NCBI GenBank assembly: GCA_026004875.1
Contig: BPJZ01000013.1
Location: forward strand, 32,681 to 96,680
DNA from: Candidatus Poribacteria bacterium
GTDB lineage: Bacteria; Poribacteria; WGA-4E; GCA-2687025
Length of the DNA stretch: 64,000 nt
Direction: 5' to 3'
The first letter of the stretch is position 1, and each line of letters starts with the position of its first letter. Below are positions 1 to 64,000 of this stretch, one piece after another. A program made the position numbers and the translations under genes. The notes under the pieces are model-generated. The model was given only the letters and a program-made list of their open reading frames with translations. It searched no databases and had not been told where the DNA came from.

Positions 1-2
1 CG

Positions 3-137
3 TGGACGGATATCTTGACCTTTGGGGGCAACGGCCCGTCAGCCATCCGCGTTCCTCCTCTGTTGGATCGGTCCGCCCTCATCAGGGATGGTAACTCCCG
101 CCAGGAAGGGGATCAATCCGGTTCAGGAGGGCCTTAA
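3..137 (+). CDS. Possible 3' end of an unidentified gene (partial)
   Basis: An open frame enters at the left edge and runs 44 codons to a TAA. Its translation ends in GDQSGSGGP. It would overlap the uvrA stop tail-to-tail by about 15 bases, which fits the convergent overlaps seen elsewhere in this window. No family is recognisable in so short a piece and it may be chance. Confidence 0.22.
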
Positions 138-3011
138 TTGCTCCTTTGTAGGGAGAACTCGGCGTAGGTAGCGCCCCGTGTAGGAACGTTCGCAAGCGGC
201 GATCTCCTCCGGCGGTCCGGCGATCAGCACCTCTCCGCCGTTGTGGCCGCCCTCTGGCCCCAGGTCGATCACCCAGTCGGCGCACTTGATCACATCCAAG
301 TGGTGTTCGATCACGACGACCGTATTTCCGGCCTGGACAAGCCGGTTCAGACAGTCCAACAATCGCTGGATGTCGGCGAGGTGAAGGCCGGTGGTCGGCT
401 CATCGAGCAGGTAGAGTTTGTGGGCGCCGCGCTTGACCTTGCCGAGTTCGGTGGCCAGCTTGACCCGCTGGGCTTCGCCGCCGGAGAGCGTTGTTGAGGA
501 CTGGCCTAACCGAAGGTATCCCAGCCCCAGGTCGTCGAGCACTTGGAGCTTTCGGGCGACCGGGCGCACGTCGGCGAAAAACTCGACGGCCTCCTCGATC
601 GTCATCTCAAGGACCTCAGCGATGCTTTTCTCCTTGTAGAGGACCTCTAGGGTCTCCTCGTTGAACCGAGCGCCTCGACACACCGGACAGGGCACCTCCA
701 CGTCCGGCATGAAGTGAAGCGAGGTGGTCACCACCCCTTCGCCGGAGCACTCCTCGCAGCGGCCCCCCTTGACGTTGAAGCTAAACCGTCCCGGCTGATA
801 GCCCCGCCGTTGGGCCTCCGGCGTCTGGGCGAACAGCTTCCGAATCGAATCGAAGACGCCTACGTAGGTCGCCGGGTTGGACTTTGGCGTCCGTCCGATG
901 GGGGACTGGTCGATATTCACCACGTCCGTAAGCTGCTCGAGCCCCTCGATAGCGTCGTGGTCGCCGGGGATCGTCCGGCTGTCGTAGAAGACCGAGTGAA
1001 GCTTCTTGTAGAGGATTTCGTTGATCAGCGTGCTCTTCCCGGAGCCGGAGGCACCGGTAATGCAGACGAAGAGCCCAAGGGGGATCTCGACGTCTATGTT
1101 TTTCAGGTTGTTCTCACGGGCGCCCCGGATACGGAGCCAGCGGGATTGCTGGGGTTGGCGACGTTTCGTGGGGACCTCGATCCGCTTTCGACCGCTGAGG
1201 TACTGGCCCGTCAGCGAGGCGGGGTTGTTGAGCACTTCCTCAACCGAACCTTGAGCGACGATTTCACCCCCGTGAACTCCTGGTCCCGGCCCTAGCTCTA
1301 GGATGTGGTCCGCCGCCCGGATCGTCTCTTCGTCGTGCTCGACGACGATCACCGTGTTGCCGATGTCCCGGAGGCGGCGGAGCGTCTGGATCATCTTTTC
1401 GTTGTCGCGCGGGTGCAAGCCGATGCTCGGTTCGTCCAGGACGTAGAGCATTCCCATCAATCCAGAGCCGATCTGAGTCGAAAGCCGGATCCGTTGTGCT
1501 TCGCCGCCGGAGAGCGTGCCGGATTTCCGGTTGAGGCTCAGGTAGTCCAGACCGATCCCCAAGAGGATGTCGAGCCGAGCGAGGATCTCTCGTAGGACCG
1601 TCTCAGCCCCAGCCCGGAACGGCGTCTTGATCGGCGTCTGGGCCAGGAACTCCCGGAGATCGGAGAGTTGCATCTCTCCCAGCTCGTGAATGTTCTTCCC
1701 GCCGATTGTGACCAGGAGGCGTGGACCGCGGAGCCGCGTCCCGCCGCATTCTGGGCAGTCGTGCTCCACCATGACCCGCCGCAGCCACTCCTCCATGCCG
1801 GAGTGGGACTCTGCCCGCCGCCGATAACGACGATAGGTGCGATCAATCTGGGTCGCCACCCCGTCAAAGCGCCAAGGCTCCCCTTCCCGGTCAAAGGGGC
1901 GCTTTGCCTCCGGTGGCGTCCGGAGCGGAAACCGCTCCCCCTTTGTCCCATAAAGGAGGATCTCACGAACCGTCTCGGGAAGCTCCTCCCAGGGGGTATC
2001 CAAACTGAAACCGTAGTGCTGGGCAAGACTGTACATAATCCGTCCGCCCCAAGCGTCCGGATTATAGACGAACGCTTCGCGGACAAAGGCCCCTTCTCGG
2101 ATGCTCCGCCGCTTGTCGGGGACCAGCAGGTCGGGATGCACCTGAAGGTAGGTTCCCAACCCCGAACAGGTCGAGCAGGCCGCTTCAGGATTGTTAAACT
2201 GAAAGTATCCCGGCGTTGGCTCCAGCATGGTGACCCTCGCCGAGCTGGCAAAGCCCGCGTAGAAGGCCTCCTCGTCCACACCGACCGCGTCGGCGTTGAG
2301 CAGAACGATTCGGAGAAAGTGCTCCCCTAAAAGGGGCACGGCCCGGATCGCCGACTTAACGCTCTTTTCGATCTCCGGACCGATCAGGAAGCGATCTACC
2401 AGCACCTCCATTCGGTAGGTGCGGTCCTCGTCGAGCGTTGACTCTTCACTCAGGTCTATCAGCTCGTCGTCCACGTAGAGCCGTTTGTAGCCCTTCGAGC
2501 GGATCTCCCCAAACAGGTAGGGGTAATCCTCGCCGTAGATCTTCCAAACCGGGGCGCGGATCTCCACCTCGGTTCCCGGCGGAAGGGTAACGATTCGCTC
2601 GACGATCTGGGCCACGTTAAAGCTGGGGATCGGCTCGCCGGTGTAGGGGCAGTGGGCCTGTCCGGCCAACGCAAAGAGCAGATTCAAGTAGCTACTGATG
2701 TCGGTCATCGTCCCGACGGTGGAACGGGGATTGTTCGCCGCCGTCTTTTGCTCAATCGAGACGACCGGCGAGAGCCCATAGACGAAATCCACGTCCGGCT
2801 TTTTCAGCTGCTCTACAAACCGGCGCGAGTAGGAGGAGAGCGACTCCAAGAATCGGCGCTGAGCCTCAGCATAGATTGTCTCAAAGGCCAGAGAGGACTT
2901 GCCAGAGCCGCTCAGACCGGTCAGGACGATCAGCCGATCGCGGGGCAACACCACGTGGATGTTCTTCAGGTTGTTCTCTCGGGCCCCGATCACCTCGATC
3001 GTGGTTCTCAC
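123..3011 (-). CDS. uvrA: Excinuclease ABC subunit A (UvrA), with one zinc module half missing
   Basis: UvrA is the DNA-damage-sensing ATPase of nucleotide excision repair and loads UvrB on DNA. Two ABC ATPase halves are clear: Walker [10 protein letters not shown] near the N-terminus and GASGSGKST in the middle, with two signatures of the SGGEAQR type followed by [10 protein letters not shown] and [10 protein letters not shown]. The C-terminal zinc finger is intact (CEEC...CPVC). The first zinc module keeps CSTC but has SSAR-like residues where the usual first CxxC lies. The ORF track begins at GTG 3026. I prefer GTG 3011 because GGAGGGAGC lies just upstream and the GTGA overlaps the stop of the nucleotidyltransferase gene, implying translational coupling. 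Length of about 962 residues is normal for UvrA. Confidence 0.93.
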
Positions 3012-3943
3012 GGGAGCTCCCTCCACTCGTCATAGTAAAAAGCGGCCTCTTCGACGGTCGTCCGACTTTTGGGGGTCAAGCGGGTCGGTTGGGAGGCGGC
3101 GACCAGGAAGCCGTGGTAGGCCAGCCATTCACAGGCGATCACGATCTCCCGATTCTGGGCAACGCGCTCGAACCGCTCGGCGATCTCCGTTGCGGTTCGG
3201 GGTGTTCCTTCCTCTTTGAGGTAATCAAAGAGAGGGCGGAACAGCTCTCCGGCTCGGTTCAGAAGGTACGTCCGTACCCGGTCCAACGCCGCACCGACCG
3301 TTTTAGCGTTCTTGGGTTGGTCCATCAGCTCCAGATAAAGGGGTCGAAAAAGCTCCGGGCTCAGCTCACAAGCCCGCTGGAGGTTCTCGCGCGAGGTGAC
3401 CTCGCCGTGATCGAGCACTTCCAGAGCGGCTAGACCGTCTAGGACTTCAAGAAGCCACTTATAGGCATAGGCGTAGTCTCGCTTGACGACGTACCACTTT
3501 TCGGCCTTGATAAACGTTGGCAGCAGCCAGGTCGCCCAGCGCATTCGCTGAAGCTCTCGGTCGCGGTCGCCCAGGGCGCGGGTCTGCTCGTAATACTCCC
3601 GGATGGATTCGTCGCGCGTGAACAGCAGTCGGCTTCGGGCAAGGCTGGAGTGGATGAACCCGCTCTGAAGGGAGCCTTCGATCTCCTTCCGGAACTCCCG
3701 TCGGGGGAGCAGGTGGACGTGAAAGAACAGTCCGTCTTCGCAGAGGACATAACTTTTTGATTGGGCGTCGTCCTGAGCAATCAGGAGGATGTCCACGTCG
3801 GACTGCTCCCAAACCTCATCGTAGGAGAGGCTCCCAAAGAGAATGGCTGCTAGAACGCGCCGATCCTCCTGAACGCGGGCTAGAAAGCTCTCCAGCGCCG
3901 CCTGAAATCGCTCCTGGACGCTCGCCCCCTCCTGGGTCGTCAT
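3008..3943 (-). CDS. Nucleotidyltransferase-fold protein (MNT/kanamycin-NTase-like)
   Basis: The N-terminal part holds the polymerase-beta-type nucleotidyltransferase signature: [12 protein letters not shown] followed by [12 protein letters not shown], the GS...DxD pattern that binds nucleotide and metal. The remaining 200 residues are mostly helical, as in adenylyltransferases with a C-terminal helical domain. The substrate cannot be told. The start is ATG 3943 behind an AAAGG-type ribosome binding site. Its stop overlaps the preferred uvrA start by four bases, so the two are probably co-translated. A role beside UvrA is suggested only by this coupling. It could also be an antibiotic-type nucleotidyltransferase or an orphan housekeeping enzyme. 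Confidence 0.72.
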
Positions 3944-4008
3944 CGCCTTTCGCCTAGGCTTATCTTGGATGGAAAATGAAACCGTAACCCCCTGCGCTTG
4001 GACAACGG

Positions 4009-4037
4009 TGGACAGATCCGCGGCGTTTCTTTAGTAT
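4009..4037 (+). promoter_or_regulatory. Candidate sigma-70-type promoter for the cyclotransferase-like gene
   Basis: TGGACA, a 17-base spacer and TAGTAT lie just before the TTG start at 4056. The predicted transcript start falls at the ribosome binding site, so the leader would be unusually short, which lowers confidence. Confidence 0.3.
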
Positions 4038-4055
4038 GGGGCGGAGGCAGGACCC

Positions 4056-4502
4056 TTGTCTAATCGAGCGGATCGCCCCGAATTGGGGTTGCTGAGCGGT
4101 CTTTTTGTCTACGGGACGCTGCGGAGCGGAGAGCCGGCCCATGGAATGCTGGTCCCCCCTCCAGTGCAGGTCCTCCCGGGAGAGGTGGAGGGACGGCTGT
4201 TTGCGCTTCCAGAGGGCTATCCGGGGTTGTTGGACGGCACCGGTCGAGTGCGCGGGGAGCTGCTCCTGTACCCCGGAGGGGTGCCGCTCCCCTTGCTGAA
4301 CCGAGTGGATCGGTTCGAGGGCTACTACGGCCCGGGGGACCCAAGGAACCTGTACGACCGGATCGTGGTGGTCGTCCTGACGCCTCGAGGGGAGCTTTCG
4401 GCCTACGCCTATCGGTATCGGGATGCCGAGCGAGCCCAGCGCCTTGGGGTCTGGATTCCCCACGGAGACTGGGCCCGCTACCGGCGTGAGCGCCAGATTT
4501 GA
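4056..4502 (+). CDS. Gamma-glutamylcyclotransferase (AIG2-like) family protein
   Basis: A 148-residue single-domain protein. FVYGTLRSGEPAHGML near the N-terminus is the substrate-binding YGxLR motif of the GGCT/AIG2 fold. NRVDRFEGYYG supplies the acidic residue expected to be catalytic (the Glu of RFEG). Family members form 5-oxoproline from gamma-glutamyl peptides or act on gamma-glutamylamines, and the exact substrate is unknown here. TTG 4056 is the chosen start because GGAGG lies eight bases upstream. The gene stands alone on the plus strand between two minus-strand units and almost touches the stop of the next gene. Confidence 0.8.
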   Translation: MSNRADRPELGLLSGLFVYGTLRSGEPAHGMLVPPPVQVLPGEVEGRLFALPEGYPGLLDGTGRVRGELLLYPGGVPLPLLNRVDRFEGYYGPGDPRNLYDRIVVVVLTPRGELSAYAYRYRDAERAQRLGVWIPHGDWARYRRERQI

Positions 4503-4512
4503 CGCTCGGCGC

Positions 4513-5802
4513 TCAAAAGTCCAACGTGACTCCACCCGTCCACCAGTCGGTCTCGAGATCGCCGTAGTAGGCGACGCCCGCCTTCAGGAAGGCCAGCGCC
4601 ACTTCCAGTCCGAAGGTGGGATAACCGTGGTTGTTCCCTGCACGGACAGCCAGCCGGAGGGGACTGCGGGGCAACAACACCGCCTCGATCCCCAGGTGTA
4701 GGTAGTCGGTAAAGGAGTTGTTTCGGAACTCCTCAAGGTGATTGTCTCCAGCCGGGCTGCTGAGCGCGGCGGCCACCTGCAGGTCGAGCAGGTCGTTTTC
4801 GCGGTTCAGCGCGCGTAGCGGGCGAGCAGCAAGGCCCACCGTCAGCGTCCGCGGAAAGCGTCCCTCCCCGACGTTGGAGACCAAGCTGCGAACCACTAGC
4901 GCCGAGCGGAGATAGTCGGTATGCTCTGCCTGCAGCCCCAAGTCCACGCCAAAGCCCCGCGTCGTCTCCGTGTTTTCGTCCACGAGATCCAGCACGTCCT
5001 GAAAGGAGGAGACCTCCTGATCGGCGCCAAAGCGCAGGTGTTCCTCTTGGAACCGCTCCGGATGGAGCGCTTCGGCGATCTCAAACTGATCGTTCCGGTA
5101 CTTCCGGTTGACCCATCGCCAGCCCAAACCGGCCCGGACGGTCCGCACGAAGGGCAGCTCCACGTGGCGCTTGGCCGCTACGGCTGCCTGGATGGTGGCC
5201 ACCTCTAAGGCTCCGCTCCATTGGACGCGGTCGTCCAGAGTGTCCAGCACAACCGAACGCCAAGGAAGCCCCGCCCGGCGGAACCGAAACCAGCTGAACG
5301 CTCGGTTGGTGACGTTCACACCGGCTGTGATCGGCGTCTGAGCCACTTCAAACAAGGGCGCCCCCAAGCTCAAGACGACAAAGTCCGACTGGAGAGCGAG
5401 ATCCCTTCGCCGGAGCCGCGCGATCCGATCCACCAGTCGTTGCGCCGCTGGGTGGTCCACCACCTGGTCTTCAGGGAGTCCGGAGAGTTCGTCCAGGTCG
5501 CTGAGCAGGTCGGGCAGCTCGGCGGTCTCATCTACTAGGTCCTTGGAGACTCGAGCCTGAATCGGCGTGAGCCGGAGCGTGAACCGCTCTAAGTGGCTCA
5601 GGCCGGCGGGATTGTAGTTAAAGCTGTCCAGGTCGTCGGCGAGCGCCTCGTAGGCGTTTCCCAGGGCCATCGGGCGCAACCCTCGATGGGGCAGGAGCGG
5701 AAGGATCTCTTCAGCGGCAGCGGTCGTCACCAGGAGCCCACAAAGGCCGAGCACCCATCCCCAGCCGATCCATTGTCCGACGCGTTGCAAAGTCCGGTAC
5801 AT
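4513..5802 (-). CDS. Outer-membrane beta-barrel protein (PorV/UPF0164-like)
   Basis: 429 residues with an N-terminal signal peptide (hydrophobic stretch ending near TTAAAE). Just after it comes RPMALGNAYEALADD and NYNPAGLSHL, the conserved opening of PorV/PorQ/UPF0164-type barrels (R.mALGnAy.A.addl.a..yNPAGL). The rest alternates amphipathic strands and ends in an aromatic strand, GVTLDF, typical of Bam-assembled proteins. It starts 15 bases after the stop of the lipoprotein gene, so the two probably form one transcript. This supports a diderm cell. The cargo or partner is unknown. In Bacteroidota relatives of this fold assist type IX secretion, but no T9SS core gene is visible here. Confidence 0.72.
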   Translation of the reverse strand: MYRTLQRVGQWIGWGWVLGLCGLLVTTAAAEEILPLLPHRGLRPMALGNAYEALADDLDSFNYNPAGLSHLERFTLRLTPIQARVSKDLVDETAELPDLLSDLDELSGLPEDQVVDHPAAQRLVDRIARLRRRDLALQSDFVVLSLGAPLFEVAQTPITAGVNVTNRAFSWFRFRRAGLPWRSVVLDTLDDRVQWSGALEVATIQAAVAAKRHVELPFVRTVRAGLGWRWVNRKYRNDQFEIAEALHPERFQEEHLRFGADQEVSSFQDVLDLVDENTETTRGFGVDLGLQAEHTDYLRSALVVRSLVSNVGEGRFPRTLTVGLAARPLRALNRENDLLDLQVAAALSSPAGDNHLEEFRNNSFTDYLHLGIEAVLLPRSPLRLAVRAGNNHGYPTFGLEVALAFLKAGVAYYGDLETDWWTGGVTLDF

Positions 5803-5817
5803 CGTTCTCGCCCTTTC

Positions 5818-6756
5818 CTACTGTTCCTGAAGGATCCGCTCAACGAGGTCCGCCGGCAGCGTCTCGATGACGAATCCCCACGACTCCAGCTGACGGATCA
5901 GCTCCTCGATCAGCTCCCGATCCACGGAGTCGCGGAGCTCATCAATGGCCGCTTTGAGATCGGGGGCGACTTCGCCCAACCGCTCCGCCGCCTCGTTCAG
6001 GTGGAACAGGGCGCTACGCTGGTAGAGGGCCTCGTCTAGTTGGGGGAGCACCTCTTCCGCCCGCACGGTGCCGCCGGTCAGCAGACGAATCGCGTTAACC
6101 ATCGCTTGCCGCTGCTGATCGTTGAAGAGCGCCAACACTTCCCGGGGCCGGAGCCCCTCGACGTTCTGTTTGAACACGAAGTCGTAAACGTTCGCGCTGT
6201 CGGCCTCCGGCGAGTAGCGAATCTCGTACAGCTCCCCGCCGGCTTCAGCCAGGATGCCGACCGCGTTCAGGGTGTAAAGGTAGGAAAGGTAGAAGTGAAT
6301 CATCGCCTCGTCGGTCCTGGACAGGCCGAGCTCTTCAGCAAACTCCTCGATCAACTCCTGTCCGTCTTCCTGAAAGAGCGGGGCCTCCAGCGTGTCGATG
6401 AAGAGCGGCTCCTCCAAGGTGTACAGCTCGATCGGGTCCAAGGAGGTCCCCGTCGCTTCGAAGACTTCGTAGAAGGAGTCGATCGCCGTCTGCAGCTCCT
6501 GCTGAACCCGAGGGGAGGTCAACGCCTCTGGCGCGGGGAGCTCCTCCTTGAGGCTCCTGAGCGAGCCGATCTTGTCCAGGTCGAGCTGAACGTCGGCCCG
6601 TTCCATGGCCGTCTCCGCCGTGAGGAGCGCTTGACTGGCCTGCTGGAGGGAGGCGGGGATCTCTTCCTCCTCCTCGGCGCTGGGCCGTTCGGCGCAGCCG
6701 AACAGGGAGCTCAGCAGAAGCAGCGTCCCGGAGAGAAAAATCAGAGGGCGTTTCAT
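5818..6756 (-). CDS. Putative helical lipoprotein, function unknown
   Basis: The N-terminus is a signal peptide with lipobox LFGC, followed by an acidic linker (AEEEEEIPA), so the mature protein is probably lipid-anchored. The remaining 290 residues are predicted mostly helical and acidic, with no motif I recognise. ATG 6756 follows ACAGGAG. The gene lies directly upstream of the outer-membrane barrel gene with a 15-base gap, which suggests that the two act together at the outer membrane. A TPR-like periplasmic scaffold is possible but I cannot show repeats. Confidence 0.7.
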   Translation of the reverse strand: MKRPLIFLSGTLLLLSSLFGCAERPSAEEEEEIPASLQQASQALLTAETAMERADVQLDLDKIGSLRSLKEELPAPEALTSPRVQQELQTAIDSFYEVFEATGTSLDPIELYTLEEPLFIDTLEAPLFQEDGQELIEEFAEELGLSRTDEAMIHFYLSYLYTLNAVGILAEAGGELYEIRYSPEADSANVYDFVFKQNVEGLRPREVLALFNDQQRQAMVNAIRLLTGGTVRAEEVLPQLDEALYQRSALFHLNEAAERLGEVAPDLKAAIDELRDSVDRELIEELIRQLESWGFVIETLPADLVERILQEQ

Positions 6757-6864
6757 CAGAAACTCCTGTTAAATTGAGGCCGCGCAAACCCGTTGTACTT
6801 CCAAGAGGAGTATTGCGCATCCACCCACTGAGAACGCAAGCTGTCCCCCAGGGTTCAACGAGCG

Positions 6865-7962
6865 TTAGCGGAGGTAGCGGGCCGGATCAACGGCTCGGTC
6901 GTTGATCCGGATCTCAAAGTGGAGGTGGGGACCGGTGGAGTAGCCGGTCGAGCCGGTGTAGCCGAGGGTCGCCCCTTGTCGTACCCGTTGGCCGCGACGG
7001 ACAACGATCCGCTGAAGATGGGCGTAACGAGTCGTGACGCCTCCCCCGTGGTCGATGACGACCAGATTTCCGTATCCGCCCAGTCGGCCGGCGTAGATCA
7101 CGCGGCCGGAGCGAGCCGCGACGACCCGCGCCCCGGCGCCGGAGGCAAAGTCTATTCCCTGGTGCATCGTCCGCCGACCGCTGATCGGATGGGTGCGCAT
7201 CCCAAACGGCGAGGAGACGCGTCCAGAGACGGGCCGGATAAACCGCTCCGGCTGAGCGCTAGAGCCTGGCAGCACGCGCGGAATCTGGGCGTTGGGAAGA
7301 AACAGCTCCTGTCCGACCCAGATGCGGTTGGGGTTCTCGATCCCGTTTGTCTCCTGAATCGTCTTGATCGGGACCCGGTATCGAAGGGCGATGTCTTCCA
7401 AGGTGTCGTGCCGCTGGACGACGTAGAGCACCCCCTTCCGGTCAGGAATGCGGAGCGTGGCTCCAGGCGTTAGGCGACGGGGGTCGCGGATGCCGTTCAC
7501 GGTCAACAGGGTGTACCAGTCTAGGCCGAACTGACGAGCGATTGCGTCCAGCGTGTCCCCACGCTTGACCGTGTAGTTGGTGTAGCGCACCCGGACCCGG
7601 GAAGGGACGGGTTGGGGGCTCTGCCCCTCCTCCGGTTCCAGCGCCGGGACGGGGTCATCTGCCCCCTCAGCGGGCGGGGCGATCTCCTCTTCAGGGCGGC
7701 CGTCCAGGTCCGGCGGAAGGTCGATGAAGTCGTCAATGGAGTACCCTTCTGGACCGCCCAGGGGAAGGGTCGCGTCGGCAAAGCTCCGCGCGCTCCCCGA
7801 GGGCGCTCGAAGCGCCGCAAACAGAAAGAGCGATCCGAGCACCCCTGCGACAAAAAGAAGTGGCATCCAGTGGGAGCGGGTCCGAGGCTGCAAACACCTT
7901 GAGGGCCGGGAGCCCTCGACCAGGCGATCCCACTTGGAGTAAGAAGGCCGATTTTTTCGCAC
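6865..7962 (-). CDS. LysM-LysM-M23 cell-wall peptidase (membrane-anchored)
   Basis: After a cytoplasmic N-terminus of about 30 residues comes one membrane segment (MPLLFVAGVLGSLFLF) and a proline/acid-rich linker. Two LysM modules follow (YTVKRGDTLDAIARQFGL and YVVQRHDTLEDIALRYRV), which bind peptidoglycan. The C-terminal M23 domain has HQGIDFASG, a YAHLQ strand and HLHFEIR, containing the zinc-binding and catalytic histidines, so it should be an active endopeptidase. GTG 7962 is chosen because AAAGG lies about eight bases upstream. Likely role: septal or side-wall peptidoglycan remodelling, like NlpD/EnvC-type or MepM-type proteins. It lies upstream of the lipoprotein and barrel genes on the same strand. 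Confidence 0.88.
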   Translation of the reverse strand: MRKNRPSYSKWDRLVEGSRPSRCLQPRTRSHWMPLLFVAGVLGSLFLFAALRAPSGSARSFADATLPLGGPEGYSIDDFIDLPPDLDGRPEEEIAPPAEGADDPVPALEPEEGQSPQPVPSRVRVRYTNYTVKRGDTLDAIARQFGLDWYTLLTVNGIRDPRRLTPGATLRIPDRKGVLYVVQRHDTLEDIALRYRVPIKTIQETNGIENPNRIWVGQELFLPNAQIPRVLPGSSAQPERFIRPVSGRVSSPFGMRTHPISGRRTMHQGIDFASGAGARVVAARSGRVIYAGRLGGYGNLVVIDHGGGVTTRYAHLQRIVVRRGQRVRQGATLGYTGSTGYSTGPHLHFEIRINDRAVDPARYLR

Positions 7963-8004
7963 CAGCGTGCCTTTCTGGGCCTGGAGTCCAGCTCGCTTGA
8001 AAGG

Positions 8005-8865
8005 TTACGCGCTGGAGGACTTCTCCGTTTCGGTGGGGTCTGGCCCAAGGTTCCAGCCCCCGTCGAGGACCTCGATTCGGCCCGTCTTGTAGTGGGCGCG
8101 GGGATGGCTGAGCACCAGCGCTTCAAAGACCACCGCGTCCACATGCGCGAACTTAGTGACCGGTAGTTGCCCGGCGCGAAGCTGCTCCTCTTTGCGTCCG
8201 ATGGTGGCCAGACCCATGCCGGCGTAGACGACTCCAACGGCGATGACGTTCACGTTGATGTCGTCCCGCCGGAGCCGACGGGCCAGCTCCTGGAGCCCCT
8301 GTTCCAGCTTTCGCTTGGAGGCGGCGTAGTAGCGCAGATATTCGGAGGGGTACTCTTTCCATTCGGTGACGTAGGAAGAAATGCCTAGGATCGCCCCACG
8401 GGTGGGCCAGAGCGGGGAGAAGGACTCATTTCGGCGGAGAAGCGTAGCTGCTTCTTCTGAGAAGGCCAGTGGCGCATCGGCGTTGATCCGTTCCTGCTCG
8501 GCGATTCGCTCGGGGGTGAGGTCGGTCCTGTAACAGACACCAGCGTTGTTGATCAGCACGTCCAGCCGTCCGAAGGCCTCCTCGGTCCGCTCCAGAACTC
8601 GCCTTCGATCTCCTGGATCGGTGAGGTCGGCTCGGAGGAGCAGCAGCCGTTTCTCCTCCATTGCTTGGGCGTGATCCCGTCGGAGGAGCGCCTCAGCCTG
8701 TTGCGACTCCTCCGAGACTCCCCGGTGGAACACCACGACACGCGCTCCGGCGCCCAGAAAGCCGTCGGTCAGCGCTCGGCCGATCCCTCGGACGCCGCCA
8801 GAGATCAACACGACGCGTCCCGAATGCCGGATCTCCGGCTCTGGAGGAAGCCAAACTCCCTGCAC
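8005..8865 (-). CDS. SDR-family NAD(P)-dependent oxidoreductase
   Basis: A classical short-chain dehydrogenase. The Rossmann motif GGVRGIGRAL binds the cofactor, NNAGV follows, and the active site has a serine in ISSYVTEW and YYAASKRKLE (YxxxK). Length of 286 residues is normal. The ORF track starts 22 codons earlier. I choose GTG 8865 because AAGGAG lies ten bases before it and the extra N-terminus looks unstructured. It is divergent from a zinc alcohol dehydrogenase, and the two may oxidise the same sugar, polyol or alcohol. The substrate cannot be inferred. Confidence 0.85.
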   Translation of the reverse strand: MQGVWLPPEPEIRHSGRVVLISGGVRGIGRALTDGFLGAGARVVVFHRGVSEESQQAEALLRRDHAQAMEEKRLLLLRADLTDPGDRRRVLERTEEAFGRLDVLINNAGVCYRTDLTPERIAEQERINADAPLAFSEEAATLLRRNESFSPLWPTRGAILGISSYVTEWKEYPSEYLRYYAASKRKLEQGLQELARRLRRDDINVNVIAVGVVYAGMGLATIGRKEEQLRAGQLPVTKFAHVDAVVFEALVLSHPRAHYKTGRIEVLDGGWNLGPDPTETEKSSSA

Positions 8866-8938
8866 GGTTGCTTGCTCCTTTCTTCTCCGCTGGCTCGCTG
8901 GAACCGTACCACGGAATCGGAGCCCCCGCAAATCGCGG

Positions 8939-8968
8939 TTGCTTCGGAGGAGCCTCTCTTCTTATGCT
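8939..8968 (+). promoter_or_regulatory. Candidate promoter in the SDR/ADH divergent spacer
   Basis: TTGCTT, an 18-base spacer and TATGCT precede the alcohol dehydrogenase. If real, the ATG at 8964 lies inside the -10 box, which favours ATG 9003 as the true start. The match is moderate. Confidence 0.3.
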
Positions 8969-9002
8969 TCTTCTAGAAGCCAACGGTGCCAGGGAGAGAG
9001 TG

Positions 9003-10031
9003 ATGCCGATCTACGGAGCTTACTACGCGGGAAGTCGAACGGTGTACGTGGACCGGAGCGATCCCATTCCGCCGGGGCCTGGGGAGGTGCGGCTCCAGGT
9101 GGCCTACTGCGGCGTCTGCGGAACCGACCTCCACGTCTACCAAGGCCATATGGATCGGCGGATCGCCGCGCCCCAGGTGATCGGCCACGAGATGGCGGGG
9201 ACCGTCGTCGAGGTCGGACCGGACGTCTCGGGCTGGGAGCCTGGAGATCGGGTTGTGGTTCGGCCGGTGGATCCTTGCGACAACTGTCCGGCTTGCCGCG
9301 CAGGGCATCGCCACCTTTGCCACCGGCTTAAGGTGCTGGGGATCGACACGCCGGGAGCTTTTCAGGGCTCCTGGACCGTTCCGGCGCATACGCTCCATCG
9401 GCTGCCGGAGGGGCTTTCGCTCGAGGAGGCGGCCCTCGTAGAGCCGGTTGCGGTGGCCTGTCACGACGTTCGGCTGGCCGCGGTGGCTCCAGGGGAGACG
9501 GTCGTCGTTATCGGCGGAGGACCCATCGGGGCGCTGAACGCCCTGGTGGCCCGACACGTCGGGGGGAACGTCCTGGTTGCTGAGATCAACCCGTATCGGC
9601 TTCGGCTGCTCCGCTCTTTAGGCTTGGAGGCGGTGGACCCGCGTCAGGTCGACCTGACGGAGTTGGTGCAGGAGCGCACCGCAGGGGCCGGCGCCGATGT
9701 GGTCTTTGAGGTCTCCGGCTCGGCCGCTGGAGCGCGCTTAATGACCGAACTCCCGCGCGTCCGGGGACGGATGATCGTCGTGGCGATCTTCTCGGAACCG
9801 CCCTCGGTGGACCTGTTCCGAGTCTTCTGGCGGGAGCTTCAGCTTCGCGGGACGCGACTTTATGAGCCGGAGGATTTCGAACAAGCGATCCAGCTGCTGG
9901 CGGAGCGGGCGCTGCCCGTTCAGGAGCTGATCACCGATCGGCGGCCCCTGTCGGCGCTTCCTCAGGTCTTTGAGGAGCTCACCGCCGGGGCCGACGCGAT
10001 GAAGGTGCTGATTGACGTTCAGCAGGTCTGA
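9003..10031 (+). CDS. Zinc-dependent alcohol dehydrogenase (MDR family, polyol/threonine dehydrogenase type)
   Basis: A 342-residue medium-chain dehydrogenase. CGVCGTDLHVYQG gives the catalytic-zinc cysteine, GHEMAGTVVEVG the histidine-glutamate pair, and CDNCPACRAGHRHLC the four-cysteine structural zinc lobe. GGGPIGALNA is the NAD-binding glycine motif. The sequence resembles the sorbitol/threonine/galactitol dehydrogenase branch. The long ORF from 8661 is an over-extension. ATG 9003 has GGGAGAGAG at a proper distance, with ATG 8964 as alternative. It is divergent from the SDR gene, so a two-step oxidation of a sugar alcohol is plausible but unproven. Confidence 0.9.
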   Translation: MPIYGAYYAGSRTVYVDRSDPIPPGPGEVRLQVAYCGVCGTDLHVYQGHMDRRIAAPQVIGHEMAGTVVEVGPDVSGWEPGDRVVVRPVDPCDNCPACRAGHRHLCHRLKVLGIDTPGAFQGSWTVPAHTLHRLPEGLSLEEAALVEPVAVACHDVRLAAVAPGETVVVIGGGPIGALNALVARHVGGNVLVAEINPYRLRLLRSLGLEAVDPRQVDLTELVQERTAGAGADVVFEVSGSAAGARLMTELPRVRGRMIVVAIFSEPPSVDLFRVFWRELQLRGTRLYEPEDFEQAIQLLAERALPVQELITDRRPLSALPQVFEELTAGADAMKVLIDVQQV

Positions 10032-10106
10032 GCTCGCTGGAAGGCGAGCGCCTCTCCCTGGGCGCCTCGCCGGAGCGGAGGTCGTTCCAGGGAGGAAGGG
10101 GAGCGG

Positions 10107-10808
10107 ATGCCAATCGAGGCAAGGGTCCTCCTTCGCGCAGCTCAAGAGCGCGCCGAACAGGAGCTGCTTCCTCTGCTCCGACGACCGGTGCCCGAGTGGA
10201 CGCCGGCGCGGTTGGGAGGGTGGCGCAACCGGCTCCTGGCGGTGGCCTATCTCTTGGAAGAGGCCGATTCGGAGCTGGCCCAGGAGGCGTTCCGGATCGT
10301 GGAGCTCAGCGGTCGGCTCTGGCGACTGGTCGAGGAGCACCACGACGCACTCGAAGAGATCGAAGACTACCGTCGGGCTCGCATGCTGGACGCCGAATCG
10401 GAGCTGATTACCTGGGGCGAGGAGTTCTTCTCTGGAGAGGACGTCACCGTCACCGCCTTTCTCGCCAACATGGTCAGCTTCTTCCTCGGTTGGCAATCAA
10501 ACACCATCTGGGTTCAGGCGGGAGAGAAGTCCCATCGGTCCGCCGTTCGGAGCTATCTCCCGGAGATTCAGGAGCAGCTCTGGGAGTTCATGGTGTTGGT
10601 TCTGGAAGACGCTCAGGCGGAGCGCACGCCGGCGGCCGTGCAAGAGCTAGCCCGGCGCACCGAAGCGCTCACGGCATGGATTGATCGGGCGCAGCTTTCG
10701 ACGACGGCGCAAGTGGGTTTTCTGGCGTTGCTGTACTCCCTCCTGATCCGAATGCGCATGGGGCGACTCGTCCTTCGTCTCGCCGAGCGGGTTCCTTTGG
10801 AAGAGTGA
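10107..10808 (+). CDS. Helical protein of unknown function
   Basis: 233 residues, almost entirely predicted helix and rich in Leu, Glu and Arg. No signal peptide or clear membrane helix, although FLALLYSLLIRMRMG near the C-terminus is moderately hydrophobic. I recognise no family. ATG 10107 follows GGGGAGCGG. Its stop overlaps the GTG of the methyltransferase-like gene (GTGA), so the two are translationally coupled and probably work on the same process. The ADH gene ends 75 bases upstream, with an inverted repeat GGCGAG/CTCGCC in the spacer. Confidence 0.6.
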   Translation: MPIEARVLLRAAQERAEQELLPLLRRPVPEWTPARLGGWRNRLLAVAYLLEEADSELAQEAFRIVELSGRLWRLVEEHHDALEEIEDYRRARMLDAESELITWGEEFFSGEDVTVTAFLANMVSFFLGWQSNTIWVQAGEKSHRSAVRSYLPEIQEQLWEFMVLVLEDAQAERTPAAVQELARRTEALTAWIDRAQLSTTAQVGFLALLYSLLIRMRMGRLVLRLAERVPLEE

Positions 10809-11289
10809 ACCGAGTCGGGAAGCAGAACCGAGGCCATCCTCTTCGGCCCTTCCTAGCGGCAACTGGTGTGGCGGTGCTAGCGGCCAGTTGGACGGCGCTC
10901 CTGCGGGGGGTGGGCTTCTCGCCGGTAGTGGGTCTCCCAAGGGGGGCTGCGGGCGGTAGGAGGCGTCGGGACGGCAGGAGCGGTTGGACTCGCCCTTTGG
11001 TCGCTGAGAACGCTGGGCGTCCGCCAAGCTGTAGGAGCGGTGGATCGGCTGGTCACAAGCGGTCCTTATCGCTGGGTTCGCCATCCGCTGTATACGGCGG
11101 TCTGCATGGGGGTTGTTCTCCTTAGGGCTGGTGGGGGGCTGGGTGCCCCTGTTTTTGACCGGGCTTTGTTGGTGTCTGGTCGTCGCCGTTCAGGCCCGTC
11201 GAGAGGAGGCGGAACTGCTAGCCCGGTTTGGGGAGGAGTATCGCGCCTATCAGCGCCGGACGGGACGGTTCTTGCCTCCGTTAGGCTAA
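10805..11289 (+). pseudogene. Isoprenylcysteine/phospholipid methyltransferase-like membrane protein, frameshifted twice
   Basis: Three frames together make one small integral-membrane methyltransferase (ICMT/PEMT-like). The first carries the N-terminal helix LAATGVAVLAASWTALL. The second carries LVTSGPYRWVRHPLY, the family hallmark. The third ends with RREEAELLARFGEEYRAY and RTGRFLPPLG. Removing one G near 10930-10932 and one G from the five-G run at 11108-11112 joins all three into about 160 residues. Both repairs are single surplus bases in G runs, so this is more likely a sequence error than decay. The GTG start overlaps the preceding stop. The gene may methylate a lipid or prenylated substrate in the membrane. 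Confidence 0.72.
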
Positions 11290-11304
11290 TCCCTTTTCCT
11301 CTTC

Positions 11305-11377
11305 CCTCCGTCTTCTGTTGTCGGGAGGTGGCCGCCGTTTCCGATACTGGTACCGGACGGCGACAACGAGACGGAGG
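11305..11377. repeat. Long imperfect inverted repeat (stem-loop) between genes
   Basis: CCTCCGTCT pairs with AGACGGAGG, inside it GTTGTC with GACAAC, then GCCGT with ACGGC and CCG with CGG, closing a small loop around GATACTGGTAC. The element fills the gap between the methyltransferase-like gene and the next ATG. There is no following T run, so it is not a classical terminator. It could be an RNA processing element or a REP-like remnant. Confidence 0.55.
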
Positions 11378-11400
11378 CTTCAACGTTCAGGAGAGGAGCC

Positions 11401-11818
11401 ATGGAGGGCATCTGGAGCGCGCTTCGTCGGATGGGGTGGGGCGCGCTAGGGGGGACTGATCTCCGGTCTGCTGCTTGGAGGTGTGGCCTATCTGATTGTC
11501 TGGCCTGTTGTGGGGCTGGTGCAGGGGCAGGGCCTGGGAGAGATTGTCGAGGGGCTCGCCTGGGCCTTTGTGTTTGCTGGCGCGTTGGCCTCGATCACCT
11601 TTCCTGCCGGCCTTCTGATTGGGTTGATCGCCGGTTGGTTCTCTCCGATGGTCGAGCGGGTTGCCGCCGTTCTGATTGGGGGGCTGATGGCGGTTGCCGC
11701 CGTTCCTCAGATCTGGGACCTGGAGAAGAATCGGCTCTTGCCGGCAATGGCGGTGCTTCTCTCTGCTCTCTGCGGTTACTGGATCAACGGATGGGTGTTA
11801 AGGCGCACTGGAGGGTAG
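11401..11818 (+). CDS. Small membrane protein, frameshifted at a six-G run
   Basis: ATG 11401 sits behind GGAGAGGAG and opens with MEGIWSALRRMGWGALG. Removing one G from the run at 11449-11454 continues it into GLISGLLLGGVAYLIV and then into the frame of ORF 11483-11818. The repaired protein is about 138 residues with four predicted membrane helices (VAYLIVWPVVGLV, WAFVFAGALASITF, AAVLIGGLMAVAAVP, LLSALCGYWINGW). I recognise no family. It precedes a GT-C-like glycosyltransferase gene by three bases, so the two are probably co-expressed. Taken as written, only the 111-residue product from an internal start would be made. Confidence 0.6.
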
Positions 11819-11821
11819 TCG

Positions 11822-13363
11822 TTGAGGCGCTGGGGGTCGCTTAAGCGGCTCCGTTTTGTCCTTCTTTCTGGTCTCCGGTGGACCTTTCGGCTCCCTGCGG
11901 GTTGGATCGTCCTTGCGTGGACGCTTTACCGGCTAGGAGTGCTCGTTGCGATCCCTGGCGCGCTCGATCCGAGGGAGCGGATCGTCGCCCAGGAGGCGCT
12001 TCGTTGGGCGCAGGGCGCGCCGCTGACGGTCTTTCATTGGCCCGGCGTCCCGTGGGTCTGGACGCTTCGGATGGCTTCTCGGTTCTTAGGCTTCTTGACG
12101 CCGGAGCCGATCGCCTATTTAGGACGTCTCCTGGCGACGCTTTCTGGAAGCGGGGCCCTGCTTGCTCTGATGGCCCTGGGCAGGAGGTGGGGTCTGGAGC
12201 GCTTGCGATGGGCGCTTTTGGTCGTTGCTGTTTCGCCTGCCTTCTCTGCCGGAGAGGCCAATTTGGCCCTGGTGGACCTTCCGGCGCTGTGCCTTGGCCT
12301 CCTTGGGCTGTTGGCGGCGTCCGATCGAAAGGCATTTCTTGCCGGCTTGTTGCTAGGGCTGGCTGGAGCGGTGAAGCTTCCCAGCCTTGCGCTGCTGGCG
12401 CCGGCGCTTCTGCTGGTGGGCGCTGGCCCTTCGCGGATCGGGCTGCTCTTGCTGGGGACCGGCGGAGGATTCCTTCTCGGATTCCCGCAAATCGTTCGTC
12501 CGGGGGCGCTGGAAGGCCTCGCCTATGAGCTTGGGCACTATCGAAAGGGGCATTTCGGCCTCTTCTCAACCGCCGAGGAGTCCGGTTTCGCGTCGTTGTT
12601 ATCGCCGTTGCTTCGTCATCTTCAGGCCGCGGCGTGGGGGTTGGGATTTTTAGGTCCTCTGGTGCTCCTGCTTGCGCTCCGGCGCCGTGGGGAGACGTTC
12701 CGGCAAGAGGAGGCGCTGCTGGCATGGCTGTTTGTCGCCTTGGCCCCGATTTTGGTTCAGCGGTTTAGCTTTCCGCGCCATTGGCTGCTCTCCTTGCCGC
12801 CGCTAGCGCTCCTGGCCGCCCGTCGAGTTCCGTGGCCACTGCTGGCCGTTGCGTCGGTCTGGAGCTTGGCGACGACGCTGGCGCTCAACGGGATCGCCGT
12901 TCAGCCGGGGACCGTTCAGCAAGCGGAGGCCGATCTAGCCGCGCTACGTCGGGATCGGCCTGAGGTGGTCCTCTCGTACGGTCCGCGGCCACCGGTCTTT
13001 GAGTGGCTCTATCCGCCAACGGTGATCCGGCATGGGGTGCCCAGCCCGCCAGCTCCGGCGGAGTGGGTGGTCGTCGCGAAGCTAGAACGAGAGGTTCAGC
13101 GCCGGATCGCGGAACGGCCGGGGCAGTACCGCGAAGAGGACTTCTTCCCCCTGAGTCGGGAGCGGTTTACCACGGGAAGCTATTTCCAGACGCTGGAAAG
13201 GGAGGCCGTCCTGGAACGTCGCTATCGGGCGATGCTGCCCGCTTGGGTCTGTGCGGTGGCCTTTCTGGGTTGCTCACCCCCTTTTCCCCTGAACGCTCTT
13301 CACCATCCTGAGCTGGAGCTTTATCGGGTGTTGAGCGGCGAAACCGCTCACTCGGTGCGTTGA
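11822..13363 (+). CDS. Polytopic membrane protein, GT-C glycosyltransferase-like
   Basis: 513 residues with about nine hydrophobic helices, followed by a soluble C-terminal region of some 150 residues. Overall layout, early acidic loop (GALDPRERIVAQEA) and the LPSLALLAPALLL-type helices resemble GT39/GT87/ArnT-like enzymes that use polyprenyl-phosphate sugars. Similarity is by architecture only, with no diagnostic motif that I can name safely. The start is TTG 11822, three bases after the preceding stop, with GGAGGG just upstream. If the assignment is right, it would add a sugar to a lipid or protein on the outer face of the inner membrane. Confidence 0.6.
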   Translation: MRRWGSLKRLRFVLLSGLRWTFRLPAGWIVLAWTLYRLGVLVAIPGALDPRERIVAQEALRWAQGAPLTVFHWPGVPWVWTLRMASRFLGFLTPEPIAYLGRLLATLSGSGALLALMALGRRWGLERLRWALLVVAVSPAFSAGEANLALVDLPALCLGLLGLLAASDRKAFLAGLLLGLAGAVKLPSLALLAPALLLVGAGPSRIGLLLLGTGGGFLLGFPQIVRPGALEGLAYELGHYRKGHFGLFSTAEESGFASLLSPLLRHLQAAAWGLGFLGPLVLLLALRRRGETFRQEEALLAWLFVALAPILVQRFSFPRHWLLSLPPLALLAARRVPWPLLAVASVWSLATTLALNGIAVQPGTVQQAEADLAALRRDRPEVVLSYGPRPPVFEWLYPPTVIRHGVPSPPAPAEWVVVAKLEREVQRRIAERPGQYREEDFFPLSRERFTTGSYFQTLEREAVLERRYRAMLPAWVCAVAFLGCSPPFPLNALHHPELELYRVLSGETAHSVR

Positions 13364-13482
13364 CGAAGCATCGGCTCCCCCTCCCCTCTGGGAGAGGGCG
13401 CGGCTCGATGGCGGTTCGATCGCGAATCTGCGGCAGGGGGAAAGGGGTTCGAGGTGCGTTTTTCCGAAGGTTTCCCCGTTTC

Positions 13483-14169
13483 TCAGACGGGACGAGACGC
13501 CCCTTCGCGTCGGTAGTGGAGGAAGAGTTCGCCCTCCTCCCAGCGAAGGGAGACCAGGTGGAACCGCCGGATCTGAGCGAAGGGAAGTCCGGGTCCGTCT
13601 ACGGGGGTAGGGACTTCACGGCCGCCGATCAGCACCGGGGAGAGCGTCGCGTAGACCTCATCGACGCGGTCGGCTGCCAAGAAGGCGAAGTTCACCGTTC
13701 CTCCGCCTTCGACCAGCAACCGTTGGACGCCGTACCGCTCTGCGAGCAGGTTCAGGGCGGTCTCCAGGTCCACCCGACCGCTGGAGCCGCACTGGTGCAC
13801 CTCCGCGACGGTTTGGAGGGCCTGGAACCGTTCTGGAGGGACGGCGTCGCTGGTCAGGACCACCGCTGGGCTTTGGTGGCCAAAAAAGAGCCGCGCCTTT
13901 GGCGAGACGCTCCCCCGTCCGCTGAGGACGACGCGGATCGGCGTCGGCGGGCGGCCCGAGCTCCGACGCGCCTCTTGGAGCGGTCGCGGCAGCCGAAACG
14001 GAGGGTCGTCGGCGGCCACCGTTCCGGCGCCCAGCAGCACCGCATCCGCTTCAGCTCGCAGCCGCTGGAGATGGCGGCGATCGGCGGAAGAGGTAAAGCG
14101 AGGACCGGCGCCGTCCACGGTGCTCAGCTTGCCGTCCAGGCTCATGGCGTATACCAGAGCAATGATCAT
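13483..14169 (-). CDS. RibD C-terminal-domain reductase (riboflavin/DHFR-like)
   Basis: 228 residues match the RibD reductase domain alone, without the deaminase half. ALVYAMSLDGKLSTVDG opens the fold, ADAVLLGAGTVAADDP follows, then PIRVVLSGRGSV, and LLVEGGGTVNFAFLAADRVDEVY is the NADPH-site glycine motif and the substrate loop. In bacteria such stand-alone domains reduce a riboflavin precursor or related pyrimidines. No other rib gene is nearby, so the substrate is open. ATG 14169 overlaps the stop of the upstream small gene by four bases, making it the last gene of the GH116-rlmB operon. Confidence 0.85.
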   Translation of the reverse strand: MIIALVYAMSLDGKLSTVDGAGPRFTSSADRRHLQRLRAEADAVLLGAGTVAADDPPFRLPRPLQEARRSSGRPPTPIRVVLSGRGSVSPKARLFFGHQSPAVVLTSDAVPPERFQALQTVAEVHQCGSSGRVDLETALNLLAERYGVQRLLVEGGGTVNFAFLAADRVDEVYATLSPVLIGGREVPTPVDGPGLPFAQIRRFHLVSLRWEEGELFLHYRREGASRPV

Positions 14170-14537
14170 TCGATCGGCTCCCAGACGCAGCGCAACCGGT
14201 CCCCGGCGACGATCATCGCCCGGAAGATCGCCTCAGGGTGGCCGTCCCAGAGGAAGATCAACCGCTCCCCGCCCGGCTCCAGGAGCTGGCGTTTGATCAG
14301 CCGCTCCAACTCCTCCAGTCCCCCGATCTCTCGGCGAATCTGCCCCGGAACCGTCTCTTCCAGCCAGATGTACCGAACCCCTCTGGCCGTCCGGTGTGCC
14401 TGAAGCCGGATGAAGACCCGCCCGTCCACCTCCCAGCGGAGGATGACTTCGCCTCGCTCCCCCACCTTGAGCCGGAGGAGGATCCGACGCTCCAGCTCTT
14501 GCAGCCCTTCAACCGGAGGTTCGGACCTCGTGGCCAT
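14166..14537 (-). CDS. Small protein of unknown function in the rlmB operon
   Basis: 123 residues, soluble, with alternating charged strands such as RLKVGERGEVILRWEVDGRV. I recognise no family. Two partly similar segments (ELERRILLRL and ELERLIKRQLLEPGGERLIF) hint at an internal duplication of a strand-helix unit. The gene overlaps the 3' end of rlmB by 29 bases and the reductase start by four, so it is surely in that operon. The tight overlaps on both sides favour a real gene over a chance ORF. Confidence 0.6.
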   Translation of the reverse strand: MATRSEPPVEGLQELERRILLRLKVGERGEVILRWEVDGRVFIRLQAHRTARGVRYIWLEETVPGQIRREIGGLEELERLIKRQLLEPGGERLIFLWDGHPEAIFRAMIVAGDRLRCVWEPIE

Positions 14538-15312
14538 GACCTCCCTGCTCCTCCCAAAAGCGTCGAACGGCGAACAGGAGAATTCCCGTTGCGACAGAGA
14601 CGTTCAACGATTCGATCGTTCCGTACAGCGGGATGTGGACGAACTGATCGCATCGTTCTCTGACCAGTCGCCGCAGCCCACGCCCTTCGCTCCCAACCAC
14701 CAGGGCCGTCTTGGGAGGGTACTCCACTCGGTGGTAGGGAAGGACGTGCTCGCCTGTGCGGGATTCCGCACCGAAGACCCAGTAGCCGATCTCCTGCAGC
14801 CGTTCGATCGCTCGGGCGAGGTTGGGCACCCGGAGGTACGGGAGGTGCTCCGCCGCGCCGGCGGCGGCCTTCAGGACGGCGGGGGTCAGGTCGGGCGCTC
14901 CGTGCCGCGGGGCGATGACGGCTAGTGCCCCTGCGGCCTCTGCTGAGCGAAGGATCGCCCCGACATTGTGCGGGTCCTGAACTTGGTCCAGGAGGACGAT
15001 CAGCCCAAAAGAGAGGCTCTCCGCCTGACGAAGCAGCTCCTCCCAGGAGCCCACCGGAGCGGCGATCACCTCGGCGACCACCCCTTGATGGGGAACGGGT
15101 CCCGCCATCCGGTCCAGGACCTCCCGCTCGACCACCTGAATCGGGACGCCGTCCGCTTGGGCTCGGGCTTCCAGCTCCTCCTGGCCTTTCCACCGGATTC
15201 CTGAGGCGATGAGGATCCGCCGGACCGTCCCCTTTCCGGCGCGGAGGGCTTCCAGTACCGGATTTCGTCCGACCACCACTCGGACAGCGTGGGGGCTCTC
15301 CCGACGGTTCAT
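14509..15312 (-). CDS. rlmB: 23S rRNA (guanosine-2'-O-)-methyltransferase RlmB/TrmH family
   Basis: A SPOUT methyltransferase that 2'-O-methylates rRNA. The N-terminal substrate-binding domain starts VVVGRNPVLEALRAG. The three SPOUT motifs are LDQVQDPHNVGAILRSAEAAG, ALVVGSEGRGLRRL and IPLYGTIESLNVSVATGI. The ORF track starts 19 codons upstream. I prefer ATG 15312, ten bases after the GH116 stop, with GGGAGGAG in the end of that gene. It is in an operon with GH116 upstream and two small genes downstream. RlmB and TrmH relatives are hard to tell apart, but the domain layout favours RlmB. Confidence 0.9.
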   Translation of the reverse strand: MNRRESPHAVRVVVGRNPVLEALRAGKGTVRRILIASGIRWKGQEELEARAQADGVPIQVVEREVLDRMAGPVPHQGVVAEVIAAPVGSWEELLRQAESLSFGLIVLLDQVQDPHNVGAILRSAEAAGALAVIAPRHGAPDLTPAVLKAAAGAAEHLPYLRVPNLARAIERLQEIGYWVFGAESRTGEHVLPYHRVEYPPKTALVVGSEGRGLRRLVRERCDQFVHIPLYGTIESLNVSVATGILLFAVRRFWEEQGGHGHEVRTSG

Positions 15313-15322
15313 CGGGTTTGGC

Positions 15323-17912
15323 TTACTCCTCCCAACTCTCAACAGAAAGCGGCGCACCGGCGAGGACACAAACCGTTCCGTGGAAAAGGACCGCCTGTCC
15401 CTCGGCGGCCGCGGAAACTTCAGAGCCGCCTAATCGGACGGCGAGCCGTCCCGGCGAGAACCCTAACTCGATCCGCTTGAGGCGGAGCTCCCCCTCGAGC
15501 AGCTCAACGACCACTTCAGAGCGGCCGACCTGGCGCCGCTGGTGAAGCCGACCCCATCCGGAGTCCACCGAAAAGAAGCAACAGAACTCCTCCGGCCAGA
15601 GCCGAGGCGCAAAAGTGAGCGTCTCGTTTGGCGCGGAGTACCAGAAATCGGCCAGCGCCAGCAGCAGACTGTACGAGGCCAACGCCCGCGCGTAGTGATG
15701 GCCGCACTCAAACTCATTCCACGGATTTCGCCGTGTGCCGTCGTGCCGATCTCGCACGGCCTTGACGATCGCTAGGCCCTCTTCGAGGTAGCCTTCGTAG
15801 ATCAGGTGGCTGGCGACCTGGTACTCGATCCCCGTCCAGACCTCGTCGGAGTAGACGAACGGAAGCCCGGGACGCTCCCCGTGGGGCCAGGTGGCTAACA
15901 GCAACCCCGCTTCGTCGTTGAGCGCGTAAATCCGTTGGGGATTGGCGTGGTCCATCAGCGAGGGTTTCCAATTGTACCGGAAGACGGAGGCGATCGCCCG
16001 GCGGACGTGGTCGGGATCGAGCAGGTCTCCCAGCCGGAGCATTCGGGCGTACCACTGCCCGATCAGTTGATCAGAAAGGCATCCCCGCCCGTACTGATAG
16101 ACCGGATAGTCGGGGATCACCGGATCGCGGCGCGGCTCCACGGGGTTGGGGCTAAGCCGCCAGGCGTCGAACTGCACCTGCTGAGTGTAGTATTCGCCGT
16201 TGAAGAGCATCTCGTCCAGCTTCTGCCGTCCGCTTTCAAAGATGCGGCGGTAGGTTTGGGCCTGCTCCTCCTCGCCCAATGCGCGGGCCATCTCCTCGGC
16301 GGCGCGGAGCGCTCCCAGGTAAAAGCTGCCCAACATCGAGTTGGGACCGAAGAACTCGATGTCGTAGGTGTTGTGTTGGACTCCTTCCATCACGCCGTCC
16401 TGGTCGGGGTCCCAGTACTTCCAGGCGTACTCCAACGCTCGACGTACCGAGGGCCAAAGCTTTCGGAGCCATTCGGTGTCGCCGCAGATCTGCCATTCGC
16501 GATAGACCTTCATCACCCCGCCCAGCTGCCCGTCGGCAGCGGCGTGAAAGCTGGCGTCCGGGATCACCCCCAGCGGCAGCGGCATCCGGAAGGTCATGTG
16601 CCCGTCCTCGTGGAGGTTGATCTTGTAGTCCGCCTCCCGGACGGAGCGCTCCAACTGCGGAAAGAGATAGGGGAGCGCCTGAGCGTAGTTCCAGACGTGA
16701 GTGCAGGTCCCCTCGCAGCAGCCGGCGCCGGGGCTACACCCTTCAAAGGCGTAAAAGGTCCCGTCCTCCAGGCGAAGACAGGTGGGCGACTTGAGGATGG
16801 ACAGGTTCGCCGAGATCGCGTCCAGGACCGACTCCGGCAGCGTGGAGCTGAACAGTGCCTCTTGGAACTGACGGGTCTTCGCCTCCAAGCGATCGGCGTG
16901 GCGGGCAAGATACTCCGCGACCGCGGTCACGCTTTCAAAACGAGTGGCGTAGTAGTTTCGCCAAGTCGGCTTCGGTTCCACTCGATCCCAGTACTTTTCG
17001 AAGATCGGGTTGTACCAGAGCATCCACACAGGCAGGCCGATCGACTCTTCTGGCTCCAACGTGACCGACAACGCGATGGTGCCCACGTCGGTTCCCTCGG
17101 AGCGTTCTGCCGGCTCGCGCACCTCCACAAAGGCGTCCTCGGCGACCTGATCCCAAAAGCGATGGAGCTCGTCGAACCAGCCGCCCCGGTACCAGTGGGT
17201 CTGAACCCGAATGGGAGCATAAGGGGTGACCAGGGCTAGCTCCCCGTAGCGGGGCGAGTCCGGCGCGTGCCTCTGGGTGGTCATCAGCAGCCCCTGGACG
17301 CCCTCGCCCTCCCAGTACTCGATCCTCCCGTTTCCGACCTCCGGGTGGCCGGTCCGGTTTTCCAGGTTCGCGTAGAGAACGGCACGGACCGGCACCGGCT
17401 GTCGGTTGTGAAGCCGAACGGTGAACAGCGCCGCCGGCAGGCCCGAATCGTCCGGATCACCGGGAATAAACGGGTTATAAGCCTCTAAAGCCACGTCCAG
17501 CGGCACCTTGGGATCCTCTAGGTCCAGACGGGCAAAGGGAAAGGCCCCTGTAAAAGTCGCCCGCGGGAAGCGAGGAAGCCCCGCACCGGTTGCGCGATCC
17601 ACCCCTGACCCCCAGTGAGTGAAGTCGGAGCCCCCCCACCGGCCCTTGAAGGACCCGAGCCACACCGGGAGCGCCCTCCGCTTGCGCATAGAGCGAAAAG
17701 AAGGTGAACCGAAAGGTCAGCCCCTTGGCGGGACGATTGAAAATCTCGAAGTCGCGAAGCTGTCCCCAGCCGCCTAGCGAAAGGCATCCTGTGCCGATCC
17801 CCCCAAGGGGAAAGGCGATGTTGTCCAGTTGGCGTCCCTGGTAGCGCTTGGGCCCCCCGCGTCGGAACAACTCCTCCTGAGGATAGGGAATTTGCGGATT
17901 GCGCGTCCGCAT
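15323..17912 (-). CDS. GH116 non-lysosomal glucosylceramidase-like glucosidase (DUF608), one frameshift
   Basis: The N-terminal piece, read from ATG 17912 behind AAAGGAG, has the GBA2 N-terminal hallmark IAFPLGGIGTGCLSLGG. The large ORF (15323-17689) holds the rest of this beta-domain and the DUF608 alpha/alpha toroid (for example CEGTCTHVWNYAQALPYLFP and DGHMTFRMPLPLG). Dropping one base from the GGG at 17667-17669 fuses them into about 862 residues, the usual GH116 size. No signal peptide is visible, so it is probably cytoplasmic. Family members cleave beta-glucosides or beta-xylosides, and some act on glucosylceramide. It heads an operon with rlmB and is divergent from the HIRAN-like gene. 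Confidence 0.88.
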
Positions 17913-18100
17913 GCAGGAGCTCCTTTCCCAGTCCGGTGGATCGCATGGCCGTTGCCTGCTCTTCTTCTGCGAGGTGAGCGAGCGTCACACCGTGAATGTA
18001 TTCGTTTTTGGTCCTTCTGTCACGAAAAAATTCCCCCCTCCTGGCTGAGAACGCTGTAAAATCTCTGCGAAAGGAGAGCAGGCTCCGCGCGAACTTTCTT

Positions 18101-18129
18101 TTGACGCCTTGCGGAGCCAGTGGTACGAT
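18101..18129 (+). promoter_or_regulatory. Sigma-70-type promoter upstream of the HIRAN-like gene
   Basis: TTGACG, an exact 17-base spacer and TACGAT, about 100 bases before the TTG start at 18230. The -35 box matches 5 of 6 and the -10 box 4 of 6. The first 13 bases resemble the promoter at 25410. Confidence 0.6.
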
Positions 18130-18229
18130 TCCTCGGCGCAAAAAAACACGGCAGATCGAAGCAGGCATCCCCGATTTCGACACCAGAGAGAGGTTCCCTA
18201 GCAGATCCCGCACGCGGAGGTGAACCGCC

Positions 18230-18721
18230 TTGGAACTGGAAGCCTTTGAAACGACCGTCCATCGCTACGAGGAGTTTGGGTCGCCGACGATCACCCCAGG
18301 CGAGCAGGTCTTCCTTTACCGGCGAATGCAAGACGCCCACGATCCCAGCCTGATCGCCGTCATCAACGAACGGCAGCAGGTACTGGGCTATCTGGACTAC
18401 GAGGTGGCCCGCTCAATTGTGCTTCCGGCGATCAAGGAGGGGACCCGATTTCAGTGCACCGTTTTGAGCGAGCCGAAGGGGGGCACCTTCCAGATTCAGA
18501 TCACGCCGGTCTCTCAGTCCACCGTCAACGAAATCCTCTCTCGCCGGAGCAGCCTTCGGCGGCAGGCCTCCGGTCTGCCCCCTCTGGCCGGAGTCTTCGA
18601 TGAGGACGAAGAGCTGTTCGATATCGGCGAAGACGAGGAGGACGAGGAGCTGGACGAGTTGCTCGGTGGGCTGGACGCGATTGACGAAGAGCCCCTCGAC
18701 GGGGGCGACGAAGACGAGTAG
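18230..18721 (+). CDS. HIRAN-like domain protein with acidic C-terminal tail
   Basis: Residues 1 to about 95 resemble a HIRAN domain: GEQVFLYRRMQDAHDP, then VINERQQVLGYLDYEVAR and a final strand with FQIQITPV. HIRAN domains bind 3' ssDNA ends in HLTF-type remodellers and occur alone in many bacteria. The last 55 residues are almost purely acidic (FDEDEELFDIGEDEEDEEL), like a DNA-mimic or interaction tail. TTG 18230 is the start, with GGAGG eight bases upstream, and it has its own promoter. No nuclease or helicase domain is attached. The assignment rests on pattern only and could be a different small beta-barrel. Confidence 0.5.
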   Translation: MELEAFETTVHRYEEFGSPTITPGEQVFLYRRMQDAHDPSLIAVINERQQVLGYLDYEVARSIVLPAIKEGTRFQCTVLSEPKGGTFQIQITPVSQSTVNEILSRRSSLRRQASGLPPLAGVFDEDEELFDIGEDEEDEELDELLGGLDAIDEEPLDGGDEDE

Positions 18722-18821
18722 CCCTTCCTGGAACTCCCCCTATCCCTCCCCCGCTTTCGGATCGGCGGCTATTTCTTAACGAAGATTGTGTATCCGTTCA
18801 CAAGTGGGAGGGGGTTTTTTC

Positions 18822-20279
18822 ATGGCTACAACAACCGCTGCGGAGCGTGCCGGTGCTGGGACCGTTCCCCCTTGGCGGCGTTGGGGCGTGGTCCTGGGGG
18901 CGTTGATCATTCAGTTGATCTTAGGGACCGTTTACTCGTTTAGCATCTTCATCGTTCCCTTCGAGCAGGCCTTCGGGTGGACCCGGACTCAAGTCTCGCT
19001 GACGTTCAGCATTACCTTGGCCGTCTTTGCTCTCTCGATGGTGTTGGCCGGGAACATTCAAGATGAGCGGGGGCCGCGGTTCACGGCCCTGTTGAGCGCG
19101 TTATTTTTGGGCGTGGCCTTTTTGGCGGTCAGTCAGATGACCTCGCTGGTGGCGATCTATCTGGTGCACGGCCTGGCGACCGCAGGGATCGTCGTGCTCT
19201 TGCTGATGTTGTTGCGGATGGTGGCTCAGGATCCGAGCGCTCCGTTTTGGGAATCGCTCCGGTTTGCTGTAGTCGTCGGAGTCACCGTTGTTTCGGTTCT
19301 GGTGGCTCAGCGGTTCATCACCGGGGGAGCGGAGAATTCGCTTTGGATGCTCTATCTGACCTATGGCGTTCTGGGCGGGGCGGGGATTGGATTTGGCTAC
19401 GTCTCCCCCATTGCGGCGTGCGTCAAGTGGTTTCCTCGGCAGCGAGGACTAATCACGGGGGTTGCGGTGGCCGGGTTTGGCGGTGGTTCGATGATCTTTG
19501 CGCCAACGGCCAGCTGGACGGTCGAGCAGGTGGGTTGGTCGGTCTTCTTCCTGATCCACGGGATAGTCTCAGCAGTCGGGTTGACGATTGGAGCGCTATT
19601 GTTGCAGAACCCCCCTCCTGGGTATGAGGAGGCTCAGGCCTCGCCGGTCCGTGCGGATACTTCCCCTTTCGAGACGCGTCGGGCGGAGGAGTACACCTGG
19701 GAGGAGATGCTCCGGACGGGTCGATTTTGGCAGCTCTGGGTGATGTTCATCTTTGGCGGAACGGCGGGGTTGATGACGATCGGTCAGCTTAAGCCCTATG
19801 GGTTGCTCAAAGGGATGACCTCCACCTCTGCGTCGCTGGCGGTGACCGTCCTGGCAGCGACCAACGCTCTGGGTCGAATCGCCTGGGGGGCGATCTCCGA
19901 CCGGATCGGTCGGAACCGTGCAATGTTTCTGATGTTTGGCCTCCAGGGGGCGATGATGCTCCTGAGCGGCTTGGATCTCTTCTCGGGGGATGCTATCTTC
20001 CTGGTTGCCGCGTGGGTCGGGTTCCATTTTGGGGGCATCTTTGCGCTCTTCCCTTCGGCGACGGCAGACGCCTTTGGTACCCGCGGGTTGGGGACCAACT
20101 ACGGCTTTGTCTTTACCGCCTACGGTGTCGCCGCGATTGTGGGGAACAGCGTTGCCGCTCGCGTATACGATCTGACAGGGAGTTACACTTCGGCGTTTCT
20201 GTTTGCAGGGGTGCTTTGTCTTGCGGCTTCGGCAATTGCGCTGCTTGGCGGACGTCGGACCCCGGCCTACGCGCGCTGA
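18822..20279 (+). CDS. MFS transporter, OFA (oxalate/formate antiporter) type
   Basis: 485 residues with at least twelve membrane helices. The first helix region GTVYSFSIFIVPFEQAFGW is the hallmark of the OFA family, and NIQDERGPR and SDRIGRNRAM are the MFS loop motifs. VKWFPRQRGLITGVAVAGFG is also typical. There is an extra hydrophobic segment after helix 4 compared with the common OFA layout. ATG 18822 is chosen because GGGAGGGGG precedes it by seven bases, so the 12-codon extension in the track is unlikely. OFA members exchange small carboxylates. The gene is followed closely by a secreted GHL10-type protein, but no metabolic link is evident. Confidence 0.85.
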   Translation: MATTTAAERAGAGTVPPWRRWGVVLGALIIQLILGTVYSFSIFIVPFEQAFGWTRTQVSLTFSITLAVFALSMVLAGNIQDERGPRFTALLSALFLGVAFLAVSQMTSLVAIYLVHGLATAGIVVLLLMLLRMVAQDPSAPFWESLRFAVVVGVTVVSVLVAQRFITGGAENSLWMLYLTYGVLGGAGIGFGYVSPIAACVKWFPRQRGLITGVAVAGFGGGSMIFAPTASWTVEQVGWSVFFLIHGIVSAVGLTIGALLLQNPPPGYEEAQASPVRADTSPFETRRAEEYTWEEMLRTGRFWQLWVMFIFGGTAGLMTIGQLKPYGLLKGMTSTSASLAVTVLAATNALGRIAWGAISDRIGRNRAMFLMFGLQGAMMLLSGLDLFSGDAIFLVAAWVGFHFGGIFALFPSATADAFGTRGLGTNYGFVFTAYGVAAIVGNSVAARVYDLTGSYTSAFLFAGVLCLAASAIALLGGRRTPAYAR

Positions 20280-20320
20280 GGGGAAAGGCCAATCGGACCT
20301 GTCTGGAGAGGAGGAGGCGG

Positions 20321-22675
20321 TTGCAAAGGGTGTGGGCTATTGTGGGAGCCTTGTGGGCGGCGACGGCGCTAGGCGGTGAAGCTTCTCGTTCTTTGCTTCC
20401 CCTGGGAGGGGCGGCTTGGAGGCCTGCGGGGGACGCGGAGGCGGTCTGGACCGACGCCGAAGGGGCGACGTTCTCCTGTCGTTTTACCGAGGAGGGTGAG
20501 CGGGCCTATTGGGACTTGGAGGCACGCCTGGATCTAAGTGCCTACGGGCGCTTTACGCTGGCGCTGAGCGCCTCTGGCGCCGAGAAGGTCCGGCAGGGAA
20601 CCCTTTACTTTCGCTCCGGCGGGGGATGGTACGGTGCTTGGTTCCCTCTTCGGGAGGGCGAGCAGCGGATCTCTCTTCCTCGTCATCTCTTTCGTCCAGA
20701 GGGGCGCCCCGCGGGATGGGATCGCGTGGACGGGGTGCGTCTCTCCTTCTGGAAAGGGGCGCCGGGCAAGGCGACGGTTCGGTGGACCGAGTTCACCGCC
20801 CATCGGGACCCGATCGTGATCGTCCAGGGGGGACGAAACCGCGAGTGGGAATCAGTTCGCCAGTTTGCTGGATACCTCGCCGGGCTGCTGGAGGACGCCG
20901 GAGTTCCGGTCAGCAGCGTTGAGGAGCGAGATGTCGCCCAGGGGGTTCTTCAAGCGGAACAGGTTGCGGTCTTCCCCTACAACCCGGAGATGGACCCGGC
21001 GGCGGTTCGAGCCGTGGAGCGCTGGTTAGACGGGGGCGGTCGGGCGATCTTTTGTTATCAGATTCCTGAATCTATCGCCCAAAGGTTAGGGATCGAAGGG
21101 CTTTCCTGGCGCCAGGCCGAAAGGGAGGGTGAGTTTGCCCTTCTCCGGTTGGAGCGACGCTGGGGCCTTCCCGAGGAGGTCTATCAGGGTTCCTGGAACG
21201 TCCAGATTCCGGAGCTCGGAGAGGCCGAGGTGCTTGGCGTCTGGGCAGACGCTGAGGGACGGCCTTCTGGAACTCCAGGGGTCACCTGGCATCCAAAGGG
21301 AGTTTTTATTGGGCACGTTTTGACGATCTCCGATCGGACCGCCAAGCAGCGGCTGTTGCTTGCGTTGATCGCCTCGCTTCGACCTGAGCTGGAGGGGTCG
21401 CTGGCCGACTGGTTGACGGCACGTTTGGGCCAGCTAGGCGAGCTGACCAGTTGGGAGGAGACGGAGCGGTTCCTCGCGGAGCGGCAGCAGGCGCTTTCGC
21501 CGGAGCAGCGGGAGCAGCTCATGGCGTTTCAAGAGGCGGCTCAATCGGCCCGTCGAGAGGCGCAGGAGGCACGGGCGCGCGGAGCGTTCGATCGGTTCCT
21601 GGAGTCCTACTATCGGGCGCGGGAGGCGCTCGCTTCGGCCTATTACTCCAGCTTGATCCCCTGGACCGAGGGGTTCCGGGCCGTTTGGTGTCACGACGCG
21701 CGAGGGGTTCCCGGGTGGAGCTGGGAGCAGGCGCTCCGCTACCTTAAGGAACACGGGTTTCACGCTGTGTTTCCGAACATGCTCTGGGGAGGGTTGGCTT
21801 ACTATCCAAGCGAGGTGCTTCCTCATGCCCCGGAGGTTCAAGAGGGGCGCGATCTCATCGCCGAGTGCCTGGAGGCCGCTCGAGCGGTCGGGATCGAGGT
21901 GCACGTCTGGAAGGTCAACTGGAACCTGAGCACGGCTCCGCCGGAGTTTGTCGAACGGATGCGCCGCGAAGGACGGCTCCAAGCCGACCGGGACGGGCGC
22001 GAAATCCCCTGGCTGAGCCCTTCCCATCCGGCCAACTTTCAGATGGAGCTGGAGTCGCTCCTGGAGGTCGTGCGCAACTACCCGGTGGATGGGATCCATT
22101 TTGACTACATCCGTTATCCTCACGATCAAGCGGACTACAGCCCCGGCGCGCGGGAGCGTTTTGAGGCGGCCGTGGGGCAGCGGGTGCGCCGCTGGCCGGA
22201 GGACGTGTTGCGCGGAGGACCGTTGTACGAGCGCTTTGCCGACTGGCGCCGGGAGCAGATCACCCGTCTGGTTCGCGCCGTCAGCCAAGAGGCGCGGAAG
22301 ATTCGCCCGGGGATCAAGATTTCCGCCGCCGTCTTTCGGGATTACCCCAACTGTCGAGAAACGGTCGGGCAGGACTGGGTCGCCTGGGCACAGGCGGGCT
22401 ACCTTGATTTCGTCTGTCCCATGAACTACCTGGCGGACAACTCGGTCTTTCGGCGGACGGTTCGAATGCAGTTGGAACACCTAGGCGGGGCGGTGCCGCT
22501 CATCAGCGGGATCGGCGCTTCGGCGCCGGGGCTGGCGCCTGAGGTAACCACCACTCAAGCCTGGATCGCCCGTCAGCTGGGGGCCGCCGGCTTCATCCTC
22601 TTCAACTATGACCGTTCTTTAGTTCAGGAGCATCTTCCCGCCTTCTCGCTGGGTCTGACGCGGCCTCAACCCTGA
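20321..22675 (+). CDS. Secreted glycoside-hydrolase-like protein (GHL10/DUF187 TIM barrel)
   Basis: About 784 residues. The N-terminal stretch VWAIVGALWAATALGG is a signal peptide. Next is a jelly-roll-like binding domain (about 25-165), then a flavodoxin/GATase-like domain (about 165-270: VIVQGGRNREWESVRQ, AVRAVERWLDGGGRAIF), a helical linker, and a C-terminal TIM barrel with FRAVWCHDARGVPGWSW, DGIHFDYIRYPHDQADY and FVCPMNYL. The barrel matches glycosyl-hydrolase-like family 10 (DUF187), thought to act on polysaccharides. The ORF track begins 309 bases too early. TTG 20321 and GTG 20330 both follow GAGGAGG. The last 74 bases overlap the convergent rfbB gene. Confidence 0.8.
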   Translation: MQRVWAIVGALWAATALGGEASRSLLPLGGAAWRPAGDAEAVWTDAEGATFSCRFTEEGERAYWDLEARLDLSAYGRFTLALSASGAEKVRQGTLYFRSGGGWYGAWFPLREGEQRISLPRHLFRPEGRPAGWDRVDGVRLSFWKGAPGKATVRWTEFTAHRDPIVIVQGGRNREWESVRQFAGYLAGLLEDAGVPVSSVEERDVAQGVLQAEQVAVFPYNPEMDPAAVRAVERWLDGGGRAIFCYQIPESIAQRLGIEGLSWRQAEREGEFALLRLERRWGLPEEVYQGSWNVQIPELGEAEVLGVWADAEGRPSGTPGVTWHPKGVFIGHVLTISDRTAKQRLLLALIASLRPELEGSLADWLTARLGQLGELTSWEETERFLAERQQALSPEQREQLMAFQEAAQSARREAQEARARGAFDRFLESYYRAREALASAYYSSLIPWTEGFRAVWCHDARGVPGWSWEQALRYLKEHGFHAVFPNMLWGGLAYYPSEVLPHAPEVQEGRDLIAECLEAARAVGIEVHVWKVNWNLSTAPPEFVERMRREGRLQADRDGREIPWLSPSHPANFQMELESLLEVVRNYPVDGIHFDYIRYPHDQADYSPGARERFEAAVGQRVRRWPEDVLRGGPLYERFADWRREQITRLVRAVSQEARKIRPGIKISAAVFRDYPNCRETVGQDWVAWAQAGYLDFVCPMNYLADNSVFRRTVRMQLEHLGGAVPLISGIGASAPGLAPEVTTTQAWIARQLGAAGFILFNYDRSLVQEHLPAFSLGLTRPQP

Positions 22676-23699
22676 GCTCCGGGGATGACGACGAGGCAGC
22701 TCCAGCGTCCGGCAGCCGGACCCGTTTGGCCCAGTCTAGGTGGGAAAGGTACCAGTCGAGCGTTCGTTCCAGCCCCTCTGGGAAGGGCACCTGAGGCCGC
22801 CAGCCGAGGTCCCGTTCGATCCGGTCGGTGCGGAGGGCGTAGCGGTAGTCGTGACCAGGACGGTCCGGGACGAAGGTGACCAGTTGGGCCGTCGTCCCTG
22901 GCGGGCGCTGGAGCTTTTCGTCTAGCCGCTTGCAAAGGTGGTGAACCAGCTGGAGGTTGCTCCATTCGCTGTGGCCACCGACGCAGTATCGGGCGCCTGG
23001 GGCTCCGCGATGAAATACCAGATCAATTGCCCGACAGTGGTCCTCCACAAAGAGCCAATCCCGAACGTTCGAGCCGTCCCCGTAGATCGGTAATGGACGT
23101 CCTGCGATGCCGTTCAGGATCATCTTGGGGAGAAACTTGTCCGGATATTGGTAAGGGCCGTAGTTGTTCGAGCAGTGAGTGATCGTCGTGTGGAGGCCGT
23201 AGGTGCGCCAGTAGGCCCGCGCGAAGTGGTCCCCCGCCGCCTTAGAAGCCGCATAGGGGTTGTTCGGACGGTAGGGAGAGTTCTCATCGAAGGCTGCTTG
23301 GTCCCCCAAGGAGCCGAACACCTCGTCGGTGCCAACATGGTGAAACCGTCCTTGGGGTGCAAACCGACGCATGGCTTCCAACAGTACGAGGGTGCCCAAC
23401 ACGTTGGCGTGGGCCGTCTCCAGGGGATCGGCGATGGAGAGGTCCACGTGGCTCTGAGCGGCGGCGTGGATCACCCCCTCGAAGCGATATTCGGTAAAGA
23501 GAGCCTCGACGAGCTCCCGGTCGGAGACGTCCCCCACCACCAGCCGAAAGCGGGGATGACCCTCTAAGTCCTCGACGTTGGCTCGTCCGTAGACCAGCTT
23601 GTCCACGGCGACCAGGAGGTCCTCCGGGTGCCGTTGAAGCCAGTAACGGATCAGGTTCGAGCCGATAAACCCTGCGCCGCCGCTGATCAGGAGCCGCAT
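22602..23699 (-). CDS. rfbB: dTDP-glucose 4,6-dehydratase (RfbB/RmlB)
   Basis: An extended SDR that converts dTDP-glucose to the 4-keto-6-deoxy sugar, the second step to dTDP-rhamnose and related sugars. GGAGFIGSNL binds NAD near the N-terminus. HVGTDEVFGSLGD holds the TDE catalytic triplet, YAASKAAGDH the YxxxK pair, and ITHCSNNYGPYQYPDKF is diagnostic for RmlB. The catalytic core ends by about residue 325. A further 40-residue tail rich in Ser, Pro and charged residues is antisense to the end of the hydrolase gene and may be a readthrough extension. No rfbA, C or D is visible here. Confidence 0.92.
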   Translation of the reverse strand: MRLLISGGAGFIGSNLIRYWLQRHPEDLLVAVDKLVYGRANVEDLEGHPRFRLVVGDVSDRELVEALFTEYRFEGVIHAAAQSHVDLSIADPLETAHANVLGTLVLLEAMRRFAPQGRFHHVGTDEVFGSLGDQAAFDENSPYRPNNPYAASKAAGDHFARAYWRTYGLHTTITHCSNNYGPYQYPDKFLPKMILNGIAGRPLPIYGDGSNVRDWLFVEDHCRAIDLVFHRGAPGARYCVGGHSEWSNLQLVHHLCKRLDEKLQRPPGTTAQLVTFVPDRPGHDYRYALRTDRIERDLGWRPQVPFPEGLERTLDWYLSHLDWAKRVRLPDAGAASSSSPELRVEAASDPARRREDAPELKNGHS

Positions 23700-23714
23700 G
23701 ATCGCTCCGGCCCC

Positions 23715-25277
23715 TTATGAAGAGGCCGCCGAAGGGCCTTCGCTGCCGGGATGGGTGAGCTCCTGGTATCGCTGCTGCGCCGTCTCGTTGTCGGGGTCCA
23801 GCAGGAGAACGGTATCCAGCTCCTCGATCGCCCGTTCGGTCTCGCCCAGCTTTTCGTAGCAGTGGGCAAGCTCCATGCGAATCTCGGTGTCCTCGGGGAA
23901 GCGTTCCAGGTACTGCTCGTAGAGCGGGACGGCCTCTTCGTACAGTCCTACTTGATGGCAGATCAGCGCCAGGTTGATCCGCCCGTCCATGTCTTCAGAG
24001 TCGATTTCAACGGCGCTCCGGAGCACGTCAATGGCCTCTTGGAACTCCCCTAGCTGCCAGAGCAGGACTCCCAAGTTGCTTCGGGCCTGACTGTGGAGGG
24101 GATCCAGTTCGACCGCTTCGCGGAAGACGTCCGCGGCGGATTCGTAGTCGCCTCGCTCCACCAGCAGCTTCCCGAGGATGTTCAGCACCTCTGCGGGGGC
24201 CTGAGAGCGGCTCCGTTCCCCTTCCAGAAAGGCGATCGCCCCGTCCAGGTCGTTCTTTTCGATCATCGGGGCGAGCTTTTCTTCGAGGCGCTGGCGTTCC
24301 GCCGCCCGCTGATCCAGATCACCGACGATGCCCAGCTCGTCCAGCGCTGCAAACGGGTCGGGAACCTCCTGTTGGGCTCGGGCCGGGTTTTCGATCCCTT
24401 GAAGGATCACTCCCTCTGGGGCGCCGACCACCGGACGGGACGGCCCCTCGCTCGGCTCTTGAGAGCTCTCCTCGGAGACCGTCTCTTCGGCGAGGTCTGC
24501 CGAGAGCGCCTCGAAATCAAGGTCCAGATCGTCCAGCTCCGAAAGGTTCTCCTCCAGGCTCTCAAAGTCGATCAGGGGGGCGGTCTCCTGAGCGGCCTCC
24601 TGCTCCGGCTGAGAACGGATCGTCTCCAGGAGCTCCTTGGCGCGTGTATGGTCCGGCTCCAGGAGCAGGATCTCTTCGAGGACCGTTTCGGCCTCCTCGC
24701 GCCATCCGGCCTGGTTCAGCGCGTAAGCGAGCAGGATACGATGGTCCAGATCGGCCGGGTAGTCCAGCAGGTACCGCTCCAGGGAGGAGATCGCTTCGTT
24801 CCACATGCCCAGTTGCAAGAAGATCTGCCCCATATTGGCGGCGACGCGCGCGTCCTGCTGGACGGAGGGAAGGGCTTCCTGAAGTACGTCCAGGGCTTTA
24901 GTGCGCTCGCCGCTCTCCCAGAGGGCAAAGCCGTAGTTTGCCTTAATCATCCCTTCTTCGGGAAGCAGTTCGGTGGCTCGGCGGAGCGCCTCCACCGCCT
25001 CGCTATACCGTCCTTGCGCGTAATAGACGCGTCCCAGCTCGGCTAGCAGATAGCCGTCCTCGTTCTCCTCGAGGATCGGGCGGAGGTACTCCTCGGCAGC
25101 CTGCGCCCGTCCGTCGGCGATCAGCGCCCGGATGTAACCGATCTGCGCCTCTCGGTGCTCCGGTTGTCGGTCCAGGATCGTCCTGTAGACCTGGGCGGCT
25201 TCTGCGTGTTCGCCACGGTGGGCGTGTCGTTCCGCTCGCTGCAAGAGTGTCTCGATCGTCTCGACCGTCGGAGCCAT
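23715..25277 (-). CDS. Tetratricopeptide-repeat scaffold protein
   Basis: 520 residues with two TPR arrays. Four or five repeats lie between 10 and 215 (for example AEAAQVYRTILDRQPEHREA and AISSLERYLLDYPADLDHRI). A long acidic, proline-rich linker follows, then four repeats from about 350 to the end (YESAADVFREAVELDPLHS and AIEELDTVLLLDPDNETAQ). There is no signal peptide, so it is cytoplasmic, a protein-interaction scaffold with unknown partners. It lies 15 bases upstream of rfbB on the same strand and is probably co-transcribed, which hints at polysaccharide assembly. Confidence 0.85.
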   Translation of the reverse strand: MAPTVETIETLLQRAERHAHRGEHAEAAQVYRTILDRQPEHREAQIGYIRALIADGRAQAAEEYLRPILEENEDGYLLAELGRVYYAQGRYSEAVEALRRATELLPEEGMIKANYGFALWESGERTKALDVLQEALPSVQQDARVAANMGQIFLQLGMWNEAISSLERYLLDYPADLDHRILLAYALNQAGWREEAETVLEEILLLEPDHTRAKELLETIRSQPEQEAAQETAPLIDFESLEENLSELDDLDLDFEALSADLAEETVSEESSQEPSEGPSRPVVGAPEGVILQGIENPARAQQEVPDPFAALDELGIVGDLDQRAAERQRLEEKLAPMIEKNDLDGAIAFLEGERSRSQAPAEVLNILGKLLVERGDYESAADVFREAVELDPLHSQARSNLGVLLWQLGEFQEAIDVLRSAVEIDSEDMDGRINLALICHQVGLYEEAVPLYEQYLERFPEDTEIRMELAHCYEKLGETERAIEELDTVLLLDPDNETAQQRYQELTHPGSEGPSAASS

Positions 25278-25380
25278 TGTTCTTGATCCCTTCCAGCGTT
25301 CTGTTCGCCGCAGCCCTGAGGGGAGACCCCGTTCTCACACGGTTGCATCAGGAAAAATGGGCCCATCGTTGGACCTGGAG

Positions 25381-25399
25381 CTCGGAAAAAATTTCCGAG
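25381..25399. promoter_or_regulatory. Perfect inverted repeat upstream of a promoter
   Basis: CTCGGAAA-AAA-TTTCCGAG, two perfect 8-base arms around AAA, lies ten bases upstream of the -35 box at 25410 in the divergent spacer. Position and symmetry suit a transcription-factor operator for the downstream gene. Confidence 0.4.
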
Positions 25400-25409
25400 C
25401 GCTCTCCGC

Positions 25410-25438
25410 TTGACGCCTCGCGACAGCTTGACGAGAAT
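25410..25438 (+). promoter_or_regulatory. Sigma-70-type promoter upstream of a TIM-barrel gene
   Basis: TTGACG, a 17-base spacer and GAGAAT, about 50 bases before ATG 25489. The start TTGACGCCTCGCG is almost identical to the promoter at 18101 (TTGACGCCTTGCG). Confidence 0.5.
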
Positions 25439-25488
25439 GGATTGAGCGAAAAGCGTGCCACCGTTGATCCCTCCAAGGAGCCGATCCG

Positions 25489-26670
25489 ATGACGTACGCG
25501 ACGATGTGGACCTACCCCTGGGACCTGCTCGACGATGGCGTCGAGACGGTGCTCCGTTACTTGAAGGACGAAGTTGGGCTGGACGCCGTCAGCGTCGCGA
25601 CCAGTTATCACTCCGTGGAGCATCTCCGTCCTCACACGCGGGGCGGTCGGCGCTACTTCATCGCCGACGGTGCCGTCTATTTTCGGCCGGACCCGGAGCT
25701 TTGGCAAGGGGCACCGTTGCAGCCGATCGTCTCTCCCCTCGCGCAGCGGCAGGACCCGCTGGCGCTGATCGGAGAGGCCGCTGAAAAGATCGGGATTAAG
25801 CTGGTCTCCTGGACCGTCTGCCTGCACAACTCCAATCTCGGTCGTCGTTATCCTCACGCCGTCCAGCGGAACGCCTTTGGCGACCCTTATCCGCCGTACC
25901 TTTGTCCCTCTAATCCCGACGTGCAGGATTACGTGGAGCGACTAACGAAGAACTTGGCCTCAAGGTATCCTCTGTTTGCCGTCGAGTTGGAATCGCTCTC
26001 CTTTGGGAGCTTTCCGCACTTTCACGGTCACGAGAAGGTCGGGTTTGAGCTGAGCAGCGTCGGAAGGGCTTTCCTGTCGTTCTGTTTTTGTGAGCACTGC
26101 CGCCGGGAGGCCGAAGAGGAGGGGGTCGAGGTCGCCGCGCTCCAACAATGGGTTCAGGATGTGCTCCTTCAGATCTTTGAGCGCGGAGGTCCGCTGGAGG
26201 GAGCGCCCCACATCTCCGAGCTACTCCGGGAGGACCTGCAGCGGTTCGACGCGATCCGTCGGGAGACGGTCGCGGCGCTTCATCGTCGCGTTAAGCGGGC
26301 CGTTGGCGAGCGCGCCTACGTGATCGGAATGGAGATGGGAAGTCCGTTAACAACCGGCTTTGACGGTTCGGCGATCGCTCCAATCGTGGACGCCTACGAG
26401 GTGCTGGCCTACACCACTCAGGCCGAAGTGGTCGAACAGCGCGTTCAGGCGGCGTTGCGGTTCTGCGAGCCCGACGATCTGATCGTCGGGCTGAGCGCGC
26501 TTTCGGAGCACGCGCCTTCGCCTAAGGTCCTGGCCGCCAACGTTCGCCGAGCGCTCAGTCTCGGCGTTCGGGGGTTCTCCTTCTACAACTATGGAATTAT
26601 GCCCCGGCGTCATCTCCAATGGGTGGCCGAAGCGGTTCGGCAGATCCGAAAGGCCGACACGGGGAGCTAG
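25489..26670 (+). CDS. TIM-barrel hydrolase-like protein (GHL type), cytoplasmic
   Basis: 393 residues without signal peptide. The pattern resembles bacterial hypothetical glycosyl-hydrolase-like barrels: an early strand TYATMWTYPWDLL, a strand-4 region ALFVELE-type (FAVELESLSFGSFPHF), then the cysteine-rich FCFCEHCRREA, and late strands AYEVLAYTTQ and GFSFYNYGIM. The CPSNPDVQDYVERL segment is typical of these proteins. Catalytic residues cannot be named surely, but E in VELESLSF is a candidate. It overlaps tail-to-tail by four bases with the DUF6785-type gene. Metabolic role unknown, probably breakdown of an imported saccharide. Confidence 0.6.
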   Translation: MTYATMWTYPWDLLDDGVETVLRYLKDEVGLDAVSVATSYHSVEHLRPHTRGGRRYFIADGAVYFRPDPELWQGAPLQPIVSPLAQRQDPLALIGEAAEKIGIKLVSWTVCLHNSNLGRRYPHAVQRNAFGDPYPPYLCPSNPDVQDYVERLTKNLASRYPLFAVELESLSFGSFPHFHGHEKVGFELSSVGRAFLSFCFCEHCRREAEEEGVEVAALQQWVQDVLLQIFERGGPLEGAPHISELLREDLQRFDAIRRETVAALHRRVKRAVGERAYVIGMEMGSPLTTGFDGSAIAPIVDAYEVLAYTTQAEVVEQRVQAALRFCEPDDLIVGLSALSEHAPSPKVLAANVRRALSLGVRGFSFYNYGIMPRRHLQWVAEAVRQIRKADTGS

Positions 26671-28616
26671 TGGGGAAGGCCCCAGTAGGCGACTCCTGTC
26701 TTCATTCCGATGAAGCTCCAGATAGCCGCCATCAGGTATTCGCCAAGGATCAGGCCGACGAAGAACGGACGCCAGCGCCGATAGGGACCAAAGCCGCCCA
26801 GCTTGAGGACGGTTAGCTTGACCGTCCAGCCAACCAGCGTCGAGAACCAAAGGTGGTACGGCGCCCAGGTGACGCCAAGGGCGTACCCCAGCGGATGAAA
26901 GGGCCACCAAAGAAACCGCTGACGCATGAAGATCAGCAGGGCCATCACCACGCCCCCTAAGCCAGCGCTGAGCATCCCTGCTACGTTCGGCGGCTGAGGG
27001 TTAAGGATGTCCCGGAGCGGGCGATTGAGCGCGTGCGGCCCGATTCCGTAGTAGATCCATCCTTCCAGGTTGAGGGCACCGATTCGATAAATCCAATTCA
27101 GGGAGGCAGAGTAGGCCACCACGACCGCGACTAAAATCGCCAAGAGCATCCAAAGCTGAAGGCGCATCCGACGTGGATGAAGCCCGTGGATCTCCACCAA
27201 CCGGAAGTTCTGCATCACATAAGGCATGAGCGATTCGGAAGACCAGTTAGGAATCGAAGAGCGATCGAAGCCCAGGAGGACCAGGTTGTTCGGCCCGACG
27301 GCCCGCGAACCGAGAAATGTCGTAAAGAACTCGTAGGGGGCAAAGCCCACGTTGACCAGAAGCAGACCTGCGTTGGTCACGTGCCAGGCGGTGACCGTTG
27401 CCAGAACCCAAAGCAGCCCGACAAACAGGACGGCCATCCAGGCCGACATCCCCATCAGCACGCACAGAAAGACCATCGCCGCCCAGGCGAGGGCCATTCC
27501 CACAAACGCCGCACGGTAGGACATCGGTTCGTCGGCGTCGTCGGTTCCGTTCTGGCCCAGCGCTCGCCGGAGGGCTCCCCAAAGGTGGGCCCGCGAGTGC
27601 CATAGCCCCCACGCCGAAAGCACCAGCACCGCCCCCATCACCTGGTGCTGGGTGTTGATCGCCGTGACGTTGAACGCTCGATAAGCGACCTCCTGAAACT
27701 TGTAAAGCGTGAAGAAGAACCAAAGGCTCAGCGACACGTCCAGGTGTAAAAAGTAGGTCACACCGACCACCGAGAAGTACAGATGTGGCCACAGCGGCCA
27801 GCCCTCCACCAACGCATTCCAGGGGCGGGTTTGGAAGAGATGGTTGATCGGGAAGTCCACCGGCACCGTTGGGATCCACGGGAAGTACTGATGCAGCCCG
27901 CGCAACAGGTGCACCAGGACCATCGCTCCAAAGGCGCTCCAAAACAGCGGCGAGCGAAACGTTGCGTTCAGGGCGCGGCCCGGTTCCACTTCGGTCAGAT
28001 GGGCGGCCACCTGAACCAGCGGAAAGCCGTATCGCTCCCGTTCGATCCACTGTCGCCGGAGGAGGACGGCCCAGCAGCCCACCCCGATAAAAAAGAGCAG
28101 CCCAAAGAGAATCGCCACGGCCGCCGGGCGAGTCCAAGCGGCATAGGGGATCGGGTCGCGCGGGTCCAGCCCCTCAAAGAAGTCCCGGACCGCCTTGGAG
28201 TCGGTCACGTAGAGCCACTTCTTGAGGTGGGGAAAAACGACCTCTCGCCACTGGTTCTCCGGCGTGGCGAAATACTCCGGCGTCGCGAGATAGGGGAAGA
28301 TGAACTCCATCAGGCCGTAGCCGGGAACGGCGGAGGCCGCCGTCGTCATTGCCCAAGCGATGGTCAGTTCCGCCGTTGTTAGCGGAAGCCGGGGACTCAG
28401 GCGCCTCAGGATCGGGTTGATCAGAAAGACCATCACGAGCATGAAGAAGACGGAGCCCATCGGCAGATGGTTGGCGATCAACTGTCCGACCGATGTTCCG
28501 TGCATGTACCCTCCGGCGGCGCTCTGGACGACGATCCAGAGCAAGGCGAAGGGAACTCCTCTCCAGTAGGACGGGGCGTGGAGAGCCTGCTTCATCGTTT
28601 GCTTCGGTGTCCTCAA
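26667..28616 (-). CDS. Large polytopic membrane protein, DUF6785/DUF6784 type
   Basis: 649 residues with about fourteen hydrophobic segments. The N-terminal region has PRLPLTTAELTIAWAMTT, with AVPGYGLMEFIFPYLATP next, followed by NQWREVVFPHLKKWLYV. This layout matches an uncharacterised family found in Planctomycetota, Armatimonadota and Poribacteria. The transport function implied by its topology is unproven. TTG 28616 is preferred because GGAGGAGCG lies eight bases upstream, while the in-frame ATG 28595 lacks a site. It is divergent from the sugar ABC operon, consistent with a role in saccharide uptake. Confidence 0.72.
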   Translation of the reverse strand: MRTPKQTMKQALHAPSYWRGVPFALLWIVVQSAAGGYMHGTSVGQLIANHLPMGSVFFMLVMVFLINPILRRLSPRLPLTTAELTIAWAMTTAASAVPGYGLMEFIFPYLATPEYFATPENQWREVVFPHLKKWLYVTDSKAVRDFFEGLDPRDPIPYAAWTRPAAVAILFGLLFFIGVGCWAVLLRRQWIERERYGFPLVQVAAHLTEVEPGRALNATFRSPLFWSAFGAMVLVHLLRGLHQYFPWIPTVPVDFPINHLFQTRPWNALVEGWPLWPHLYFSVVGVTYFLHLDVSLSLWFFFTLYKFQEVAYRAFNVTAINTQHQVMGAVLVLSAWGLWHSRAHLWGALRRALGQNGTDDADEPMSYRAAFVGMALAWAAMVFLCVLMGMSAWMAVLFVGLLWVLATVTAWHVTNAGLLLVNVGFAPYEFFTTFLGSRAVGPNNLVLLGFDRSSIPNWSSESLMPYVMQNFRLVEIHGLHPRRMRLQLWMLLAILVAVVVAYSASLNWIYRIGALNLEGWIYYGIGPHALNRPLRDILNPQPPNVAGMLSAGLGGVVMALLIFMRQRFLWWPFHPLGYALGVTWAPYHLWFSTLVGWTVKLTVLKLGGFGPYRRWRPFFVGLILGEYLMAAIWSFIGMKTGVAYWGLPH

Positions 28617-28688
28617 TCGGTGCGCTCCTCCGAGTGTTTGCCGCCTTTCAGGTTACGGAAGCAAGGGGGGTTGAGCAACCGCGGCGGC

Positions 28689-28717
28689 CTTGGAACGGGA
28701 CGCCGATTTTCTCATAA
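28689..28717 (+). promoter_or_regulatory. Sigma-70-type promoter of the sugar ABC operon
   Basis: TTGGAA, a 17-base spacer and CATAAT (5 of 6 in the -10) lie about 240 bases before the binding-protein gene. The predicted transcript start is near 28724. Confidence 0.5.
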
Positions 28718-28719
28718 TA

Positions 28720-28914
28720 ATGGCGATCGATGGGGGACGAAGTGGGAGAGTGGAACTGGTCGTTTCGCCGGATACGGAGCTTTATCTTATTACGTTGGGA
28801 ATCTCTGCGCTCCTGGCCTGTGTTGCCTTTCGGCGCGCTCGGCAGGGGGACGAAGCGAGCGCCTCGTTGCTCGCGTTGCTGGTGACTCTGCTGCTGGGGT
28901 TTGCGCGGTGTTAG
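28720..28914 (+). CDS. Possible small membrane protein at the head of the ABC operon
   Basis: An open frame of up to 64 codons with two hydrophobic stretches (LYLITLGISALLACVAF and ASLLALLVTLLLGF) separated by a charged loop. It ends shortly before the binding-protein gene. No good ribosome binding site fits the ATG, and the promoter at 28689 would leave it almost leaderless, so a downstream GTG at 28750 is the alternative. The alternating charge and hydrophobicity look protein-like, but it may be noncoding. Confidence 0.3.
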   Translation: MAIDGGRSGRVELVVSPDTELYLITLGISALLACVAFRRARQGDEASASLLALLVTLLLGFARC

Positions 28915-28956
28915 CGCAGGATGGCTTCCTGCCTTCGTTTTGGGGGGATCGGGGAG

Positions 28957-30294
28957 ATGGACGAACGGTTTCCGCTGGGCCGTGGCCCGTTGGTGATGCT
29001 GATTCTGTTTTTGATCTCGTCGTTTTTTGTCGTCCGTTCGACGGTAGAGGGGGAGAAGGAAGTCCTCGAGTTTTGGGTCTTTGCGAACACGCACTACGAC
29101 GAGTACAAGGCCCGCGAGGCGGCCTTTGAAGCGGCCCACCCCAACGTGGACGTGCGGATCACCAACTTCGGCGGGGCGATGCACGATAAGTTGTTGGCGG
29201 CGTTGCTGTCGGGGTTTGGGGGGCCGGACCTGGCCGAGGTGGAGATCACCTCAATCGGCCGATTCCTCAAAGGGCCGATTGATCAGGTGGGGTTTGTGGA
29301 CCTCAAGCCGCGGCTGCTGCAGGAGGGCTGGTGGGATCGGCATGTCACCGCTCGCTTTGCGCCGTGGTCCTACCGGGGGCGCACCTTTGGTCTCCCTCAC
29401 GATCTGCATCCGGTGGTCTTGCTCTACCGGCACGATCTATTTCAGGAGGCCGGGATTCACATGGAGGCGATCGAGACTTGGGATCAGTTTGTCCAGCAGA
29501 CGCGTCCCCTGGCCGCCGATCTGGACGGCGACGGGCTTCAGGATCGGTATCCGATCGTTCTCGGCCGCCGGAGCCACAGCGATTTTTTCACACTTCTCCT
29601 GCAACGGGGCGGTGGGATGTTCGACGAGCAAGGGGAGATCATCATTGACCGTCCGCTGGCCGTCCAAACGTTGGAATGGTACGCCCGGCTATTCCGGGAG
29701 GGGGTGGCGCGGGACTACGCAGGGGTTGGGGGTTATCTGGACCCGGCCACCTTTGCGCTCCTCCGCGACGGGCTGGCCTGCTCGGTCCTCGCCCCGGACT
29801 GGTACATTGGGATCATGAAAAAGTACTTCCCGGAGATGGCCGGAGCCTGGCGGGCGCGTGGCCTCCCTCGCTGGGAGCCGGGGGGCCGACGGACCAGCAC
29901 CTTTGGCGGAACGATGATCGGCATGACCGTCCAGTGTAAGAATCCGGACCTGGCGTGGGAGTACATGAAGTTCTCCTATTTCGACCGGCAAGCGCTGGTC
30001 AACCGGTATGAGAAGACCGGCATCCTTCCCCCTCTCAAGGAGGCTTGGGACGATCCGGTGTTCCATCGTTCGGATCCGTTCTTTGGTGGTCAGCAGCTGG
30101 GGACGCTGTTGATCGAGTTAGCCGAGGAGATCCCTCCTCGTTACCAGAATCCTTACTGGTCGGAGGCCGCCGACCTGTTCGACGAGGCGGTTTTGAACGT
30201 CATCGACGGGAAGATCGCGCCGGCGGACTCGCTCCGGCGACTGGCTGAACAGGTGCGCCGATTGATGGAGGAAGATCGCCTTTCCGGCTCTTGA
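28957..30294 (+). CDS. ABC-type sugar-binding protein (family 1 extracellular solute-binding)
   Basis: About 445 residues. A hydrophobic N-terminal segment (VMLILFLISSFFVV) is a signal or anchor with no lipobox cysteine. The mature protein follows the family-1 pattern: VLEFWVFANTHYDEYKA, then GFGGPDLAEVEITSIGRF, LPHDLHPVVLLYRHDLF, ETWDQFVQQTRPL and FGGTMIGMTVQCKNPDLAWEYMKF. DLDGDGLQDRYP could bind calcium. ATG 28957 is preferred over 28921 on ribosome-site spacing. Substrate class is probably an oligosaccharide or glycerol-phosphate-like compound. It is the first solid gene of an operon whose permeases come only after two unrelated genes. Confidence 0.88.
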   Translation: MDERFPLGRGPLVMLILFLISSFFVVRSTVEGEKEVLEFWVFANTHYDEYKAREAAFEAAHPNVDVRITNFGGAMHDKLLAALLSGFGGPDLAEVEITSIGRFLKGPIDQVGFVDLKPRLLQEGWWDRHVTARFAPWSYRGRTFGLPHDLHPVVLLYRHDLFQEAGIHMEAIETWDQFVQQTRPLAADLDGDGLQDRYPIVLGRRSHSDFFTLLLQRGGGMFDEQGEIIIDRPLAVQTLEWYARLFREGVARDYAGVGGYLDPATFALLRDGLACSVLAPDWYIGIMKKYFPEMAGAWRARGLPRWEPGGRRTSTFGGTMIGMTVQCKNPDLAWEYMKFSYFDRQALVNRYEKTGILPPLKEAWDDPVFHRSDPFFGGQQLGTLLIELAEEIPPRYQNPYWSEAADLFDEAVLNVIDGKIAPADSLRRLAEQVRRLMEEDRLSGS

Positions 30295-30389
30295 GAGCGG
30301 TAGGGCGAAGCGCTTCCTTTATCTTCCTCAGGTCGTTTCGGTACGGTGTACGAGAGGGCGATGTTCGCTGAGCAGTGGTGAGGTGAACG

Positions 30390-31562
30390 ATGGGGGAGGC
30401 GCTTTATCCGCCGCTCCTTCGGGCGGCGGTGCGCTATTTTGCACTCCGCGATGCCGCGGAACTAGTCTCACTGGCGGGTTCTATTGTGGCGACCCCCACG
30501 GACGTGCTCTGGGAGGCGCTTTGGTGGCGGCATCGCTCTCCTGCCTTGACAGCGGGGGCCCTGGTAAAGGCTCATCAAGAGCAACTGATATCGCTTCCCT
30601 CGGCCCTTTTGGAGCGCTGTGATGCGCTGCTGGATGCCGCCCAGCGGCGCTATATGGCCCTGCGCGCCGTCGCAACCAACATTGCCCAGGCGTTCGCCAA
30701 CTCCGGGATCGCTTACTGCTTCTTGAAAGGCATGGCTCTAACGGAGCAGGTTTACCCCCAAATTGGGGGACGGGTTACCCGGCTATTCGGCGACTTAGAC
30801 GTTGCCATCTCTTCCAAGAGCGCGGGGCGAGCGAGTGAACTCCTGATCTCCCTTGGTTTTTTGCACCACGGCGGGGGGGAGGATCACCGCGTCTTTGTGC
30901 TGCCGGTAGACCGCCCCTTATGGGAGGGGCTGCCGCTCTTTGAGCGTCCGGTTCGGCTCACTTCTGAACTGGAAGAGGCGATCCGGTTTGGCAGTCGTCA
31001 TGTGTTCTTGGAGTTGCACGTTGGGCCGGTCTTGGGGAGAGGGCTCCTGTGGCAGCGTCGGGAGTTACCCGTTGACTCGCTGGAGGGACATCTTCTTCAT
31101 GCCTGTCTGCACTACGCGAAGCATCTGATGGCCCACAGCACCCACCCGACGAGCCTGGTTGATGCCGCTTTGATCCTCAACCGTTCTGACTTTGAGGGGG
31201 CTGTATTTTTGGACTTGATCGGAGAGGATCGGGAGCTTCAACGGTGGGTTGCTGTTTCACTGGGCGGGTGTGTCGCGGCTTTCGGCGAGGAGATACTTCC
31301 TGGGTCGGTTCGGGCCGTCCGCTTCTGGCAGGGGTTTCGAGCCGGTTGTCGGTTGGGTCAGGGGGTAGCCTCGGACCATCCTTCGCTGTTTCAGAAGGCG
31401 CGTTCCTTTCTCGCTCCGGACCTTTTGTGGCTATGGGGGCCTTTTGTGCTGAACGGACTGAGAAGCCTTGGTCTTGCCTGGGCGCCGGCAGGGAGTCGTC
31501 GGCGAAGAGCGGCACGGTGGGTCTTCCGGCGGACGCTCAAGCCGCTTTTGTGGGAGGGATAG
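30390..31562 (+). CDS. Uncharacterised nucleotidyltransferase (NTP_transf_5 family)
   Basis: 390 residues, no signal peptide. The family signature is clear: AYCFLKGMALTEQVYP with Lys 113, then RVTRLFGDLDVAI with Asp 135 and Asp 137, matching K-G-x-A-L ... DxD of PF14907-type proteins. The C-terminal half is helical. Relatives are frequent in lasso-peptide and other RiPP clusters beside HPr-kinase-like proteins, yet their reaction is not settled. Here it is followed two bases later by just such a kinase-like gene. No PqqD-like protein, precursor or asparagine-synthetase-like gene is visible. It interrupts a sugar ABC operon. Confidence 0.75.
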   Translation: MGEALYPPLLRAAVRYFALRDAAELVSLAGSIVATPTDVLWEALWWRHRSPALTAGALVKAHQEQLISLPSALLERCDALLDAAQRRYMALRAVATNIAQAFANSGIAYCFLKGMALTEQVYPQIGGRVTRLFGDLDVAISSKSAGRASELLISLGFLHHGGGEDHRVFVLPVDRPLWEGLPLFERPVRLTSELEEAIRFGSRHVFLELHVGPVLGRGLLWQRRELPVDSLEGHLLHACLHYAKHLMAHSTHPTSLVDAALILNRSDFEGAVFLDLIGEDRELQRWVAVSLGGCVAAFGEEILPGSVRAVRFWQGFRAGCRLGQGVASDHPSLFQKARSFLAPDLLWLWGPFVLNGLRSLGLAWAPAGSRRRRAARWVFRRTLKPLLWEG

Positions 31563-31563
31563 A

Positions 31564-32574
31564 ATGAACCAACAACCTCCTTCCCTTCTTGCCGTTCGGA
31601 CGAGGCCACAGGAGCTCTCGCCGAGCACTGTTGAGGAGGTGGTCCTTCTTGGCACCACCTTGCGGTGGGGGGTGAACGTCTCTCAGCTGGAACCGCTGAT
31701 CCACAGCGCTTGCTCCCTCTGGCAGCGGGCTCAGGTTCCCCCGACCGGCAACGAAGGGGCGCTTTCCCTTTTTTGGTTTCCTCTGGGCGAATACGAGGCC
31801 ACCACCGGCTACCTCTTTCCTCACGCCCCGGCCCGAAGCGTGCTACACCATCCGGCGGAGGGAATGGCGCTGATTCAAGACCACGTGGCTACAGTGGTCC
31901 TAACCGCCTCGGAGGTGCCCCAGCGAAGCTTTCTCCTAGGCTTTGCGCTGGAGGCCGTTTTGAAGCGGCCGCCGTTCTATCAGATTCACGCTGCTGCTGT
32001 GGAAAAGGAGGGGAGGGCCGTCCTTCTCGCGGCGGAGAGCGGAAGGGGAAAAAGCGCGCTTTCGCTCTTCTTGACCCTCTGCTGTGGCTACCGGTACTTA
32101 GGCGACGATGCGATTCTGATCGACGGAAGAACGACGGTTCTGATAGGCGCGCCGGACCGCATTGAAATTTGGCCGGAGGTGGCGGAGCTCGTCTTAGCGT
32201 CTGGGATCTCCATTCCGGAGCGGGTGATCTCCTGGAAGGGCTCCCGTCGCGGCGGGGGACGGAAAATGGTTCTTCCTGCAGAGGCGCTCTTGGGGGATCG
32301 AACAGCGGTCATGGCTCCACTCGCCGCCGTCGTGTTCCTCGAAGAGGGGGAGGACTTTGCCGTCCGGCGGGTTGCCCCTTCGCGGGCCAGAGGTCTCTTG
32401 CGCCCCGTTCCGCTGTTTGGGCGACGAAGCTTGGTCTGGGGCTGGCGTCCAATTGCTGAACGCTTGGTCCGGTCGGTGCCCTTTCTCTCCCTTCGGATTG
32501 ACCATCCCTCCGATCCGCGCGAAAATGCCCGGCGGTTCGATGCGGTTCTCCAGGAGGTGTTGTTCTCAGCCTGA
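31564..32574 (+). CDS. HPr-kinase-like (HprK-related) P-loop kinase
   Basis: 336 residues from ATG 31564, which follows GGGAGGG and lies two bases after the previous stop. After a 135-residue N-terminal domain, IHAAAVEKEGRAVLLAAESGRGKSALSL holds the HPrK-type P-loop at residues 160-164, and YRYLGDDAILI (GDD near 180) matches the HPrK catalytic-metal motif. The family phosphorylates serine or small molecules. True HprK has an N-terminal regulatory domain of a different kind. No PTS gene is in sight. Pairing with the NTP_transf_5 gene is the known genomic habit of this family. Confidence 0.75.
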   Translation: MNQQPPSLLAVRTRPQELSPSTVEEVVLLGTTLRWGVNVSQLEPLIHSACSLWQRAQVPPTGNEGALSLFWFPLGEYEATTGYLFPHAPARSVLHHPAEGMALIQDHVATVVLTASEVPQRSFLLGFALEAVLKRPPFYQIHAAAVEKEGRAVLLAAESGRGKSALSLFLTLCCGYRYLGDDAILIDGRTTVLIGAPDRIEIWPEVAELVLASGISIPERVISWKGSRRGGGRKMVLPAEALLGDRTAVMAPLAAVVFLEEGEDFAVRRVAPSRARGLLRPVPLFGRRSLVWGWRPIAERLVRSVPFLSLRIDHPSDPRENARRFDAVLQEVLFSA

Positions 32575-32618
32575 CGGGTCAAGTCAGGGTTGGTTCGCAA
32601 AAGGGGAGGTGTGCTCCG

Positions 32619-33515
32619 GTGAACTTCTGGCGTCAACAGACCAAGTGGGCTCCCTATCTGTTCGTCTCGCCATTCTTCATCCTCTTTGCGATCTTCATGG
32701 TTTATCCGCTGCTCAGCTCCATTTGGCTCAGCTTCCATCAGAGTCGGGGGTTTCAGTATCAGGTCTTCGTGGGGTTGGAGAACTTCGCTCGACTCTTTCG
32801 AGATCCGCTCTTTTGGAAGTCGCTCCGGAACACGTTCTACTTTGCGGCGGGGACTTTTCTCATTCAGCTTCCGTTGGCACTGTTGCTGGCGCTGATCGTC
32901 AACTCCAGGCGAATCAAAGGCCGAAACTTCTTTCGGTTGGCCTTCTTTTCGCCGGTCCTGATCTCCGGGGTCTTTATTGCGATCATCTTCGCGCTGGCCT
33001 ACGACGCCCGTTCTGGGCTGGTCAACGATATGCTGAGCCGACTCTTGCCCAAGCGGGTGTTGATCCCCTGGCTTGAGAACGAACGGTGGGTGATGCCCGC
33101 CGTCATTCTGGCCGGCGTCTGGCGATGGACCGGCTTTAACATGATCTACTTTTTAGCCGGACTGCAGGGGATCCGTCAGGAGCTTTATGAAGCGGCGGCC
33201 GTGGATGGCGCCAACGCCTGGCAGGCCTTCCTTCATGTGACGCTTCCTTCTTTGCGGCCGGTGATCACCTTTGTGCTGGTCTTTTCGATGATTGGGAGCC
33301 TTCAGCTGTTCGACCTTCCCTACGTGCTAACCAACGGGGGCGGAGGCCCAAACGACGCTGCCACGACGATCGTCATGTACCTTTATCGACACGGGTTCCA
33401 GTTTGTGAACCTGGGGTATGCCGCGACGATCGGGTGGGTGCTGTTCGGCATTTTGGTGGTCGTCTCTTTGATTCAGCTTCGGGTGCTGCGCTTTGGCCGG
33501 GAGGAGGAAGCATGA
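32619..33515 (+). CDS. Sugar ABC transporter permease (MalF/UgpA type)
   Basis: 298 residues, six membrane helices, opening FVSPFFILFAIFMVYPLLSS, the normal start of this permease class. The cytoplasmic EAA loop that contacts the ATPase is YEAAAVDGANAWQAFLHVTLP. GTG 32619 is nine bases after AGGGGAGG. The next permease starts in an ATGA overlap, so both are made in equal amounts. With the binding protein upstream it should import an oligosaccharide or similar solute. No ATPase gene is present, so a shared MsmX-type ATPase encoded elsewhere is likely. Confidence 0.93.
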   Translation: MNFWRQQTKWAPYLFVSPFFILFAIFMVYPLLSSIWLSFHQSRGFQYQVFVGLENFARLFRDPLFWKSLRNTFYFAAGTFLIQLPLALLLALIVNSRRIKGRNFFRLAFFSPVLISGVFIAIIFALAYDARSGLVNDMLSRLLPKRVLIPWLENERWVMPAVILAGVWRWTGFNMIYFLAGLQGIRQELYEAAAVDGANAWQAFLHVTLPSLRPVITFVLVFSMIGSLQLFDLPYVLTNGGGGPNDAATTIVMYLYRHGFQFVNLGYAATIGWVLFGILVVVSLIQLRVLRFGREEEA

Positions 33516-34348
33516 GCCGAAGGCGCCTTTGGAATCGTCTTCTGCTGGTCCTGGCCCATCTGGTGCTGATCGCCGTTGCGGTCGCCGTTCTGTTGCCGAT
33601 GATCTGGCTGGTGGCCTCGTCGTTTAAGACCTCCGGGGAGCTTTTTCAATCGCCGCCGACCTTCTGGCCCAAGGAGCCGACGCTGGAGAACTTCCGACGT
33701 CTTTTTGTCGAGGTTCCCTTCTGGCGCTACTTTGTCAACTCGGTCTTCCTTTCGACAGCGGCGACGCTCGCCTCGCTGTTCTTTTCGACGCTGGGGGGGT
33801 TCGGTTTCGCCAAGTACCGCTTTCGGGGGCAGGGCGTTCTTTTTGGAATTCTCCTGGCCTCGATGATGATCCCGTTTGAGGTATTGTTGGTGCCGCTGTT
33901 TAAGCTGCTCCGAGATATCGGGTGGCTGGACACTTACTGGGGGGTGGTCGTCCCCTTCATGGCGGGGGGATTTGGAATCTTTCTGATGCGGCAGTTTATT
34001 GTTTCCGTCCCCGACGATCTGATTGACGCGGCGCGGATTGACGGTTGTAGCGAGTTTGGCATCTACTGGCGGGTGGTGCTGCCGGTGATTAAGCCGGCGG
34101 TCGGAGCGTTGACGATCTTTATCTTTTTGGGGCAGTGGAACAGCTACCTTTGGCCGCTGATCGTCCTTCGGGACGATGCCAAGTACACCCTTCCGATCGG
34201 CCTGGCCAATCTGATCGGCGTTTATCAGCAGGAGTACGGCATGTTGATGGCCGGAACGCTGATTGCGCTGATTCCGATCATCACGCTGTTTTTAGCGATG
34301 CAGCGGGAGTTTGTTTCGGGAATTACCTTGGGCGCAGTCAAGGAGTGA
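33512..34348 (+). CDS. Sugar ABC transporter permease (MalG/UgpE type)
   Basis: 278 residues, six helices. It opens with LLPMIWLVASSFKTSGELF, the typical second-permease pattern, and its EAA loop reads IDAARIDGCSEFGIYWRVVLP. ATG 33512 overlaps the stop of the first permease (ATGA). The track ORF starting at 33434 is a false extension. It forms the heterodimeric channel with the preceding gene. A YwiC-like gene begins four bases after its stop. Confidence 0.93.
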   Translation: MSRRRLWNRLLLVLAHLVLIAVAVAVLLPMIWLVASSFKTSGELFQSPPTFWPKEPTLENFRRLFVEVPFWRYFVNSVFLSTAATLASLFFSTLGGFGFAKYRFRGQGVLFGILLASMMIPFEVLLVPLFKLLRDIGWLDTYWGVVVPFMAGGFGIFLMRQFIVSVPDDLIDAARIDGCSEFGIYWRVVLPVIKPAVGALTIFIFLGQWNSYLWPLIVLRDDAKYTLPIGLANLIGVYQQEYGMLMAGTLIALIPIITLFLAMQREFVSGITLGAVKE

Positions 34349-34352
34349 TCGG

Positions 34353-35138
34353 ATGGCGCAACGTCCCGTTCCTCGAGAGCACGGCGCGTGGATGATGCTC
34401 CTGGTGCCCTACGCGCTTGGATTGGTCGAGGGACCAGAGCACCGATTGCGGCTGGGCTTGGACTGGCTGGGTGGGCTACTCTTTTTTCTCGGAGGGTTCC
34501 TCACGCGGGCGCCGTTGGTCGCTCTGCTCACCGAGCGGCCGGAGCGTCGCGTTGGCGTGGGGCGCTGGCTTTATCGGACCGGGACTATTACGATCGCCGG
34601 TGCTGTGTTGGCGGCGCACAGTCCCAACCGGGCTTTTTTGGCCCTCTGGGGTGGAGTCGCGCTTCTCCTCTTTCTGCTCTATCTGGGGTTTTGCCTGGCG
34701 CGGGCGCAACGCAGCCTACTGGGGGAGCTGATCGGCATCCTCGGACTGACAACGGCCGGCCCAATCGGCTATGCCCTGGCCCTGGGAACCGATGAGACCC
34801 GCGCGTTGGTCCTGTGGGTGGTGCCCACGCTCTACTTTGCCTCGAGCATCGGGTACGTGCGCTGGCGGGTCGACCGCTGGAAGGCTCAGCGGCGCGGTGA
34901 GCCTCCAAGGAGGGAACTTTTGGCCGCCGTGATTGGTGGCTATGTCGTCGCTGTCCTTGGAACAGCGGGGCTAGGAGTGATCGGCTGGCTTCCTCCGATA
35001 GCGGTCGTTGCTCTGATGCCGATCCTGGGGCGGCATCTCTGGGACCTGTTCGGGCGTACCCCTTCAGTCGTTCAGGTGGGAGTGAGTGAGATTCTGCTGT
35101 CACTCCTCTTTTTCTTCTTGGCCGCCCGATTCCTCTGA
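34353..35138 (+). CDS. YwiC-like membrane protein
   Basis: 261 residues with about nine hydrophobic helices. The N-terminal PREHGAWMMLLVP is the hallmark of the YwiC-like family (PF14256), whose function is unknown and which is found in many bacteria near nitrate or respiratory genes. ATG 34353 follows GGAGTGATCGG. It is only four bases after the second permease, so it is transcribed with the sugar importer, an unusual context. Its final 39 bases overlap the convergent 730-residue gene. Confidence 0.82.
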   Translation: MAQRPVPREHGAWMMLLVPYALGLVEGPEHRLRLGLDWLGGLLFFLGGFLTRAPLVALLTERPERRVGVGRWLYRTGTITIAGAVLAAHSPNRAFLALWGGVALLLFLLYLGFCLARAQRSLLGELIGILGLTTAGPIGYALALGTDETRALVLWVVPTLYFASSIGYVRWRVDRWKAQRRGEPPRRELLAAVIGGYVVAVLGTAGLGVIGWLPPIAVVALMPILGRHLWDLFGRTPSVVQVGVSEILLSLLFFFLAARFL

Positions 35139-37292
35139 GCCACCCAGAATCAAGAAGGTGGAGCGGTACTCTCCCGGTTCCAGATGCTCGGTTTCTCGTT
35201 CTGGGCCGCCGCTCCATTCCAGGAGGACCGGTTCTGGGGTTCGGATGAGGCCTGCCCCCGTCCGTCGGTCCAGCGAAAGGTCGATCGGCCGGGAGGCGCG
35301 AAGCGTTCGGTTCCCTTCGAGTCGTAGTTCGCGGAACCCCATCGCCCACAACCGCCGCCCGACGGCGCAAGCCACCTCCGCCGAAACGCTCCATCCATCT
35401 AGCTTCAACTCGCCTAGGCCGCAGAGCGCCGGGCCTAACTGGACGCTTAGGCCGCTGGGCCTAGGGCCGGCGGTAGAACGGTAGGGGCTCCAAGCGGTCG
35501 TCGTCTCGACGGCGCCGGCGGGCCATTCATCCCAGCGGGGGCGGTCGGTTCCCATCCAGAGCTCGCCGCCCTCCTGCCGAAGGCGAAGAAGTCCCTCTTC
35601 CATCTCTTCCACACGCACCCCACTCGCGAACTCCCACAGGCCGCTCCAGCGCTCGGCCAGTTCCGGATCGCGCCGCTCCCAGAGGGCAAAGAAATGCCCC
35701 ACGCGCCAGAGGAGATGGCGCCGGTACCCCTCTCCTTCCAGGAGGAGATAGCCAAAGCCGTCCAGCTCTGCCGTCCAAACGCGCCGAAGCTCAGAAGGTG
35801 CCTCCTTCCAGCCGCCGTTCTGGAGCCAAGGAAGGCCGCGCCAGGTCAGCCACCGGAGGGAAAGTCCGGGCCCCCAGAGGGCCAGATATTCGTTCAGCGG
35901 GTCCAGATCGGCGCGGAGGGCGACCAATGCTGGCGTCGGTTTCCCTGATCGGAAGAGACGGGGAATCTCACGGGGCGGCGTAGGGAGCCGATCCGGAACG
36001 TAGGCGCCGGTGTACCAGTTCCAGCTCCACCGGGGGCGGTCTGGAGAGTAAAGCGGCTCTGGCTCGCCTCGACGCATCCAACGCCGGAGCCAGAGCGGCT
36101 CTCCACTGTCCAGAAAGGCCGCGATCTTCAACAGGACGTTCTGGGCGTGCTCCCAATCGGCGCGTGAGATGACCGGCTCCTGCCGGTTGTCGGTCAGGGC
36201 AAAGGCCTCCAGGGCCAGCTCTCGCAGCCGTTCGTCTTCCAGAACGTCGTACGCCTCCATTTCAAAGAGGAAGCTCAGCCACTGGTCCACCACCAACCAA
36301 TCGCGCAGGCCGTCCGGCCGGCGGCCCGGGTCGCTCCGGATCAGGAGCCTCCGGAGCGCCTCGGTGTGAGATGCGTAGGGGTTTGTCCCCCGGAACCGCT
36401 CCCAGAACCGGCCTAAGCGATGAAGGAACAACCCCGCGGTGACCGTCGCGCGGTCTATCCCCTCTAGCGAGGGGAACGCCTCTGCGACCGCCTCTCCGAC
36501 ACGGTGCAAAAACTCAGCGATCTGCTCTCGGAAGGGATCGGTATAGCTTGGATGGGTGACCGCCAGGTTCCAGGCGGTGATCAAGTGCCAGAGCGCTAGC
36601 AGGGAAGACTCCCCTGTGCACCACTCCTCGACCGGGCGCTCCAGCGCCGGCCGCAACACCTGAGGGAGGACCTCGCTCCAGCGCTCCTCATCGCTTTGGT
36701 ATTGGTACAATGCGTAGTCGGCAGCCAGTCCCAGCGCCAGCGTCGGATCGGCCTTTGCCTTCTCGAGGATCCGTTCCAATTCCGCCGGCGAGGGCGTCCA
36801 GCGGCAGTTCTCCGTCGAAGCGGCAAAGTTCAACCGGCGAAGGAAGAAGATCCCCTCTCGCCAGTAGGTGACTTCGGAGAAGCTCCGATGGAGCTGGATC
36901 ACCATCTCGTGGACGGCTTCGTAGTCCGAGCCGCCCAGCAACAGCACGTGTCGGCCGTTAGCCAGCGGGTTCCAGAGCGTCCGAGCCTCCGCGCCGCCAA
37001 TCCCTGGATAGGCCGCGTCGGTGAAGCAAAGGTGGCGCGCATAGAGCCTCAGAATGGCCGGGTTGTCCAGAATGCTCCCAAACAGGATCAGATGGTACCG
37101 CTGCCAGTCGGTCTCTTCCAGTTGTTCGGGCCGACGCTGTTCCGGCTCGACGCGGGTGTACTCGCGAACCCGGACGCAAAAGCGATGGGCCAGCTCCTCC
37201 CAACGGGGCTTCCCCGGCGCGACGACTAAGCAGAGCGGTTGTCGCTCGTCGGTCAGCGGAACGCCGGACCAGGGGGAGGCTTGGGGCGTCAT
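35100..37292 (-). CDS. Large protein of unknown function, translationally coupled to tsaB
   Basis: 730 residues, no signal peptide. Residues 15-150 form an alpha/beta domain (LCLVVAPGKPRWEELAHRF, RYHLILFGSILDNPAILRL, HVLLLGGSDYEAVHEMVIQL) reminiscent of the helper domain that precedes some glycoside-hydrolase or S-layer peptidase domains. About 170-420 is helical, maybe an alpha/alpha toroid. The C-terminal 300 residues are strand-rich with many Trp, ending SEESGGQEEKEE. I cannot assign a family. ATG 37292 overlaps the tsaB stop (ATGA), making it the last gene of the purine/t6A operon. A polysaccharide-lyase-like architecture is the nearest guess. Confidence 0.6.
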   Translation of the reverse strand: MTPQASPWSGVPLTDERQPLCLVVAPGKPRWEELAHRFCVRVREYTRVEPEQRRPEQLEETDWQRYHLILFGSILDNPAILRLYARHLCFTDAAYPGIGGAEARTLWNPLANGRHVLLLGGSDYEAVHEMVIQLHRSFSEVTYWREGIFFLRRLNFAASTENCRWTPSPAELERILEKAKADPTLALGLAADYALYQYQSDEERWSEVLPQVLRPALERPVEEWCTGESSLLALWHLITAWNLAVTHPSYTDPFREQIAEFLHRVGEAVAEAFPSLEGIDRATVTAGLFLHRLGRFWERFRGTNPYASHTEALRRLLIRSDPGRRPDGLRDWLVVDQWLSFLFEMEAYDVLEDERLRELALEAFALTDNRQEPVISRADWEHAQNVLLKIAAFLDSGEPLWLRRWMRRGEPEPLYSPDRPRWSWNWYTGAYVPDRLPTPPREIPRLFRSGKPTPALVALRADLDPLNEYLALWGPGLSLRWLTWRGLPWLQNGGWKEAPSELRRVWTAELDGFGYLLLEGEGYRRHLLWRVGHFFALWERRDPELAERWSGLWEFASGVRVEEMEEGLLRLRQEGGELWMGTDRPRWDEWPAGAVETTTAWSPYRSTAGPRPSGLSVQLGPALCGLGELKLDGWSVSAEVACAVGRRLWAMGFRELRLEGNRTLRASRPIDLSLDRRTGAGLIRTPEPVLLEWSGGPERETEHLEPGEYRSTFLILGGSEESGGQEEKEE

Positions 37293-38020
37293 CAGGAGCT
37301 CCTCTCAGCGAGCTGCTCCCGCACCATTCGCCGCTCCGGGGCCGATCGGCGAAGGTACAGCGGCGCCAGCTCAAAGGCCGACTCTTTAGAGACGGGCCGT
37401 TGGCGTTGGCGTCGCAAGGCCAGAATGCCTACGGCGCTAGGATGACACCAGGCCGCCGCAGCGTCGGCAAACTGGACCCCGCCGCCCAGCCGAGCGACGA
37501 TCTCCTTTTGGTAGTGCTCGATCCCTTCTCCAACAATAAGAGCCTCCGGAGCGACGCCCTGTAAGGCCTCGCTCAGCGGGAGACAGACCGGCTCCCGCGC
37601 CGGGCGAAGGTGACCAAGCTCGGTCTCCTCCGGGGCCGGCTCATAATAGCCCGCGTAGACCTCCTCTTCGCGTGCGCCCAGAAGGATCAGAACCGGTCGG
37701 GCGCTCTGCCGCAGGCCAAAGGCGATGGCGTCCAAGGTGGAGACCCCTTGAACGGGCACCTTCCAGCCATAGGCCATCGCTTTGGCTGCGGTCACGCCGA
37801 TCCGCAAGCTGGTAAAGGCTCCCGGTCCGTGGGCAACGGCGACCAGATCAGGGCGCCAGTCCCTCCTTCCCAGGCGATGGAGGAGGTCTTCCAGTGTTGG
37901 AAGGAGCCGCTCCGAGTGGGTGCGGTGCATCTCAAGGAGCACTTCCGCCAAAAGCGATTCGCCTTCCAGGAGGGCCAGGCCGCCCAGATGGGTGCCGGTG
38001 TACAGCGCTAAGACCTTCAT
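37292..38020 (-). CDS. tsaB: tRNA t6A biosynthesis protein TsaB
   Basis: 242 residues of the ASKHA fold. LALYTGTHLGGLALLEG opens the fold, DLVAVAHGPGAFTSLRIGV is the diagnostic TsaB motif, and VLILLGAREEEVYAGYY follows. TsaB is the inactive TsaD paralogue that holds TsaD and TsaE in the complex making threonylcarbamoyl-A37 on tRNA. The track ORF starts 46 codons too early. ATG 38020 overlaps the tsaE stop by four bases. tsaD and tsaC are not in the window. It is coupled downstream to the 730-residue gene. Confidence 0.92.
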   Translation of the reverse strand: MKVLALYTGTHLGGLALLEGESLLAEVLLEMHRTHSERLLPTLEDLLHRLGRRDWRPDLVAVAHGPGAFTSLRIGVTAAKAMAYGWKVPVQGVSTLDAIAFGLRQSARPVLILLGAREEEVYAGYYEPAPEETELGHLRPAREPVCLPLSEALQGVAPEALIVGEGIEHYQKEIVARLGGGVQFADAAAAWCHPSAVGILALRRQRQRPVSKESAFELAPLYLRRSAPERRMVREQLAERSS

Positions 38021-38508
38021 GGCGTCCTGCTCCCAAGGTCCAGATCGGCGAAGCGGGAATCGCCAAACAAGGCGATCCGCCGAGTGGACTCGCCCTCGAT
38101 TTCGATCCGGAGCCACACGGCCCGTTGGGGGATGACCGTCGGGGCGCGGTCGGCCCACTCAACGACGGCGACGCCTCCGGCCTCGAAGACCTCTTCCGGC
38201 GCCAGGTCGGCCGCCTCCTCCGGTCCGCTGAGCCGATAGAAGTCGAGATGATACAACGGCAGCCGTCCTCCGTCGTACCGTTGCAGGAGGACAAAGGTGG
38301 GGCTGGTCACTCGGTCCTTGGAGCCCAGTCCCCGCGCGATGCCCCGGACCAAGCAGGTCTTGCCCGCCCCGAGGTCGCCGACCAGTGCGAGCACGTCGCC
38401 GGCGCGGAGCTGTTCAGCGATCTGCTCTCCCAGTCGTTCGGTCTCTTCGGGGCTTTGAGTCTTCCAAACGACAACGGCCTGGGCCGTCGTCTGGGCGCCG
38501 TTGCTCAT
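38017..38508 (-). CDS. tsaE: tRNA t6A biosynthesis ATPase TsaE
   Basis: 163 residues. The P-loop [19 protein letters not shown] and [25 protein letters not shown] are the two hallmark segments, and [12 protein letters not shown] completes the family pattern. TsaE hydrolyses ATP to reset the TsaBD complex. It overlaps purE by four bases upstream and tsaB by four downstream, so translation is coupled along the run. The C-terminal tail, after [10 protein letters not shown], is variable. Confidence 0.95.
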
Positions 38509-39026
38509 GGGTAGTTCCGCCAGCCCTTCTCTTGGAGTTGAGCGTCCTTCTGCTGGACCGACTCAGCCATCCGTCTTCGATACGCCTTGAGGGCTTCAGC
38601 GAGCTGGGGGTCGGAGAGCGCTAACAGCGCCACAGCAAACAGGGCGGCGTTTTGCGCTCCGTGGGTACCGATCGAAAAGGTGGCCACGGGAATGCCCGGC
38701 GGCATCTGGACCGTCGAATAGAGGGCGTCTACGCCGTTCAGGGGACCTCCCTCGATGGGGACGCCCAGGACCGGCAGTGTCGTGTGGGCCGCTGCAACCC
38801 CGGCCAGGTGCGCCGCCCGACCCGCGCCGCAGATCAGCACCCGAAGGCCTCGCTCCTCTGCCGATTCAACGTAGCGGCGCACCAGCTCCGGCGTCCGGTG
38901 GGCGGACATCACCCGAATCTCATAAGGGACTCCGAACTCCTCCAGGACGGCCGCTGCGCGGCTCATCGTAGGAAGGTCCGAATCGCTGCCCATCAAGATG
39001 CCAACCCGTGCCAAGGTGCTGCTCAT
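38505..39026 (-). CDS. purE: N5-carboxyaminoimidazole ribonucleotide mutase PurE
   Basis: 173 residues of a class I PurE. VGILMGSDSDLPTM is the phosphate-binding start, VMSAHRTPE holds the catalytic histidine, and ICGAGRAAHLAGVAA and GVPIEGGPLNGVDALYS complete the site. It rearranges N5-CAIR to CAIR and normally needs PurK, which is not seen here. It starts 39 bases after purD and overlaps tsaE. Fits the purine operon. Confidence 0.96.
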   Translation of the reverse strand: MSSTLARVGILMGSDSDLPTMSRAAAVLEEFGVPYEIRVMSAHRTPELVRRYVESAEERGLRVLICGAGRAAHLAGVAAAHTTLPVLGVPIEGGPLNGVDALYSTVQMPPGIPVATFSIGTHGAQNAALFAVALLALSDPQLAEALKAYRRRMAESVQQKDAQLQEKGWRNYP

Positions 39027-39064
39027 GAAGCCCCTTTCGTTTTAGTGGGTTTAAGAAGGGAGGG

Positions 39065-40342
39065 TCAACTGCGTTGCAAGGCGCGGTAGGCAATGTCGCG
39101 CCGGTAGTAGGCGTCCTGGAAGGTGATCTTGGAACAGGCCCTGTAGGCTCGTTCCGCCGCCTCGCGGACGGTGGGCCCTAGGGCGGTGACGCCTAGAACT
39201 CGTCCTCCAGCAGTGACGATCTGGCCATCCTCTCGTTTGGTTCCGGCGTGGAAGAGAACCACGCCCTCGATCGCTTCGGCCTCTTCTAGGCCGCGAATGG
39301 GAAAGCCGGTCCGATACTTGCCCGGGTAGCCGCCTGAAGCCATCACAACACAGACCGCCGCCTCTGGACGCCACCGAAACAGGCTCTCTTCTAGTCGTCC
39401 CTCCAGGGCGGCCTGAAGGATCGGCACCAGATCGGAGTCCAGACGGGGAAGGATCGCCTGCGCCTCCGGGTCGCCGAGTCGACAGTTGAACTCCAGCACC
39501 TGGGGGCCTTCGGCGGTGATCATCAGCCCCACATAGAGGACGCCGGTGTAGGGGCGGCCCTCTTGGGCCATTCCCCGCAGGGCCGGCGTGACGATCCGTT
39601 CCATCACGAACCGGTGCACAACCTCGTCCACCACCGGCGCAGGCGAGTAGGCGCCCATGCCTCCGGTGTTTGGGCCACGGTCTCCTTCGTAGATCGGCTT
39701 GTGGTCTTGGGAGCTAGCCAGCGGAACCGCCCGTTCTCCGTCACAAAAGACCGTGAACGACGCCTCCTCTCCCTGAAGGAAGTCCTCGACGACGACCCGG
39801 TCGCCTGCGTCGCCGAACTCCCGCGCGACCATGATCCGCTCGATCGCCTCCTCGGCCTCCTGGAGCGTCTTGCAGACGATCGCCCCCTTTCCGGCGGCCA
39901 ACCCGCTGGCTTTGACGACGATCGGCGCCCCCTGCCGGCGAACGTACTCCCGGGCCGGCTCCGGGCGGTCGAAGACTTGAAACCGAGCGGTGGGGATCCG
40001 ATGCCGGGCCATAAACTCCTTGGCGAACTGCTTAGACCCCTCTAGCTGGGCGGCCTGAGCGTGAGGGCCAAAGATCGCCCGTCCGCGCTTCTGGAAAGCG
40101 TCCACGATCCCGGCGACCAACGGCGCCTCCGGGCCGACGACGGTTAAGTCTATGCCTTCGGCCTCGACCCAGTTCAGCAGCTCGGAGAAGTCTCCTTCCA
40201 GGGGAAGGCTGCGGCACTCGGCCAGCTGGGCGATCCCTGCGTTACCGGGAACGGCGTAGAGCTTGCTAACCGCGGGGCTTTGAGCCAGCTTCCAGGCGAT
40301 GGCGTGTTCCCGTCCTCCGCCGCCGATCACAAGACACTTCAT
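39065..40342 (-). CDS. purD: Phosphoribosylamine-glycine ligase PurD
   Basis: 425 residues. The N-terminal CLVIGGGGREHAIAWKLAQ binds the substrate, VVGPEAPLVAGIVD and GSKQFAKEFMARHRIPTA lead into the ATP-grasp domain, with SSQDHKPIYEGDRGPNTGGMGAYSP as the conserved loop. It ligates glycine to phosphoribosylamine to make GAR. Length and motifs are complete. It lies between the GNAT gene (11-base gap) and purE. Confidence 0.97.
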   Translation of the reverse strand: MKCLVIGGGGREHAIAWKLAQSPAVSKLYAVPGNAGIAQLAECRSLPLEGDFSELLNWVEAEGIDLTVVGPEAPLVAGIVDAFQKRGRAIFGPHAQAAQLEGSKQFAKEFMARHRIPTARFQVFDRPEPAREYVRRQGAPIVVKASGLAAGKGAIVCKTLQEAEEAIERIMVAREFGDAGDRVVVEDFLQGEEASFTVFCDGERAVPLASSQDHKPIYEGDRGPNTGGMGAYSPAPVVDEVVHRFVMERIVTPALRGMAQEGRPYTGVLYVGLMITAEGPQVLEFNCRLGDPEAQAILPRLDSDLVPILQAALEGRLEESLFRWRPEAAVCVVMASGGYPGKYRTGFPIRGLEEAEAIEGVVLFHAGTKREDGQIVTAGGRVLGVTALGPTVREAAERAYRACSKITFQDAYYRRDIAYRALQRS

Positions 40343-40353
40343 CGGGCGTACCC

Positions 40354-40875
40354 TTAGCCTTCTGAGGGTTCTAGATCTTCAGGGCGCACCAGACACTTGC
40401 CCATCATCTTCCACTCTTCGAGGTAACCGTGTTTTTTGTAGAAGGCGACCGCGCGTCCGTTCTGGGCGTTGACGTTCAGGGCGATGAACAGTCCGCCCTG
40501 TTTCCGGACGAAGTCTTCAGCATGCTGGAGCAGCATCGCGGCGCATCCGGTCCCCCGATGCTCTCGCTTGACTCCCAGGTCGAAGACATATCCTTGCGGG
40601 AGCTGGGAGAAGTCGTCGTGGGCGGGCCAGAGGACAATGATGTAGCCGACCGGCTCCCCCTCCTCGGTTTCGGCGATCGTCGTGTAGACCGTGTCGTACT
40701 TGTTCATCTCTGCCAGGCTGCGTTCGGTCCAGGCGTCCATCGCCTCGATCACCTCTTGGGTGGTCATCCCGGCGATGCGGAGGATCGGGGCGTTGTGCAT
40801 GTAATTTTGTCGCCGGAGCGTGCGGATGAACTCCTCATCCGCTTCGTTGGCCGGTCGGAGCCGGTACCGGGCCAT
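40354..40875 (-). CDS. GNAT-family N-acetyltransferase (RimI-like) in the purine operon
   Basis: 173 residues. YVFDLGVKREHRGTGCAAMLLQHAEDFV holds the acetyl-CoA pyrophosphate loop (R/Q-x-x-G-x-G/A variant HRGTGCA), and ALNVNAQNGRAVAFYKKHGY matches the RimI-type C-terminal motif. The ORF track start is 11 codons early. ATG 40875 follows GGAGG. It probably acetylates a protein N-terminus or an amine. Lying between purH and purD it is presumably co-transcribed, but a link with purines is not evident. Confidence 0.85.
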   Translation of the reverse strand: MARYRLRPANEADEEFIRTLRRQNYMHNAPILRIAGMTTQEVIEAMDAWTERSLAEMNKYDTVYTTIAETEEGEPVGYIIVLWPAHDDFSQLPQGYVFDLGVKREHRGTGCAAMLLQHAEDFVRKQGGLFIALNVNAQNGRAVAFYKKHGYLEEWKMMGKCLVRPEDLEPSEG

Positions 40876-40898
40876 GCCGAAAACCTCCTTGTGCCGTT

Positions 40899-42467
40899 TT
40901 AGTGCCAAAAGTGCCGAACGCCGGTGAAGATCATCGCCGCCTCGCCTGCATCAGCAAGACGGATGGAGTCCTCGTCTCGGATAGAGCCGCCGGGCTGAAC
41001 AAAGGTTCGAATCCCGTAGGCCAGCCCTAAAGCGACCGCATCCCCAAAGGGGAACATCGCATCGGAGGCTAAGACGGCTCCGCCCGCCTGGACCCCAGCC
41101 TGCTGGAGCGCAAGGCGGGCCGACTCGATGCGGTTGGGTTGACCGGCTCCCATTCCCAGCAGGGCTTGGTCCTTGACGACGACGATCGCGTTGGACTTAA
41201 CGTGCTTGACCGCCTTCCAGGCAAAGAGGATGTCCGGCCACTCCTCCGGATCGGGCTGCCGCCGAGTGACCACTCTCCACCCCTCGGGCCGCTCCTCAAG
41301 CGTGTCCGGAGACTGGACCAGAACCGCCCCGGCCACCGATCGAAGGCGCCACCCCTTTTCTTCCGGCGGGGGGAGCCGAAGGATGCGCAGGTTGGGGCTG
41401 CGCCGGAGCCGCTCTAACGCGGTCTCGCTGAAATCCGGAGCCATGACGATTTCAACAAAGAGCCGCTGGCCGCTGGTCGGGTGCTTGGCCGTGCGGATAG
41501 CCCGTGCCGTCGCCTCGTCCACCTCGCAGTTGAAGGCGATGATCCCTCCAAAGGCGCTGATCGGATCGCACTGGAAGGCGCGGCGAAACGCCTCGGCAGG
41601 GTCCTCTCGACTGGCCAGCCCGCAGGGATTGGCGTGCTTGATGATCGCACAGGTCGGCTCGGAAAACTCCCAAACGGTGGACCAGGCGGCATCGGCGTCC
41701 AGGATGTTGTTGTAGGAGAGCTCTCTGCCGTGAAGCTGCTCCATTTGGGTCCAGGGGCCCTCCTCTCCGACGATCCGGTAGAAGGCCGCCTGTTGATGCG
41801 GGTTCTCTCCATACCGCAGCGCCTGGAGGCGATGGAGCGAAAGTGTCAGCCGCTTAGGCGGGCCTTCCGGCTCCTCGGAGAGCTGGCGGGAGAAGTAATC
41901 GGCAATCGCCGCGTCGTACTCGGCGGTGTGGACAAAGGCCGCGTAGGCCAGGCGACGACGGGTCTCCTCGGAGAGCTGCCCAGTTGTGCGAAGCTCCTCC
42001 AACACCGGTTCGTACTGATCAGGATCGGTGACGACGCCGACGAACGCGTGGTTCTTTGCTGCCGCTCGGATGAGTGTCGGGCCGCCGATGTCGATGTGTT
42101 CGATCGCCTCCTCCCAAGAGACGCCGGGCCGCTGAACCGTCTCTCGAAACGGGTACAGGTTCACGACAACCAGGTCAATCGGCCGAATCCCGTGGGCCTG
42201 AGCCTGCGCCATGTCTTCAGGCCGGTCGCGTCGGGCGAGAATTCCTCCGTGAATCTTCGGGTGGAGGGTCTTGACCCGGCCTTCCATCATCTCTGGGAAT
42301 CCGGTGTACTCGGAGACCTCGACAACGGGGACCCCTGCTTCTTGGAGTGTCCGCGCCGTTCCACCGGTGGAGAGGATCTCTACGCCCAAAGCGACCAGCC
42401 CCTGGGCGAACTCGACCACCCCTCGTTTGTCCGAGACGCTGATCAGCGCTCGTTGTACTTGCCCCAT
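40899..42467 (-). CDS. purH: Bifunctional AICAR transformylase / IMP cyclohydrolase PurH
   Basis: 522 residues. The N-terminal IMP cyclohydrolase domain starts ALISVSDKRGVVEFAQGL and includes ILSTGGTARTLQEAGVPV. The C-terminal transformylase domain has RYGENPHQQAAFYR, IKHANPCGLASREDP, FQCDPISAFGGIIAFN and KSNAIVVVKDQALLGMGAGQPNRI. It does the last two steps to IMP. The gene overlaps the purM 3' end by about 25 bases. Complete and normal length. Confidence 0.97.
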   Translation of the reverse strand: MGQVQRALISVSDKRGVVEFAQGLVALGVEILSTGGTARTLQEAGVPVVEVSEYTGFPEMMEGRVKTLHPKIHGGILARRDRPEDMAQAQAHGIRPIDLVVVNLYPFRETVQRPGVSWEEAIEHIDIGGPTLIRAAAKNHAFVGVVTDPDQYEPVLEELRTTGQLSEETRRRLAYAAFVHTAEYDAAIADYFSRQLSEEPEGPPKRLTLSLHRLQALRYGENPHQQAAFYRIVGEEGPWTQMEQLHGRELSYNNILDADAAWSTVWEFSEPTCAIIKHANPCGLASREDPAEAFRRAFQCDPISAFGGIIAFNCEVDEATARAIRTAKHPTSGQRLFVEIVMAPDFSETALERLRRSPNLRILRLPPPEEKGWRLRSVAGAVLVQSPDTLEERPEGWRVVTRRQPDPEEWPDILFAWKAVKHVKSNAIVVVKDQALLGMGAGQPNRIESARLALQQAGVQAGGAVLASDAMFPFGDAVALGLAYGIRTFVQPGGSIRDEDSIRLADAGEAAMIFTGVRHFWH

Positions 42468-43543
42468 TGGTTGCGATCCTCCCCCTTGGATGAGCGAATT
42501 TCTACGGCCCGCGGCCCGGAGACCACCTCGCCAATGAGGATCGGCGCTTCGCCCCGCTCGTGGAGGAGAGCCACGGCGGCCTCCAGATCGGAACGGGCTA
42601 GGACGATCACCATTCCGATCCCCATATTGAAGACACGGAACATCTCCGATTCTGGAACCTCACCCGCCCTTTGGAGATAGCCGAAGATCGGCGGCGGCGT
42701 CCAGGTAGATCGATCCACCACGGCGCGGCATCCTTCCGGGAGGATACGGGCCAGGTTCTCCGGCAGTCCTCCACCGGTGATGTGGGCCATTCCTCGCACC
42801 GGCACGGTCTCCATCAGCTCAAGGCACGGTGCAACATAGCTGCGGTGGGGTTTGAGGAGCTCCTCGCCGACGGAGATTCCCAGGCCGGGGATCTCGTCCC
42901 GAACGGAGAGCCCTACGCGCTCAAACAGAATTTTGCGCGCCAGGGTATAGCCGTTCGTGTGAAGCCCGACGCTGGGCAGTCCGACCAGCACGTCCCCGGG
43001 CCGAATCTGAGCGCCGGTGATGAGCCGTTCTCGCTCCACGGCGCCGACGATCGTCCCGACCAGGTCGTACTCTCCTGGTGCGTAAAGGTCGGGGAGCTCG
43101 GCCGTCTCACCGCCGATCAGCGCGCAGCCCACCTCCTGGCAGCCGCGCACCAGGCCGCGCAGGATCGCCTCGACCACTTCCGGCCGGAGCCGCCCGATTC
43201 CGATATAGTCGAGAAAGAACAGCGGGCGGGCGCCCTGAACGAGGATGTCGTTAGCGCAGTGAGCGACAATGTCGTACCCGACCGTATCGTGCCGATCCAG
43301 GGCGAAGGCGATCTTCAACTTGGTGCCGACGCTGTCCACGCTGGAGACTAACACCGGTTCCCGGAACCCCTGAAGAGCGAACAGCCCTCCAAAGGTGCCC
43401 AGCTCGCTGAGCACCTCAGGAGAATAGGTGCTCTGAACCAGCCCCTTGATCCGCTGGAACGCTTGGGCCTTCGCCTCCAGGTCCACCCCCGCCTCTCGGT
43501 AGGTCAGCGGATTTCCTGTTGAGGGGCTAGGATTATCCTTCAT
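42443..43543 (-). CDS. purM: Phosphoribosylformylglycinamidine cyclo-ligase PurM
   Basis: 366 residues, an AIR synthetase of the PurM/PurL fold. SVDSVGTKLKIAFALDRHDTVG, CANDILVQGARPLFFLDYI, GCALIGGETAELPD and AHITGGGLPENLARIL are diagnostic. ATG 43543 is preferred, giving an 11-base overlap with the upstream gene; 43567 is the longer alternative. The C-terminal end (after GPRAVEIRSSKG) overlaps the purH start. It closes FGAM to AIR with ATP. Confidence 0.96.
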   Translation of the reverse strand: MKDNPSPSTGNPLTYREAGVDLEAKAQAFQRIKGLVQSTYSPEVLSELGTFGGLFALQGFREPVLVSSVDSVGTKLKIAFALDRHDTVGYDIVAHCANDILVQGARPLFFLDYIGIGRLRPEVVEAILRGLVRGCQEVGCALIGGETAELPDLYAPGEYDLVGTIVGAVERERLITGAQIRPGDVLVGLPSVGLHTNGYTLARKILFERVGLSVRDEIPGLGISVGEELLKPHRSYVAPCLELMETVPVRGMAHITGGGLPENLARILPEGCRAVVDRSTWTPPPIFGYLQRAGEVPESEMFRVFNMGIGMVIVLARSDLEAAVALLHERGEAPILIGEVVSGPRAVEIRSSKGEDRNQWGKYNER

Positions 43544-43892
43544 CGCTGTGCTCGGTTCCTTCCGCATCGTGGTGGGGCAACGGATCGGATGAGTTCTCCC
43601 AGAGCCGATCTAAAAACGCCGCTCGTCGCTCTGCAAGCCGTTGTTGGGCCTGCTGATGAGCGCGGCGGAGGTAGGCGACAAACCCAACCGCAGCGCCGGA
43701 GCCCAGAAAGACCGCCGTCCAACCGAAGCTGATTCCTAGCCAATTATAGAGCAGAATCCCCAGCAGAGCCCCTCCCAACAGTAGCCCTAGAAACGGTCGC
43801 AGGTGGGGACTCGACGTGCCGGCGCGGAGCACGTCGTTGAAGGAGCGGGGCGGACGCCGGAGGCGCTGAGAGGGACGACGGGTTCGGTTCAT
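43533..43892 (-). CDS. Small two-helix membrane protein, AtpZ/AtpI-like
   Basis: 119 residues with two membrane helices: FLGLLLGGALLGILLYNWLG and WTAVFLGSGAAVGFVAYL. Size, hairpin topology and the GW(T)A...G.G.A.G pattern resemble AtpZ/AtpI-type proteins that help Mg2+ uptake or c-ring assembly of F-type ATPases. No atp gene is nearby. It sits between purF and purM, 11 bases after purF and overlapping the purM start, so it is surely in the operon. The family call is tentative. Confidence 0.55.
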   Translation of the reverse strand: MNRTRRPSQRLRRPPRSFNDVLRAGTSSPHLRPFLGLLLGGALLGILLYNWLGISFGWTAVFLGSGAAVGFVAYLRRAHQQAQQRLAERRAAFLDRLWENSSDPLPHHDAEGTEHSDEG

Positions 43893-43903
43893 CGCTGATC
43901 GCG

Positions 43904-45373
43904 TCAGTTGCGGTCTCGATTGTGACTGAAATCAAAGCTGAGCTGCTGAATGTCCTGGCCTTCGAACTCCAGCGGGTACCGTCCGCTGAAGCAGGCGGTG
44001 CAGTAGGTGGCCGGCTCCTTGACGCAGGTGAGCATCCCTTGAATGCTCAGGTACCCCAGCGAGTCGGCGCGAATGTACCGACGGATCTCCTCAAGGGTGT
44101 GATCGCTGGCGATCAACTCCGTCTTGGTTGGGAAGTCCACCCCATAGAAGCAGGGGTAGCGGGTGGGCGGGGCGGCGATCCGGACGTGCACCTCGGTGGC
44201 TCCAGCGTTTCGAATTCGCTTGACCAGCTTGCGCATGGTGGTTCCACGCATCAGCGAGTCGTCCACGAGGACGATCCGGCGGCCGGCGACCACGTCGCGA
44301 ATCGGGTTCAACTTCATGCCGACCTGCTTCTCCCGCATCCGCTGCTGGGGTTCGATAAAGGTCCGTCCGACGTACTGGTTGCGGGCTAAGGCGAACTGGA
44401 AGGGAATGCCCGACTCTTGAGCGTACCCGAGGGCGGCCATGTTGGCTGAGTCAGGGATTCCGGTCACCAGGTCGGCTTCGGCGGGCGCTTCGCGGGCCAG
44501 TTGGCGGCCAAAGGCCAGCCGCTTGAGGGCGACCGATTCGCCAAAGACGACACTGTCTGCGCGGGCCAAATAGAGCAGCTCAAAGATACAGTGGGCCCGT
44601 CGCTCAAAGAGCGGCAGCCGGAAGGAGTGGACTTGAGGGCCGCCCTCAGAAAGAGAGACCAGGACCATCTCCCCCGGCTCCACCTCCCGCTCGATCGTCG
44701 CGTCCACCGCGTCCAGGGCGCAGGTCTCCGAGGCGAACAGGATCGCCCCTTCCAACTGTCCCATCCACAGCGGGCGGAAGCCGCTCGGGTCGCGCACGGC
44801 GACCAGGAGGCGCGGACTCATGCACAGCAGGGAATAGGCGCCTCGAATCTCCCGGAGCGCATCCACGATCCGATCCTCCAAGGAGCGGGCCGGAGAGGCT
44901 CCGATCAGATGGGCGAAGACCTCCGTGTCGCTAGTCGTCACGAAGATCTGCCCTTCAGACTCCATCTTCCGGCGGAGCTGAAAGGCGTTGACGAAGTTCC
45001 CGTTGTGGGCGACCGCGATCGGGCCGCGCGCGTACTGGGCGACAAACGGCTGCGCGTTCTGGAGGGTGCTGGAGCCGGCGGTCGAATACCGGTTGTGTCC
45101 AACGGCCAGATGTCCCCGGAGGTGCTCCAGGTTTCCTCCCCGGAAGACGGTTCCAACCAGCCCCATTCCTCGGTGTTGGTAGAAGCTTCGGCCGTCGGAG
45201 CTGACGATTCCGGCGCTCTCTTGGCCCCGGTGCTGGAGGGCAAAGAGCCCCTGGTAGGTGATCCAGGCGGCCTCTGGATGGCCAACGACGCCGAAGACGC
45301 CACACTCCTCGCGCGGTTTTTCCCCAAGATCGCTTGCAGCGGCAAACGCGCGTTCAGGAAAGGTCCGGCTCAT
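43904..45373 (-). CDS. purF: Amidophosphoribosyltransferase PurF (Fe-S type)
   Basis: 489 residues. After a short propeptide, REECGVFGVVGHPEAA places the catalytic cysteine of the glutaminase domain, followed by GLFALQHRGQESAGIVS and GHNRYSTAGSS. The PRTase domain has DDSLMRGTTMRKLVKRIRNAG. Cysteines in CIFELLYLARADS, YPCFYGVDFP and YCTACFSGRYP match the [4Fe-4S] ligands of the Bacillus-type enzyme, so the protein probably needs propeptide cleavage and a cluster. First committed step of purine synthesis. It overlaps the upstream membrane gene by 20 bases. Confidence 0.97.
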   Translation of the reverse strand: MSRTFPERAFAAASDLGEKPREECGVFGVVGHPEAAWITYQGLFALQHRGQESAGIVSSDGRSFYQHRGMGLVGTVFRGGNLEHLRGHLAVGHNRYSTAGSSTLQNAQPFVAQYARGPIAVAHNGNFVNAFQLRRKMESEGQIFVTTSDTEVFAHLIGASPARSLEDRIVDALREIRGAYSLLCMSPRLLVAVRDPSGFRPLWMGQLEGAILFASETCALDAVDATIEREVEPGEMVLVSLSEGGPQVHSFRLPLFERRAHCIFELLYLARADSVVFGESVALKRLAFGRQLAREAPAEADLVTGIPDSANMAALGYAQESGIPFQFALARNQYVGRTFIEPQQRMREKQVGMKLNPIRDVVAGRRIVLVDDSLMRGTTMRKLVKRIRNAGATEVHVRIAAPPTRYPCFYGVDFPTKTELIASDHTLEEIRRYIRADSLGYLSIQGMLTCVKEPATYCTACFSGRYPLEFEGQDIQQLSFDFSHNRDRN

Positions 45374-45905
45374 GGCTTTGGAGCAGTTCCCTTCGGAGCG
45401 GAGCCACGTGGAGCGCCAACACGGCGCCCAACGGCATCGCCAGGAGGATCAACACTTCAGCGGGCACCCCCAAACCCAGCAGTGCCCGAACCGGAGCGGT
45501 GACGACATACTGAACTAGGCCCAACAGGATCAACAGCAGCCGAACGGGAAGGGAGAGCTGACCGCCGAACATGATCGCGTTCCAGTCCATTTCAATCAGC
45601 GAGAGGAGCGCAATCACCGCCGGGGAGCCAAGAAACGCCGCCTCGTAGACCTTCGAGCGAAGTCGGGGAATCTCCTGGCCCCAGCGGCTTCGGGCCCGCC
45701 GATAGAGCGGTTCTCCCACCCCGATGACCACCCCGGTGCACAGCAAGGCGATCGCCAGGATGCTCATCAGCGCCGCCGACCAGGGACCCCGTGCCAGCTG
45801 ACGCAAGCCGTACTCGCCGATCGCCCACGCAGCGCCGCCGAGCAACAAGCCTCCGGCCAGCCCGGTGAAGTAGTCGGCGAGAGCCGTCCGCAATCGCCCT
45901 TCCAT
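45354..45905 (-). CDS. Membrane protein of unknown function, first gene of the purine operon
   Basis: 183 residues with four or five hydrophobic segments (GLAGGLLLGGAAWAIGEYGL, SILAIALLCTGVVIGVG, PAVIALLSLIEM, LLLILLGLVQYVVTAPV, LILLAMPLGAVLAL). I recognise no family. ATG 45905 follows AAGAGG. It lies about 50 bases after the promoter at 45960 and overlaps the purF start by 20 bases, so it is the leader cistron of the pur operon. A purine or precursor transporter would make sense by location, but nothing in the sequence shows it. Confidence 0.62.
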   Translation of the reverse strand: MEGRLRTALADYFTGLAGGLLLGGAAWAIGEYGLRQLARGPWSAALMSILAIALLCTGVVIGVGEPLYRRARSRWGQEIPRLRSKVYEAAFLGSPAVIALLSLIEMDWNAIMFGGQLSLPVRLLLILLGLVQYVVTAPVRALLGLGVPAEVLILLAMPLGAVLALHVAPLRRELLQSHEPDLS

Positions 45906-45959
45906 CGAAGACCTCTTGATTCGCCCCCAAAGATCGTCCGCGCCTGTATTGGTATCGTT

Positions 45960-45988
45960 ATGCTACCGCCCCTTGGCAGTCGAGTCAA
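45960..45988 (-). promoter_or_regulatory. Sigma-70-type promoter of the purine operon
   Basis: On the minus strand: TTGACT, an exact 17-base spacer and TAGCAT, with the first gene starting about 50 bases later. The -35 matches 5 of 6. I found no purine-riboswitch core or PurBox pair near it. The rest of the spacer to 46157 holds a hairpin TGAGGCCC/GGGCTTCA near 46055-46077 of unknown role. Confidence 0.6.
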
Positions 45989-46157
45989 CCGGTGCCGGCG
46001 GCTCCTCGGACCGCGCCTAACTAACTTGCTCCTCCGCCCTCTATGGCCTTATCGGTGAGGCCCCTTGCGGGCTTCACTCTTCTGAGTCATCCTTTAATGA
46101 CGACAAAGGATTACTGTCCTAAGGGATCGTCCAGCTGCCGCGCTGGGGACAGGTCCG

Positions 46158-48492
46158 GTGAGAGAGTTGCTGAGGGACATGGGGGGACGCCGATTCGGAT
46201 GGGCGGTCTCTCTTCTATTCCTGATCGGTAGTTTCGTTCGGGGCGACTCGGTTCTCATCCATTTTGTAGGCGACGTGATGATCGCCCGCCGCTTTGAGGA
46301 ACCGGGTTCCGTTCTTCGGGAGGAGGGACTCGAGGCGATCTTCAACCCGACGCGTCCGATCCTCCTTTCTGGAGATCTGGGCGTTGCCAACCTGGAGACG
46401 CCGCTGACCACTCGAGGGTGAGCCCCATCCGGTCAAGCGCTACACCTTTCCGCACCGATCGCGGCGTACGCGGTCGGACTTCGAGCCGCCGGGATCAACG
46501 TCGTCAACCTCGCGAACAACCACCTGCTGGACTACGGGGAGGTCGGCCTGCGGGACACCCTCGCTGACACCCTTCAGGCTGTGGGCAGTCGGTCTCACTT
46601 CGGAGCGGGGATGGACATCGAGCAGGCCGCCCGAGCCGTTGGTAATCTGACCGTCCGGGGACTCCGGCTGGGATTCCTGGGGTTCACCAGCGTTACCGGT
46701 CGAGGTGCTCTATGGACCGCTCCTACTCCTGGGATGCGGGGGTCGGGAAAGGCCGGGAGCGATGCCGCTGGACCCCGAGCACGTCTGATCGCGGGGAGTT
46801 CAGCGGCTCCGCTCCGATCGTGGACGTCCTGGTACGTCATCTTCCACTCCGGCGTACAGAGTTCCAGCCGGGAGCCGAGCGAGTATACGCGCGCGAGATG
46901 GCTCACCTGGCCGTGGACGCCGGCGCCGACCTGGTCGTTGCCCATCATCCCCATGTCCTCCAGGGCTTCGAGGTGTACCGGGGAAAGCTGATTGCTTACA
47001 GCCTGGGCGACTTTATCTTCGATAAGGAGGAGTACGAAACGCTACCAACGGTGGTTCTAGCCTGTCGGGTCGGTCCTGAGGGGGTGGAGGAGGCCTACTT
47101 TCATCCGGCGTTCATTGAAGATTACGTTCCCAAGCCGGTAGTCGGCGAGGCCGCCGATTGGGTCGTCCGCCTGCTGGCGGAGCTCTCCGCCCGCGAGGGG
47201 ACCGTCGTCCTCCCGGAAGGGGAGGTGGGCCGGATCGTTCTGGACCCCTCGACCGGAGTCGAAGAGAGGACGACTCGCCCGATTTCCCTTCCCCTTCGCG
47301 CCCTGTCGGGGGGATGTCTCTTCTACTCCGAGCCGGTTTGGCTCGCCCCTGGCGAGTTTCTCGCTGGGCTGGACGCTGAGGGAGAGGCCAGCGTCCAGGT
47401 GGGAACGGACCTCCTTGTCTTTGGTGGATTCGAAGCGGACGGCGCTACGCTCTGGGAACTGAATAGCCAGGACGAACAGATAGACTCGACGGTTGCCTGG
47501 GAGGGACTCCAATCGCTGCGGCTTACTCGGACCAACGCGAACACGTCTCGAGTCCAGGTGCGGCTCAAATCGAAGCCGCCGGTGTTGCCCGAACGCTCCT
47601 ACACGCTGACGGGAGCGGTTCTGACCGAAAATGCTCAGCAGGCGACGGTCGCCGTCCGCTGGTATCAAGGACGGGAGTCCGGATTGATCCGCCAAGACGA
47701 TGTGGTGGCCCTCACCGGTACGAGCCCCTGGACGCCGTTCTCCGTCGAGCTGATGCCCCCTCCTGAGGCGAAATTATGTGGATATCTTCTGCATGCTTTA
47801 TCCCCCTGAAGCGGGGGAGGGGGTCGCTTGGTTCGACAGTCTCCGCTTGATCGAGTGGGAGGTCCCTCGTCCGGTGCCCTTCTCGCTTCGTACTCCCAAC
47901 GACAAGGCGGTATTCCGGCTGGTTGGCACCCGGCAAGAAACCCCCTCCGCCTGGATGGAGGTCGTCCGATATCGATTCATTCCACCGATCGCCGATCCCT
48001 CGGAGACGCTCGCCTCCGATCTGAACGGCGACGGTGTAGTAGATATTATGGATCTGGTGACGGTAGCGCGCGCCTTTGGGACAAGAGGAGTCGCCAGCGC
48101 AGGACGTCAATAAGGATGGGGTGGTCAACATTATTGATCTCGTTCTGGTCGCCGGTGACTTTGGCCGCTCTCAAGCGGCAGTGGCTCTCCGTCTTCCCCG
48201 GCCCGACGATCGCGAGCGTCTTCTGGAGTGGATTCGGGAGGCCGTTCGCTATGACGACGGCTCTCCCCGCTATCGGCAAGGCCTGGAGACGCTCGTTCGG
48301 CTAGTTACTTCGTTTTCTTCTCCTTCTGCTACTGCTTTGCTTCCCAACTATCCCGAGCCGTTCAACCTGGAGACCTGGATTCCGTTCCGACTTGGCGAGG
48401 CGGCCCCTGTCGTCGTAGAGGTCTACGATCTCACCGGCCGCTTTCGTGCCGGCTCCTACCGCGCCTTTGGTCGAATGCTCCTTTTGAAGTAA
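46158..48492 (+). pseudogene. Secreted CapA-like phosphoesterase with CBM, dockerin-like repeats and sorting domain; many frameshifts
   Basis: Signal peptide WAVSLLFLIGSFVRG, then a CapA/PgsA-type domain split over frames: HFVGDVMIARR, ANLETPLTT, GINVVNLANNHLLDYGE, DAGADLVVAHHPHVLQGFEVY and YSLGDFIFDKEEY. A CBM-like sandwich (about 47380-47880) ends WFDSLRLIEWEV. Two dockerin-like calcium repeats follow (DLNGDGVVDIMDLVTVARAFG, DVNKDGVVNIIDLVLVAGDFG), then a C-terminal sorting module LLPNYPEPFNLETWIPFRLG. At least seven single-base indels interrupt it. Removing one G at 46416-46418 and one at 48078-48080 restores the family sequence. The sorting module is also internally shortened. CapA proteins act in poly-gamma-glutamate or capsule processes, and their exact chemistry is unsettled. 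Confidence 0.8.
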
Positions 48493-48609
48493 GCCCGTTC
48501 TCGGGGAATTCCCCGGGCATCGGTGCTCCCCTTGGCTCTTCTGATCTTCTGGCGGCGGGACGATGGGAAGCTTGCGGGGCGCGAAGGGGAGAGAAGCCTC
48601 CCCCTTCGC
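48493..48609. terminator. Two strong hairpins between convergent capA-like and lon genes
   Basis: Just after the CapA-like stop lies GCCCG-GGGGAATTCCCC-GGGC. Before the lon stop, GCGAAGGGG (48581-48589) pairs with CCCCTTCGC (48601-48609) around an 11-base loop. Neither has a clear T run, so they are terminator-like by position and stability only. Confidence 0.4.
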
Positions 48610-48632
48610 CGGATCGTCTGTTTCCAAGCCGC

Positions 48633-51116
48633 TCAGGACCCCGGCGGCGGAGAACTGGGTAGGTGCGGAGGCATCGAGACGTCGGCGATCGGCTCTCCGA
48701 CGGTGTCCTCCCGCTGAGGTCTCTCCGGGGGCAGCAGTGCCAGGTTGAGCACCTGCAGCATCCGCTGGACCGGATGGATCCGCATGTCTTTGCGGATCTC
48801 CGCCGGGATATCTTCGAGGTCTTTCAGGTTGTCCTTGGGGATGATTACCTCCCGAATGCCGACCCGGTGGGCGGCCAGGAGCTTCTCTTTCAAGCCGCCG
48901 ATGGCCAGGACGTTCCCCCGTAGGGTGATCTCCCCGGTCATGGCGATGTCCTTTCGGACCCGTCGCCCGGAGATGGCCGAGTAGATCGCCGTCGCCAGAG
49001 TGATCCCCGCGGAGGGCCCCTCCTTGGGAACGGCTCCTTCAGGAACGTGAATGTGAATATCCCACTTTCGGAACTCAAAGTTGCCGATTCCCAGCTCTTG
49101 GGCGCGGGAGCGGATGTAGCTGAGCGCCGTTTGGGCCGACTCGCGCATCACTTCGCCCAGTTGCCCGGTCAGCATCAGCTGCCCCTGCGTTCCTAGGGCG
49201 GGCATCAACGTCGCCTCAATGGCGATCACGTCGCCGCCGACTGCGGTGTAGACCAGCCCTTGGACCACCCCGACGTTGTCCATGGATTCGGCCTTGGTCT
49301 GCAAGAACCGAGGGGGACCCAGGTAGCGCTCCAAGTTCCGGACGCCGACGGTAAGCCGTTTGGGCGGCTTCTGACCCTTCTCCTGACGGAGGACCAGATC
49401 GCGGGCGACCTTTCGGCAGATCTTGGTGATCTCCCGTTCCAGGTTCCGAACTCCGGCCTCGCGGGTGTACTCGGTGATGATCCGGTCGATCGCCTTGTCG
49501 GTGATGTTCAGCGCGACCGATTCCAGTCCGTGCTGGCGGATCTGCTTGGGAACTAGATGGTATTTGGCGATGTTCCGCTTTTCGTACTCGGTGTAGCCAG
49601 GCAGCTCGATGATTTCCATCCGGTCCCGGAGCGGCTCCGGAATCGCCGGGAGGATGTTCGCCGTCGTGATGAACATCACCTCCGAGAGGTCGAACGGAAC
49701 GTCTAGGTAGTGATCTCGGAAGGTGCTATTCTGCTCCGGGTCGAGCACTTCCAGGAGGGCCGCCGCCGGGTCGCCGCGAAAGTCCATACTCATCTTATCC
49801 ACCTCGTCCAGGAGGAAGAGGGGATTTTTGGACTTGGCGTCACGGATTCCTTGGATGATCCGCCCAGGGATCGAGCCGATATAGGTTCGACGGTGGCCTC
49901 GGATCTCGGCTTCGTCCCGGACGCCGCCGAGCGACATCCGAACGAAGTTTCGACCGGTGGCTCGAGCGATGGACTTCCCGAGCGAAGTCTTTCCGACGCC
50001 TGGGGGTCCCACAAAGCAGAGGATCGGCCCGCGTACCCGGTCCACCAGCTTCATGACGGCCAGGTACTCGAGAATGCGCTCTTTGACCTTCTCCAGGCCG
50101 TAGTGATCCTCGTCCAGCATTTGAGCGGCACGATCCAGGTCAATTTTGGCCTCGGTGCGGACGTTCCAGGGCAGCGCCAGGAGCCACTCGACGTAGCTTC
50201 GGATCACGCCCGCTTCGGCGGACATGGGAGGCATCTGCTCCAGCCGGTCGATCTCTTTGAGGGCTTTCTCTTCGGCCTCCGGGTCCATCTTCGCCGCGCG
50301 CACCCGCTCGCGGAGCTCTTCGGTGTCGGCAGCTTCGCCCCGTCCCAGCTCCTTTTGAATCGCCTTGAGCTTTTCGCTGAGGTAGTACTCTCGTTGCGTG
50401 CGTTCTACCTGCTTTTTGACCTGATCTTGGAGATTGCGTTCGATCTCGATGATCTCCAGCAGGTCTTTGACCATGCTGGTGACCAGGTGCATGCGCTCCA
50501 CCGGATCCAAGGTGTTCAGCACCTGCTGGAGCTGCTGGTAGGTCAACGAGATGTTGTTCGGGTCCCGGTGGCTGCACAAAAAGGCGATCAGGTCGGCAAG
50601 TTGGCCGGGATGGGTCTCGTTGATCAGCTCCGTTTGAAGGTCGTGATCAATTCGTCGCTCGGTGCGCCGGTAGTACTCCTCGAAAGCGGCCAGCAGCTCC
50701 CGCCGTTCCGCCTCCAGCTCGGGGGAGTCCTCCACCTCCCGTTCCGGCATCACGCGGACCTTGGCGACCAGCGTCTCGTCGGTGTACTGAACGCCCAGGA
50801 CCACCGCACGAGCGTAGCCTTCGACGATGATCTTGATCTCGCCGTTTTTTGTCTCCAGCCACTCTAAGATCGTCGCGACGGTGCCGACCTCATAGAACTC
50901 GGTCTGGGCCGGGTCTTCAGACATCTTCTTGACGGTCAGCAGGAGCACTTCCTCGTCGGAGGCCAGCGCTTTTTTGACCGCGTTGATGCTAATCGTTCGG
51001 GCGGCCCAGAGGGGCGATTTGGAGGGCACCCCTAGCGGGAGGATCACCCGCTCGCGCAGGCCCAAGACAGGTAGATAACGAACTCCCTCAGCCCGTTCCA
51101 GGCGTTTTCTTCGCAT
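48633..51116 (-). CDS. lon: ATP-dependent protease Lon
   Basis: About 827 residues. N-terminal LAN domain opens [18 protein letters not shown]. The AAA+ module has Walker [19 protein letters not shown] and Walker [11 protein letters not shown]. The C-terminal protease has the Ser-Lys dyad in [10 protein letters not shown] and [14 protein letters not shown]. It degrades misfolded and regulatory proteins as a hexamer in the cytoplasm. The track start at 51218 adds a low-complexity extension. ATG 51116 fits the family better although its ribosome site is weak. The promoter at 51321 would leave a leader of about 200 bases. Confidence 0.96.
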
Positions 51117-51320
51117 AGGATCAACTACCAAATGTTGCTCGTGCTTCTTGTGTCTTACTTGGGGACAACGGCCGCCGTTGGGGCCTGGGTTACGGCGAGG
51201 CGAGCCGGTGTGTGACAAACGCTGGAAGGCGCCGGACGCGGCATCACGGCGGCGCTGCCCCGACCTTCTCTCTCCGTCCGGCTAGAACCGCTGCGATTCT
51301 CAACCCAAAACAGCACTCTA

Positions 51321-51349
51321 AGTATAGGCCGAAACGGGGAGATAAGCAA
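51321..51349 (-). promoter_or_regulatory. Candidate promoter upstream of lon
   Basis: Minus strand TTGCTT, a 17-base spacer and TATACT (5 of 6). It implies a leader of about 200 bases before the lon start. No convincing CIRCE or heat-shock sigma element is seen beside it. Confidence 0.42.
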
Positions 51350-51410
51350 ATCGGGACCTCCGCGCGAATCGGCTCTATTCTGGGTTCTGCAAGGAGATGA
51401 GAGACCGTGT

Positions 51411-51440
51411 AAGGGACGGCGGCTCCTGCCGCCGTCCCTT
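51411..51440. repeat. Perfect 13-base-pair hairpin between lon and the ARPP-1-like gene
   Basis: AAGGGACGGCGGC-TCCT-GCCGCCGTCCCTT, two perfect arms around a 4-base loop, 15 bases after the stop of the minus-strand gene upstream of lon. It probably ends that transcript, though no long T run follows. Confidence 0.6.
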
Positions 51441-51454
51441 GCGTGGATCATCTG

Positions 51455-52522
51455 TCAGTCAATGATGACGCGAAGACGGCCACGGGAGCGGAGGAAGTCG
51501 TTCCGATCCAATTCCTCGGGCGGGAAGGCGAACAGGTGGATCACCCGCTCCTGGTGGATCAACGCCAGTCCCTTCGGATCGCCTGGGTGGTGGGCTTTTA
51601 GCTGGGCGTGCTCTCCCAACCCGACCGGGGCCGGAACTCTCTGGGCCTCTCTCAGTGCTGCCTTTGTCCGCTCGACGAACCGGCGGGCCTCTTCTAGGGA
51701 GAGCACCGTCCCGGTGGTCCAATCGTCCTGGATTGCTTCGGCGGCGTAGCCGCTGAGAACCCGATGGCGGACCTCCCGCCAGGTCGTCGGGTGGTCGAAA
51801 ACCTCCAGCCCTAGCACGCGATCGCCCACCGCCACGAGCGCTCCGACCTGTCCGGCCACCAGGCCGATCGGCTTAACCAGCTCCTCAACGGATCCCCGTC
51901 GGCGGCGATAGAGTTCGGTCAAATCCTCGGTGGGAGAGGACGTCTCAGCACGAGCCAGTCTCCGAGAGACGGCCTGCCACACCTCTCCCTGGACGTCTCT
52001 GCCGTCGAAGGCGGCGAGGAGTTTCTCTGCGCGCAGTTGCGCTGGAGCAACCGCCTCAGCGACTTCGAAGCGGTCCGCCGCTTCTTCTCTTTCCTCTACC
52101 TGCTCTTCAGAGGTTCGAATGGGCCTCTCCTCGTCCTCGTGCGTCCGGGCCCGCCGGGAAGGGCATGAGCGGTCCCTTCGTGGGCTCCAGCGTCTTCGCT
52201 CGACGCAGCTGACGGGGATTTCGTACGCCTTGTTGGGGGCAAGGAGCAGCGAGACGTTCACCACCCGGTTTTGCCAACCGCCGACCAGGATCGTCCCTTC
52301 GGGGATCAGGACGGTCTGCGCCCCCTTAATGTGAATGCGAAGCCTCTCAACCGTCCCGGTCTCCGGAATCAGGACCCATCCCTGATGAAGCGCCTCTTCT
52401 AGTGTGACGTAGTCCCGCTCGGGGGCGTGCTCGGCGACGATCGGAAAGACCGAAAAGACCTCCCGAACGGTCTGCGGAACCTCCAGCTTCCAGGTGTGCA
52501 ACCACTCAGAGATTCGACTCAT
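51455..52522 (-). CDS. ARPP-1-like domain protein
   Basis: 355 residues, soluble. VLIPEGTILVGGWQNRVVNVSLLLAPNKAYEIPVSCVERRRW is cut here to its hallmarks (GGWQNRVVNVSLLLAP and IPVSCVERRRW), which match the ARG/rhodanese-phosphatase-associated ARPP-1 family. A charged insert follows, then GLVAGQVGALVAVGDRVLGLEVFD, also typical. The family has been proposed to bind ligands in ADP-ribose-type systems, but its role is unproven. ATG 52522 follows GGAGGACAC and replaces the longer track start. No macrodomain or phosphatase neighbour is visible. Confidence 0.68.
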   Translation of the reverse strand: MSRISEWLHTWKLEVPQTVREVFSVFPIVAEHAPERDYVTLEEALHQGWVLIPETGTVERLRIHIKGAQTVLIPEGTILVGGWQNRVVNVSLLLAPNKAYEIPVSCVERRRWSPRRDRSCPSRRARTHEDEERPIRTSEEQVEEREEAADRFEVAEAVAPAQLRAEKLLAAFDGRDVQGEVWQAVSRRLARAETSSPTEDLTELYRRRRGSVEELVKPIGLVAGQVGALVAVGDRVLGLEVFDHPTTWREVRHRVLSGYAAEAIQDDWTTGTVLSLEEARRFVERTKAALREAQRVPAPVGLGEHAQLKAHHPGDPKGLALIHQERVIHLFAFPPEELDRNDFLRSRGRLRVIID

Positions 52523-52902
52523 GGCAGCGTGTCCTCCTGAGAAACCGACTCGTGGAGCGGGTGCCCTCCCCTTTTGGGGCTCCCTCCTGCTCCGGTTGGA
52601 CCCCTGCGACAAGGACCGCGGCGACCTGTGTGGCGGGGGTTTCCATCACTTCTTTATTGGGGACGGTTGGACGAATCTGACTAATAGCCCGGGACGCTCG
52701 AATTTGGCGCGGATGAAGGGCTTGGCGAACGGAACCTCTTGTTAGGGACGGGGGCGCTCCGGCCCTTTTAGGCTTTCGAGCTCAACCTGGGACGGTTGTT
52801 TCTCGTCTGTTATAAAACCGTGTCATGGCGATATCCTTCTTTTTGATCCCCCCTGAGGGGAGAGGCGAGGAGCGCCAGGAGAGAGGAAGGGAGGCAGACT
52901 TC
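52523..52902. other. 380-base spacer without a gene
   Basis: Divergent spacer before the dioxygenase gene. TATAAA at about 52810 is a possible -10 box but no fitting -35 is seen. The small ORFs here have no protein-like composition. Otherwise nothing recognisable. Confidence 0.4.
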
Positions 52903-53667
52903 ATGCCGCGCAAGCTGACCGAAGAGCAGATCGCCGCTTATCAACGCGACGGATTCCTAGCCTTTGATCGGTTGCTGCCCGAGTCGGAGGTGGACGCGCT
53001 TGTTGCCCGGCTCCAAGAGCTGGTCGAGTCGCCGCCGACGGGGCTGCGCATTCAGGTAGAACCGCGTGTTCAGCGGGGGGAGGCTCAGGCGCCCTCCTAT
53101 TTTGAGTCCATCCGGAAGGTAGAAGGGCTGGTCGAAAACGACGAGCTATTCCTTAGGTTGGCCCGCCATCCGGAGATCCTCCCGCGCGTCCAGGACCTCC
53201 TGGGCGAAGAGCTGCTGATGTTCCGGGACGCCCTGATGATGAAGCCGCCCAAGATCGGCTCGGAGAAACCCTACCACCAAGACTCCGCCTACTGGCGAAT
53301 TGAGCCGATGGACCTCTGTTCCATCTGGGTAGCGCTGGACGACGCCACCTTAGAGAACGGGTGCATGCGGATTATCCCTGGAAGCCATCTTTGGGGGCTT
53401 TTGGAGCACAAGCGGATTCGAGATTTTCAGGTGGACGAAAGCACGTTGGATCGGAGCGGCGAAGTAGCCGTTCCGCTCCATCGGGGAGGGGTGCTCTTCT
53501 TCCACAGTCTTGTGTTGCACGCGACGGACGACAACCTTTCCGATCGCCCGCGCAAGGCGATGATTGTGAGCTATATGCGGGCTAGCTCCCGATGGACGGG
53601 GCCGCCTCAGGCGGAGCCGAACTGGCTGATGCTCGCTCCGGAGGTCCGTCGCGTGCGATCGGTGTAG
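52903..53667 (+). CDS. Phytanoyl-CoA dioxygenase (PhyH) family protein
   Basis: 254 residues of the Fe(II)/2-oxoglutarate cupin fold. YHQDSAYWRIEP carries the HxD iron ligands, GCMRIIPGSH is the conserved strand, SLVLHATDDNLSDRPRKAMIVSY supplies the distal histidine and the arginine that binds 2-oxoglutarate. All catalytic residues are present. ATG 52903 follows GGGAGG and replaces the longer track start. Such proteins are very abundant in Poribacteria and sponge symbionts; substrates are mostly unknown and need not be phytanoyl-CoA. Confidence 0.92.
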   Translation: MPRKLTEEQIAAYQRDGFLAFDRLLPESEVDALVARLQELVESPPTGLRIQVEPRVQRGEAQAPSYFESIRKVEGLVENDELFLRLARHPEILPRVQDLLGEELLMFRDALMMKPPKIGSEKPYHQDSAYWRIEPMDLCSIWVALDDATLENGCMRIIPGSHLWGLLEHKRIRDFQVDESTLDRSGEVAVPLHRGGVLFFHSLVLHATDDNLSDRPRKAMIVSYMRASSRWTGPPQAEPNWLMLAPEVRRVRSV

Positions 53668-53743
53668 AGGACCGGACCGCTCCCCTTCCGATTCGGAGGA
53701 CCCTCGGCTAGTTTGTTAAACGGACAACGAAGAGGTTGAAACG

Positions 53744-55945
53744 ATGAGTCTAAGCGGTATTTTTAAAGGGAAAGAGTGCCCGTTTGCAGGTAGCTTTACA
53801 AAGATTGCACAGAAACTGACCGTAGTCCTCTGGGGAATAGGGCTTCTCTGGATCGCTTCGCTGGCACGGGGGGAGCCGATCGCGCGGGCGACGTTCGTCC
53901 AAGAGCCGCCGGAGTTAGACGGGTTGACGGACGATCCGGTTTGGCAGCTGGCTGAACCGGTGGACTCGTTTGTTCAGATTCGGCCGTTTTACGGAAGGCC
54001 GGCCTCCGAGCGGACTCAGGTGCGAGTCGTTTATACGGAAACCCATCTGTACGTTGCCTTTGACTGTTTCGTCTCCGATCCGGGCTCCATCGTCGCTAAC
54101 ACCACCCAGCGGGATGAGGGGTTCTTTCTAGACGATCACGTTGGGGTGCTGTTGGACACCTTCTACGACCGTCGGAATGCGTACGCCTTTTACGTGAATC
54201 CGCTGGGCACTCAGCGGGACATGCGGATCACCAATGAAGGACTGACCCAGCGCGGACGCGGGCCTGGCGGCGGGGACACCTCCTGGGACGCCACCTGGGA
54301 GGCCGCCGTTGCCCGGCTGGAGGATCGCTGGAGCGTTGAGATGGCGATCCCGTTCGCGGAGATGCGCTTTGCCAACGATCGCGACCGTTGGGGGGTCAAC
54401 TTCTGGCGCTCCATCGAAAGTCGGGAGGAGGAAGACTCCTGGGCGGACGTGGGCTCCCGGGAGTACAGCGTCTCTCGGTTCGGGACGCTGATAGGGATTG
54501 ATCCTTCCCGCTTGGATCGTGGGCCTCGGTTGTGGATTACCCCGTACGGGACGCTCAGCCCGCAAAGTCGGACGGGAGGGTCGTGGAGACTTTCTCCAAA
54601 GACGGGCCTCGATCTTCGATATCCCCTGGCTGAGGCGACACTCGACATCACTCTGAACCCGGACTTCGCCCAGATTGAAGCCGATCCAGGCCGTGTGAAC
54701 CTCAGCGACATCGAGCTTCGGCTTCAGGAGAAGCGGCCCTTCTTCCTAGAAGGTGGGGAGCTTTACCGAACCCCGTTGGAGCTGTTCTACTCCCGTCGCA
54801 TCGAGGACCTGAAGTTGGGGGCCAAGCTGGCCGGGCGCTTTGGCGGTCAGGAGATCGCCGCCGTTACCGCCGAGGCGGAGCCCTTGAACGAGGAGGCGTT
54901 TCAGCGGGAAGGTCGCTCCAACTTTACCGCCATCCGCTACCGGCGGACGGTCAACCGCTGGCTAGATGTGGGGCTGCTGGGAACCAATCGAATCGCTTGG
55001 CGCTCAAACCGGATCAACGGCGCCGCTGGTCTAGACGGGACGGCGCGTCTCCCCGGGGAGATCACCCTTTTGGCCCAGTATTCCCGAAGCTGGACGGACG
55101 ATCCGGGCGATCCTCACGACTCAAGCGACGACGTCTCTTGGCGAGGGGATCATGCGCTGCTGGTCCATGCGGAGCGCCGAGGGCCCAACTCCCAGTTCGA
55201 GGTGAACTACATGGACGTTGGCCCCCACTTTGAGGTGGACAGCGGCTTTATCCCGCGCGTGGACCGTCGAGGGTTCTCTGCCGAAGGGGGCCTTGGGTTC
55301 CGCAGCGACAAGCTGCTTAACAACCTCTGGGCCCGAGCCAACTACGAGCGGCTAACCGACTCTACCGGCCGCCTGACCAACGAGCGGGTCGAAGTGGGCG
55401 GGCGCGTGGGGATCGGCGACTTTTTCGCCTTCTTCTCGGGAAATCGGTACTACCACCTCGACGAGGAGTTGAATCGGACGTTTCAAGACGAGACGGTGGA
55501 CCTGTTCACCGGTTGGTTTCCGCCGCGCTACGTTGGGATTCGACTCTTTCAGAACATCGGGTACCGAAACGGGGAACGTTCCTGGTTTCTTAGTCCTGAG
55601 CTGACCCTTCGGCCGACCGAATCCTGGTCGTTGGAGCTTTCGGCACAGCGGGAGCTCCGTCGGAAGACGGGGCAGGAGCCCTGGAAGGTGGCTAACCACA
55701 TCGTGCGGCTCTCCAGCCGTTATCGGTTCACCCTTCGCACCTTCTTGAGCGGCTCCTACGAGACCAATCGGGACGGTCTTCACCGGTTCTTTCTCCTCCT
55801 GGGGACCGAGTATCGGCCCAAGTCTTATCTCTTCATCGTCTTTCAGCGGAATCGGTTCTTAGAAGGCGAGACGCCCGAAACGCGCGAAGAGATCGTCGAA
55901 AACGCCCTGTTCCTAAAGTTATCCTATCAATTAGGCGTTCTGTGA
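53744..55945 (+). CDS. CBM9-like plus DUF5916 outer-membrane beta-barrel protein
   Basis: 733 residues with a signal peptide (LWGIGLLWIASLARG). Residues 50-230 form a CBM9/DOMON-like sandwich: PPELDGLTDDPVWQLAEP, DDHVGVLLDTFYDRRNAY and WDATWEAAVARLEDRWSVEMAIPF. From about 270 on is the DUF5916 barrel, with LNPDFAQIEADPGRVNLSD and EKRPFFLEGGELY as its hallmarks, ending LFLKLSYQLGVL. Predicted to sit in the outer membrane with a saccharide-binding periplasmic or external domain, perhaps as a carbohydrate receptor. No TonB box is evident. The adjacent genes do not reveal a partner. Confidence 0.85.
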   Translation: MSLSGIFKGKECPFAGSFTKIAQKLTVVLWGIGLLWIASLARGEPIARATFVQEPPELDGLTDDPVWQLAEPVDSFVQIRPFYGRPASERTQVRVVYTETHLYVAFDCFVSDPGSIVANTTQRDEGFFLDDHVGVLLDTFYDRRNAYAFYVNPLGTQRDMRITNEGLTQRGRGPGGGDTSWDATWEAAVARLEDRWSVEMAIPFAEMRFANDRDRWGVNFWRSIESREEEDSWADVGSREYSVSRFGTLIGIDPSRLDRGPRLWITPYGTLSPQSRTGGSWRLSPKTGLDLRYPLAEATLDITLNPDFAQIEADPGRVNLSDIELRLQEKRPFFLEGGELYRTPLELFYSRRIEDLKLGAKLAGRFGGQEIAAVTAEAEPLNEEAFQREGRSNFTAIRYRRTVNRWLDVGLLGTNRIAWRSNRINGAAGLDGTARLPGEITLLAQYSRSWTDDPGDPHDSSDDVSWRGDHALLVHAERRGPNSQFEVNYMDVGPHFEVDSGFIPRVDRRGFSAEGGLGFRSDKLLNNLWARANYERLTDSTGRLTNERVEVGGRVGIGDFFAFFSGNRYYHLDEELNRTFQDETVDLFTGWFPPRYVGIRLFQNIGYRNGERSWFLSPELTLRPTESWSLELSAQRELRRKTGQEPWKVANHIVRLSSRYRFTLRTFLSGSYETNRDGLHRFFLLLGTEYRPKSYLFIVFQRNRFLEGETPETREEIVENALFLKLSYQLGVL

Positions 55946-55982
55946 CGCGGGTTCCTCGCGGAACGGAAAGAGGAGGGCGTTT

Positions 55983-56756
55983 GTGCGACGGATCGGACCG
56001 GTCTGGGTCTTGTTGCTGGCACTCGGGTTGTTGGCCTGCTCCAGGGTGGAGGAGCGGACAGATCGCATCGTCGTCGTGACCGACGCGACCTATCAGCCGT
56101 TTGAGTTCTTCGATGAAAACCGGCAGATCGTTGGCTTTGATATCGACCTGATGCGAGAGATCGGCAAACGGGCCGGGTTTGAGGTGGAGTTTGTCCATCA
56201 ACCCTTCGTTGGCGGCCTGGCCGGAATCGAGTCCGGTCAGTACGACGCGATGATCTCCGCGATGACGATCACCGAGGATCGAAAGAAGACCTTTTTGTTC
56301 AGCGATCCTTACTACGACGCCGGTCAGATAATCGCCGTTCGAGAGGATCAGCGCGGGATCACGGGGCTGGAAGACCTGCGCGGACGGAAGATCGGCGTCC
56401 AGCGAGGCACGACCGGCGCTCTGTTGGCTCAGACCGTTCCCGGTGCAGCGGTGCTCGAGTACGACACGATTGACCTGGCCTTTTTGGCGCTCCGCAACGG
56501 GACAGTGGACGCAGTGATCAACGACGAGCCGACCTCTCGGACGATTGCGCGGACCAAGGGGGGCTTCCGACTGGTCGGTGTGCCGTTGACCAACGAGCAG
56601 TACGGGATCGCCTTTCGGAAGGATCGCGCCGACCTGGCTGAGCGGGTGAACCGGGCGCTGGCCGAGCTGAAGGCCGACGGCACTCTTCGACGGCTTCATC
56701 AGAAGTGGATCGTCGAGTACGCCGGCGCGGAGGCCTCAGGGGCGCCATCGGAGTAG
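55983..56756 (+). CDS. Amino-acid-type ABC binding lipoprotein (SBP family 3)
   Basis: 257 residues. The signal ends with lipobox LLAC, so it is anchored in the inner or outer membrane. Family-3 hallmarks: IVVVTDATYQPFEFFDENRQIVGFDIDL, YDAMISAMTITEDRKKTFLFSDPYY, DLRGRKIGVQRGTTG and a C-terminal ADGTLRRLHQKW. It resembles polar or basic amino-acid binding proteins (arginine/glutamine type). GTG 55983 follows GAGGAGGGCG. No permease or ATPase gene is adjacent, so it is an orphan here. The last 21 bases overlap the convergent zntA-like gene. Confidence 0.9.
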   Translation: MRRIGPVWVLLLALGLLACSRVEERTDRIVVVTDATYQPFEFFDENRQIVGFDIDLMREIGKRAGFEVEFVHQPFVGGLAGIESGQYDAMISAMTITEDRKKTFLFSDPYYDAGQIIAVREDQRGITGLEDLRGRKIGVQRGTTGALLAQTVPGAAVLEYDTIDLAFLALRNGTVDAVINDEPTSRTIARTKGGFRLVGVPLTNEQYGIAFRKDRADLAERVNRALAELKADGTLRRLHQKWIVEYAGAEASGAPSE

Positions 56757-58884
56757 GCGCAAGCTGTTGGAGACAAGAAGGAGCGAAATCCCCGTGTCGG
56801 CCGCGACGGCCAGCCAGAGCGGGGAGAGCCCGACGGCGGCCAGGAGGACGATCGCTAGCTTGGAGCCGATCGCCACGCTGACGTTGGTCTGAAGCATTCG
56901 GCGCGTGGCGCGAGAGATGCGCACAGCTAACGGTAGCTTCTCCAGATCGTCGCCCAGGAGGATCACGTCGGCAGTCTCGCGGCTCACGTCTGTGCCGGCG
57001 TGGGCCAACGAGACCCCCACTGTCGCGGCGGCCAGGGCGGGAGCGTCGTTGATCCCATCGCCGACCATCGCAGCGCCGTGGAACTCCCGGACTAACTCCT
57101 GAACGCGGGCGACCTTCTCCTCAGGCAACAGACCGGCCCGGTAGTCGCTTAGGCCGATCTGCTCGGCGATCCGACGGGCGACCGGCTCGGCGTCGCCGGT
57201 CAGCATTTCGATGCGGCGAACCCCTAACCGACGGAGCGCTTCGATCGCCCCTCGGCTCTCCGGACGAGGCGGGTCGTCTAGGACGATCGCCCCTTCCAGT
57301 CGCTCCCGAGTTCCGACGAGGACCAGCGTGTGCCCTTCCGCTTCGAGTCGATCTAGCTCTGGCTTCCAGGCGTCAAGGGGGGTTCCCAGCTCCTCGAAGA
57401 GGCGCCGGTTTCCAACGATCTGTTCTTGGTCTCCCTGGCGGAGAATTCCGCCCCGTCCGGGAAGGGCGACGAATTCGCCCCGATCCTCAAGCTTCAACCC
57501 GCGCTCCTTGGCCGCCCGAACGATCGCCTGCGCCAGCGCGTGCTCCGAGTGCTGCTCGATCTCGGCGGCTGTCTGAAGAAGCTCCTCTTGCGTGCTGAGG
57601 GCCATCGGAATCAGCCCGACGACCGACGGGCGGCCTTGGGTCAGCGTGCCGGTCTTGTCAAAGGCAAACGCCCGAAGACGGCCGAACTGTTCCAAAAAGA
57701 CACCCCCTTTGATGAGGATTCCCATTCGGCCGGCGCGGGTCAGGCCGCAGGTCACGGCCACCGGGGCCGAGAGCACCAGCGCGCAAGGACATCCAGCGAC
57801 CAGCACCTACCAGGCTGCGATAAAACCAGGTCTCAAAGGGCGCACCAAACGCCAACACCGGTACCGCGGTTAATCCGGCGGCGACCAGCAGGAGCAACGG
57901 CGTATACGTCCGCGCGAAGCGGTCCACAAATCGCTCGGAGCGCGATTTTGCCTGTTCTGCCTGGGCGATCAGCTCGATCATGCGGGAGAGGACCGTCTCC
58001 TCTGCCGGCCGCTCCACGCGAAATTCGATCGTTCCGGCGTCGTTGAGCGTCCCAGCGTAGACCGGATCGCCGACGGACTTAGGCACCAGTCGGGACTCGC
58101 CGGTGATGGCCGCTTCACTGACCTGGGTCTCTCCACGAAGAATCGTCCCGTCCAGCCCGATCCGCTCGCCGGGGCGGGCGACCGCCACGTCGCCGATCTG
58201 CGCCTCTTCGACGGGCAAAGTGACGATCTCCTCCCCCCGTCGAACGCGCACCTGCTGAGGCATCTCTTGAACCAGCGCCCGGACGGCGTGCCGCGCCCGC
58301 GCTACGCTGAGCGATTCTAGCAGCTCCGCAACGGCAAACAAGACCACAACGGCGGCCGCTTCGCTCCACTCGTCGATCGCGACGGCGCCGAGAACGGCGA
58401 CCGTCATCAGCAGGTTAAACGTGATCCGTCCCTGACGAAGCGCCACCACGGCGTTCCAGTAGACGCGATATCCCCCAACCAGCGCTGCCAGGGCCAACGG
58501 CAGATGAGAGCCCCACCCCTCCAGGCCGAAGGCGTGAAGGCCAGCGCCGACCAGCCAACACGCGCCGGCGATCAGGATTTCGGCCAGCTCCCTCTTAGAA
58601 ACCCCTCCCTCATGATCGTGGTCGGGCTCGTGGGCGTGCTCGTGTTTGTGGTCGTGGGCCTTGGAAGGAGCCTCCAGCGCAATCCCGTAGCCGATCGCCC
58701 GGACGGCTTCGCAGATCGCTTCCGGCGGGCAGGGAGGGTCTTCCACCTCTACCTCCAGCCGCCCGGCCATCAGGTGGGCCTGGGCCGCCCGCACGCCGGG
58801 AACCGATCGGGCCGCATTGGCCACCTTTTCAGCGCATCCCGGGCAGTCCATTCCACTGATCCGAAAGCGGTACCTTTTCTTCAT
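56736..58884 (-). CDS. zntA: Zn2+/Cd2+/Pb2+-exporting P1B-type ATPase (ZntA/CadA type), one frameshift
   Basis: Two ORFs (57658-58884 and 56736-57806) form one ATPase of about 715 residues. The N-terminal HMA domain has ISGMDCPGCAEKVANAA, then a His-rich segment (HDHKHEHAHEPDHDHEGG), membrane helices, and the TGE loop AAITGESRLVPK. Removing one G near 57806-57807 joins TWFYRSLV to VLVAGCPCALVLSAPV, the CPC metal site. DKTGTLTQG holds the phosphorylated Asp and VGDGINDAPALAAA the hinge. CPC plus His-rich N-terminus points to zinc or cadmium export. It has its own upstream region with repeats and a palindrome. Confidence 0.93.
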
Positions 58885-58908
58885 CAGCCGGCCTCTTCAA
58901 CCGAACGA

Positions 58909-58988
58909 AGAGCGATCGCTCTAACTGAGCGTCTATTTTAGCCTAAACTAAACCCTGAACACTCGTCAACTCAAACTCGTCAACTTAA
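58909..58988. promoter_or_regulatory. Palindromes and direct repeat upstream of the zinc ATPase
   Basis: AGAGCGATCGCTCT (58909-58922) is a perfect 14-base palindrome 25 bases before the start. On the minus strand TTTAGGCTAAA follows the same axis type. ACTCGTCAACTCAA and ACTCGTCAACTTAA (58961-58988) form a 14-base direct repeat; reversed, each gives a TTGACG -35-like box. Suitable for a metalloregulator operator and promoter, but no regulator gene is present. Confidence 0.42.
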
Positions 58989-59013
58989 AGGGGTAAGGCG
59001 ACTTTTTGTGCTT

Positions 59014-60429
59014 TCACCTTCCGATCGTTTGAGCCGGGGCGAGAGACCCCAAACAGCGAAGAAGTAGATCGCTCAGAAGTGCGTGCTCGCTGATCCGGCT
59101 GGATTTAAGGAGAAAGTCCACCTCCGCCATGGCCTGAAGCGCCGACTGGAGCTCCTCGGTCGTGTAGTAGTTCGCGTCCCGCAGGGCGACGTAGCAGGCA
59201 TAGGGCTTTTGTTTTAGAAGGTTCAGCGTTGCGGCTTGGGGAAGCTGGGAGACGGCTTCCTCGGGCCACTGCCGATAGATGCCCTCCCGAAAGGCGGAAT
59301 AGCTCAACCGGGGCGAAACGCGGGGCAACGTGCCCTCCTGCTGGAGGAGCTTCGCTTGAAGCATCAGCCGAACGTGGCGGGTGAGCATGGCGAGGATTTT
59401 CAACGCCGGCTCGCCCTGCTGAATCAGCCGGTGCAACGCCCGGAGGGCCTCTGGAGCCTTTCGCTGGCCGAAGGCGTCGGTCAGATCGAAGAGGGAGACC
59501 GTGGATTCGTCGGAGACGACCGAGAGCACGTCGGCGACGGTGATCTGTTCTCGATCCTCAACGTAGGCGATCAGCTTCTCAATCTCGTCGACGAGCGCTT
59601 GGAGATCGTCAGCGGTGCGGTGGCGGAGCAGTCGGGCTGCCTCTGGTGCAATGCGCTTGCCAGCCCTTTGAATTTGATCGTCCAGAAACCGGTCCACGGC
59701 ATCTTGCCCCCGGACTCGTTGTTCCTTGAGCGTGTCCACGTTGGCGAGTGTGGCCACCGACTGGAGCCGGCTCAGCAGCTTGGCTGGGGGCGCCTCTGAG
59801 AGGACAAACAGGATGACCGAGGTGGGAGGGATTCCCTCTTGCACCCATCGGAGGAGAGTCTCTAGGTCGGAGCCGTTTCCGCTCGATTCGGGAACCGGTA
59901 GGTCGGCAAGCTGCCCAGGGAGGGCGTCCAACGTCGCCAGGAGATCGGGGTCCTCTTCGGCGATCTGTTCCCGGAGAGAGTGGAGCCGGCTTCGAAACTC
60001 CGGGTCGGTGAGCGGCATCGGGGTTACGTCCAAGGCGCGATAGAGCAGCTCCAGCGCCCGAGAGGGGTCTCCGGCCTCCAAGGCCTCTCCCGCCCGTCGA
60101 AGGAGCGCGACCGGGTTGACGGCCCCAGTGCTGGAAAGGAACGCTGGATCGCGAAGCACCAGAACGCGCCGAGGAGCGCCCATAGGAACCGTCTCCGCGG
60201 CGGCGATAAGCTCTGGAACCGTCGCCGTCTCTCCGTCCAGGTGTTCCAAGCACATCTCCCGCCAGGGTCCGGACTCCGGCAGAAGCGCTTCGATCACCAG
60301 CTCCACAAGACGGTTCAGCAGGTACCGCTCCTGCCCAAAGAGCACGTAGAGGGGGGAGACCTCCCCCCTGCGAATTGCGCGAGGAATCTCTTGAATGTTC
60401 CGCAGTGTCCCCGGACTCTCGCGTCTCAT
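59014..60429 (-). CDS. holA: DNA polymerase III delta subunit HolA, with a large insertion
   Basis: 471 residues, against about 340 for typical HolA. SPLYVLFGQERYLLNRLVELVIEALLP and the C-terminal LDEIEKLIAYV-like segment (LVDEIEKLIAYVEDREQITVADV), FDLTDAFGQRKAPEALRAL and the final helical domain are diagnostic. Between about residues 100 and 210 there is extra, mostly helical sequence (AGEALEAGDPSRALELLYRAL, LREQIAEEDPDLLATLDAL) inside the P-loop-like domain. Delta opens the beta clamp in the clamp loader. ATG 60429 follows AAAGGA. It lies upstream of zntA on the same strand. Confidence 0.88.
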   Translation of the reverse strand: MRRESPGTLRNIQEIPRAIRRGEVSPLYVLFGQERYLLNRLVELVIEALLPESGPWREMCLEHLDGETATVPELIAAAETVPMGAPRRVLVLRDPAFLSSTGAVNPVALLRRAGEALEAGDPSRALELLYRALDVTPMPLTDPEFRSRLHSLREQIAEEDPDLLATLDALPGQLADLPVPESSGNGSDLETLLRWVQEGIPPTSVILFVLSEAPPAKLLSRLQSVATLANVDTLKEQRVRGQDAVDRFLDDQIQRAGKRIAPEAARLLRHRTADDLQALVDEIEKLIAYVEDREQITVADVLSVVSDESTVSLFDLTDAFGQRKAPEALRALHRLIQQGEPALKILAMLTRHVRLMLQAKLLQQEGTLPRVSPRLSYSAFREGIYRQWPEEAVSQLPQAATLNLLKQKPYACYVALRDANYYTTEELQSALQAMAEVDFLLKSSRISEHALLSDLLLRCLGSLAPAQTIGR

Positions 60430-60459
60430 CAGCCGTCAGTCCTTTGTTGCCCTGGTGAA

Positions 60460-62955
60460 CTACTTGACGATAAAGATGCGTCGCCGTGCCGAAACCTCGC
60501 CGGCGTCCAGCTCCAGGACGTAGAGGCCGCTGGGCACCGGCTCGCCGAGGGCGTTCCTGCCGTTCCAGCGGGCCGCCCGACCGCGATCGGTGTAATCCCC
60601 TGCCGGGAGATGCCCCAGCGGAATTGTCCGCACCAGCGCGCCCTGTAGGTCGTAGATGCGCAGCGTCAAGAAGGCGTCTGCCCCCAACCGGAAGGGAACC
60701 CATACCTCCGGATTGGCAGGGCTGGGAAACGGTGAGAGCACCTCCAGGCGCTTGAGTCGTCCCCAGGGAAGCAAGGCGATCTCCTCAGCAAGTGGACCCA
60801 CCTCCACCGGTCCGTAGAGAACCGTTCGGTCGTTCGAGCCCAGGTTTTCCAGCAGGTAGTAGTACCGTCGGTTTGGGTCGGCGTTCCGGTCCAGAAGCTG
60901 GTACTCCTGCGGTGCGGCGGAAGCGCCCGCCGTTGTTCGGCGCGCCCGAATCGGCGTCTCGGAGACCGGCTGAAACGGCCCGGTCGGAGAGGTGCTCCGG
61001 GAGACGATCCACCCTAGGTTGCCCAGCTCCTGCGAGGAGCTCCACGAGAGCGCGACCCCGTCCAGTCGGCGCAACGCGCGAAAGTTCTCCGTTCGACTGG
61101 GGGGAGGAAGCAGCTCGATCGGAACACCGGTGCGCTGAGGGTTCCCCTGAAGCTGGGTCCACGTGGCCCGACTCATCCGCGCGCTCAATTCGTAGACAAA
61201 GACACGGCCTCCCAGCTCCGGGAAGTTGACCGGATCGAACCGGTTCTCCGGACGGTGAAGCGTCGCTAGGACCAGCTCGACGTTCCCGTCGCCCTCTAGG
61301 TCGGCAAGAACCGGCGCGGCGTCTACGTTCACGTCCAGTTGGATGTAGTCGCGCGCGGACCCGTCCCCTTCCAAGAGGAGCACCAAAGCGCCGGAGTTTT
61401 GGGGCTCGTTGGCGATGAAGACCACCTCGTCGGCGCCGTCGTTGTCCAGGTCTGCCGTCAAAAGCGGCGCCCGCGCGGCGGTGCCCAGCCGGAGCGGATA
61501 GCCGGGAACTGGAGTTCCGTCCTCCCTCCAAGCGTAGAGTAGCCCGTCCTCGTCCACGGCCAGGATCTCCCACTCGCCGTCGCCGTCTAGGTCTCCGATC
61601 GTCAACGGAGCCGGGGTTCCAGAGAGCAGCGTCTTGGGGAACCCGTTCCGCACCTCCCCTTGAGGTTCATAGGCCACAGCGCCGGCCAGCTCTCCAGCAA
61701 AGAGCAGGCTTAACCGTCCAGGGTCCAGCGGAACCAACGTCGGCGAAGAGCGGTCCACCACGCCCCCTTCGGGGAGGACCGGAAAGCCCGGCCGCGGGTT
61801 GCCGTCCACCGTCCAGCTATAAACGGCACCCTGCCAGGCGGCAACGGTGATCTCCGCCCGCCCATCGAAGTTCGCGTCTCCGATCGCTGGAGCAGCGTAG
61901 ACATAGCTCCCCGGCTCCAGGAGCAGGGGGAAGTTTTCTAATGGCTGCCCTTGATGATCCCAGGCATAAACGCCGCTCTCCCCTTCGGCGACGGCCACGA
62001 AGATCTCCAGCTCCGGGTCCAGGTCTACGTTGGCTAGCACCGGATGGGCTCGGATGACGTTAGGGGTGCGAACCGGGAACCCTTGCAGCGGAGTTCCGCC
62101 CGACCTCCAAACGTAAACCGATTGGCCCGCCGCTCCGACCAGCTCTGGCTTGCCGTCGTGGTCTACATCTCCGACGGCCAGCGTGTCTACGATCGGCTCG
62201 CCCAGGTCTAAGGGGAATCCGCTGAGCGGTCGTCCGCGGGCGTCCCAGGCGTAGAGCTTTCCATCGCTGCAGGGCGCGTAGATCTCTGCTCGTCCGTCGC
62301 CGTTCAGGTCGACCACCACCGGCGCGGCGAAAAAGTCGTCCCCGGCCTCGACCGGAAAGCCGTTCCGGAGCGGCACCGTCGCCGTCGGGACCAACGGTCC
62401 ACTCCGGGGGGACCCTCGCACCGGCTCGGAAAATTCGCCCACCTGTCCCTGAAAATCGACGCCGGCCACCGAGAAGAAGTAGGCCACTCCGTTGGCCAGT
62501 CCGTCCAAGAAGACCATCGTGCCGGGAACCTCGACGACGTTGTTCAGGCTTTCCGGCCCCAGACCCCAGTGCACCTGATAGCTGACGGCGTTGGGCAGCA
62601 AGTCCCACTGCAGCGTAACGCCCCCGTCCCGGTTGGTGACTCGGACGTTGGTCGGGGCCCCCAGCTTCAGCCCCTCTTCGCCTAAAACGAGCGTCTCCGA
62701 AGGGGCGCTCTCCGACCCGTCCGGTCCGACGGCGCGCACGAACAGTTCCACCCGCTGGCCTTCTGGGAGCGTGGCGCTCCAAAAGAGCTCCGTGACCGCC
62801 TCCGCAGGGGCGCCGTTCTGGTACACGCGGTAACCGGTCGTGAGCTCTGGAGTCGTCGGCGTCCAGAAGAGGAAGACTCGGCGCCCTTGAAGCGTCCAGT
62901 CCAAGAGCACCGGGGGCCCGGGAATCCCTAAAAGGGCGAAGGGGGTCCAGAACAC
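60460..62955 (-). CDS. Secreted FNIII / VCBS-repeat protein with C-terminal sorting domain (C-terminal part of a subtilase)
   Basis: As written this is an 831-residue ORF, but it is almost certainly the C-terminal part of the subtilase to its right. Residues 15-185 are two fibronectin-III-like modules. Residues 195-600 carry many VCBS/FG-GAP repeats with DxNxDG calcium sites (VVDLNGDGRAEIYAPCSDGKLYAWD, VGDVDHDGKPELVGAA, ANFDGRAEITVAA). From about 610 a third sandwich follows, then the sorting module SPANPEVWVPFRLGADAFLTLRIYDLQG ending ARRRIFIVK (quoted here in part). Deleting one C from 62941-62945 and one from 62961-62963 joins RRLDTRGG to the frame. Secreted or surface-attached repeat protein; the cargo role is unknown. 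Confidence 0.85.
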   Translation of the reverse strand: MFWTPFALLGIPGPPVLLDWTLQGRRVFLFWTPTTPELTTGYRVYQNGAPAEAVTELFWSATLPEGQRVELFVRAVGPDGSESAPSETLVLGEEGLKLGAPTNVRVTNRDGGVTLQWDLLPNAVSYQVHWGLGPESLNNVVEVPGTMVFLDGLANGVAYFFSVAGVDFQGQVGEFSEPVRGSPRSGPLVPTATVPLRNGFPVEAGDDFFAAPVVVDLNGDGRAEIYAPCSDGKLYAWDARGRPLSGFPLDLGEPIVDTLAVGDVDHDGKPELVGAAGQSVYVWRSGGTPLQGFPVRTPNVIRAHPVLANVDLDPELEIFVAVAEGESGVYAWDHQGQPLENFPLLLEPGSYVYAAPAIGDANFDGRAEITVAAWQGAVYSWTVDGNPRPGFPVLPEGGVVDRSSPTLVPLDPGRLSLLFAGELAGAVAYEPQGEVRNGFPKTLLSGTPAPLTIGDLDGDGEWEILAVDEDGLLYAWREDGTPVPGYPLRLGTAARAPLLTADLDNDGADEVVFIANEPQNSGALVLLLEGDGSARDYIQLDVNVDAAPVLADLEGDGNVELVLATLHRPENRFDPVNFPELGGRVFVYELSARMSRATWTQLQGNPQRTGVPIELLPPPSRTENFRALRRLDGVALSWSSSQELGNLGWIVSRSTSPTGPFQPVSETPIRARRTTAGASAAPQEYQLLDRNADPNRRYYYLLENLGSNDRTVLYGPVEVGPLAEEIALLPWGRLKRLEVLSPFPSPANPEVWVPFRLGADAFLTLRIYDLQGALVRTIPLGHLPAGDYTDRGRAARWNGRNALGEPVPSGLYVLELDAGEVSARRRIFIVK

Positions 62956-64000
62956 CGGTGCCCTCCTCTGGTGTCCAGGCGCCGTTCAATTCCCGCCTCT
63001 CGGACGCGCTGGACGACCTCGTTGGCCGTCAGCCGGGGGTGTTTTTCGAACAGAAGCGCGATCAGTCCGCTGGTGTGGGCAGCGGCCATGCTGGTTCCAG
63101 CGAAGACCACATACCGCCCGTCAGGGGTCACCCGGTCCGGACTGACGACCCCCAGCGCGTCGCGGGAGAGAGCGGTCCGACGACAAACTCGGTTGGGGCG
63201 AGCACGTCCGGCTTCTCCAAGGCCGTCCAGTCGTGGCCCGACGCTGGAGTACTCCACCCGTTCCCCGACTGGGGCGTCGGGGACGAAGCGGAACCCGACC
63301 GAGGACTCCCAGGTGTTGGCGCTCCGGACGCCCCCCCGCGGCGACGACGAGTTCGACCTCAGCGGGGCTGCTCACCACAAACCGGCTGTCCGGCATCACC
63401 CCGTCCGGATCGCCAGACGGGGGGAGAAAGCGGCCCCGGTGGATGTACAGGTCCACGGTTCCAAATCCGCGCAGCTCCAGGGCGTATCGCCCGCCGTCCA
63501 GGGGGAACGGCGTCGTCGCCGCCTTTGCTCAGGGCGACCAGGATGTGGGTCTTGTTTGGGGCGACGTTGGGCCGGGGCGTCGAGACGACCAGCGCGTCCA
63601 GCCCCCGCACCAGACCGCGCGGCACAATTCGCTCAGCCACGCCGCCGGCGGGGACAAAGTCGAACCCCATCGGATCGAAGTTCGAAAGGGAGTTGAGCGG
63701 AAAGAGAGGGCGCACCTCAACCGTCTCGGTGGCGTTAGCCCAGGCTTCAATGTACAGCACCCCGCTCGGCGGGCTCGGCGCGGAAGTAAAGCCGCCGGGG
63801 CCGATCCAGTCCGTTCAGCTCGACGCGGGCGTGGCGAAAGGTGTCCCCGTCGTTACCGGCGGCGGCCGCGGCCGCCCGTCCGGCGCGGCCGTTCAGGAGC
63901 TGGAAGATCGACCTCCTGCATCAATCCCCGTCCGTTGTGAGGGCCCCACAGAGAGCCGAAGGCTAGATTGGCCACCATCGGCCTCCCGAGCCGGTCCGCC
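62941..64000 (-). pseudogene. Subtilisin-like (S8) peptidase domain, 5' end beyond the window, several frameshifts
   Basis: Read in pieces from the right edge: VANLAFGSLWGPHNGRG, then AAAAAGNDGDTF with the oxyanion-hole Asn, an inserted sandwich (AWANATETVEVRPLFPL), and finally VFAGTSMAAAHTSGLIALLF, containing the catalytic serine. The Asp and His of the triad lie outside the window. The usual GTSMAAPH reads GTSMAAAH. At least seven indels break the frame; five are one surplus base in G or C runs (63331-63337, 63501-63505, 63771-63773 and the two at 62941-62963). It continues into the 831-residue ORF. A secreted Bacteroidota-type subtilase is the best description. Confidence 0.75.

Follow-up and report, generated by a model that had tools for sequence, protein, structure and literature searches.

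The window that we analyzed, a stretch of 64,000 nucleotides from a 2.84-Mb, 64% complete MAG of Candidatus Poribacteria, carries a carbohydrate ABC importer operon in which two genes encoding predicted enzymes lie between the gene for the extracellular solute-binding protein (SBP) and the genes for the two permeases. The SBP gene (28957–30294, + strand; SBP_bac_1, PF01547, 90 bits) is followed on the same strand by a gene for an NTP_transf_5 nucleotidyltransferase-fold protein of 390 aa (30390–31562), a gene for an HPrK-like P-loop kinase-fold protein of 336 aa (31564–32574), the genes for permease 1 (32619–33515, with a GTG start) and permease 2 (33512–34348), and a gene for a YwiC-like membrane protein (34353–35138; PF14256, 63 bits), which is the last gene of the putative operon. 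Both permeases match PF00528, and their best NCBIfam matches, UgpA for permease 1 and UgpE for permease 2, are below cut-off. The gaps between the SBP, nucleotidyltransferase, kinase and permease 1 genes are 96, 1 and 44 nt, with the kinase gene most likely starting at the ATG at 31564, one base after the stop codon of the nucleotidyltransferase gene. Since the gaps from the SBP gene to the permease genes (32619–34348) are short, and since the operon contains no convincing internal promoter or terminator, a single transcript is likely. The unusual arrangement described in the original prediction, an importer split by two back-to-back genes, is real. There is no ATPase gene in the importer operon, and no RNA families were found between 26 and 36 kb of the window. 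Just 5′ of the SBP gene, a short open frame (28690–28914, +) possibly encodes a small protein with two hydrophobic stretches, with an ATG possible at 28720; this frame lacks a clear ribosome-binding site, and we saw nothing corresponding to it in G005, a genome of the same family.

The first of the two proteins belongs to the NTP_transf_5 family, scoring 82 bits against PF14907 (Pfam cut-off 31.2), a family with matches in 111 of the 387 genomes that we sampled. It contains the motifs LKG, RLFGDLD and ELH, with the GDxD-type nucleotidyltransferase motif RLFGDLD located at residues 131–137; five family members all keep its D135 and D137 unchanged. An AlphaFold2 model built from an alignment of only four sequences (mean pLDDT 73.8) gave Cid1, LnuA and ANT(2″)-Ia as its best structure matches, none at E < 0.001, so that the assignment of a nucleotidyltransferase fold comes mainly from the Pfam match.

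The second protein is below every curated cut-off: it scores 17.1 bits against PF07475 (Hpr_kinase_C; cut-off 33.3), 19.3 bits against TIGR00679 (hpr-ser; cut-off 240), and 41.8 bits (E 6.6e-11) against TIGR04352 (HprK-related kinase A; cut-off 200, reached by no match in the 387 genomes). Its motifs are intact, with a Walker A sequence, ESGRGKSA, starting at residue 158, HAAAV at 142 and GDDAI at 180. The AlphaFold2 model, also from only four sequences, has a mean pLDDT of 56.8 and is reliable in its C-terminal part only, and it matches structures of HPrK and PEPCK with E values from 7e-7 to about 1e-5. Judged by its P-loop, its conserved Asp pair and the HPrK/PEPCK fold of the model, the protein is a remote relative within the HPr kinase superfamily; it shares the fold, the Walker A motif and the Asp pair with HPr kinase/phosphorylase (HPrK/P), but differs from it in falling below the PF07475 and TIGR00679 cut-offs. 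The family assignments made originally hold for the nucleotidyltransferase-fold protein, and for the kinase-like protein only as a distant relationship. No solved relative of either protein was convincing by sequence.

The host operon, comprising the SBP and two permeases, is orthologous to other carbohydrate ABC importers with UgpA/UgpE-like permeases that are widespread in Poribacteria, and differs from them in that two genes are inserted between SBP and permease 1 in the window copy only. We searched 82 genomes with the SBP and permease 1, and identified 59 relatives where both matches are on one contig. In all 59 of these, the two matches are 49–530 nt apart (median 129), compared to 2327 in the window, confirming the expectation that the binding-protein and permease genes are normally adjacent. 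In G005, for example, the importer on contig C11 is uninterrupted, its genes for SBP and permease 1 being 33 nt apart, and its SBP (which also has orthologues in many other Poribacteria), permease 1 and permease 2 are 68%, 80% and 77.5% identical to those of the window. As all 59 orthologous importers are contiguous at this point, the pair of enzyme genes represents an insertion, observed in this genome alone, and the most economical reading is that it was inserted in the window's lineage into a pre-existing importer operon. The third-position GC content (GC3) of the pair is 0.67 and 0.69, compared to 0.72–0.79 for its neighbours, which lends slight support to a different history. The insertion is a single case from one incomplete MAG, and this raises the alternative that the arrangement is an assembly artefact; such an artefact would need two chimeric junctions, and both would have to leave the genes of one importer on the two sides in frame, in the same orientation and close together; moreover, the overall GC content is similar, so we regard this explanation as extremely improbable. 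Within the window we saw no convincing flanking repeats and no tRNA gene as marks of a mobile element, and we found no plasmid match for the kinase and no phage match for the nucleotidyltransferase-fold protein.

Several additional observations concern the importers of other Poribacteria. In G005, the importer (L159:3078-9424, −) is followed by genes encoding a short-chain dehydrogenase, a sulfatase and a Gfo/Idh oxidoreductase, which hints at a sulfated sugar as the substrate. In two Poribacteria of another family (L160:7072-10096 and L164:4657-8150), the gene that comes after those for SBP and permease 1 is HisA-like (a name given by eye from the sequence) instead of permease 2. In the window's own genome (G000), two long overlapping frames on contig C5 (L166:4556-7114 and 6361-8856, +) match the importer permease profile; they look far longer than a normal permease, and possibly represent fused SBP-permease proteins.

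The enzyme pair itself is conserved within the family. Five of the six family genomes (the window's genome, G001, G003, G004 and G005) contain the two genes adjacent to each other, with G002 being without the pair. In the four relatives, the genes are also back to back, and the start codon of the second overlaps the end of the first. Maximum-likelihood trees place the five family copies in one clade, with support of 100/98 for the HPrK-like protein and 100/99 for the nucleotidyltransferase-fold protein, and with deeper branching poorly resolved. The pairs of G004 and G005 are 73–74% identical, with a dN/dS of 0.22–0.23, and three other neighbouring genes are 84–94% identical; this indicates that the pair is under purifying selection and is fast-evolving. 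The surroundings differ from genome to genome: in G001 the neighbours are carB, a pRiA4b-like gene and EutN/CcmL-like genes, in G003 a peptidase M48 gene, and in G004 and G005 a sulfotransferase gene directly upstream (69% identical between the two, dN/dS 0.20) and a divergent DUF6785 gene. In G005, a tRNA-Leu (gag) gene (L031:11153-11237, +) is located directly downstream of the pair, a possible integration site that has no equivalent in the window, and ABC-2 exporter genes lie beyond it. Neither an importer nor a PqqD gene is present near the pair in any of these four relatives.

These comparisons bear directly on the proposed role of the pair in modifying the transporter or the compound that it imports. 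Under such a scheme, the kinase-like protein would phosphorylate and the nucleotidyltransferase would activate the imported sugar, or both would modify the transporter, and the position of the genes in the operon would reflect their function. The shared strand, the gaps of at most 96 nt and the probable shared transcript speak for this scheme. However, the 59 orthologous importers all do without the pair at this position, in four family relatives the pair occurs with no importer nearby, and G005 contains both, unlinked, with the pair on contig C25 and the importer on C11. In addition, an importer SBP or permease was found near none of the 37 other loci with an NTP_transf_5 and HPrK pair that we surveyed, with the same permease profile detecting permeases in 8 of 8 importer loci. 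A role of the pair in import is therefore very unlikely, and its association with sugar import is probably incidental.

The wider company of such pairs was surveyed using PF14907 and TIGR04352 matches from the 387 genomes, with 57 sequences, including the window, examined with purpose-built profiles made from few seeds. As loci were chosen partly for strong matches or adjacent pairs, and as several are short contigs, the proportions describe this sample only. PqqD is encoded nearby in 28 of 38 NTP_transf_5 and HPrK loci, the ten without it being the five family loci and five others; outside the window's clade the count is 28 of 33, in agreement with the company originally described for such pairs, which places them beside PqqD in RiPP clusters. 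Clusters of the TIGR04352 type, which contain PqqD, NTP_transf_5, and methyltransferase or radical SAM genes, also occur in Poribacteria of other families (G009 and G075). The pair in the window's clade belongs to the same two protein families, which are often neighbours in those clusters, but lacks an adjacent PqqD, methyltransferase, radical SAM or peptide gene, and its kinase-like protein is far below the TIGR04352 cut-off. Neither the window locus nor any of the four other family loci has PqqD beside the pair, and the operon was correctly described as having no visible PqqD or precursor partner, to which we add that no lasso gene is visible in the operon or was found linked to the pair. 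An all-against-all comparison found no short ORF common to the five family loci at E 0.01, a comparison that a wholly unfamiliar precursor would escape. The proposition that relatives of the pair always sit in RiPP clusters does not hold, because the four nearest relatives are also without PqqD.

A RiPP pathway with its precursor and leader-binding protein encoded elsewhere, in which the pair would be an ordinary tailoring pair among scattered genes, accords with the frequency of PqqD at the 33 other loci, with the documented tailoring of lasso peptides by such enzymes (PMC8498205; PMC9266682), and with the single PqqD gene on contig C11 of the window's genome, the missing 36% of which could hold a precursor. 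We examined this PqqD as a partner acting in trans, and rejected it. Five of the six family genomes contain a single PqqD copy in an unrelated conserved operon, and this operon is also kept in G002, which has no pair, making it unlikely that the PqqD is dedicated to the pair. Along with the absence of PqqD or a common short ORF at all five family loci, no lasso B2 protein (Transglut_core3) is over cut-off in the window's genome, where a single unlinked match reaches 23.3 of 26 bits. We therefore consider a scattered RiPP pathway possible, but unlikely.

A different acceptor is suggested by some of the neighbouring genes. Surface glycans (exopolysaccharide) could be what the pair acts on, for instance by providing them with phosphate-linked substituents in addition to sulfation, given that in G004 and G005 a sulfotransferase gene directly precedes the pair, and that ABC-2 exporter genes lie downstream in G005. 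G005 also contains a truncated second NTP-like frame, an N-terminal fragment cut by the contig end (L032:1-3797, −; contig C94), located downstream of, and on the same strand as, epimerase, glycosyltransferase and sugar transferase genes. However, the pair has no glycan genes next to it in the window, G001 or G003, and no sulfotransferase homologue was found in G000, G001 or G003, leaving this an unlikely explanation. Some lasso clusters of Firmicutes likewise include a sulfotransferase gene as an additional partner (PMC8498205), as do the loci of G004 and G005.

The only experimentally tested activities that we found for this combination of enzymes come from lasso peptides. In the biosynthesis of pseudomycoidin, the HPrK homologue PsmK phosphorylates the C-terminal Ser of the peptide, and PsmN is needed for the addition of one or two hexoses to that phosphate (PMC9266682; PMC8498205); alternatively, PsmN may be a nucleotidyltransferase followed in the pathway by a host enzyme, the choice between glycosyl- and nucleotidyltransferase being unsettled (PMC9266682). 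PsmK/PsmN and PadeK/ThcoK resemble the window pair, at family level, in combining an HPrK-type kinase with an annotated nucleotidyltransferase, but differ in that no precursor, B1, B2 or C gene is present at the window pair. By analogy with the PsmK/PsmN chemistry, we propose a two-step decoration of a hydroxyl group. The HPrK-like enzyme would phosphorylate a hydroxyl of the acceptor at the expense of a nucleotide triphosphate, and the nucleotidyltransferase-fold enzyme would then attach a sugar or nucleotide group to that phosphate. Probable acceptors are peptides, proteins or surface glycans that are encoded or produced elsewhere in the cell. As no acceptor, precursor or leader-binding domain was found, and as all tested enzymes are only remotely related to the window proteins, this proposed chemistry derives from the family relationship.

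The reading that we favour, although tentatively and at somewhat below even confidence, is that the pair may be a compact two-gene module of one Candidatus Poribacteria family, inserted here into an importer operon and carrying out the two-step decoration of an acceptor made elsewhere. Co-transcription with the importer would then reflect the module's landing site, and would not be evidence for the imported sugar as substrate, and with a genome that is 64% complete, missing partners of the pair may be encoded in the absent 36%. A PqqD-independent module that is no longer, or never was, of the RiPP type, sitting in unrelated operons across Poribacteria and carrying out phosphorylation and phosphate-linked sugar or nucleotide transfer to a non-RiPP acceptor (a protein or surface glycan), is conceivable, although we would not expect it. 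What we observe is more aptly seen as a variant of a known enzyme pair that is lineage-specific and PqqD-less, and that was inserted into the importer operon of one genome. NTP_transf_5 and HPrK-like proteins are widespread, with a function assigned in lasso peptides, and our literature search found no paper assigning them a function outside these; a stable version with two genes, and with neither PqqD nor a linked precursor, offers the simplest setting for studying how the two act jointly, and on which acceptor. The comparison of 59 operons, which shows the linkage to sugar import to be private to one genome, is also a warning against guessing function from operon membership.

A scan with the family alignment returned only three Poribacteria loci, owing to the use of a single pattern. 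Our survey also identified short ORFs with an RRD-LK...P-SI motif adjoining HPrK and methyltransferase genes (L034:10069-10359, −; L059:5249-5566 and 6980-7240, −), which are candidate precursor or substrate peptides of PqqD/HPrK-type clusters; a regular-expression search for this motif in the ORFs around the family pairs gave no match. In G009, one long frame (L035:3581-5218, −) matches both PqqD and radical SAM, and is adjoined by a short ORF with GLQG repeats (5245-5463, +).
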